Of a stretch of 33,684 bases of DNA, positions 1 through 33,684 are shown piece by piece; positions within the stretch are counted from its first letter, which is position 1; every line of letters begins with the position of its first letter. Made by a program: the position numbers and the translations under genes. Source of the DNA: Planctomycetota bacterium (GTDB lineage Bacteria; Planctomycetota; Phycisphaerae; Phycisphaerales; SM1A02); contig JADFKZ010000010.1 of the NCBI GenBank assembly GCA_022564665.1, positions 1 to 33,684 on the forward strand, read 5' to 3'. The notes under the pieces are model-generated. The model had not been told where the DNA came from. It searched no databases and saw only the letters and a program-made list of their open reading frames with translations.

Positions 1-731
1 GCAAGACATGGGTTATGGCCATGTCTATCGTCTGGTCTCACTTCCATAAAAAGAAAATGCCTGGGTCGGACTTGTCCGCGAATTTTCTCGTGGTGGCGCC
101 CAATGTCATCGTCTACCAACGACTGGAAAAAGACTTCGCCAACAATCGGGTCTTCTATGAAACCCCCCTCATCCCGCCGGAATGGCGCAGTCAATTCTCC
201 CAGAAGGTGATCCTGAGGGGAGAAGCCACTGAGCCCGACCCCTCTGGCAATCTATTCTTGACCAATATCCACCAGCTCTACGAGTCCCGTGACGATGATT
301 GGACCCCGCAGAACGCGGTAGACGCTCTCCTTGGCAAGAAGCCAGTCAAGGACCTGGCGGCTTCAGGGCAGCGCTCGATGTTGGAACGGGTCAAGTCCCT
401 GAAAGACCTGGTCGTGTTGAACGACGAAGCCCACCATGTCCACAATGAAAGCCTGGCTTGGAGCCAATCCCTGCTCGCCATCCACCGGGCCCTTCCGCAT
501 GGGATAGCCGCCTGGTTGGACTTCTCCGCAACTCCTAAGGACCAGAACGGCATGTACTTCCCCTGGACGGTCGTGGATTACCCGCTCGCCCAGGCCGTGG
601 AGGATGAAGTGGATGAGGCGATCCAATGGGAAGTGGCTCAGCATATCCCGTTTGGTTTGGAGAATGTCTACATTGATTGGCAACCCGTTCATAGTGGGCA
701 TAAAGCGGCGGCGGGTCGGCCTCGAGCCTGA
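1..731 (+). CDS. Truncated type III restriction (Res)-like DEAD/DEAH helicase, N-terminal part only
   Basis: Superfamily 2 helicase of the type III restriction Res-subunit kind, which couples ATP hydrolysis to DNA translocation. The frame is open at the window edge, and the first codons read (G)KT followed by WVMAMSIVW, the end of a Walker A motif. Motif II is NDEAHH (about residue 137 counted from the ATG at 15), and motif III is the SAT of DFSATPKDQNGMYFPW. The stretch after it, VVDYPLAQAVED, is typical of this family. From about position 605 the sequence no longer resembles the family. The frame stops at 731 inside the end of an opposite-strand pseudopilin gene. Full Res subunits run to about 800-1000 residues, so the second RecA domain and the nuclease are missing. 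Base composition is less GC-rich than the neighbouring genes. It is probably non-functional: either a remnant of an island or one side of an assembly join. Confidence 0.75.
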   Translation, partial: KTWVMAMSIVWSHFHKKKMPGSDLSANFLVVAPNVIVYQRLEKDFANNRVFYETPLIPPEWRSQFSQKVILRGEATEPDPSGNLFLTNIHQLYESRDDDWTPQNAVDALLGKKPVKDLAASGQRSMLERVKSLKDLVVLNDEAHHVHNESLAWSQSLLAIHRALPHGIAAWLDFSATPKDQNGMYFPWTVVDYPLAQAVEDEVDEAIQWEVAQHIPFGLENVYIDWQPVHSGHKAAAGRPRA

Positions 732-1122
732 CCTTGATCTTCTGTGTGGCCAGGCCCATGGTGCCGATGCCGGTGAGCTCGACGGGGTCCAGGCTTCCCG
801 TCGTCACGTCGCCGTCGGCGGGGTCCACCGCCTCGATGGTGTAGGTGCCGTTTCCGATCGGCTGGTTCTTCGGCCAGTTGGAGTTGCCGTAGGTGGTCCG
901 CCAGGCGGGGTCGTTGCTGATGTGGTGCAGCGCGATCTCCAGCGCCGAGCGCGCGTAGACCCGGGCCTCGGCCATGTCGTCGGTGCCGGCCGCGGCCCGG
1001 TGCTGGATCCGGGCGGCCATCAGCGCCGAGATGCCGATCACCGCAACCAGCAGCGACGCCGACAGGACCAGGACATAGGCGCTGCCTCGGTGACGTGAGC
1101 GGGGAACGTGGAACATCGTCAT
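535..1122 (-). CDS. PilX/GspK-like pseudopilin, C-terminus broken
   Basis: Minor-pseudopilin-like protein of a type II secretion or type IV pilus-like system, anchored in the inner membrane. After a short basic start (MTMFHVPRSRHRGSA) comes one hydrophobic helix, about residues 15-36, followed by the AARIQHRAA amphipathic stretch seen in PilX/GspK-like proteins. The globular part (about 40-138) includes ARSALEIALHHI and a beta-rich region ending KIKVRLEADPPPL. After that (below about position 700) the sequence turns into the reverse complement of the helicase fragment and makes no sense as protein up to the stop at 535. The true C-terminus is therefore lost. The start at 1122 lies 8 bases after the stop of the preceding pilin gene, behind a purine-rich AGAGAAAGG. 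It is the last gene of a three-gene minus-strand operon. Confidence 0.6.
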   Translation of the reverse strand: MTMFHVPRSRHRGSAYVLVLSASLLVAVIGISALMAARIQHRAAAGTDDMAEARVYARSALEIALHHISNDPAWRTTYGNSNWPKNQPIGNGTYTIEAVDPADGDVTTGSLDPVELTGIGTMGLATQKIKVRLEADPPPLYAHYERVANQCRHSPNQTGYAEPLPIGSPHPLHPPRPGRAGNPRPSRGSTCRSGP

Positions 1123-1130
1123 CCTTTCTC

Positions 1131-1676
1131 TCAGCGGTCAAGCTCGGGAAAGGCCCTGGTGCGGATCGCCGTGAGCTGGGCCATGGGAACGGCGTTGTGC
1201 TTGACGGTCACGATGATCCGCTTGGCGGTGGTCTCCGTGCCCGCGATCACCGACAGGTTGGTGGGGACGATCCACTTGACCTCGACGGCGCGGCTCCAGG
1301 CCGCCAGGAGGCTCAGCGGTGTCCCGTCCTTGAGCTGCGGCGGCGAGGCGATCCAGCCGTCGTAGTCGTCGACGTCGTCGAAGCCGGCGCGGCTCAAGGC
1401 GCTTTCAAGGGTGTCCCGCCCGATCGGACCCGGGCCGTCGGGCTCGTCGTAGGCCTGCTGGAGTATCTCGGCCATGAGGTCGTGGGCCAGCGCCGATCCG
1501 CGGCTTCGGCCGTCGGTCTTGTACTGGGACATCCGGGCCGCCGCCACGGTCTGTATGACGGCGGCGAACATCACGGCCACGATCACGACACAAAGGGACA
1601 TCTCGATCAGCGAGAATCCGCGTGCGGTTGGGCGGCGCGGCGTCGAAGCGCATCGGGTTTGAGTCAGACGGCTCAT
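1131..1676 (-). CDS. PilV/GspI-like prepilin-type pseudopilin
   Basis: 181-residue protein with a type IV prepilin signal: a basic leader followed by ARG|FSLIEMSLCVVIV at about residues 18-32. Cleavage by prepilin peptidase would come after the Gly, with Glu at mature position 5 and a hydrophobic assembly helix to about residue 48. The remainder is a short globular domain with no motif I recognise. The length and position between the two other pilin genes fit a PilV/GspI-type minor pseudopilin. Its ATG overlaps the stop of the upstream gene (ATGA), so translation is probably coupled. The exact type II secretion or pilus role cannot be settled without the rest of the system, which is not in the window. 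Confidence 0.75.
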   Translation of the reverse strand: MSRLTQTRCASTPRRPTARGFSLIEMSLCVVIVAVMFAAVIQTVAAARMSQYKTDGRSRGSALAHDLMAEILQQAYDEPDGPGPIGRDTLESALSRAGFDDVDDYDGWIASPPQLKDGTPLSLLAAWSRAVEVKWIVPTNLSVIAGTETTAKRIIVTVKHNAVPMAQLTAIRTRAFPELDR

Positions 1677-2728
1677 GGCGTGATGTCGTGGACGTGAAGA
1701 AGCGAGACGCCAGTCTCCACGCCTGTGGTCGGGTCAATGCCTGTTCTGATCTTGACGCGGATGCCGGTGAGGTAGGTGGTCGCGACCGTGACGTTCTCCT
1801 TGTAGGTGCCGTACACGGAGTAGAGCAATGACCGGACTGCGCTGAGGAGCCACGTCGCTCCCGCGTCGTGGGTTAGAAAGCGATTGCCGGCCTCGGACGT
1901 GTAGCGGACCACGGCGGCATCGATCCCGGCGGCCCACTTGACCACCAGGCACAGCCCCTCATCGGGGGGCCATGGCGGGATGTCGTTGAAGAAGAACTCC
2001 TGCCAGATCATGGCAGCGCCGAGGTTGTCCGCGTAGTACTGCTCCAGGACGGCCGGCGTCGGAAGACCGCCGGGGTCAGCGGGGCGGAGCTGGACCCAGA
2101 TGGCGTTGCCCGCACTCGGGGGATCTTTCGCCTGGAACAGGATGCGCGTGACCGTCCAGCTTGTCGCGCTCACCGGCAGCGATGGCTGAATGTATTGGCC
2201 GTACCAGTCGGTGGGCGTGACCCAGTACGTCTGGTTGTCAGCGGCGGTCGCCTTGCTGTCCAGGAGTACCTCAGCGCTCTCCTGGACCTCTTGCTCGTTG
2301 ACGATCGTGGTGTCGTAGAGCAGCTCGAACTCCTCGGCGGCTTCGATGATCCAGACCACCGTCCCGCCGTTGTACTGGCGGGTCACCGGGTCGCCGGGGG
2401 TGCCGGAGAAGGCGTACCTGATCGTCTCGGGGACCGCGTCGCCGCTTCGGTCAGCGACGGTGAACTCGATGGCGTTTGCGGTACGCTCGAGAAAAGACCG
2501 GGCAAACAGCAGTTCGCCCGCGATCTGCTCGGCAACTTCGGCGGCGGTCGCGACCGCGGTCGTGGCCTCCGGTGCGTCCGGTATGGCGTGGGCGGCGAGC
2601 ACGATCGCTGAGCCGATGGCCGAAAGCACGATCGACAGGACGACCATGCTCAGGACCATCTCGATGAGGGTGTGGCCGCGGCGATCGGGGGAGGGTCTGC
2701 TGGCTGTCCGGCGGTTTGGGTGGTCCAC
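1673..2728 (-). CDS. PilW/GspJ-like prepilin-type pseudopilin
   Basis: First gene of the pseudopilin operon. The prepilin signal reads RRG|HTLIEMVLSMVVLSIVL: Gly at -1, Glu at +5 and a hydrophobic helix. The domain after it is about 300 residues with many Trp, Tyr and Thr positions, which suits a beta-rich minor pseudopilin of PilW/GspJ type. An open frame continues upstream to 2971, but that stretch is Arg/Pro-rich, runs through an intergenic repeat and overlaps the divergent methyltransferase. I therefore prefer the GTG at 2728, which has GGAG five bases upstream and gives 351 residues with a short 18-20 residue leader before the cleavage site. The product probably initiates a pseudopilus tip together with the next two gene products. 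Confidence 0.7.
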   Translation of the reverse strand: MDHPNRRTASRPSPDRRGHTLIEMVLSMVVLSIVLSAIGSAIVLAAHAIPDAPEATTAVATAAEVAEQIAGELLFARSFLERTANAIEFTVADRSGDAVPETIRYAFSGTPGDPVTRQYNGGTVVWIIEAAEEFELLYDTTIVNEQEVQESAEVLLDSKATAADNQTYWVTPTDWYGQYIQPSLPVSATSWTVTRILFQAKDPPSAGNAIWVQLRPADPGGLPTPAVLEQYYADNLGAAMIWQEFFFNDIPPWPPDEGLCLVVKWAAGIDAAVVRYTSEAGNRFLTHDAGATWLLSAVRSLLYSVYGTYKENVTVATTYLTGIRVKIRTGIDPTTGVETGVSLLHVHDITP

Positions 2729-2808
2729 CCACGCTCCATCGGCCAAGGGGCGAGTTGGGCTTAGAGCGATTCCTGGCTTCGAGCGGCGGCAAGGCCGCTT
2801 GGCGGCAG

Positions 2809-2900
2809 GTTGCGTCAAAGCGAAAGCGGCCGATTGAGTCGGCCGCGTAGCCGCCAGAGCGAGTGTCGGCTGGAAGGGCCGTACGGAGCGCTCAAAACAG
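2809..2900 (-). repeat. Intergenic hairpin repeat, copy A
   Basis: On the minus strand this begins CTGTTTTGAGCGCTCCGTA and ends TTTCGCTTTGACGCAAC. The core contains the hairpin CGGCCGACTCAATCGGCCG. It is closely similar to copy B at 3683-3773 (plus strand) and matches the two ends of the longer copy C at 29051-29229. It lies in the divergent gap between the pseudopilin operon and the methyltransferase. Confidence 0.8.
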
Positions 2901-2958
2901 TAGGCAGACCTGCCGGATCGGGCCCCGACTCGCCGGCAGGGCCCATAGACTCCCGGCC

Positions 2959-3636
2959 ATGGAGATGACACCCCAGCGGTGGCGGTTCACGGGCGAGTAC
3001 TCACGGCAGGTCTTTGGAAGTCAGGATGCCCACCTGGCGGGCTTGATGCAGGAGGCGGTTTCGGAAGGCCTGCCCGACATCGCCGTCAGCGCCGACGTCG
3101 GTCGCCTGCTGATGATCCTCACCTCGATGACCAGGGGCAGGCTCGCCCTGGAGCTCGGCACCCTCGCCGGATACTCCGCGATCTGGATCGCCAGGGGGCT
3201 CGCCGCCGACGGCCGGCTGATCACGATCGAGCGCGAGCCGGATCATGCCGAGTTTGCCCGAAAGCAGTTTGCCCTGGCCGGCGTGGATCACAAGATCGAG
3301 CTGCGGTGCGGGGCGGCGTTGGATCTGCTGTCGCGGCTGGCCGGTGAGATCGGGCCGGGATCGGTCGACATGGTCTTTCTGGATGCGGCCAAGACCGAGT
3401 ATCCCGAATACTTCCGGATCGTTCGTCCACTGGTGTCGGTGGGCGGGCTTGTCCTGGCCGACAATGTTTTGGGCGGGGGATCGTGGTGGATCGACGACCT
3501 CGGCAGCCAAGAGCGCCAGGCTGCGGATCAGTTGAACCGTCTCCTGGCTGCGGATCCAGATTTTGAGGCGGTTGCGGTCCCGATCAGAAGCGGTGTTCTG
3601 ATCGGAAGGAGAATGAGAGACGCCGACAGCCGATAG
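2959..3636 (+). CDS. Class I SAM-dependent O-methyltransferase (family 3 type)
   Basis: Cytoplasmic methyltransferase of the catechol/caffeoyl-CoA O-methyltransferase type, 225 residues, close to the usual 210-230. Motif I is LELGTLAGYSAIWIARGL (about 63-80), followed by the acidic GRLITIE strand end. VDMVFLDAAKTEYPEYF carries the conserved Asp and Lys of the metal and substrate pocket, and GGLVLADNVLGGG is the late Asp-Asn motif. The start at 2959 is chosen because the protein then begins just before the family helix RWRFTGEYSRQV. A GTG at 2863 would add 32 unlikely residues drawn from the repeat. No good Shine-Dalgarno is visible. The gene stands alone between two inverted copies of a 92-bp repeat. 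The methyl acceptor cannot be told from sequence. Confidence 0.88.
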   Translation: MEMTPQRWRFTGEYSRQVFGSQDAHLAGLMQEAVSEGLPDIAVSADVGRLLMILTSMTRGRLALELGTLAGYSAIWIARGLAADGRLITIEREPDHAEFARKQFALAGVDHKIELRCGAALDLLSRLAGEIGPGSVDMVFLDAAKTEYPEYFRIVRPLVSVGGLVLADNVLGGGSWWIDDLGSQERQAADQLNRLLAADPDFEAVAVPIRSGVLIGRRMRDADSR

Positions 3637-3682
3637 CCCTCTTCGTCAGGAGGGGTCAGGGGTTCGGGACGATCTGCCGAAG

Positions 3683-3773
3683 CTGTTTCGAGCGCTTCGT
3701 AGCGGCCTCGGGCCGCACACTCGCTCTAGCGGCTACGCGACCGATTCAATCGGCCGCTTCGCTTTGACGCAAT
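3683..3773 (+). repeat. Intergenic hairpin repeat, copy B
   Basis: Plus-strand copy of the element at 2809-2900, starting CTGTTTCGAGCGCTTCGTA and ending CTTCGCTTTGACGCAAT. The core hairpin reads CGACCGATTCAATCGGCCG. Within the second half only a few bases differ from copy A. It sits in the convergent gap between the methyltransferase and tsf, so the methyltransferase is bracketed by inverted copies. Confidence 0.8.
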
Positions 3774-3786
3774 TTGCGCTGAACCT

Positions 3787-3827
3787 TGAACCCTCCTCTT
3801 TTCTCCGTGGCCCGCCGCGGCGAATCT
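3787..3827 (+). repeat. CTCCGCGG-type intergenic repeat, copy 1
   Basis: This 41-bp stretch (TGAACCCTCCTCTTTTCTCC and onward to GCGGCGAATCT) matches the minus strand of 15876-15916 at 37 of 41 positions when aligned by eye. Neither copy is in a gene. The remaining 3828-3946 of this roughly 310-bp gap holds only the hairpin at 3860-3878 and the tail of tsf. Confidence 0.65.
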
Positions 3828-3859
3828 TCGCCTTCTTCTTGCCGGGTGGCTGTGACGGA

Positions 3860-3878
3860 GTCCCGATCGCATCGGGAC
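3860..3878. terminator. Perfect 8-bp hairpin with a three-base loop downstream of tsf
   Basis: GTCCCGAT-CGC-ATCGGGAC is a perfect inverted repeat with a triloop. It lies about 70 bases past the tsf stop (minus strand) and after the methyltransferase (plus strand). There is no long T-run directly behind it on either strand, so it may be a bidirectional transcript-end hairpin or a REP-like palindrome rather than a textbook terminator. Confidence 0.4.
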
Positions 3879-3946
3879 GACGCCACGGTTGGTCCGGTGA
3901 CGAAAAGACCGGGGCTTCGCTTCACTCAGCCCAAGCCACCCAGAGA

Positions 3947-4762
3947 TTACGCCCCCACGGTGTAGCGAACGAACCGCTTGATCGAGACGCCCGCGCCGAG
4001 CACCTTTCTGACCGGGGTTTTGCCCGAGGTGTCCCTCACGTACATCTGATCCAAAAGCGTCTTTTCCTGGAGGTACTTGCGAACCTTGCCATCGGCGATC
4101 TTTGTGGCGATCTGGGCGGGCTTACCGGAGGCCTCCGCCTCCTGGAGGGCCTCGGTGCGGACGCGCTGGACCTCCTCGGGGGGAACGTCGGCCTCGCTGA
4201 TGCAGATAGGGGTCGGATCGTGGGCGACGATGTGCTGGCAGATCCCCTTCAGGATCTCCTCGTCGACCTCACCCTCGACCTGAATGAGCGCCGCCCTTTT
4301 GCCGTCGTGGTGAAGGTATTTGCCGAAGCGGCCACCTTCGAGCTTCTGGCCGCGGGCGAACTGCACGTTCTCGCCTGTCTTGATTCGAATCTCCTCGATC
4401 CGCGCCGTGGTTTCTTCGGAGGCCCGGACCTCGCCCGCTGACTGGCTGAGAGCGAGCTTCACCACCTCGCCCACCATCGCAACGAACTCCTCGGTGCGGG
4501 CAGTGAAGTCGGTCTCAGTGCGGATCTCGACGATCGCGGCGTTGGGGCCGTCGATCGCGATCCCGATCAGACCCTCGCCGGTGACTCGATCCGACCGCTG
4601 GGCCATCTTGCCCTTGAGTGTCCGGCGAAGCCACTCGGCCGCGGCGTCCATATCGCCGTTGGATGCCGCCAGCGCCTTCTTGCAGTCCATCATGCCCAGG
4701 CCGGTCTTGTGTCTCAAGGCCATGACGTCCTTGGCGGTGAAGCTCACTGCGGTCGTCTCCAT
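3947..4762 (-). CDS. tsf: Elongation factor Ts
   Basis: EF-Ts is the nucleotide exchange factor for EF-Tu in the cytoplasm. The N-terminal UBA-like domain is clear (KDVMALRHKTGLGMMDCKKA, about residues 11-30, then AAEWLRRTLKGKM). The core has the exchange motif TETDFTARTEEF (about 81-92), where most relatives have TDFVA. The coiled-coil region follows, and the C-terminal RYTVGA is a recognisable end. At 271 residues it is of ordinary length. The start at 4762 is 12 bases after the rpsB stop, and the rpsB-tsf order is the usual bacterial arrangement, so the two are almost certainly cotranscribed from a promoter upstream of rpsB. Confidence 0.96.
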   Translation of the reverse strand: METTAVSFTAKDVMALRHKTGLGMMDCKKALAASNGDMDAAAEWLRRTLKGKMAQRSDRVTGEGLIGIAIDGPNAAIVEIRTETDFTARTEEFVAMVGEVVKLALSQSAGEVRASEETTARIEEIRIKTGENVQFARGQKLEGGRFGKYLHHDGKRAALIQVEGEVDEEILKGICQHIVAHDPTPICISEADVPPEEVQRVRTEALQEAEASGKPAQIATKIADGKVRKYLQEKTLLDQMYVRDTSGKTPVRKVLGAGVSIKRFVRYTVGA

Positions 4763-4774
4763 GGATGAGTGTCC

Positions 4775-5743
4775 TCATTCGGAGGTGTTGGCGACTTTGG
4801 TCGGTGGGGCGGTGGAGGGCGCCGACTCGCTCTCGGGGCGCGGGGGTTGCGAGCCTGCAAGCTTGCTGTCGTTGGGGCCGCCCTCCGGGCTCGGGGGCCC
4901 GCCCTTTTCTTGGGGCCCCTCGGGGCGGGGCTGCCGGACGGTGGGCTCGGCGGTGAGGCTGCCTTGCGGCGAGGAGGTCCGGTCGGCGGAGGACATCGCT
5001 CTGGTCGATCGGTGGTGAGGCGCCGGCTCCTCGGGAGCCTCTTGGTCCTCGGTGTCGGGGGTCCTCTGGGCCTTGCCAGCGCCGACGGCCGCGCACAGCT
5101 CCCGCATGATGACATCGATGGATCGCATGGAGTCGTCGTTGCCGGGAATCGGGATGTCCACGAGATCGGGATCGCCGTCGGTGTCGACCAGGGCAATTGT
5201 GGTGATCTGGAGGCTGCGAGCCTCGCGCAAGGCATTGATCTCGCGGTTGACGTCGATGATCACCAGGCAGCCTGGGTGCTTGTCCATGTCGCGTATGCCC
5301 TGGAGGTTGCGGGTGATCTTCCGCCGCTCGCGCTCCAGTTGGGAAGCCATCTTCTTCGAGTAGTTGTCGATTTCCCCCGAGGAGACGAGGCGCTCAAGCT
5401 CATCAAGTCGCTTGAGGCGCTCGCGGATGGTACGGGAGTTGGTGAGCGTTCCACCGACCCAGCGCTCGGTGACGTAGGGCATTCCGACATCACTGGAGTA
5501 TTTCTCGACCGCGGCGCGAGCCTGGCGCTTTGTTCCCACGAAACAGACCTGCCTTCCGTCGGCGACGGTTTGCGTGAGGTACTTCTTGGCAAGCAGAAGG
5601 CCACGGAGGGTCTGTCGGATATCGATGATGTGGATCTTGTTTCGCAGGCCGAAGATGTAGGGGGCCATCTTCGGGTTCCAGTTGCTGCGACGCTGGCCGA
5701 AATGAATACCGGCTTCGATGAGATCCTTTACGAGTGCGGCCAT
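4775..5743 (-). CDS. rpsB: Small ribosomal subunit protein uS2 with a long C-terminal tail
   Basis: S2 binds the 30S subunit late in assembly and contacts S1. The protein begins MAALVKDLIEAGIHFGQRRS and keeps the family hallmarks NWNPKMAPYIFG, RWVGGTLTNSRTI (about 94-106), and IVDTDGDP-type ALVDTDGDPDLVDIPIPGND (about 184-203). The core ends near residue 225. A tail of about 97 residues follows, rich in Pro, Glu, Ser, Thr and Ala, of low complexity and without secondary structure. The start at 5743 is fixed by homology to the family N-terminus. The frame continues upstream to 6169, but that part is Arg/Pro/Ala-rich and not S2-like. tsf follows after 12 bases. Confidence 0.95.
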   Translation of the reverse strand: MAALVKDLIEAGIHFGQRRSNWNPKMAPYIFGLRNKIHIIDIRQTLRGLLLAKKYLTQTVADGRQVCFVGTKRQARAAVEKYSSDVGMPYVTERWVGGTLTNSRTIRERLKRLDELERLVSSGEIDNYSKKMASQLERERRKITRNLQGIRDMDKHPGCLVIIDVNREINALREARSLQITTIALVDTDGDPDLVDIPIPGNDDSMRSIDVIMRELCAAVGAGKAQRTPDTEDQEAPEEPAPHHRSTRAMSSADRTSSPQGSLTAEPTVRQPRPEGPQEKGGPPSPEGGPNDSKLAGSQPPRPESESAPSTAPPTKVANTSE

Positions 5744-6235
5744 TTTGTTCGACGACTCCGTTTCAGCGGGCAGCGACACCGGCGGCACGGGCAGTGGGTG
5801 GCCGAGATCTCGGCGCCCGTAGCGCACAAGGGCGCTTCTGGGGGCGGGCATGGCCTGGGTGGCCCGCCGGACATTGATCCTTGGGGCACGATCCCGGGGC
5901 GGACGACCCACTTTCGCCGCCCAGGTGACGCTCCCGCCGCCCGGGCGCGTCGCGGGGAGTCTAGCGGGGGGCGCAGACAACTTCAAATAGCGCCCATCGG
6001 GCTGCGGGGCCGCTAGGCTTTGTCTGACAACCCCGCCGTTGGCCCAAGACCGAGCGAGGCGGTCGCTGGCAAGGAGGGCGAAGCAGGCGATGCCCAGTTT
6101 GCTGGGGCCTTCGGCCCGGAGGGGCATCAGAGATGCAGCCCCCCGTCGCCCGGAGGGCGACAACAGCAAGCGCCAGCGGACACCGCAGCCGGTCGACGTC
6201 AGGCGGGGTTGCCAGAAAGAGCCTAGGAGGAGGTT
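5744..6235. other. Divergent intergenic region between rpsB and the TraB/GspG-like gene
   Basis: The 492 bases hold no convincing gene; the open frames on both strands are Arg/Pro/Gly-rich shadows. The region must contain the rpsB-tsf promoter on the minus strand and probably one on the plus strand, but I cannot point to clear -35/-10 pairs. The right half carries three consecutive short hairpins (6105-6161). Confidence 0.5.
6105..6161. other. Array of three adjacent triloop hairpins
   Basis: Three stem-loops follow one another: GGGCC-TTC-GGCCC (6105-6117); GGGGCATC-AGA-GATGC then a two-base bulge and CCC (6121-6141); and GTCGCCC-GGA-GGGCGAC (6145-6161). All have three-base loops. They lie 75-130 bases before the GTG start at 6236, so they would be in its leader if transcription starts further upstream. 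Confidence 0.5.
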
Positions 6236-7504
6236 GTGAAACAGGTTCTACGACAGCTCGTCGGCTCGACGATCGTGGGATCGGCTCTGGCGGCGGGCGC
6301 CCAGGCGGCCAACCAGGCCGCCATCCGGGTGGTCGAGGACCCCGGCAACTCAGTGAAGCTCCAGATCGCCGTCAGGACGTATCAAACGCCCGAGGCAACC
6401 GGTCCGAGGGTCTCCCTCGTGGGCGTCGCGCACATCGGTGAGCGAGGGTTCTATCGCGCAATCCAGGAGTTTCTCGATGGGTACGCGGTGGTCCTCTACG
6501 AGTCGGTCAAGCCGCCGGGCGCGTCGGCGGCGGGGGGTGAAAGCGATGCCGAGCGGGCCGAAACGACTGAGGCGGCGCTGGGGTTTGTGGCCGAGGCGCT
6601 CCAGCTGCACCACCGGACCGCGGACCGCTACCCGCCCGATCTGGAGGGACTGATCGCGTTCGCTGGCGAACGCGACCCACGCCTCGGCCAGTGGCTTGCC
6701 GGCGCCGTCACTGATGCCTGGGGTCGCCACCTGAAGTACCGGTTGACCGATGAGGGCCGGCGGTTCGTGCTCGCGAGCTTGGGCGCCGATGGTGTGCCGG
6801 GCGGCGAAGGGGCCGATCGAGATCTTCAGGTGACCACGGACGAGGTTCCCACGACGTGGTCGGGTGGCGGTGAGGACAATCTCCAGGCGGAGCTGGCCAA
6901 GGCGCTGGGGCTGGAGTTCCAGCTTGACGCGATCGACTACGGCAAAGACCACTTTCGCTCCAGCGATCTGGCGATGGACGAGCTGGTCGAGGCGTTGGGC
7001 GACCAAGGCGTTGACTTCGGTCCGATTCGCGAGAGCCTGGCGGGGTCATCGCTCCCGGGGAAGCTCGTTATCTACCTGCTGCGGGTCCTGCGCTTTGTCG
7101 ACGTGATCCTGGATGGTGCCATCGCCGACACCATGAAGGTGGTGCTCATCGAGCTGCTAGCCGACGAGACGCTGATGGAGCAGGGGCTGGCCCAGTTCGG
7201 TCCCGGCCTCAAGACGGTGCTCATCGACAAACGCAACCAGCTCGTGATTGACCAGCTTAAGCGGATCGTCCAGGAGGAGCCGGAGGTGAAATCGGTCGGG
7301 ATCTTCTACGGCGCAGCCCACATGCCCGACATGGCGCGGCGTCTGACAGAGCAGCTGGGGTATGAGCCGGCGGGCAGCGTGCGCTGGCTCACCGCCTTTG
7401 AGGTGGACCTCAGGCACTCGGCGATGACCGCCAGCCAGCTCACGCAGATCCGGCGGATGATCAGGCGGCAGCTGGAGTCGTTGGCAGAACGCGGCAAAGA
7501 GTAA
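6236..7504 (+). CDS. Secreted TraB/TIKI-like protein with an inserted GspG-like calcium-loop domain
   Basis: The N-terminus is a signal peptide (hydrophobic about 8-22, likely cleavage after AQA at 25), so the protein is exported. VGVAHIGERGF (62-72) and YGAAHMPDMARRL (358-370) carry the two GxxH motifs of the TraB/PrgY/TIKI (erythromycin-esterase-related) fold, whose TIKI members are metalloproteases. Between them, about residues 110-205 look like the C-terminal part of the major pseudopilin GspG: HHRTADRYPPDLEGL, DAWGRHLKYR, then SLGADGVPGGEGADRDL, which is the Ca-binding loop of GspG. No pilin helix precedes it. The GTG start has an excellent AGGAGGAGG about five bases upstream. I see the two motif sets directly. 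The combined function is unknown, and protease activity is not shown. Confidence 0.65.
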   Translation: MKQVLRQLVGSTIVGSALAAGAQAANQAAIRVVEDPGNSVKLQIAVRTYQTPEATGPRVSLVGVAHIGERGFYRAIQEFLDGYAVVLYESVKPPGASAAGGESDAERAETTEAALGFVAEALQLHHRTADRYPPDLEGLIAFAGERDPRLGQWLAGAVTDAWGRHLKYRLTDEGRRFVLASLGADGVPGGEGADRDLQVTTDEVPTTWSGGGEDNLQAELAKALGLEFQLDAIDYGKDHFRSSDLAMDELVEALGDQGVDFGPIRESLAGSSLPGKLVIYLLRVLRFVDVILDGAIADTMKVVLIELLADETLMEQGLAQFGPGLKTVLIDKRNQLVIDQLKRIVQEEPEVKSVGIFYGAAHMPDMARRLTEQLGYEPAGSVRWLTAFEVDLRHSAMTASQLTQIRRMIRRQLESLAERGKE

Positions 7505-7506
7505 GG

Positions 7507-8544
7507 CTACCGATGCTCGAAGTTCGCCTTGTCGGCGATATCGATAAAGGCACGCTGGTCCGTGAGCTTTCCGGGCAACACGGCGTTGGTGTGGCCGTCG
7601 GCGTACAGGACGGCGGCGTTGCCGGTGTAACGTCCGATGGGAGCGGGTCTCTTGGTCAGGACCTCGATGATCGCCTCGCTCTGTCTGACCCCTAGGACTT
7701 CATGCAGCTTCCACTGGTCTTTGTCGCCCAGACGCGACGGCGAGATCCAGTGCGCACCAGGCAGGGTATCGCGGACCTTGTCATAGACGGTCTCCGGCTT
7801 GAACGCGGCCGATGAGGAACAGAAGATGACCAGCTCCGTCGAGCGCCTGATCTGGGCCACCGAGCGGACGACCACCCGCGCGTATTCCTCGGAGCCGATA
7901 GTGAGGTCGCCGTCAAGATCGGCGGTGGCGTCGTAGAACTTGTAACGGGGTATCGGAGTCCCCGCCCCCTCGGTGGGCGTCATCTCCCACCACCCACCGA
8001 CGTAGAGTGCGTTGTATCCAAAGCCCGGTTCATAGGCCATCCGCTTCGCTTCGGCAAAGAGCTTTGGATTGGCGATGATGTCGTTCAGGGTCATGCTGGT
8101 CCGCTCGAATGCAGGTTCGTCAGTGTGGCCGTGGACCATCTGGTGGTTGTAGTCCAGATAGGGAAGCAGACGCCACGTCCATGGGCCGGCGAGGTTGTCG
8201 TCGGGCGACCAGGCCCCATTGGGAGTGCTCGGGGCCGGGGGGATGACCGAGCTGTCGATGAACTCGTACTCCGCTCTCCAGGCCTCTTGCACCTCCGGCT
8301 CGATGAACCCCGGCAGCGCCGCGTCACCATGAGAGAGGGCATACTGGTTCCACGCCACGCCGATCTGGCGGAGGGCGCTGAGCTCCTTCATCTTCTGGCT
8401 GCTTTTCTTGGCGCCCGAAAGGGCCGGCAACAGCATCCCCATCAAGAGGGTGATGATGGCGATGACGGTCAGCATCTCGATGATCGTGAAACCGCCCCCG
8501 GAACCGCCCCCGGAACCGCCCTCGGAAACCATACGCCTTTCCAT
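7507..8544 (-). CDS. Prepilin-type N-terminal cleavage/methylation protein (planctomycete G/H-type pseudopilin)
   Basis: 345 residues starting MERRMVSEGG from an ATG with AAGGAG six bases upstream; the longer frame to 8598 is not needed. The leader is a Ser/Gly repeat, (GGS)GGG-like, then G|FTIIEMLTVIAIITLLMG, a class III prepilin site with Glu at +5 and a hydrophobic helix (about 19-38). The long exported domain contains many Trp and Tyr. Near the C-terminus AAVLYADGHTNAV resembles the DGH tail motif of the large planctomycete pseudopilin families (DUF1559 and relatives). It lies three bases from the stop of the convergent gene at 6236-7504. It could be surface-exposed or part of a pseudopilus; no dedicated secretion genes are beside it. 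Confidence 0.75.
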   Translation of the reverse strand: MERRMVSEGGSGGGSGGGFTIIEMLTVIAIITLLMGMLLPALSGAKKSSQKMKELSALRQIGVAWNQYALSHGDAALPGFIEPEVQEAWRAEYEFIDSSVIPPAPSTPNGAWSPDDNLAGPWTWRLLPYLDYNHQMVHGHTDEPAFERTSMTLNDIIANPKLFAEAKRMAYEPGFGYNALYVGGWWEMTPTEGAGTPIPRYKFYDATADLDGDLTIGSEEYARVVVRSVAQIRRSTELVIFCSSSAAFKPETVYDKVRDTLPGAHWISPSRLGDKDQWKLHEVLGVRQSEAIIEVLTKRPAPIGRYTGNAAVLYADGHTNAVLPGKLTDQRAFIDIADKANFEHR

Positions 8545-8679
8545 CGGATGCTCCTTGTGGCCAGTGGGCTCACACAGCCCTAGATCCCGCTCGATCATAG
8601 CTTGCTCGCGGATCTGTACGTCCCGGGGTACGGCCCCGATGCCGTCGGGGCGCGCAAAAGAAGGAAAAAGTGGTCGTGT

Positions 8680-9378
8680 TCAAAACGGCGGCTCGCCCCG
8701 CAGGCGACGGGCGATGTCGGCCAGGATCCGGGGGTCGTGGCCGGCGCCCAGGTGTGACAACACCAAAGGCCCGCCGACCACCCACCACGGGTTGCGCCCC
8801 GTGGGAGCCGTGTTCTCGGTTCCCACGACCAGGTCGCCCACTCGCGCATAGGAGTACACCTCGTAGTTGGCCGCCGCCAGATCGGCGTCGAGCGCGGCGA
8901 GGAAGTCCGACCCTGGACGCATATCGATCTTGCGTTGGTCCAGCGTGGGAAGGGCGGCGAGCCGCGCCCCGCGGTGGGGGGTGCTGATCGTAAAGAGCCG
9001 TCTGATCCCAAGGCGGCGGCCCTCGGTCCGCTGCCTGGCGGCATGACGCGCCACGATTCCACCCATCGAATACCCCACCACGTCGACCTCAGCGGTCACG
9101 TCGCCGTCCGTGGGGCCGAACGTCTTCTGTACGGCGTCTATGAGGCGATCGCGGCACGCATCAAGGGTCCGGGCGCCAGGCCCGACGAACGCGACAGAGA
9201 TGATCGAATCGCTGCCTGTGATCGCAGAGCCCAGCACGCGGGCGACATGGGGCGCGACAAACCCGGGATCGTGGATGCCCCCGGCCACGACGACAGGCCG
9301 GGAGAGTGGCTTGGGCTCACGCCGCATCCGCCTGAGGGCGGCCTTCGCCTCGGCGCGCGAAAGCAGGGTCATCGGCAC
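8680..9378 (-). CDS. Lipase-like alpha/beta hydrolase
   Basis: 232-residue alpha/beta hydrolase related to PGAP1/triacylglycerol lipase-like proteins. The oxyanion-hole region is VVVAGGIHDPG (about 29-39). The nucleophile elbow is VVGYSMGGIVARHAA (Ser near residue 103), and ISTPHRGARLAALP is the strand after it that is characteristic of lipases. RVGDLVVG supplies a candidate catalytic Asp, and the His of LSHLGAGHDPRIL a candidate catalytic base. There is no signal peptide, so it is probably cytoplasmic or membrane-peripheral. It starts (GTG at 9378, or ATG at 9372) immediately after the ispG stop and is probably cotranscribed with it. The substrate is unknown; an esterase is equally possible. 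Confidence 0.75.
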   Translation of the reverse strand: MPMTLLSRAEAKAALRRMRREPKPLSRPVVVAGGIHDPGFVAPHVARVLGSAITGSDSIISVAFVGPGARTLDACRDRLIDAVQKTFGPTDGDVTAEVDVVGYSMGGIVARHAARQRTEGRRLGIRRLFTISTPHRGARLAALPTLDQRKIDMRPGSDFLAALDADLAAANYEVYSYARVGDLVVGTENTAPTGRNPWWVVGGPLVLSHLGAGHDPRILADIARRLRGEPPF

Positions 9379-10635
9379 TCAGCCACTTCTTCTGACCGTC
9401 ACCTGCTCGACAAGGCCGGCCTCGATCCTCTCGACGCCGCTTCCCAGCTCGCCGATGGGATCCGGGGGAATGATCTGGACATTCTTTTGCCCGAGCGTGC
9501 ATTCCCCGGCGCGAACCCGATCCTGGAGGATTCGGCACTCCAAGAGAAGCCGATCGAGGATCTCCGGCTCCGGGACGCTGGCGACCCGCTGGCCCTGAAC
9601 GTAGATGATGCCGCGGCGGTCGCCGGCAAAGACCGCCACATCGGCGCCCTCCGCCTCGCCGGGGCCGTTGACCACGCACCCCATCACCGCGATCTTCATG
9701 GGAATCGTGATCTGGTCATCGAGGGTGCGGCGTACCTGCTCGACGAGCGTAAAGAGGTCCACCTGGATGCGGCCGCAGGTGGGGCAGGCGATCAGTTCGG
9801 GCCCTTTGCGTTCGCGCAGCCCCAGGCAGTAGAGCATTTCCAGGCCGTCGTTCACCTCGTGGATGGAATCACTGGCGTAGCTGATGCGGATCGTGTCGCC
9901 GATTCCGTTGGCCAGCAACGTGCCGAGGGCCACGATGCTTCGAATGGTGCCGGTCTCCCTGGGACCCGCGTGGGTGAGGCCCAGGTGCAGGGGGTATTCG
10001 AACCGCCGGGAAATCTCGGTGTAGGCGTCGATGACCACCGCGGGATCCATCGACTTGGCACTGAGGCAGATGTCGTGGAAGCCGCGCTCGTGGAAAATGT
10101 CCAGGTACTCCTCGAGCTTGGCAATCATCAATGCGATCAGATGACCATTGCGGTTGTCGGAGAAGACCTTGCCGAGCTCCTCCATCCTGAGCTTCTTGTC
10201 CTTGCGTTCGACGATCGATCCCTCGTTGACGCCGATACGAATGGGAATGGAGCGTTCCCCGCACGCGTCGATCACGGCATTGACCTGACGCCGGTCGGAT
10301 ATGTTGCCCGGATTCAGGCGGATCTTGTGGACGCCCGCCTCGATCGCCTCCAACGCCCGCTGGTAGTGGAAGTGGACATCGGCGAGGATCGGCACGCTCG
10401 TCTGATCGAGAATCTCCACCAGCGCTGCGGTGTCCTTGCGCTGGGGCACGGCGACGCGGACAAGCTGGGCGCCCGCCGCGGCAAGCGTGTTGATCTCCGC
10501 GACGCACGCATCGATTAAGTGGGTGGGGCCGACGGTCATGGTCTGGACGACGACCGGCGCCCCACCGCCGATAAGGACGATGCCGCAGCGATCGTCGCCG
10601 ACAGAGATCTGCTTTGTCGTCCGCCTCGTCATCAC
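9379..10635 (-). CDS. ispG: 4-hydroxy-3-methylbut-2-enyl diphosphate synthase (IspG/GcpE)
   Basis: Penultimate enzyme of the MEP isoprenoid pathway, a 4Fe-4S protein converting MEcPP to HMBPP. The N-terminal TIM barrel is clear: VQTMTVGPTHLIDACVAEI, LVRVAVPQ, PILADVHFHYQRALEAI and KIRLNPGNI. The iron-sulfur part has ACPTCGR (two Cys) and MGCVVNGPGEAEGADV (third Cys and the conserved NGPGE). A C-terminal extension of some 50 residues brings it to 417-418 residues, slightly longer than many relatives. GTG at 10635 is followed at once by ATG at 10632; the ATG is the more likely start. It shows that this organism makes isoprenoids by the non-mevalonate route. Confidence 0.96.
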   Translation of the reverse strand: MMTRRTTKQISVGDDRCGIVLIGGGAPVVVQTMTVGPTHLIDACVAEINTLAAAGAQLVRVAVPQRKDTAALVEILDQTSVPILADVHFHYQRALEAIEAGVHKIRLNPGNISDRRQVNAVIDACGERSIPIRIGVNEGSIVERKDKKLRMEELGKVFSDNRNGHLIALMIAKLEEYLDIFHERGFHDICLSAKSMDPAVVIDAYTEISRRFEYPLHLGLTHAGPRETGTIRSIVALGTLLANGIGDTIRISYASDSIHEVNDGLEMLYCLGLRERKGPELIACPTCGRIQVDLFTLVEQVRRTLDDQITIPMKIAVMGCVVNGPGEAEGADVAVFAGDRRGIIYVQGQRVASVPEPEILDRLLLECRILQDRVRAGECTLGQKNVQIIPPDPIGELGSGVERIEAGLVEQVTVRRSG

Positions 10636-10811
10636 GCTGCCGCATTGTAAGAGTTGCCGGACCGCCCCGCCACGACGGGCTTCCGCCTCACGTGCGCCGG
10701 TGGACGTTTTCCGGCCGCCAGGACGGGGGCAACCTCGTCAGACTCCATGCGGTCTGATCCGGGACTGGCATTAAACCGATAGGTTCTGCGGGATTCGGCT
10801 CGCCGTGGACA

Positions 10812-11990
10812 ATGATGCGCAAGTCCGAGGAGTATTTCAGCCATCTGAGCCTGGACCAGACGGAGCGGAGCAAGCTGCTTTGCCGCCTGGACGATGCGCC
10901 CGCCAACCAGGCCCGGCGGAACCGCCGCCGGTGGAAGCGATGGGAATACCGCAGGTCCGATATCGCGGTGATCGTCCGGCACCCCGGCGGCGGTTTGGGG
11001 CGATACCTGGTCTGCGCGAGGAACCTCTCCGCCGGGGGTATCTCCTTCATTCACGGCGGGTACATTCATACCGGTTCCGATTGTCGGGTCGTGCTGCTCC
11101 GGCGTGATGGGACGCCGCTTTCGGTCACGGGGGTGGTTGTCCACTGCCGGCATATCGAAGCCTCATACCACGAGATCGGCATCCAGTTTCACAAGGAGGT
11201 TGATCCCACCACCATCTTGCCCGCGTCGACCCTTGCCGGAGTCAATGAGGATGACCAGTCGCTGGAGATGCCGGCTCTCGACGGCCAGTTGCTGGTGGTC
11301 GATCAGTCGCCAGCAGACCGTCGTCTGATGACCCATCACCTCAGTGCCACCGGTATCACGATGATGATGGTCGAGTCCTCCGGAGCCGCTCTGGAAGCGC
11401 TGAAACGGCGAAGCTTTGACATCGTGCTGTGCGAGCTGAGCCTCGCCGACGACGCGGTAGGGATGATCAAGCAGATGCGGGAGGTCGAGTTCCGGGGTCC
11501 GATCGTGGTGGTGACGGCTGAGAACGACGCCGCCCGGCTCATCAAGGCACGGGAGGCCGGGGCCAACGAGATCGTCGGCAAGCCCTACGACCCCGGGTAT
11601 CTGGCGTCGCTGCTGGCCGAATGGCTTGACGCGCCCGGCGTCGATCCGCCCATCTATAGCAGCATCGAGGACAAGCCGGGGATGGCGGAGTTGATCACCG
11701 ATTTCATCGACCAAGCGCAGCGGAAGGCGAACACGCTCGAGAAGGCGCTGAAGGATGAGGACAAGGGCCGGGTGCGGAAGGCGGTTCTGGCATTGATGGG
11801 CTCCGGGGCCGGGTACGGCTTCGAGGGGTTGACCGAGGCCGCCCGCGCCACGCTGATCGCGCTGGAGACGTCGAGCAACCTCAAGGATCTCGAAGCGCCG
11901 CTGCGGCGGCTGGTGGCCATCTGCCAGCGTCTGCGCTGCAGCAGCGCGGTGCGGCCGGCAGGGGGGGACCGGGGCCGGTCGGCGGCGTGA
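10812..11990 (+). CDS. PilZ-receiver-HPt protein with degenerate phosphotransfer sites
   Basis: 392 residues, no signal peptide or membrane segment. Domain 1 (about 40-130) is PilZ: RWEYR (43-47) gives RxxxR, and NLSAGG (71-76) gives the (D/N)xSxxG motif, so cyclic-di-GMP binding is plausible. Domain 2 (about 157-272) is a receiver: LLVVDQS, FDIVLCELSL, VVVTAEND and GKPYD. The Thr (235) and Lys (257) are kept, but the phospho-acceptor position is Glu208, not Asp, and the acidic pair is D164-Q165. Domain 3 (about 285-380) resembles an HPt helical bundle (ALMGSGAGYGF), with Leu326 where the phosphorylated His should be. The gene is divergent from ispG and convergent with topA. It is probably a phosphorylation-independent cyclic-di-GMP adaptor; that role is inference. 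Confidence 0.8.
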   Translation: MMRKSEEYFSHLSLDQTERSKLLCRLDDAPANQARRNRRRWKRWEYRRSDIAVIVRHPGGGLGRYLVCARNLSAGGISFIHGGYIHTGSDCRVVLLRRDGTPLSVTGVVVHCRHIEASYHEIGIQFHKEVDPTTILPASTLAGVNEDDQSLEMPALDGQLLVVDQSPADRRLMTHHLSATGITMMMVESSGAALEALKRRSFDIVLCELSLADDAVGMIKQMREVEFRGPIVVVTAENDAARLIKAREAGANEIVGKPYDPGYLASLLAEWLDAPGVDPPIYSSIEDKPGMAELITDFIDQAQRKANTLEKALKDEDKGRVRKAVLALMGSGAGYGFEGLTEAARATLIALETSSNLKDLEAPLRRLVAICQRLRCSSAVRPAGGDRGRSAA

Positions 11991-11996
11991 ATAATC

Positions 11997-12008
11997 CGGG
12001 CTAGCCCG
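11997..12008. terminator. Palindrome between two convergent genes
   Basis: CGGGCTAGCCCG is a perfect 12-bp palindrome that includes the topA stop codon and lies six bases after the stop of the PilZ-REC-HPt gene. It could help end both convergent transcripts, but the loop would be very tight and no T-run follows. Confidence 0.25.
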
Positions 12009-14646
12009 TCGCGCGGAGCGGTTTGGCGGCGGGATGGATCTCCAGCTCCGCAAGCCCGCTGGAGATAAGCAGGTCGTGGACGGGGGTGCCGGGGTCGATT
12101 GGCTGCCCTTGGAGGGTTCGGATGGTGATGGGGGGGTGAGCGCGCTCGTGAACCGCGAGCCTTTTGGAGAGATCCGCTCGCTGGGCGTCTGTCAGCTTGG
12201 TGAAGGCCAATCGCCCGCGGCACTTGGGATAGGTGGAGCAGCCGAGCCAGGGGCCCCGCTTTCCCCGCCGCAGGTTCATGGGGGCCCCGCACTTGGGACA
12301 GGTAAGGTCCGTCAGCAGCGGCGGTGGCGCGGGGTACTTGATGAGCCCCTTCTTGTCGACGTTGATGACGCAGTCGATGTCGGGGTAGTTGACGGAGGCC
12401 AGGAACGGCCCGAAGCGACCCGTCCGCAACAACATGGGCGAGTCGTCCGCCGGGCAGGCTACGTTGACGTGCTGCGGCAAAAGCGGCCTGCCTTCCCGGT
12501 TGATCGGCGCCGCGTACGTGCACTTGGGATAGGCGGTGCAGGAGAGGAAACGGCCGTTCTTGCCGAAGCGGTAACAGGTCTGGCTGCCGCACTCGGGACA
12601 CTTGTAGATCGCGGGCTGCCGCTCGGCCTTGGCGTGCTTGAGCGTTTCGTGGGCCTTCTCCAGCGAGGCGGAGAATCGCTCGTAGAAGGTCTTCAGCATC
12701 GTGAGCCAGTCGGTGTGCTGCTCTTCGATCCTGTCCAACTCCGTCTCCATCCGGCGGGTGTAGCCGGTGTCCATGAGACGTGGAAATGCCTGAATAAGCA
12801 TGTCGGTGACCACCTCGCCGAGGTCGGTGGCGTAAAACCGCCGGTCGATCTGCTCGACGTAGTTGCGGCTCTGGATGACCTGGATGATCTGGGCGTAGGT
12901 CGAGGGCCGGCCGATGCCCTCGGCCTCCAGGGACTTGATGAGCGAGGCCTCGCTGTACCGTGCCAGAGCGCTGGTAAACAGCTGCTCCGGCTCGATCGAG
13001 AAGGGTGCCAGCACCTGCTCGGCTCGAAGCTTCGGCAGTAGCAGCTCGTTGCCGTTCGTCGGTAAGCCGGCGATCCGGCAAAAGCCGTCGAAGACCAGAA
13101 CCCGCCCCGTGGCCTTGAACACAGCGCCCGTGGACTTGTCGGACCGCTCAAGCAGCACGGTCGTTGAGTCCCATTGTGCCGCCGCCATCTGGCAGGCGAC
13201 GAATCGGTTCCAGATCAGCCGGTAGAGCTTCTGCTGCTCATCGCGGAGGGCCGGGGCTACGTCGTCGGGCTGGCGGCGAACATCGGTGGGGCGGATTGCC
13301 TCATGCGCTTCCTGGGCGTTGCCGGAGCGGCCGAAGATGTGTGGCTCGCCGGGCAGGTACTCCTCGCCAAGGGTCTTGTGTATGAAGGCTCGCGTTTCAG
13401 CGACGGCTTCGGAAGTGACATGCGTCGAGTCCGTTCGCATATAGGTGATCAGGCCGACTTGCCCCTCGCCGGGCACATCGACACCTTCGTAGAGGTTCTG
13501 GGCGACCCGCATTGTCCGCAAGGCGGTGAAGCCGAGGTAGGAGGCGGCACCCGCCTGGAGGCTGGCAGTGATGAAGGGTGGGGGCGGCTTGGTCGTCGTC
13601 CGCTTGGTCTGAACCGAGGAGACCCGGTAGCGGACGCCCGGCTCGAGACGTCCTTCAACCCTCTTGAGCACTTGCGCCGGCCCCTTGCCCTGCTCGTCGG
13701 TCACGCTGTGGACCGCGACGTCACACAGCCCTGCGGCTTCGGCAACGCCTCTGATGTCGGCGGCCAGATCACGCGGCTCGCCGGCGGGGCAGCCCAGCAC
13801 GAACTTCCGCCCTCCAAGCTCCACCAGCTCGGCCTTGATCGCCTGGCGTTGCGAGAGCCAGTTATTCTGGGCCTTGATCGTCGGAGGCTTGCCCTTGGAG
13901 TCGCCGGATTCGCGCAGGAAACGGGCCCATTGATCGGCGAGACCGTCGGAATCCACGGGACCCAACCGCGCCGTCACCCGCCAGTACTCGTCGGGGACGA
14001 ACGCCCGGATCGCCCTCTCCCGGTCGACGATCAGGCGGACCGCCACCGACTGGACCCGCCCGGCGCTGAGCCCCCGCGCTACCTTCTTCCACAACAGTGG
14101 TGAGACCTGGTACCCAACGATCCGATCGAGGATTCGCCGCGCCTGCTGGGCGTTGACCTTGAACATATCGATGGCGTGTGGGTGTTCAAACGCGTGCTTG
14201 ATCTGGCTCTTGGTGATCGCGTTGAAGATGACGCGCTTGGCCTGGGCGGGGTCGATCGACAGCTCCTGGGCCAGGTGCCAGGCGATCGCCTCACCCTCGC
14301 GATCCAGGTCGGTGGCGAACCAGACCCCGGTTGCGCTCCTCGCCGCCTTCTTGAGGGCGTTGAGGGCCTTCTTCTTCTCGGGAAGGACCACGTAGGTCGG
14401 CTGGAAATCGTTGTCCAGATCGACCCCCGGCACCGGCTGTTTGGAGCCCTTGGGGGCTTTCCGGGGCAGATCCCGCACGTGGCCGATGGAGGCCTTGACG
14501 AGATACTCCGGCCCGAGGTAGCGGTTGATGGTCTTGGCCTTGGCCGGTGATTCAACGATGACCAGCTGCTTGCCGCCGGCGGGTCCAGGTTCCTTCCTGC
14601 GGCGGCTGCGGCCGCCTCCGGGTGCGGATGTGGGGGTCTTGGCCAT
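12001..14646 (-). CDS. topA: DNA topoisomerase I (type IA)
   Basis: Relaxes negative supercoils by single-strand passage. The Toprim domain starts QLVIVESPAKAKTINRYLG (about 27-45) and has FATDLDREGEAIAWHLAQE with the metal-binding DxD and E residues. LSAGRVQSVAVRLIVDRE leads into the core, and LITYMRTDSTHVTSEAV holds the active-site Tyr (of the YMRTDS motif). The C-terminus has zinc ribbons: CPECGSQTCYRFGKNGRFLSC with a following PKC, a second unit CPADDS that has lost some Cys, and CPKCGAPMNLRRGKRGPWLGC with PKC. An Ala/Pro-rich end follows. Its 881 residues and three ribbon-like units fit bacterial TopA. It starts at an ATG at 14646 behind no obvious Shine-Dalgarno. Confidence 0.97.
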   Translation of the reverse strand: MAKTPTSAPGGGRSRRRKEPGPAGGKQLVIVESPAKAKTINRYLGPEYLVKASIGHVRDLPRKAPKGSKQPVPGVDLDNDFQPTYVVLPEKKKALNALKKAARSATGVWFATDLDREGEAIAWHLAQELSIDPAQAKRVIFNAITKSQIKHAFEHPHAIDMFKVNAQQARRILDRIVGYQVSPLLWKKVARGLSAGRVQSVAVRLIVDRERAIRAFVPDEYWRVTARLGPVDSDGLADQWARFLRESGDSKGKPPTIKAQNNWLSQRQAIKAELVELGGRKFVLGCPAGEPRDLAADIRGVAEAAGLCDVAVHSVTDEQGKGPAQVLKRVEGRLEPGVRYRVSSVQTKRTTTKPPPPFITASLQAGAASYLGFTALRTMRVAQNLYEGVDVPGEGQVGLITYMRTDSTHVTSEAVAETRAFIHKTLGEEYLPGEPHIFGRSGNAQEAHEAIRPTDVRRQPDDVAPALRDEQQKLYRLIWNRFVACQMAAAQWDSTTVLLERSDKSTGAVFKATGRVLVFDGFCRIAGLPTNGNELLLPKLRAEQVLAPFSIEPEQLFTSALARYSEASLIKSLEAEGIGRPSTYAQIIQVIQSRNYVEQIDRRFYATDLGEVVTDMLIQAFPRLMDTGYTRRMETELDRIEEQHTDWLTMLKTFYERFSASLEKAHETLKHAKAERQPAIYKCPECGSQTCYRFGKNGRFLSCTAYPKCTYAAPINREGRPLLPQHVNVACPADDSPMLLRTGRFGPFLASVNYPDIDCVINVDKKGLIKYPAPPPLLTDLTCPKCGAPMNLRRGKRGPWLGCSTYPKCRGRLAFTKLTDAQRADLSKRLAVHERAHPPITIRTLQGQPIDPGTPVHDLLISSGLAELEIHPAAKPLRATG

Positions 14647-14779
14647 TGGTGAGCGTGCGTATCAGGAATTGGACCCTGCGACTGGTGAGCCGGGGTCCCG
14701 ATGATGCCGGACGTTAGGAGCCGGCGAATGAATGTTCAAACCGGCTCGATAAAGCATACGCCATCGGCTCCCAGGGCCC

Positions 14780-15763
14780 CTATGGGCGAGCAATCGCGAT
14801 CGTGCCGGCTCTCACCGGCCTGCCGCGGACAACTCCAAGTGCCTTGGCGACGAGCTCCTGGGGTGTCAGATCGTCGGCTTTGATCCACACCGAGTCAGGG
14901 TGGCCCCGAAACCGTTTGAGCCAGGATCGCTGCTTCCCGGCCAGCCGGCGGGTTCGGATCTTGATCTGCTCGACCGCCTCGCTGAGGCTCCAACGTCCCT
15001 GGAGGTGGTCGATGAGCTGCCGGTAGCCCAATGCCACCGAAGCCTGGCGGCCCAGGTTGCCGCCGACCCATATCCGATGGGTTTCGGCGAGCAGGCCGTC
15101 GGCGATCATCTGCCTGACCCGCGCGTTTATCCTCGCGTTGATGGCCCCGGAGCTGTAGTCCAGGCCGATGATCCTGACATCACGGCGCGGTGTTGCCCGC
15201 CCCCATTGGGTCTGGAGCTGGCTGATCGGCCGACCGGTCGACACGAAGACCTCGATGGCGCGAACCGTCCGCTTGCGGTCATTGGGGTGGATACGCTGGG
15301 CCGCGGCGGGGTCGATCCGCGCAAGCCGCCGCCGCAGGTCATCGAGGCCGGCCGTCTCGAGTTGCCGGCGAAGGGCCGCGTTCGGGCCGGGGCCGTCCAA
15401 GAGCCCTTCCAGCAGCGCCTGCACATAGAGGTTTGTGCCGCCCACCACGATCGGGTAGCGGCCCCGTGTGCGGATCTCGGTAATCGCGGCCTCGGCAAGC
15501 TCCAGCCACCTGTCGACGGAAAAGCCCTCGGTCCAGGGGTCCACAAGATCCAGAAGATGGTGGGGCACTTGGCGGCGTTGCGCTGCCGTGGACTTGGCCG
15601 TTCCGATATCCAACCCCCGGTAGACCTGCATCGAGTCGGCGACGATCAACTCGGCACCCCAGACCCCATGGGCGCCGAGCTGCTTGGCCAGCTCGACGGC
15701 CAGCTCGGTCTTGCCACCCGCGGTGGGGCCGAGGATCAAGATGATCGGCTTCGGCTCAGCCAT
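14780..15763 (-). CDS. miaA: tRNA dimethylallyltransferase
   Basis: Transfers a dimethylallyl group to A37 of tRNAs reading UNN codons. The P-loop is GPTAGGKTELAVELA (about 13-27). VADSMQVYRGLDIGTAKST (about 42-60) is the family signature with the catalytic Asp, and VPHHLLDLVDPWTEGFSVD and VVGGTNLYVQALLEGLLDG follow in the standard order. The C-terminal ALGYRQLIDHLQG, and KIRTRRLAGKQRSWLKRF with its basic QRSW element, are also typical. The 327 residues are in the normal range. It uses dimethylallyl diphosphate, the product of the pathway that includes the nearby ispG. It is divergent from pgk. Confidence 0.96.
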   Translation of the reverse strand: MAEPKPIILILGPTAGGKTELAVELAKQLGAHGVWGAELIVADSMQVYRGLDIGTAKSTAAQRRQVPHHLLDLVDPWTEGFSVDRWLELAEAAITEIRTRGRYPIVVGGTNLYVQALLEGLLDGPGPNAALRRQLETAGLDDLRRRLARIDPAAAQRIHPNDRKRTVRAIEVFVSTGRPISQLQTQWGRATPRRDVRIIGLDYSSGAINARINARVRQMIADGLLAETHRIWVGGNLGRQASVALGYRQLIDHLQGRWSLSEAVEQIKIRTRRLAGKQRSWLKRFRGHPDSVWIKADDLTPQELVAKALGVVRGRPVRAGTIAIARP

Positions 15764-15875
15764 GCAGCAATGCTAGTGCCTCTTCCAGCACGAGACTTTC
15801 GCGTTTCGTTCGCTCCGCAGCAACGACACAATCCCAGGATCTTGCGCCCTCGTCGCTATCCTCAGCGCGCGTGAG

Positions 15876-15916
15876 AGATTCACCGCGGAGGGCCGCGGAG
15901 AAAAGAAGAGGGTTCA
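15876..15916 (-). repeat. CTCCGCGG-type intergenic repeat, copy 2
   Basis: The minus strand reads TGAACCCTCTTCTTTTCTCC and on to CCGCGGTGAATCT, matching 3787-3827 at 37 of 41 positions. The inner CCGCGG...CCGCGG pair can fold on itself. Sequences of this general form recur between genes of many environmental bacteria (general recollection, not checked). Confidence 0.65.
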
Positions 15917-15960
15917 GGGTCCGGGAGTGGGAGCTTGACGCTTTCCCGAACCCTGAATCC
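15910..15960. repeat. Imperfect inverted repeat (GGTTCAGGGT arms)
   Basis: 15910-15925 (GGGTTCAGGGTCCGGG) can pair with 15945-15960 (CCCGAACCCTGAATCC) at 14 of 16 positions across a 19-base loop. It adjoins the repeat at 15876-15916. No T-run follows, so a terminator role is doubtful. Confidence 0.5.
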
Positions 15961-16118
15961 CCTTCACTCCCGCTGACGTGGGGCCGTCCGTGCCGGTCTC
16001 CTCCGGGCATAGGCCGACGGATCGGTTATGAAACCACTTCGAGCCTCTGGGCGGCTCTCCGCGGTGAGTTCTTGTCAGCGCGAAACTGGCCAAGTGGAAA
16101 CGGCACTCGCTCGAATAG

Positions 16119-16136
16119 CCCGCTCGCGTTAGCGGG
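16119..16136. other. Hairpin immediately upstream of pgk
   Basis: CCCGCT-CGCGTT-AGCGGG is a perfect 6-bp stem with a 6-base loop, ending 21 bases before the pgk ATG. It may be a palindromic repeat or a leader structure; pgk has no visible Shine-Dalgarno in the remaining spacer. Confidence 0.45.
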
Positions 16137-16157
16137 TCGTTACCCTGTAGACCACTC

Positions 16158-17393
16158 ATGGCCAAGAGGACGATCAAGCAGGTGGAGGTGGCCGGCCGGC
16201 GGGTGCTGATGCGGGTGGACTTCAACGTGCCGCTCGACGGCGACGGCGCCGTCGCCGACGACCGGAGAATCTCCCTGACGCTCCAGAGCATCGAATCGAT
16301 CGTCGGCCGCGGGGGTCGGCTGATTCTGATCAGCCATCTGGGGCGACCACGAGGTGCTGGCTACGAAGCGGCATTGAGCCTCAAGCCCGTGGCCGATCGG
16401 CTTGGGGAGCTTCTCCCGGAGCACACGGTGCGTTTCGTGGGGCAGGACTGTCTGAGCGAGGAGGCAGCGCGGGCGGTCGCGTCGCTTGCCGACGGTGAGA
16501 TCCTGATCCTTCAGAACCTGCGGTTTCACAATGGCGAGAAGAAAGGTGATGAGGGTTTCGCGCGGGCGCTTGCGGCCTACGGCGACATCTACTGTCACGA
16601 GGCGTTCGCGACCGCACACCGCACCGACGCCTCCTTGGTGGCGTTGCCCGCGGCCATGGGTGATTGCCCCAAGGTTGCCGGGGTGCTTCTGGAAAAGGAG
16701 CTGCGGTATCTCACCGAGGCGATCGCTGACGGGCGCTCCGGCGGCGGCCGGTTTGTGGCGCTGTTGGGCGGGGCAAAGGTTGCCGACAAGCTGGGGGCGA
16801 TTGAGAACCTCATGGGCAAGGTCGACACAATTCTGCTCGGGGGGGCCATGGCCTACACCTTTCTCAAGGCACTTGGCCAGGAGATCGGCTCCAGTAAGCT
16901 TGAGGCCCCGTTGGTCCAGGCGGCACAGGCCGCCATCGACGCCGCCGCCGCCAGTCCGACTGACCTGATCCTTCCCAAGGACCACGTCTGTGGAAAGCAG
17001 ATCACCCGCATGACGCCGGTACGGGTCTGCGTGGGCTCTATCCCGCCGGGATGGATGGGTCTGGACATCGGCCCTGAGTCCGCGGCGCAGTACGTCGGGA
17101 TCCTCCGTGAGGCCGAAACCGTCGTGTGGAACGGTCCCATGGGCGTCGTCGAGACGCCGCCCTTTGACGTGGGCACCAAGCTGGTGGCGAAGGCGATCGC
17201 CCACGCCACCGACGCCGGGGCTGTCAGCGTGGTCGGTGGAGGCGATACCGCCGCCGCAGTCGCCGCCTTCGGGCTGGCGGATCGGTTCTCGCATGTCTCC
17301 ACGGGGGGTGGGGCGAGCCTGAAAATGCTCCAGGGGAAGCGTTTCGAGAGCGTCGGGCTTCTGGACGATGCGGTGGCGTCAGCGGGGGTGTGA
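16158..17393 (+). CDS. pgk: Phosphoglycerate kinase
   Basis: Interconverts 1,3-bisphosphoglycerate and 3-phosphoglycerate with ADP/ATP in glycolysis. The N-domain shows RVLMRVDFNVPLDGDG (about 15-30), the substrate-binding SHLGRPRG and LILQNLRFHNGEKKGDEGF. The C-domain has GGAKVADKLGAIENL, WNGPMGVVETPPFDVGT, VVGGGDTAAAV and STGGGASLKMLQGK. At 411 residues it is of normal length. One oddity is CHEAFATAHRTDAS, where most relatives have (N/M)DAFGTAHR, so the conserved Asp is Glu here. It heads a same-strand run that continues with the thioredoxin, rpe, the phosphatase-like gene, accD and lnt. No clear Shine-Dalgarno is present. Confidence 0.96.
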   Translation: MAKRTIKQVEVAGRRVLMRVDFNVPLDGDGAVADDRRISLTLQSIESIVGRGGRLILISHLGRPRGAGYEAALSLKPVADRLGELLPEHTVRFVGQDCLSEEAARAVASLADGEILILQNLRFHNGEKKGDEGFARALAAYGDIYCHEAFATAHRTDASLVALPAAMGDCPKVAGVLLEKELRYLTEAIADGRSGGGRFVALLGGAKVADKLGAIENLMGKVDTILLGGAMAYTFLKALGQEIGSSKLEAPLVQAAQAAIDAAAASPTDLILPKDHVCGKQITRMTPVRVCVGSIPPGWMGLDIGPESAAQYVGILREAETVVWNGPMGVVETPPFDVGTKLVAKAIAHATDAGAVSVVGGGDTAAAVAAFGLADRFSHVSTGGGASLKMLQGKRFESVGLLDDAVASAGV

Positions 17394-17488
17394 GTCGGCC
17401 GGGGGTGCTGGGGCCTGACTGGTCCGGATACTACTTTGACACTATCCTGTACTCGCGGCTGGCGTCTCTAATGTGAAGGAGAGTCGAT

Positions 17489-18532
17489 ATGAGGTTTGGC
17501 AACGTTTTGATCGTGGCCCTTTTACTGGGCCTGACCAGCGCGGCCCTCGGCCAGCGTCAGAAGTTGTCGGTGGGCGATCGGGCCCCGGGTCTGGATATTG
17601 ACACCTGGGTGAAGGGTGAGCCGGTCTCCATCGAAAAGGGCAAGGTGTACGTGGTCGAGTTCTGGGCCACATGGTGTGTGCCGTGCAGGAAGTCGATTCC
17701 CCACCTGACCCAGTTGCAGGAGCAATACCGAGTTGACGGGCTGACCATCCTTGGCATCAGCGACGAACCCAGCGAGAAGGTGAGCACGTTCGTCAGGAAG
17801 CAGGGTGATCGGATGGACTACGCGGTGGCCACGGACCGCCGGAATTCCACGAGGCGGGCGTGGTTTGATGCGGCGGGAATGAAGGGCATCCCCACCGCAT
17901 TCATCGTCGATCGCAAGAGCCAGCTCGCCTATATCGGGAATCCGCTGGACGAGCAGTTCCCCGTGGTCCTGAGCCAGGTCATCAAGGGCCGGTACGACCC
18001 GAAATTGCTTGAGCAGGCGGCGCCGATGCTGACAGCCGCCCGGCAGGCCCGCAAGTGGAAGAACTGGCGGTTGGCGTCTAGGCATTTTGACGAAGTGATA
18101 CGGCTGGATGGGCGCGTCTTCGCCGAGGTGGCCCTGGAGCGGTTCGAGATGATGATCGTCGACATGAAGGATCCCGCAGCAGCCTATGCCTATGCCGAGG
18201 GCGAGCTGATCGGCGGGCTCTTCCGTAAGGATGCCGACGCCCTACGGCAGTTGGCGAGCAAGATCACCCTGAATCCGAAGATCAAGAAGGAGCATCGCGA
18301 TCTCGAGGTCGCCGAGGGGGCCGCCGCCAGGGCACTGAAGATCTCCGGCTCCGCCGATCCGAAGTCACTGGCGACGATGGCCCTGGTCAACTTTCACCAG
18401 GGCCGGATCGATGCCGCGATTGACCTGCAGGCCGAGGCCTATTTCGTGGCTCGGCCCCGGAAGAAGTCCGACTACGAGCGGGTTCTGATCAGCTATCAGA
18501 ATGCGGTGGCGCGATTACCGGGGTCGCCATGA
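17489..18532 (+). CDS. Exported TlpA-like thioredoxin-domain protein with TPR-like C-terminus
   Basis: A signal peptide (MRFGNVLIVALLLGLTSAALG, about 1-21) directs it out of the cytoplasm. Residues about 27-165 form a TlpA/ResA-like thioredoxin fold: VGDRAPGLDI, then EFWATWCVPCRKSIPHL with the redox pair CVPC, and GIPTAFIVDRK carrying the cis-Pro. The C-terminal half (about 170-347) is helical, with repeated Ala-rich segments such as AARQARKWKNWRLASRHFDE and NFHQGRIDAAIDLQAEAY, which suggests TPR-like repeats for protein contact. AAGGAG lies upstream of the ATG at good spacing. It is likely a periplasmic thiol-disulfide reductase or isomerase; the partner is unknown. rpe follows after 48 bases. 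Confidence 0.85.
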   Translation: MRFGNVLIVALLLGLTSAALGQRQKLSVGDRAPGLDIDTWVKGEPVSIEKGKVYVVEFWATWCVPCRKSIPHLTQLQEQYRVDGLTILGISDEPSEKVSTFVRKQGDRMDYAVATDRRNSTRRAWFDAAGMKGIPTAFIVDRKSQLAYIGNPLDEQFPVVLSQVIKGRYDPKLLEQAAPMLTAARQARKWKNWRLASRHFDEVIRLDGRVFAEVALERFEMMIVDMKDPAAAYAYAEGELIGGLFRKDADALRQLASKITLNPKIKKEHRDLEVAEGAAARALKISGSADPKSLATMALVNFHQGRIDAAIDLQAEAYFVARPRKKSDYERVLISYQNAVARLPGSP

Positions 18533-18580
18533 GCATGCCTTGATGGGCCGATCCGGTGATGCCATGATGGCCTCTCTTTC

Positions 18581-19288
18581 ATGGCGATCGAGAACCTCAT
18601 TACCACACAGCCACGGACCCCGTTGATCGCGGCGTCGATTCTCTCGGCAGACTTTGCCCGGATGGGGGCGGAGGCGCGAGCCGCACTGGAGGCGGGTGCG
18701 GACCTGCTGCACCTGGACGTGATGGACGGGCATTTCGTGGGAAATCTGACGATGGGGCCTGACATGTGCCGCGGGTTGAGTCGCAGCCTCCCCGGGGCGC
18801 TTCTCGACGTGCACCTGATGGTGCGCACGCCCGCTGCGTACGTGGAGCCGTTCGCGGCGGCCGGCGCGGGCCACCTCACCTTCCACATCGAGGCGGCGCC
18901 GGAGCCCGCCTCCCTGGCCGGGGAAATCCGCGCCGCCGGAATGACGGCGGGGCTTGCAATAAACCCGTCAACGGACGTGACGCGCATAATGCCCTTTGTT
19001 CAACATGTCGATCTGGTTCTGGTAATGAGTGTCGAGCCCGGGTTTGCCGGACAGGAGTTTATGGTGTCTGTGCTGGAGACGGTGGGTCGGATCAAGCCGG
19101 TGCTTGGCGTTGGCCAGCGGCTCCAGATCGACGGTGGTATCAACGCCGAGACCGCCCAGGCCGCCCGCGATGCGGGCTGCGATTGTCTGGTGGCGGCGTC
19201 GGCGATCTTCGGTGCCGCCGAGTACGCCCCCGCGATCGCCGCCCTCCGCGGCGGGCACGTTCCTCAGGGAGACGTTGAGTGGCCCTGA
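18581..19288 (+). CDS. rpe: Ribulose-phosphate 3-epimerase
   Basis: TIM-barrel enzyme of the pentose phosphate pathway converting ribulose 5-phosphate to xylulose 5-phosphate. Hallmarks in order are AASILSADFARMGAE (about 18-32) with the conserved SxLSAD, LHLDVMDGHFVGNLTMGP with the metal-binding His and Asp, LDVHLMV, TFHIEA, GLAINPST, VLVMSVEPGFAGQEF, and LQIDGGINAETA with the second catalytic Asp. In MSVEPGF most relatives have Asn where Glu stands here. At 235 residues it is slightly longer than usual, from a short N-terminal extension. Its last 10 bases overlap the next gene, so the two are probably cotranslated. Confidence 0.95.
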   Translation: MAIENLITTQPRTPLIAASILSADFARMGAEARAALEAGADLLHLDVMDGHFVGNLTMGPDMCRGLSRSLPGALLDVHLMVRTPAAYVEPFAAAGAGHLTFHIEAAPEPASLAGEIRAAGMTAGLAINPSTDVTRIMPFVQHVDLVLVMSVEPGFAGQEFMVSVLETVGRIKPVLGVGQRLQIDGGINAETAQAARDAGCDCLVAASAIFGAAEYAPAIAALRGGHVPQGDVEWP

Positions 19289-19908
19289 AGCAAAAAACCA
19301 TCGTCTTGAGCCTGATCAAGTGCGGGGAGACGACGTGGGAGGTTGACGGGCGTCTCCAGGGCCGTAGCGATCTTCCGCTGAGCCCACAGGGGCGGTCGTC
19401 GGTCGAGCAGGATGTCGCGACGCTGGCCGGACTCCGGATGGGGACGATTTACCATCCCGCCAACGAGGCCGCCTCGGAAACCGCCGAGCTTGTGGCCCGA
19501 CTTGTGGGTGCAAAGACCAAGCCGCTTGCGGAGCTGGCTGAGGCGGATTTGGGGCTGCTCGACGGGCTCACCGAGCAGGCGTTCGCTGAGCGGTTCCCCA
19601 AGCGGTACAAGCAGTGGCAAGAAGATCCCCTGTCAGTGTCGCTGCCGGAGGGCGAGGTCGTTGGGGAGGCCCGGGCCCGGTTGTTCCTGGCCTTGGGGCG
19701 GCTCCTGAAGCGGTCCCGGAACAACGAGGTGGGGGTCGTCCTTCAGTCGCTTGGGCTGGGCTTCCTGAGGTGCTGGCTGGCCGCCCGCCCCCCCACTGAG
19801 CTATGGACCCTCCTGAAGTGTCGACCGCGCATCGAGCGCTACCTGATGGCGATGGAGACGATCTCGCAGCTCGCCGAGGCCGCCAAGGTCCAATACAGTC
19901 ACTCCTGA
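19279..19908 (+). CDS. Histidine-phosphatase-fold protein lacking the catalytic residues
   Basis: 209 residues with the overall pattern of the phosphoglycerate mutase/histidine phosphatase superfamily: LIKCGETTWEVDGRLQGRSD then LPLSPQGRSSV, ANEAASETAELVARL, and LAELAEADLGLLDGLTEQ. The catalytic RHG motif is replaced by KCG (His to Cys, Arg to Lys). The second catalytic His near VVLQSLGLGF is Leu, and the usual Arg before QTA is absent. On family knowledge this cannot act by the normal phosphohistidine route, so it looks like a pseudoenzyme or a diverged activity. The GTG start at 19279 overlaps rpe and has AGGGAG seven bases upstream. Its place between rpe and accD gives no firm clue to a role. 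Confidence 0.75.
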   Translation: MALKQKTIVLSLIKCGETTWEVDGRLQGRSDLPLSPQGRSSVEQDVATLAGLRMGTIYHPANEAASETAELVARLVGAKTKPLAELAEADLGLLDGLTEQAFAERFPKRYKQWQEDPLSVSLPEGEVVGEARARLFLALGRLLKRSRNNEVGVVLQSLGLGFLRCWLAARPPTELWTLLKCRPRIERYLMAMETISQLAEAAKVQYSHS

Positions 19909-20050
19909 ACAGGCGAGGGGTCCATTGCCGAAGAAGTCTCTGGGTCGCTGGACCGCCGGCCCGGGATCGGGGAGGATCAGCGGACCTTCGCCCCACGTCG
20001 TGCCCTGGTGCCTGTCGTTGGCACCGCTAGAGTTCACGGAGCGCCACGCC

Positions 20051-20902
20051 ATGGCCCAGGTACCAAGCAGATCCTGGACTGATACCCCCGAGCTTGCCCC
20101 CAAGGGCAAGAAGGCCGTGCCCGAGGGGGTGTGGATTCGCTGCCCCGGTTGCACGGCAATCCTGTTCCGAAAGCAGGTCGAGAACAACCTGTGGGTCTGC
20201 CCGGAATGCCAGCATCACTTCCGCGTCTCCGGTGAGCGGCGTCTGCAGCAACTGGCCGATCCGGAGAGCTTCGAGCCCTTCAACGAGCAGATGGCACCGG
20301 TCGATCCGCTGAGGTTCGTGGATCTCAAACCCTACACAAAGCGGATCCTCGACGCCCAGAAACGAACCGGACAGAATGATGGCGTCCAGACCGGAACCGC
20401 GTTCATCAAGGGTCGCAAGATCATCCTGGCGTGCATGGACTTCGACTTCCTTGGCGGATCCATGGGCTCGGTGGTGGGGGAGAAGATCACCCAGGCGATC
20501 CTGGTGGCGGCAGAACGCGACCTCCCGGTGGTGATCGTGAGCAGCTCCGGGGGAGCGCGGATGATGGAATCGGTCTTCTCGCTGATGCAGATGGCCAAGA
20601 CGGCGGCGGCACTGGCGCGTTTCGATGAGCAGGGGGGCCTGTTCATCTCGGTGCTGACCGATCCAACCACCGGCGGGGTCACGGCGAGCTTTGCCATGCT
20701 GGGAGATGTCATCCTGGCCGAACCCAGGGCCTTGATAGGGTTCGCCGGGCCCCGGGTGATCGAGCAGACGATCCGCGAGTCGTTGCCGGAGGGTTTCCAG
20801 CGGGCGGAGTTCCTGCTCGATTGCGGCTTCATCGACCGGGTCGTGCCCCGGAGCGAGCTTCGCAGCGAGATCAGCCGCATCATCGACTATGCCGGCAAGT
20901 AA
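20051..20902 (+). CDS. accD: Acetyl-CoA carboxylase carboxyltransferase subunit beta
   Basis: Beta half of the carboxyltransferase that makes malonyl-CoA for fatty-acid synthesis, working with AccA. It has an N-terminal four-Cys zinc ribbon (IRCPGCTAILF and WVCPECQHHF), then the crotonase-like core: DGVQTGTAFIKGRKI, FLGGSMGSVVGEKI, SSSGGARMMESVFSLMQM, DPTTGGVTASFAMLGDVILA, and GFAGPRVIEQTIRE. The ATG at 20051 gives 283 residues and a normal N-terminus. A TTG at 19925 would add 42 residues unlike the family. The stop overlaps the next start by 14 bases. accA is not in the window. Confidence 0.95.
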   Translation: MAQVPSRSWTDTPELAPKGKKAVPEGVWIRCPGCTAILFRKQVENNLWVCPECQHHFRVSGERRLQQLADPESFEPFNEQMAPVDPLRFVDLKPYTKRILDAQKRTGQNDGVQTGTAFIKGRKIILACMDFDFLGGSMGSVVGEKITQAILVAAERDLPVVIVSSSGGARMMESVFSLMQMAKTAAALARFDEQGGLFISVLTDPTTGGVTASFAMLGDVILAEPRALIGFAGPRVIEQTIRESLPEGFQRAEFLLDCGFIDRVVPRSELRSEISRIIDYAGK

Positions 20903-23708
20903 CGCCCCCGGCGCCTGGTCGTCGGCCCTGCCGTTGGCCCGGCGGCTCGCCAAACCGCTTACCGGGACCGTGGCGTTGGCCATCGCTCATGCGATCTGCT
21001 TTTTCGGCGCCTATCCCGGCGCCGGCATTTGGCCCCTGGCGTACCTCGCGGTTGTGCCGCTGGCGTGGGTTGCGATCAACGCCGCCTCGACACGTCGGGC
21101 CCTCTTGACAGTGCTCGTGGTCCAGTTCCTCGCATGGCTTTGGACCGACCGCTGGCTGCGCGACTTGACCGTTGTCGGATACCCCGTTCTGGCCCTCTAC
21201 ATGTCGCTGTACCCGGTCCTGTTCGTCTGGCTCCTGAGGCGGCTCGCTCGTCACCACCTGCTGGGCGGAGTGCCAATGACGTTGCTGGTGCCGGTGGTAT
21301 GGGTGGGGCTGGAGTGCCTTCGCGGCGAGTTCCTTTTTGACGGCTATCCCTGGTTCCTTCTGGCCCACCCGACGGTCCAGCTGCCGATCTTGGCCCAATC
21401 GGCTGATCTCCTGGGGGTCTATTTTCTCAGCTTCCTGGTCGTCATGGTCGCCGGGGCGATCATCGACGTGGCCCGGCTGCGCGCGTCGGGCACCAGCGTC
21501 GGGGGTCTGGTGGTGCCACTGGTGGTTGTGGCGGCGGTGCATGCGGCCAACTGCGGCTACGGTGGGTGGCGTTTGGGCCAGACTGAATCGTTTCGAGAGG
21601 GCCCCACGGTTCTGGCCCTCCAGACCAACCTTCCCCAGAGCAACAAGCTGGCATGGTCGGTCCAGGAACAGGAGCGTGACGTCCGGCGGTTCATCAGCCG
21701 GACGCGATCCGCCCTGGCTGGCGGCGGGCCTGTCGATCTCGTTATCTGGCCGGAGACAATGCTCCCCGGCGCCGGCCTGGAGCGGCGGACCATCGAGGTC
21801 CTCAAGGGCTTGGGTCCCGACGCCCGGCCGTTGTACGTCTGGGGCGAGCAGATCGTTACGTTCGCCGGAGATCTCGACACGCCGCTGCTTGTTGGCTCGA
21901 CGGCTTGGGTAGAGCCTCAGCTTGTTGAGGATGATCAGCCGACGCGGTGGGAGTGGCGATACAAGTACAACAGCGCGTACCTGATCCAGGGTCCGCCACC
22001 CTTTCAGCGGTATGACAAGGTCTTTCTCACCCCCTTTGGCGAGACCATGCCCTATATCTCCCATTGGCCGTGGCTGGAGAACAAGCTCCTTGCCCTCGGT
22101 GCCACGGGCATGCGATTCAATCTGAGCGAGGGCAGGGCAATCAAACGGCTGAAGCTCAGCTGGGGGTCCGCCCGCCCCCCGGACGCGGGCCACGCTTCCG
22201 GAGACCTGCTCACTCTGGCCACGCCCATCTGTTTCGAAGATGTTGTCGCCCGCGTCTGCCGGGCGATGATTTACTCCAATGGAAGAAAAAAAGCCGATCT
22301 CTTTATCAACCTCAGCAACGATGGTTGGTTCGGATCCTACGACGCCGGCCGCCGCCAACACCTGCAGGTTGCACGATTCCGCTGTATCGAGAACCGCGTA
22401 CCAATGGTTCGAGTCGTCAATACCGGGTTGACCGCGGCGGTCGACTCCCGCGGAATCCTTCTCGGCATCGCCGGGGAGCCGCCTGCGGTTGAGCCGCGCA
22501 CCGCCGGCTTCAGGCGGGTCAAGCTGATGCTCGACAACCGGCGAACGCTCTACGGGCGCCTCGGTGAGGCGTGGGGGTGGGCCTGCCTGGCGGGGACCGC
22601 GGGTCTGGGCATCTTCTCGATGAGGCGCACGCCGCGCTTGGCAGGCCGTGGACCTGGCACCATTGCGACAGGACTCGGGTGTCTTGCTTCGGGGGCACTC
22701 TTGTGGGGATGTGTTGTGATCCCGACGGTCCCCTTCAGCACCAAGTCGGAGTCGGTCACCGGGCCGAGGTCCGGGGGGGCTGTGCGGCGGGTCGCGACGA
22801 CTTCCGCAGGCGATCTTCGTCAGGCGGCCCTTGTTCTGCTGAAGCACGCGGCCAAGTCACCGGAGGCTCTGGTGAGGGCCAACGCAATCGAGGCGATGCA
22901 TCATGCCCCGGAGCACCTTCAGCCCCTGGTCGAATCGGGCGTGCGCGATCCAAACCGGGGAGTTCGTTTCGTCGCCGCCATGACCATTGGGACCGCGCGA
23001 ATGGAATCGGTGGCTCCGCTGCTGATGCCGCTTTTGGAGGATGAGTCGCTGTCGGTTCGCGCTGCGGCCATCTTCGGTCTCCGGCGGTGCGGGCTGTCCG
23101 TTGACCTCTTGCCACTGGCATCGCTGATCAGAAGCGAAGATCCCGAGGTAAGGGGCAATACGGCGCTGGTTCTGGCGGCGCTGGGCAATCCATCGGCGAT
23201 CCCGATGATCCGCCAGGCTGTGGGAAGGGGCATGAAGCGGGTGGCCGCCGCCAGGGTCAAGATGGTGGATCTGCAACTGGCAGAAACCATGGTCAAGCTG
23301 GGCAAGGAGGGGGAGATCGAAGCAATTCGCGCCGCCCTGTTCGGGCCCGGGGATCAAGCGGAGATCACGGCTCTGGCGTGCATGATGTGTGGCCGGCTTG
23401 GCGACGAGCGGGTGGTGCCGAACCTCCAGCGCCTGGCGCGGCAGAGAGGCAAGTTCCAGCAACCGGCCGAGGTCCGAATGGCCGCCACCTGGGCCCTGGC
23501 GCGGATCAACCCCGCCCAGGCACCGATCGATGTCCCACTCTCCTACACCGACAGCCAGCAGGGTCAACTGCGGGCTCAGGCGGCCCTGACGCTTGGCGAG
23601 ATCGTCTCTCAGGCCTCGGTCCGGCCCTTGGGAATGCTCCTGAAAGATCCGGACCCGCTTGTCCAGGTCGCCGCAGCGAGCGCTCTGTTGAAGATCCTGC
23701 CGCCCTAG
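20889..23708 (+). CDS. lnt: Apolipoprotein N-acyltransferase fused to a lipobox/HEAT-repeat protein
   Basis: One open frame of 939 residues. Residues about 1-575 are Lnt, which N-acylates the lipoprotein N-terminal Cys at the periplasmic face. There are several N-terminal membrane helices, then a nitrilase-like domain with Glu289 (WPETMLPG), Lys377 (YDKVFLTPFGETMPY) and the nucleophile Cys448 (TPICFED), then LSNDGWFG and a last membrane helix near 560-575. Without a stop, the frame continues from Met578 into MRRTPRLAGRGPG and a second hydrophobic stretch ending LLWGC (Cys608), which looks like a lipoprotein signal with its lipobox. HEAT-like repeats run to the end (about 640-939). The ATG at 22620 could also start the second part separately, though its Shine-Dalgarno is weak. 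The gene overlaps accD by 14 bases. Confidence 0.85.
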   Translation: MPASNAPGAWSSALPLARRLAKPLTGTVALAIAHAICFFGAYPGAGIWPLAYLAVVPLAWVAINAASTRRALLTVLVVQFLAWLWTDRWLRDLTVVGYPVLALYMSLYPVLFVWLLRRLARHHLLGGVPMTLLVPVVWVGLECLRGEFLFDGYPWFLLAHPTVQLPILAQSADLLGVYFLSFLVVMVAGAIIDVARLRASGTSVGGLVVPLVVVAAVHAANCGYGGWRLGQTESFREGPTVLALQTNLPQSNKLAWSVQEQERDVRRFISRTRSALAGGGPVDLVIWPETMLPGAGLERRTIEVLKGLGPDARPLYVWGEQIVTFAGDLDTPLLVGSTAWVEPQLVEDDQPTRWEWRYKYNSAYLIQGPPPFQRYDKVFLTPFGETMPYISHWPWLENKLLALGATGMRFNLSEGRAIKRLKLSWGSARPPDAGHASGDLLTLATPICFEDVVARVCRAMIYSNGRKKADLFINLSNDGWFGSYDAGRRQHLQVARFRCIENRVPMVRVVNTGLTAAVDSRGILLGIAGEPPAVEPRTAGFRRVKLMLDNRRTLYGRLGEAWGWACLAGTAGLGIFSMRRTPRLAGRGPGTIATGLGCLASGALLWGCVVIPTVPFSTKSESVTGPRSGGAVRRVATTSAGDLRQAALVLLKHAAKSPEALVRANAIEAMHHAPEHLQPLVESGVRDPNRGVRFVAAMTIGTARMESVAPLLMPLLEDESLSVRAAAIFGLRRCGLSVDLLPLASLIRSEDPEVRGNTALVLAALGNPSAIPMIRQAVGRGMKRVAAARVKMVDLQLAETMVKLGKEGEIEAIRAALFGPGDQAEITALACMMCGRLGDERVVPNLQRLARQRGKFQQPAEVRMAATWALARINPAQAPIDVPLSYTDSQQGQLRAQAALTLGEIVSQASVRPLGMLLKDPDPLVQVAAASALLKILPP

Positions 23709-23799
23709 CAGGGTGTTATATGACCGATCGGTCGGCCCGAGAGCCCGCAGGAGGTTGCGAGACAGCTTCTCAGAGCTGCCGGCGGAACCGCCCGGACTA

Positions 23800-23828
23800 T
23801 TGACACGAATGGTCGCTCGAGGTAAAAG
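23800..23828 (+). promoter_or_regulatory. Sigma70-like promoter for the mre cluster
   Basis: A perfect TTGACA -35 box (23800-23805) is followed by a 17-base spacer and TAAAAG as a partial -10 box (23823-23828, four of six consensus bases). The resulting transcript would have a leader of roughly 175 bases before the GTG at 24011. Confidence 0.5.
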
Positions 23829-23926
23829 AAATATGAGTCGGTGTATGTGTGCGCTTCTGGCCGGCCCGATCGCTCTGGATCGGCTGTGCCAGGTGGCGTG
23901 ACAGGCCGGGGGCGGCTTGTTGACGG

Positions 23927-23968
23927 ATCCTGACCGTGGTGGCCCCTATCTGACAGGATACGGTCAGG
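23927..23968 (+). promoter_or_regulatory. Alternative hairpins in the mre leader
   Basis: CCTGACCGT (23929-23937) pairs perfectly with ACGGTCAGG (23960-23968). The overlapping ATCCTG (23927-23932) can instead pair with CAGGAT (23954-23959). The two pairings exclude each other, the arrangement of an attenuator or switch. No T-run follows, so control of translation would be more likely than termination. Confidence 0.4.
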
Positions 23969-24010
23969 GCGCCGACCCGATGACAGCCGCGGACTTTAGA
24001 GGGAATAACC

Positions 24011-24898
24011 GTGCATGTCCTGACCAAGATCTTTGTCGTTTTGGTGTCGCTGCTCGCTGTGCTGCTGGTACCGCTGGTGGTGGTGTATGCCCATAACGAG
24101 GACAACTACAAGGGCAAGTTCCAGTCGGCCCAGACAAGAGCCGCCATAGCGGTTCAGGAACTGCAGCAGATCGGCGAGACGCACGCCACCGAGCGGGCTC
24201 AGCTCCAGCAGCAGCTTCAGGGGCTGATGAGCGACAAGGAGGCTCTGGCCAAGGATCGTGACACAGCGATGGCGGACGTCCGCGGCCTCCGGAAGGATGT
24301 GGCCCTGGCCACGAGCCGGCAGGACAAGATCACGGCCCACCTGTCTACGATCACAGCTGCAGTGGACGCCGGGCAGAAGCTCATGGAGGCGCTGATGGAT
24401 GAGGTCAGGACCATGCGGTCCGAGGCCCTGTCCGCCGAGCGTCGCGCCGTCGAGCTTGACGAGGCGCTACGTGACAAGAGCAAACAGCTTGAAGTGGCCG
24501 TCGCCGCCCGGCGGGCCATGCAGGAGGAGATTCAGCAGCTCAAGGAGGAGCATGCCCGCGCCCTGGACCAGATCGCGGTCTACGGGCAGAAGTATGGCCG
24601 GCTGGAGCAGGAGGGGTTTGAGCCGATCACGCCGCTCCAGACAGACCTTGACGCCACCGTGGTCAACGTGCGGCGAGGACTGCAACAGACGCTGGCTGAG
24701 ATCAACGCTGGCTCCCGGGACGGGATCAAGGAAGGATGGGAAATGACGATCGGTCGCCGCGGCACCTTCCTCGGCATTCTGCGGATCATCACGGTGGACA
24801 TCAATCGGGCCACCGGTGTCGTGGAGCTGGAGGATCCGGAGGGCCGGGGACGGGTTGAGGCCGGCGACCGCGTTTTTACCCGGGCCGGGCGGAGCTGA
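24011..24898 (+). CDS. MreC-like membrane-anchored coiled-coil protein
   Basis: 295 residues: one N-terminal membrane helix (about 6-27), a long coiled coil (about 33-190, rich in Glu, Gln, Ala and Leu), and a C-terminal beta domain beginning EINAGSRDGIKEGWEMTIG (about 230-248). The NAGSRDG turn is close to the NAGSRHG of the MreC encoded three genes downstream (its residues 148-154), and the helix-coil-beta order is the same. It may be an elongasome component or scaffold facing the periplasm, but I do not recognise a named family. GTG start with AGAGGG upstream. It probably heads the mre transcript. Confidence 0.7.
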   Translation: MHVLTKIFVVLVSLLAVLLVPLVVVYAHNEDNYKGKFQSAQTRAAIAVQELQQIGETHATERAQLQQQLQGLMSDKEALAKDRDTAMADVRGLRKDVALATSRQDKITAHLSTITAAVDAGQKLMEALMDEVRTMRSEALSAERRAVELDEALRDKSKQLEVAVAARRAMQEEIQQLKEEHARALDQIAVYGQKYGRLEQEGFEPITPLQTDLDATVVNVRRGLQQTLAEINAGSRDGIKEGWEMTIGRRGTFLGILRIITVDINRATGVVELEDPEGRGRVEAGDRVFTRAGRS

Positions 24899-24899
24899 G

Positions 24900-24928
24900 G
24901 TAGAGGGCCCCCAGGAGTGGCTCTCTAC
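24900..24928 (+). other. Stem-loop between the coiled-coil gene and the small membrane-protein gene
   Basis: GTAGAGGGCC (24900-24909) pairs with GGCTCTCTAC (24919-24928) with one mismatch across a 9-base loop. It ends just before the strong Shine-Dalgarno of the next gene, so it could affect transcript stability or the relative output of the two genes. Confidence 0.4.
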
Positions 24929-24945
24929 AGGCTCAAGGAGGAACA

Positions 24946-25122
24946 ATGAGTCAATTCAATGCCCCCGCTCGTCGCTCCGGAGGGGATCTTGACGTCTACA
25001 GTGGCCTGCTTTGCGTGGCTTTCCTGGTGCTCGCGGTCGGCGTGGCAATGCTGGCCATGCAGAACATGGACCACTCCGCGTCCGAGGGCGATCCGGGCGG
25101 TCCCTTCAAGCTCATCCGCTAG
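24946..25122 (+). CDS. Small single-pass membrane protein upstream of mreB
   Basis: A 58-residue frame starting MSQFNAPARRSGGDLDVYSG, then one hydrophobic helix (LLCVAFLVLAVGVAMLAM, about 21-38), and a short tail QNMDHSASEGDPGGPFKLIR. AAGGAGGA lies five bases before the ATG, one of the best ribosome-binding sites in the window, which supports real translation. It is not a family I know. Its place between an MreC-like protein and mreB suggests a role in envelope growth. The topology is probably N-terminus inside, with the acidic tail outside; that is inference. Confidence 0.7.
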   Translation: MSQFNAPARRSGGDLDVYSGLLCVAFLVLAVGVAMLAMQNMDHSASEGDPGGPFKLIR

Positions 25123-25250
25123 CCATGACTCAAGACGGTGGCAGTTGAAGTATGATTGCCGCCGCAACAACCTCTGAGCCGATCTAGAACACTAGGTCCG
25201 CGGTAGGGTGGGTATCTTCGGGCCGATTCTCAAATGGGGAGTTGACCCTG

Positions 25251-26303
25251 GTGTTTCTTGACTCACTCGCTGGCTTCTTTGGCGTCGATATGGGGATAGA
25301 CCTGGGTACCTGCAATACCCTGGTCTGCGTTCGCGGCGAAGGCATCGTGCTCAACGAGCCGTCGGTTGTCGCGGTCAAGCGGGGCACCAACCGGGTGCTC
25401 AACAATGGCAACGCGGTGGGGTGGTCGGCCAAGGAGATGCTGGGCAAGACCCCGGGATCCATCAGCGCGATCCGCCCCCTCAAGGACGGCGTGATCAGCG
25501 ACTTCGAGATCACGGAGGCGATGCTCAGCTATTTCATCCGCAAGGTCAACGGGCGGAACCGGATTTTCGGGCCCAGGGTGGTGATCGCGGTGCCCTCGGG
25601 GATCACCGCGGTGGAGAAGAGGGCGGTCCTGGACTCTGCAGAGCGCGCCGGCGCTCGGCGGGTGTACCTTGTGCAGGAGCCGATGGCGGCGGGTATCGGG
25701 GCGGGTCTGCCGATCGTGGAGCCGACGGCATCGATGATCGTGGACATCGGCGGGGGGACGACGGAGGTGGCCATCATGTCGCTGGCCGACATCGCCTCCT
25801 GCGAGTCGATCCGAGTGGCGGGGGACGACATGGACGAGGCGATCATCAGCCACATGAAAAAGACGTACAACATCACCATCGGCGAGCAGACCGCTGAGCG
25901 GATCAAGATCGAAATCGGCTCCGCGGCTCCGGTCGACGAGCCCACGTCGATGGACGTTCGCGGGCGGGACAACGTCTCCGGGCTGCCTCGGAAGACGGTC
26001 GTCACCAGCGACGAGGTTCGCGAGGCGTTGCAGGAACCGGCGTCGGCGATCATCGAGACGGTCATGCGAACGTTGGAGCGTGCCGAGCCGGAGTTGGCCG
26101 CCGATCTGGTGGACAACGGGATCACCCTTGTCGGCGGCGGAGCGCTTCTGAGAGGAATTGACGTGCTGCTGTCCAATGCGACCGGCCTGGATGTGGTGGT
26201 GGCGGACGAGCCGATGACGGCGGTGGCTCGGGGGACTGCGATCTACCTGGAGAACCTTGCCGAGTGGAAGGCCACCATGGAGTCCGACAGGGACGATTAC
26301 TAG
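25251..26303 (+). CDS. mreB: Rod-shape actin homologue MreB
   Basis: Bacterial actin that organises lateral peptidoglycan synthesis under the inner membrane. The nucleotide pocket motifs are present: GIDLGTCNTLVCVRGEGIVL (phosphate 1, with Cys where Ala is common), MIVDIGGGTTEVAIMSL (phosphate 2), and NGITLVGGGALLRGIDVLL (adenosine). Near the N-terminus MFLDSLAGFFG forms a short hydrophobic stretch that may bind membrane. Its 350 residues match the family. I place the start at the GTG at 25251, nine bases behind GGGGAG, rather than at the in-frame TTG at 25242, which touches that site. mreC follows 14 bases after the stop. Confidence 0.95.
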   Translation: MFLDSLAGFFGVDMGIDLGTCNTLVCVRGEGIVLNEPSVVAVKRGTNRVLNNGNAVGWSAKEMLGKTPGSISAIRPLKDGVISDFEITEAMLSYFIRKVNGRNRIFGPRVVIAVPSGITAVEKRAVLDSAERAGARRVYLVQEPMAAGIGAGLPIVEPTASMIVDIGGGTTEVAIMSLADIASCESIRVAGDDMDEAIISHMKKTYNITIGEQTAERIKIEIGSAAPVDEPTSMDVRGRDNVSGLPRKTVVTSDEVREALQEPASAIIETVMRTLERAEPELAADLVDNGITLVGGGALLRGIDVLLSNATGLDVVVADEPMTAVARGTAIYLENLAEWKATMESDRDDY

Positions 26304-26317
26304 CCGGTGCCTGATCC

Positions 26318-27232
26318 ATGGCCAGGTCCGGGACCCGTTCCCAGCGCGCGTTTGCGGTCGCCGTCGGGCTCATGCTCACGATCAACCTGTTCTTCCCGAC
26401 GAGCTGGCTGCTCCATGATCTATGGCTGGGGTTCGGGCCGTGGCCCCTGGTGCTGGCCAGCATCGTCAACGTCCCCGTGCAGCCGCTTGGCGACTTCGGC
26501 GTACGGTTTCGCAACTGGCTCTGGAAACAGGGTGACCCTCTGGCGGACGAGTCAGAAAGAGTTCAAATCCTTACTGACCAGTTCGAGGAGCTCAGGGCGG
26601 TTACCTACGCCAAGCAGCTGACGATCGAGGCGTTGCAGGAGGAGGTTCGGGAGCTTCAAGAGGCTCACCGGCTCCACGAGGGAACCGCCCACATCGTCCC
26701 CCTCTTTGCCCGCATCACCAGCCGCAGCCCCGACCGTGCGGGCGGGATCGTGCGTCTGAACGCCGGATCGCGTCACGGCGTGACGGCCGGCACGGTGGCG
26801 GTCTTCCGCGGAGGGCACTTGATCGGTCGAGTGGCGGGTGATGTGGGCCGGCTGAGCAGCTGGCTGATCCCGATCACCGATCCAGCCACCGGATTCCTGG
26901 AGGTTGTCATCTTGCCCGCAGATGAGTTGGAGCCGCGGATGGACAAGGCACCCCGGGTCCTGCTTAGGCCTGACGGTACCGGCGGTCTGGTTGGGGATCT
27001 CGACAAGTCATTCGAGGTTTCTCGCGGCGACATCGCGGTGCTGTCCGATCCGTCGTGGCCCCTCGGCGGTCAGGGGATGAAGATCGGGCGCCTGGAATCC
27101 GTCACCGCCTCCACGGCCCAGCCGCTGCTGGAGACAGTTCTGGTCAGGCCCCAGTTCCATGCCCACAGGCTTGGGTCGGTGACGTTGAAGATCGAGGTCG
27201 CCGACGATGCCGACGAGGGAGATCTTCCGTGA
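26318..27232 (+). CDS. mreC: Rod-shape-determining protein MreC
   Basis: Periplasmic elongasome protein that bridges MreB/MreD and the cell-wall synthases. It has an N-terminal membrane helix (AFAVAVGLMLTINLFF, about 11-26), a coiled coil (about 78-122) and a beta-rich periplasmic domain with IVRLNAGSRHGVTAGTVAVF (about 144-163), followed by GHLIGRVAGDVGRLSS. The 304 residues are normal for MreC. Identification rests on the architecture, the NAGS turn and the mreB-mreC-mreD order. The stop overlaps the mreD GTG start (GTGA). Confidence 0.85.
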   Translation: MARSGTRSQRAFAVAVGLMLTINLFFPTSWLLHDLWLGFGPWPLVLASIVNVPVQPLGDFGVRFRNWLWKQGDPLADESERVQILTDQFEELRAVTYAKQLTIEALQEEVRELQEAHRLHEGTAHIVPLFARITSRSPDRAGGIVRLNAGSRHGVTAGTVAVFRGGHLIGRVAGDVGRLSSWLIPITDPATGFLEVVILPADELEPRMDKAPRVLLRPDGTGGLVGDLDKSFEVSRGDIAVLSDPSWPLGGQGMKIGRLESVTASTAQPLLETVLVRPQFHAHRLGSVTLKIEVADDADEGDLP

Positions 27233-27810
27233 ACTGGGCGGTGCTCGCCATCGCGGCCATCCTGGGCCTTGTCCTTGACCAAAGCGTGCTTGACGGACTT
27301 GCCCTCGACCGGCTCGAGCCCACCTCGGCGCGGCTGATCAAGCCCAGCTTCTGCGGGCTGCTGGCGGTTTTCGTGGCGCTGGGGGCACCCCGGATGCCGG
27401 CGTTGTGGGCATGCTTCATCCTGGGCATGCTGCTGGATCTTTCGCTGCCGCTGACGCTTGGGCCCGATCGGGCCTTCTACCTTGTCGGTCCCCATGCGCT
27501 GGGGTACGTCGCGGGGGGTTGGCTCGTCGTAAAGGTCAAAGCCATGGTCTTCCGCCAGCGGCCGCTTACGATGGGTGTCATGACGTTCGGCTTTCTGCTG
27601 GTTATGCACGTGGTTGTCGTCATCCTCTACCAGATCCGCGTGTGGCATCCCGGTCAAGTGGTCTGCTGGACGGACGGGTCGGTGGGTGGGGCGCTCTTTG
27701 TTCGGGCCCTCGGCGCGTTGTACTCAGGGCTCTTCGCCATCCCCATCGGATGGCTGCTGGTCAAGTCGATGCCGTTGTGGGGGTTCGAGGCAGGGGGCCC
27801 GCGGCGCTGA
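27229..27810 (+). CDS. mreD: MreD-like membrane protein
   Basis: 193-residue polytopic inner-membrane protein with several hydrophobic segments (for example VLAIAAILGLVLD, CGLLAVFVALG, FGFLLVMHVVVVILY, and a last one around SGLFAIPIGWLLV). Size and position directly after mreC fit MreD, a partner of MreC in the elongasome. Sequence conservation in MreD is low, so order carries most of the weight. The GTG at 27229 overlaps the mreC stop and has GAGGGAG upstream. The longer in-frame extension to 27055 runs inside mreC and is rejected. Confidence 0.8.
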   Translation: MNWAVLAIAAILGLVLDQSVLDGLALDRLEPTSARLIKPSFCGLLAVFVALGAPRMPALWACFILGMLLDLSLPLTLGPDRAFYLVGPHALGYVAGGWLVVKVKAMVFRQRPLTMGVMTFGFLLVMHVVVVILYQIRVWHPGQVVCWTDGSVGGALFVRALGALYSGLFAIPIGWLLVKSMPLWGFEAGGPRR

Positions 27811-27846
27811 TCCATGGCGTGTCGTGTGTTTCAGGTGTGAGATGTC

Positions 27847-29049
27847 GTGCCCGTGCGGATGATCATCTTCGACGACGGGCTGGGCAGGCTCGGGCCCATG
27901 ACGGACCTGCGGGCATCGTTTGAGATCCGCACCGGGATGCTGACAACGGCGGGCCGGCTGGCGTTGGTGCGGCGGGAGCCGCTGGCGGGGTACTGGGTGC
28001 CCCGGCACTTGGCCGCGATGGTGGCCCAGCGGGCCCGCGCACCCGTAAACCAGCTGCCCGAGGACGAGGTGATCAGCTGTGTCAACGGCCGCTGGGCGGT
28101 CCCTGATTCCGCGCTGTCGCTCGAACCGGGCGAGGCGGTTCTCGAAGCCGACAGCGGCGGGGTTGTGGCGGCGATGATGCGCCGCGACGAGGCACGCGAG
28201 TTTCTCGATTCAGGCAAGCTGCCCGACCAGATCAAACGTCGCGACCTGGGCAGCGGGCTGCTGTACCACCATCCCTGGGACGTGCTTCGGCGTCTTTCCG
28301 AGACAATCACACGGGACATCGAGGCCGACCGCCTGCTTGATGCCAAGGTCCCCAGCGACGCGTCCGTTGTCGGCCAGAATCCAGTGGAGGTCCATGAGAC
28401 CGCGGTGCTGGGACCCTTTGTCGTTCTGGACGCCGAGCACGGACCGATCAGGATCGATCGCGGCGCCGTCATCCGGCCGGGGGCGGTGATCTGCGGCCCC
28501 TGCGCTATCGGCCGCGACGCGGTCATCGTGGACCGGGCCCTGATCAAGCCCGACACCGTGATCGGTCCGGTGTGCAAGGTGGGCGGCGAGGTCGGGGGCA
28601 CGATCTTCCAGGGCTACTCCAACAAGAGCCACGAGGGGCATCTGGGCGATTCATGGGTTGGCAAATGGGTCAACTTCGGGGCGGGCACTTCCAACTCCAA
28701 CCTGCTGAACACCTATGGGGAGGTCACGATGCAACTGGAGCCGGAGGGACCACTTCACCACACCGGGCTTCGGCAGGTGGGGGTTGTTGTCGGGGATCAC
28801 GTGAAGTTCGCCATTGAGACCCGAATCATGACCGGGTGTGTCGTGGGCACGGGGGCGATGATCGCCACCACGATGCCGCCTCCCCGCGCGGTCCGACGTT
28901 TCGCGTGGCTGACCGATCAGGGAGAGCAGGTCCATCGCTTCGACAAGTTCATCCAAACCGTGCGGACGATGATGGGGCGGCGTGACAAGACGCCGAGCGA
29001 CGCCTACGTCGACGCACTGCGCTCGTTGCATGAGCGATGTTGCGGGTGA
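27847..29049 (+). CDS. Putative sugar nucleotidyltransferase, GlmU-like with left-handed beta-helix
   Basis: 400 residues. The first half begins MIIFDDGLGRLGPMTDLRASFEIRTG (read in two parts: MIIFDDG and GPMTDLRASFEIRTG), as in the alternative GlmU-like family of putative UDP-N-acetylglucosamine pyrophosphorylase/acetyltransferases (TIGR03991 type, from memory). The second half is a hexapeptide-repeat helix: AVIRPGAVICGPCAIGRDAV, then SNKSHEGHLGDSWVGKWVNF and GAGTSNSNLLNTYG, with His, Asn and Tyr signature positions. It may supply UDP-GlcNAc for peptidoglycan, which fits the mreBCD genes just upstream, but the sugar is not proven. GTG start; 36 bases follow the mreD stop. Confidence 0.85.
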   Translation: MPVRMIIFDDGLGRLGPMTDLRASFEIRTGMLTTAGRLALVRREPLAGYWVPRHLAAMVAQRARAPVNQLPEDEVISCVNGRWAVPDSALSLEPGEAVLEADSGGVVAAMMRRDEAREFLDSGKLPDQIKRRDLGSGLLYHHPWDVLRRLSETITRDIEADRLLDAKVPSDASVVGQNPVEVHETAVLGPFVVLDAEHGPIRIDRGAVIRPGAVICGPCAIGRDAVIVDRALIKPDTVIGPVCKVGGEVGGTIFQGYSNKSHEGHLGDSWVGKWVNFGAGTSNSNLLNTYGEVTMQLEPEGPLHHTGLRQVGVVVGDHVKFAIETRIMTGCVVGTGAMIATTMPPPRAVRRFAWLTDQGEQVHRFDKFIQTVRTMMGRRDKTPSDAYVDALRSLHERCCG

Positions 29050-29050
29050 A

Positions 29051-29229
29051 CTGTTTCGAGTTCTCCGTAGTGGCCTCGCGGTGACTTTCTTGATTGCTCC
29101 GTACGGCCCTGTGGGCCGAGACTTGCTTTCGTACGCCGCCGTGAATTCATTCGCGGCGGCTGACCGGCCGTTGCCTCGCTCTGGCGGCTCCGAGGCCTAT
29201 CAAAAAGGCCGCTACGCTTTGACGCAACC
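29051..29229 (+). repeat. Intergenic hairpin repeat, copy C (extended)
   Basis: Begins CTGTTTCGAGTTCTCCGTA and ends GGCCGCTACGCTTTGACGCAA, matching the ends of copies A and B, with about 85 extra bases in the middle. The extra part includes a strong hairpin, GCCGCCGTGAA-TTCA-TTCGCGGCGGC (29135-29160, 11 pairs with one G-T). In the right arm AGGCCT and AGGCCG replace the CGGCCGA stem of copy A. It lies between two convergent genes. Confidence 0.7.
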
Positions 29230-29274
29230 TCTGTTAGGCAAGAACCAGGAGAATACAACAGCCAACAGCTCTTC

Positions 29275-29463
29275 CTACAACGGCCGCGGATTGCGAAACT
29301 GCGTCTCCCGCGGGGCCGGCAGCTCGCGACTGCGCCGCACCAGGGCGGACAGGCCCCGCAGCGGCAGCCAGATCATGAAGATCAGAAGTACCGCCAATCC
29401 CAGCGTCCTGAAAAGCTCACCGAACTCCGACGCCTCACCGAAGAGTCTCAGGGTGTCGTCCAT
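29275..29463 (-). CDS. Small single-pass membrane protein
   Basis: 62 residues: an acidic start (MDDTLRLFGEASEFGELF), one hydrophobic segment (LGLAVLLIFMIWLPLRGL, about 21-38) and a basic tail with many Arg. AGAGGAG precedes the ATG at about nine bases. The charge distribution (basic tail inside) suggests N-terminus out. It is not a family I recognise; it lies convergent to the GlmU-like gene and divergent from polA. Real coding is supported only by the ribosome-binding site and the membrane segment. Confidence 0.5.
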   Translation of the reverse strand: MDDTLRLFGEASEFGELFRTLGLAVLLIFMIWLPLRGLSALVRRSRELPAPRETQFRNPRPL

Positions 29464-29567
29464 CGGAGGACTCCTCTCCGCCTCTCGCCAACCCCCTCGT
29501 TATTGAGCCTACGATCCAGCGGCGCCAGGCTAAGCCGCGGCTGGAAACTTGCCGCGGGCGCTGAGAA

Positions 29568-29615
29568 TCTGTGTCTGCGGTGCCGATCGGGAAAGATCGG
29601 TGCCGGGATCACAGA
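29568..29615 (+). promoter_or_regulatory. Long hairpin in the polA leader
   Basis: TCTGTG (29568-29573) pairs with CACAGA (29610-29615). Inside a symmetric 9-by-9 internal loop, CCGATC pairs with GATCGG around a GGGAAA loop. It ends a few bases before the AGGAG site and could influence polA translation. Confidence 0.4.
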
Positions 29616-29642
29616 CCGCCCAGGAGACACATTCTGACACCG

Positions 29643-32468
29643 ATGCCTCCAGCCGACGCCCCGAGCCTTTACCTCATCGACGGGCATGCCCACTTCTTCC
29701 GGGCCTATCACGCGATCAGCTCGGGGATGACCAGCCCCGTCACCAAGGAGCCCACGAACCTGACCTTCGGGTTCATGGGCATGCTGCTGAAGCTTCTTCG
29801 CGACCGCAAGCCCGACTATCTGGCGGTGGCGATCGATGTCGGTGGCGACAAGGAGACCTTTCGTTCGGAGATCTATCCGGAGTACAAGGCCAACCGCCCC
29901 GAGACGCCTCAGGATTTTCACCCCCAGGTCCAACGGTGTCTTGAGCTGCTCGAAAAAATGGGAATCCCGGTCATCGGTGTCCCCGGCGTCGAGGCGGATG
30001 ACGTCATCGCCACCCTCGTCCGCCAGCTTGAGGCCCGGGATGACGGTCTCACCATCCGGATCGCTTCGCGGGACAAGGACCTCGCCCAGCTGATCTCGCA
30101 GCGCGTCCAGCTCCTGGACGTCTACAAGGACGAGACGATCAGCCCCGCGGCGATCTTCAGGACGGACGGGGTCGCGCCCCGGCACGTCCGGGACATCCTG
30201 GCCCTGATGGGGGACCCCACCGACAATGTGCCGGGGGTCCCCGGCATCGGTCCCAAAACCGCGGCGGCGCTGATTACGCGGTTCGGCTCGCTCGATGAGT
30301 TGATGGACCGTCTCGACGAGCTGAAGGGCAAGCGCCGCGAGATCCTCGAAGCATCACGTGACCTGGTAAAGCTCAGTCGCAGGCTGGTGACGCTCAAGGA
30401 TGACGTCGCGGTTACGCTGGACCTGGAGAAGGCGCGTTGCGAGCCGGAAGCGATTCCACTGGAGCCATTGCTTGCGGTCTTTCGCGAGCTGGGGTTTCAC
30501 CGGCTCCAGAGCGATCTGATCAAGCTTGCCGGCGGGACCGCGAAGGCCGACCCGCCGCCGGAGGGCGCGGTGCTCTTTCCGGATGCGGTCAGGGAGCCGC
30601 CAGCGGAAATGAGGGGCGAGTACCGAATGGTTTCGACGGCGCAGGAGCTCGACAGATTCATTGAGGAGATCCGGGCGGCGGGGGAGATGTCGGTGGACAC
30701 GGAGACGGACAGCCTTTCGCCGCGGCGGGCACGCCTGTGCGGTGTGTCCGTTTCACTCCAGGCGCGGAGAGGTTGCTACATACCGACGCGGTCACCCGAG
30801 CCCGCGCGGCACTTGGACACCGAGACCGTGCTCCGGGAGCTTCGCCCGGTGCTCGAGGATCCATCGATTGCCAAGATCGGGCAGAATCTCAAGTTCGACC
30901 TCAACGTTTTTCGAAGCCACGGCGTGCGACTGGCGGGGATCTCATTTGACACCATGGTCGCCAGCTATCTGATCGATCCGACGCGCTCCAGCCACAAGCT
31001 GGACGACCTGGCACTCGCGCATCTTCAGTACCCCTGCATCCCGATCACCGATCTGATCGGAACCGGCAGGACGCACAAAAAGACCTTTGACCAGGTGCCG
31101 CTGGATCTGGCGACGCGCTATGCGGCCGAGGATGCCGACATTGCACTTCGCCTGCGGGATGTTCTTGCCCCGCAGCTCAAGACGCTTGGGCTCGATGACC
31201 TTTTTCACAAGGTCGAGATGCCGCTGGTCGAGGTCCTGGCAGAGCTCGAGTTCAACGGCATCCGCGTCGACCCCGCGGAGCTGGACCGGCAGCGGTCATC
31301 ACTCGGCGAACAGATTAAGCAGCTGAGGGCCAGCATCACCGAGGCGGCCCCGCACCCCTTCAACCCCGACTCACCCAAGCAGCTGGCGGTGGTCCTGTTC
31401 AACCGACCCGATCAGGATCCGCCGGGCCTGGGGCTTCGAGCGAGGAAGCGGGGCAAGACCGGCCCTTCAACGGACCAGGAGGTGCTTCAGCAGCTGGCCA
31501 CGGATCCCGCGCTCGAGCCTGAGGTTGCGCAGGTGCCGCGGTTGATCGTTCAATACCGCCAGCTCACCAAGCTCGTCAACACCTACCTGGTGGCCCTCAA
31601 GGAGGCGATCAACCCCTCGACCGGCCGTGTCCACGCCTCGTTCAACCAGACGGTGGCGGCCACCGGGCGGCTGAGCTCATCGGACCCCAACCTTCAGAAC
31701 ATTCCCATCCGCACCGACGTCGGCCGCAGGATACGCCGGGCCTTCGTGGCCGACCCCGGGCCCCCGGAGCATGTGCTGATCACCGCCGACTATTCCCAGA
31801 TCGAGCTGCGGCTGCTTGCGCATCTCTCGGAGGATGAGGCGCTCACTCGGGCTTTTTGCCAGGGCGTCGACATTCACACCGCGGTGGCGGTGGATGTCTT
31901 TGGCGTGCCATCGGATCAGGTGACGCCGGCCCAACGAGACACGGCCAAGATGGTCAACTTCGGGATTATCTACGGGATCACCCCGTACGGGCTGGCCCGC
32001 AGGCTGGGGGCGGGGACCTCGGTCGACGAGGCCGCCCGTTACATCGCCGAGTACAAGGCCCGGTTCCCGCGGATCGACGAGTTCCTCAACCGCTGCGTTA
32101 CCAAAGCACGAGACGATGGGTACGTCGAGACGATCCTCAAACGCCGTCGTCCGATCGACCAGATCCATGCCCGCCAGTCCCAACTGCGGGCCTTGGGAGA
32201 GCGGATGGCGATCAACACGGTCGTGCAGGGAAGCGCCGCGGACCTGATCAAGCTGGCGATGATCGACCTGTACCGGAAGCTACCGGTGCGGTTCCCCGAA
32301 GCGCGGATGCTGCTACAGATCCACGATGAGCTGGTCTTCGAGGCACCGCGCGACCAGGCAGACGCGGTCCAGCGTTTTGTTGCCCAGAGGATGGAGTCGG
32401 CGATGAAGCTGCGGGTCCCGCTGCTGGTCGAGACCGCATTCAGCCGAAGCTGGATAGACGCCAAGTGA
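29643..32468 (+). CDS. polA: DNA polymerase I
   Basis: Repair and primer-removal polymerase, 941 residues from the ATG at 29643. The 5'-3' nuclease (about 1-300) begins LYLIDGHAHFFRAYHAI and has EADDVIATL, SRDKDLAQLI and the helix-hairpin-helix DNVPGVPGIGPKTAAALI. The 3'-5' proofreading domain looks active: MSVDTETDSL (DxE), IGQNLKFDLNVF (Asp) and RYAAEDADIALRL (YxxxD). The polymerase domain has TADYSQIELRLLAHLS (motif A), RDTAKMVNFGIIYGI (O helix) and LLQIHDELVFEAP (motif C). AGGAG is 16 bases before this ATG but seven before an in-frame CTG at 29634, so a CTG start is possible. The GTG at 29571 is less likely. tRNA-Asp follows after 59 bases. Confidence 0.96.
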   Translation: MPPADAPSLYLIDGHAHFFRAYHAISSGMTSPVTKEPTNLTFGFMGMLLKLLRDRKPDYLAVAIDVGGDKETFRSEIYPEYKANRPETPQDFHPQVQRCLELLEKMGIPVIGVPGVEADDVIATLVRQLEARDDGLTIRIASRDKDLAQLISQRVQLLDVYKDETISPAAIFRTDGVAPRHVRDILALMGDPTDNVPGVPGIGPKTAAALITRFGSLDELMDRLDELKGKRREILEASRDLVKLSRRLVTLKDDVAVTLDLEKARCEPEAIPLEPLLAVFRELGFHRLQSDLIKLAGGTAKADPPPEGAVLFPDAVREPPAEMRGEYRMVSTAQELDRFIEEIRAAGEMSVDTETDSLSPRRARLCGVSVSLQARRGCYIPTRSPEPARHLDTETVLRELRPVLEDPSIAKIGQNLKFDLNVFRSHGVRLAGISFDTMVASYLIDPTRSSHKLDDLALAHLQYPCIPITDLIGTGRTHKKTFDQVPLDLATRYAAEDADIALRLRDVLAPQLKTLGLDDLFHKVEMPLVEVLAELEFNGIRVDPAELDRQRSSLGEQIKQLRASITEAAPHPFNPDSPKQLAVVLFNRPDQDPPGLGLRARKRGKTGPSTDQEVLQQLATDPALEPEVAQVPRLIVQYRQLTKLVNTYLVALKEAINPSTGRVHASFNQTVAATGRLSSSDPNLQNIPIRTDVGRRIRRAFVADPGPPEHVLITADYSQIELRLLAHLSEDEALTRAFCQGVDIHTAVAVDVFGVPSDQVTPAQRDTAKMVNFGIIYGITPYGLARRLGAGTSVDEAARYIAEYKARFPRIDEFLNRCVTKARDDGYVETILKRRRPIDQIHARQSQLRALGERMAINTVVQGSAADLIKLAMIDLYRKLPVRFPEARMLLQIHDELVFEAPRDQADAVQRFVAQRMESAMKLRVPLLVETAFSRSWIDAK

Positions 32469-32527
32469 GCATCTTGACCATCAGATGGAGGCTGTTACAG
32501 TAGTCGGACCTTGACTGACCCTGAATC

Positions 32528-32601
<74 letters not shown>

Positions 32602-32658
32602 CTTGATCAATTCCTTCCGCCCCCGGGGCTTGCGCTAAACCAGGGAGAGAAAGTAAAC

Positions 32659-32673
32659 CGGCCGTGTCGGCCG
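32659..32673. other. Hairpin downstream of tRNA-Asp
   Basis: CGGCCG-TGT-CGGCCG is a 6-bp stem with a triloop 57 bases past the tRNA. Two direct TTGCAC repeats (32675-32680 and 32686-32691, 11 bases apart) with a T-run between them follow. It may be the tRNA transcript end or part of an integrase-binding region. Confidence 0.4.
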
Positions 32674-32708
32674 ATTGCACGCTTTTTGCACACTGAAAAG
32701 GACACGAG

Positions 32709-33590
32709 ATGCCTGCCGCAGCCCCGGAAAGTCCAGCAACCACAGCAATGCCTATCGTGCAGCAGATGGCCTTCTGCACCACCCGGATCTTGGTCGAAAC
32801 CGAATCAGAAGCCGTTGGCGTTGGCACCGGATTCTTCTTCGCGTTCACGATACCGAACGACGAAAAGTTCATCGCAACGGTCATTACGAATCGTCACGTC
32901 GTAAAGGATGCTACGCGCCTGTTATTTCAAATCACTCGGGCAGACGCCGATCAGAGGCCGATGGTCGGAAATGTTACGACTGTCATCGTCGAGGACGTCG
33001 CTGGAACCTGCGTCAATCATCCTGACCCAGAGGTCGATCTTTGCGCATTGCCCATAGGTCACGTGATCGCCCAGGCAGAGGCGCAAGGAAGGAAACTCTT
33101 CATCCAGTACCTGGCAAAATCACTGATCCCGAGTCCAGATCAAAACCTCACCGTTCTGCAAGAGGTCGTGATGGTCGGTTACCCAACCGGCCTTTATGAC
33201 ACGGTCAACCACTTGCCAATCTTTCGCAAGGGAATCGCGGCTACCGCTCCGCTTGTTGACTACTGTGGGCGCAAAGAGTTCATGATCGATGCAGCAGTCT
33301 TCCAAGGCTCCAGTGGCTCGCCGGTATTTCTCTGGGGACCTGGAATCATCGAAGATCCTAATACAATACTTTCGGGCGGCGTCAGGGTAGCATTGATCGG
33401 AATTTTACGTGCATTGCCTGTTTCCGAAGTCAAGGGTAAGATCAAGATCATCCCTGTCCCTACTGGGCTTGAAGCAGTTCCCGTCACCCAGATGCCGATC
33501 AATCTCGGGTTGGTCATTCAGGCGAAAAGACTCCTCGAATTCGAACCGATCTTCGACGAAATGCTGAAACGGCCTACGCCGTCGCCATGA
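32709..33590 (+). CDS. Cytoplasmic trypsin-like serine protease of an integrated island
   Basis: 293 residues of trypsin-like peptidase fold. The triad is visible: His63 in VITNRHVV, Asp110 in PEVDLCALPI, and Ser202 in FQGSSGSPVF (the GxSGxP motif). GYPTGLYDT precedes the barrel's last strands. There is no signal peptide, which is unusual for secreted trypsins but known for stand-alone bacterial proteases in accessory regions. The ATG at 32709 has AAGGA six bases upstream. Base composition is clearly less GC-rich than polA. It sits between tRNA-Asp and a convergent integrase, overlapping the latter's end by 17 bases, so it is probably island cargo. A defence role is possible but not shown. 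Confidence 0.8.
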   Translation: MPAAAPESPATTAMPIVQQMAFCTTRILVETESEAVGVGTGFFFAFTIPNDEKFIATVITNRHVVKDATRLLFQITRADADQRPMVGNVTTVIVEDVAGTCVNHPDPEVDLCALPIGHVIAQAEAQGRKLFIQYLAKSLIPSPDQNLTVLQEVVMVGYPTGLYDTVNHLPIFRKGIAATAPLVDYCGRKEFMIDAAVFQGSSGSPVFLWGPGIIEDPNTILSGGVRVALIGILRALPVSEVKGKIKIIPVPTGLEAVPVTQMPINLGLVIQAKRLLEFEPIFDEMLKRPTPSP

Positions 33591-33684
33591 ACGCCGCCCG
33601 CACTTTGTCCGCCACGTCGGCCCCCACGCTGAGATAGAACGTCGCCGTGGTAGCGATGTTCGCATGCCCCATCAGCTCGCGTAG
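33574..33684 (-). CDS. Tyrosine recombinase/integrase, C-terminal end (partial)
   Basis: The minus strand entering from the window edge reads LRELMGHANIATTATFYLSV and ends 16 residues later (36 residues in all before the TAG). MGHANIATTATFYL is the conserved C-terminal box of phage-type integrases: the GH histidine and the nucleophile Tyr near the end. The rest of the enzyme lies outside the window. It is convergent with the protease gene and overlaps its last 17 bases. Together with the adjacent tRNA-Asp it marks a site-specific integration. Confidence 0.85.
   Translation of the reverse strand, partial: LRELMGHANIATTATFYLSVGADVADKVRAAFMATA

Follow-up and report, generated by a model that had tools for sequence, protein, structure and literature searches.

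Our analysis concerns the open frame at 6236-7504 (+) of the window, by which we mean the whole stretch of 33,684 nucleotides that was analysed. The frame opens with a GTG start, immediately 5' of which lies a strong Shine-Dalgarno sequence (AGGAGG), and encodes 422 amino acids. The features of this gene and of the gene that converges on it are as follows, with the basis of each assignment in brackets.

6236..7504, + strand: TIKI/TraB-type hydrolase core with an inserted GspG (T2SSG) domain (open frame, ribosome-binding site, Pfam, AlphaFold)
6236..6310, + strand: Sec-type signal peptide, about residues 1-25 (sequence MKQVLRQLVGSTIVGSALAAGAQAA)
6326..6517, + strand: TIKI core part 1, residues 31-94, with the first GxxH (G63-H66) and the catalytic Glu E89 (invariance of H66 and E89)
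6542..6835, + strand: inserted GspG/T2SSG globular domain, residues 103-200 (Pfam, VIA, invariant D160 and W162)
6776..6826, + strand: GspG-type calcium loop, residues 181-197, SLGADGVPGGEGADRDL (D185 and D196 align with GspG calcium ligands)
6881..7408, + strand: TIKI core part 2, residues 216-391, with R333-N334 and the second GxxH (G359-H362, GAAHMPDM) (invariance, TraB profile)
7507..8598, - strand: large type IV pilin-like protein with N-terminal FTIIEMLTVIAIITLL, a convergent neighbour outside the fusion (neighbour conserved in the family)

The fusion protein is probably active in the periplasm or at the cell envelope; in one homologue (L004) a lipobox-like Cys ('LIGTLGC|ADT') takes the place of the Sec-type signal peptide. 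The two GxxH motifs that the first-pass annotation placed at residues 63-66 and 359-362 are indeed present, as G63-H66 and G359-H362. Moreover, H66, E89, R333, N334 and GAAH362MPDM are invariant both in 33 insert-bearing homologues and in a 29-row alignment that includes insert-free ones. Positions 198-246 of the Pfam TraB profile (PF01963) match residues 314-365 at E 7e-5, a sub-threshold match of 23.2 bits against a gathering score of 26.8. Even so, the TraB profile does recognise the family as a whole, since 18 of the 29 members scanned match it at E ≤ 0.01 (best 1.1e-7); a T2SSG match was seen in 5 of the 29, all of them insert-bearing. As a test of the core, an insert-free relative (L006:4616-5518, + strand) was folded separately, and structures of the superfamily appeared among its top rows: ChaN (Z 6.3), HopBA1 (5.6), the BcR-type 2qgm (5.0), EreC (4.7) and RRSP (4.1). 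The core thus has the fold of the TIKI/EreA superfamily as represented by ChaN, HopBA1, EreC, Bcr135/136 and RRSP, at Z scores of 4.1-6.3 that are modest; several of ChaN, HopBA1, BcR135/136, EreC and RRSP are members of that superfamily (PMC6254334). A Foldseek search with the model of the whole fusion returned no TIKI structure at E below 0.001. Because the fold scores are modest and the TraB match lies below threshold, we base the TIKI assignment on the invariant residues and the fold together. With TIKI/TraB/PrgY/GumN (PF01963) and the TIKI/EreA/ChaN superfamily the protein has in common the two GxxH motifs, the Glu, the Arg and the core fold; it differs from TIKI/TraB/PrgY/GumN in its TraB score below the cut-off and in the GspG domain of about 95 residues that interrupts the loop following its catalytic Glu.

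A separate observation came from the same structural comparison. The top match of the TIKI core, in the model of L006, was a Tetrahymena mitochondrial complex IV subunit (8bqs_DQ, 8b6h_DQ and 7w5z_E; Z 8.3-9.2 over 207-213 residues); the core of the fusion model likewise resembles such a subunit (Z about 9). This comparison of a predicted model suggests that Tetrahymena mitochondrial complex IV may contain a TraB-like protein.

The inserted part matches GspG both in sequence and in predicted fold. Pfam T2SSG (PF08334) aligns with residues 103-198 over profile positions 6-106 of 108 at E 4.8e-10, and the solved EpsG is matched by sequence at E 1.6e-4. The NCBIfam GspG model TIGR01710 also finds the protein (E 7.5e-10), with 39 bits against an equivalog cut-off of 88.85, which is not passed. 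Of the two profiles proposed for a search, T2SSG was found well above its cut-off (39.9 bits, cut-off 21), whereas TraB fell short of its own. A profile built here from GspG gave the fusion protein 38.9 bits and the best of 2000 shuffled sequences 7.0, so that a chance match is ruled out. A recent origin by copying from a GspG of the host is ruled out as well: a profile of the insert gives the host GspG pilins no more than 18-21 bits, while other GspGs reach up to 57. In an AlphaFold model of the fusion protein, for which the input was 29 natural sequences, both folds are predicted to form (mean pLDDT 87.1, pTM 0.82, with blocks of the insert mostly at 87-96), and the module at 103-200 stands apart between low-confidence linkers at about 90-103 and 200-215. 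Its elements are an alpha1C helix (104-129), a helix at 136-146, a DAW motif (160-162) and three strands. VIA places residues 102-200 of the model on EpsG and PulG with Z scores of 8.9-9.7. The tight alignments cover 91-93 residues at 2.6-2.8 Å, among them that with EpsG 3gn9 (Z 9.7, 2.6 Å, 93 residues). The claim that a GspG domain is inserted in a TIKI/TraB-like protein is thus upheld by profile, structure and conservation in homologues.

With GspG, EpsG and PulG the insert shares alpha1C, the second helix, the D-x-W motif, the beta-sheet and the GGEG calcium loop. Unlike them, it lies inside an enzyme and outside any T2SS operon, and has no prepilin signal, FTLIE or alpha1N. In the residues before 103, which consist of TIKI core and the Sec-type leader, we found no prepilin leader, no FTLIE-type cleavage site and no hydrophobic alpha1N. 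The earlier statement that the domain comes without the pilin helix is thus correct for alpha1N, but the amphipathic alpha1C is kept. Residues D160, W162 and D196 are invariant in the 33 distinct insert-bearing sequences, and the DPW motif of pilins is mostly DAW in the inserts. No T2SS operon context exists at the locus, the flanks being tsf-rpsB and the pilin-like gene, ispG and topA; the GspG pilins of this genome (L035, L036) are encoded elsewhere, away from the fusion gene.

Where in the enzyme does the module sit? The insert starts directly after the strand that ends in E89, at a place where insert-free relatives have a loop of about 20 residues, and E89 corresponds to the Glu that, as is established for the TIKI family, forms a pair with a GxxH His. 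This would put the module near the mouth of the active site; its place beside that site follows from sequence position and secondary structure, and should be read as a prediction. The 2His/2Glu site is discussed in PMC6254334.

The fusion is real, old and conserved. All four closest relatives in public genome contigs (L001-L004, from MAGs of Planctomycetota or Phycisphaerales) have the insert, and nearly thirty remoter relatives, from Planctomycetota, Verrucomicrobiota, Gammaproteobacteria and Armatimonadota, are without it. Within the order of the window the fusion was found in 118 of the 251 genomes searched, the insert having been checked residue by residue in about 30 of the 118, and it occurs in four families elsewhere in the phylum (f48, f53, f63 and f88, the f63 copy being cut by a contig end). 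The insertion site is identical across families, so that the suggested survey of homologues did recover the same insertion. A one-off or chimeric MAG artefact is also ruled out, since more than 100 genomes share the architecture. When a tree was built from the core only, a branch with 100% support separated 40 insert-bearing from 23 insert-free sequences, with 2 label changes observed against 19.5 expected, the sole insert-free sequence among the bearers being a long-branch one from Armatimonadota. The tree is consistent with one insertion event, which is the simplest reading. Mean pairwise identity is 32% in the insert and 39% in the core, and NG86 dN/dS in computable pairs is about 0.12-0.46 for the insert and 0.06-0.28 for the core, showing that both are under purifying selection.

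The calcium loop had been described as of GspG type, and this wording is right. In EHEC GspG 3G20 the calcium ligands are the carbonyl oxygens of P114 and V119 together with D117, T122 and D125 (PMC3396595), and by alignment D185 corresponds to D117 and D196 to D125; in the insert-bearing alignment D185 is kept in 31 of 33 homologues and D196 in all 33. However, two f53 sequences, L143 and L144, have lost the loop by deletion, L145 has an altered one, and in L060 and L063 it is degenerate, although TIKI core and insert are both retained. Calcium binding would thus be common without being essential to the architecture, and calcium control cannot be a general feature. GspG itself binds calcium at this site, requires the site for function and misfolds without calcium (PMC3396595, PMC6692295), and its calcium is structural rather than regulatory (PMC6692295). 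A known parallel is offered by the PERCAL insertions in animal-type peroxidases of bacteria, such as PepA (PMC3396595), where a pseudopilin-like calcium loop likewise lies inside an enzyme domain. That insertion, however, is a loop of only 11 residues, whereas here the entire GspG globular domain has been inserted; in PepA, saturation of the same motif with calcium brought no major change of activity (PMC3396595).

The first-pass annotation had assumed that a pseudopilin domain normally occurs on pilins and nowhere else, and in Planctomycetota this does not hold. T2SSG is present in 74 of 78 genomes surveyed in the phylum, with many matches in frames of 500-900 amino acids; of 20 long-frame matches examined, 17 are non-pilins and 3 are ordinary pilins (L101, L117, L118). 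Three of the non-pilins (L109:1299-2846, - strand; L110:1707-3110, + strand; L116) are secreted proteins with four tandem T2SSG domains and no pilin helix. A further group consists of exported proteins of 600-900 amino acids that carry T2SSG at the C-terminus, of which one has a weak DUF3352 match (the DUF3352-like proteins are L100 and L111), and the remaining carriers include two membrane proteins and one beta-propeller-like protein; beyond the Pfam matches, the names of these proteins are our reading of the sequence. Individual arrangements also vary: in L102:11-2086 (- strand) T2SSG lies between leucine-rich repeats, and in L114:612-3146 (+ strand) it follows a DUF4340 domain. The window's own genome holds, besides its two GspG pilins, one further non-pilin T2SSG protein, L038:1087-2130 (- strand, contig C119), a multi-pass membrane protein with a T2SSG fragment, encoded beside dnaK. 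All these proteins (L109/L110/L116, L100/L111, L114, L102, L103, L038) carry the same module without the pilin helix on an exported or membrane protein; they differ from the fusion in that none is a TIKI enzyme and in that the module mostly stands at the C-terminus or in tandem copies, not within a catalytic domain.

The gene neighbourhood was compared over 24 distinct insert-bearing loci. In 17 of them the fusion gene is immediately preceded, on the same strand, by a MotA/TolQ/ExbB gene (Pfam E 1e-23 to 1e-25), frequently with an ATGA or GTGA overlap between the two; none of the 33 insert-free loci has such a gene nearby. Across the order, as read from the table, ExbB is adjacent to the fusion in 50 of the 54 fusion-bearing genomes of f1, the family of the window, and in 5 of 6 of f5; in families f2-f4 the fusion has no ExbB neighbour where both positions are given. 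The common gene order is dxs, polyprenyl synthetase, ExbB, fusion, pilin-like gene, ispG, topA and miaA (dxs, topA and miaA being named from sequence with partial HMM support), and in about 16 of 24 loci a pilin-like homologue follows the fusion gene at once or is found close by. The window is exceptional in having rpsB-tsf upstream and no ExbB of the linked type, and none of the four ExbB-type genes of its genome is closely related to that type. Because linked-type ExbB is found in 191 of 251 genomes and the fusion in 118, ExbB is not dedicated to the fusion, and the reading of a dedicated partner is weakened, ExbB without fusion and fusion without ExbB both occurring. With the host's three ExbDs as phmmer queries no ExbD/TolR-type partner was found in the loci, and the ExbB gene overlaps the fusion gene with no ExbD near in L003, L004, L119, L123-L125, L130, L131, L134 and L135.

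The pilin-like protein at 7507-8598 (-) begins with a methylation-type helix and has N-terminal pilin matches in NCBIfam only, with no match in Pfam. Between its gene and ispG lies a predicted alpha/beta hydrolase at 8680-9378 (-) (PGAP1-like, E 1.9e-6). At the left end of the window, near tsf/rpsB, 535-2971 (-) is occupied by a run of pilin-like genes, two of which have N_methyl matches. A role in anti-phage defence was considered and rejected, since PADLOC models matched neither the fusion nor the ExbB neighbour.

What might such a fusion do? We favour, at a probability of about one half, a predicted periplasmic hydrolase of TIKI type in which a loop flanking the active site became a calcium-stabilised recognition module. 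The protein would be a TIKI/TraB-type hydrolase that is exported, with peptidase as its most likely activity, and the globular part of GspG would have been inserted once, early in the evolution of Planctomycetota, into the loop that flanks the active site. Because alpha1N is missing, the module would be unable to polymerise; in the PulG filament, most of the contacts are made by the alpha1 helix, and the beta-sheet and calcium loop are left exposed (PMC6692295). The module would most likely be an accessory domain, stabilised by calcium, that controls how the active site is reached or that helps to select or hold a substrate or partner. Appended domains have such an accessory role in other TIKI enzymes, and some members of the TIKI superfamily are not enzymes. 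Another view, that the domain is tolerated and has no specific role beyond folding, would accommodate its somewhat faster evolution and the fact that some lineages have lost the calcium loop. We regard it as very unlikely, however, given that several families have kept the module and no clean loss was seen, that D160, W162 and D196 do not vary, and that dN/dS is well below 1.

Other readings give the module a more specific task. The GspG head could tie the enzyme to a T2SS pseudopilus or to related pilin filaments, whether the enzyme is cargo there, processes pilins or acts as a terminator, and the unmistakable GspG fold, the true GspG pilins of the host and the conserved convergent pilin-like gene all speak for this. 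The insert, however, lacks alpha1N; nor is it close to the host GspGs, and it mostly has DAW for the DPW of pilins. Because T2SSG recurs on unrelated non-pilins throughout the phylum, a GspG domain here is weak evidence for a pseudopilus link, and the step from having the domain to docking on a type II pseudopilus loses most of its force; co-occurrence is uninformative too, T2SSG being near-universal. We therefore find docking quite unlikely. A calcium switch or gate, by which binding to the module would control the TIKI activity, appears unlikely as well: the conserved Asp pair and the dependence of GspG function on its site favour it, but lineages that have deleted, altered or degraded the loop retain both parts of the protein, calcium in GspG is no switch, and PepA with its motif saturated behaves much as before. 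Similarly improbable is a two-gene envelope device, in which an ExbB/TolQ-type channel forms a complex with the TIKI-GspG protein and positions or energises it. The adjacency in insert-bearing loci, in f1 and in f5, set against its absence from insert-free loci, is what suggests such a device, yet the window and its genome do without the linked-type ExbB, as do the f2-f4 fusions at this position; ExbB is common in fusion-free genomes, there is no ExbD in the loci, and the leader has no ExbD-like transmembrane Asp. Highly improbable, in our estimate, is the most elaborate version, an envelope protease machine for the surveillance of pilins or secretion, in which the calcium-stabilised pseudopilin head would recognise pseudopilins or secreted proteins and the channel would position or energise the enzyme.

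Thus, of the readings weighed here we return to the TIKI-type hydrolase with a calcium-stabilised recognition module. Its TIKI and GspG parts are both known families, and the GspG module is widely reused in the phylum. In the literature searched, of which coverage was partial, we found neither the TIKI-T2SSG architecture nor a report of GspG domains on planctomycete non-pilins. For annotation, our results imply that matches to TIGR01710 or PF08334 in Planctomycetota are often not type II pseudopilins: the four-copy non-pilin L109 reaches 104.8 bits, passes the GspG equivalog cut-off of 88.85, and would be mis-annotated as GspG. More generally, the globular domain of GspG emerges as a reusable extracytoplasmic module, beyond its role as a pilus subunit. 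A planctomycete lineage incorporated this head into a TIKI-type enzyme, on what is predicted to be the side of the active site, and then kept it, which offers a concrete and testable case of the role of a pilin head without a pilus.
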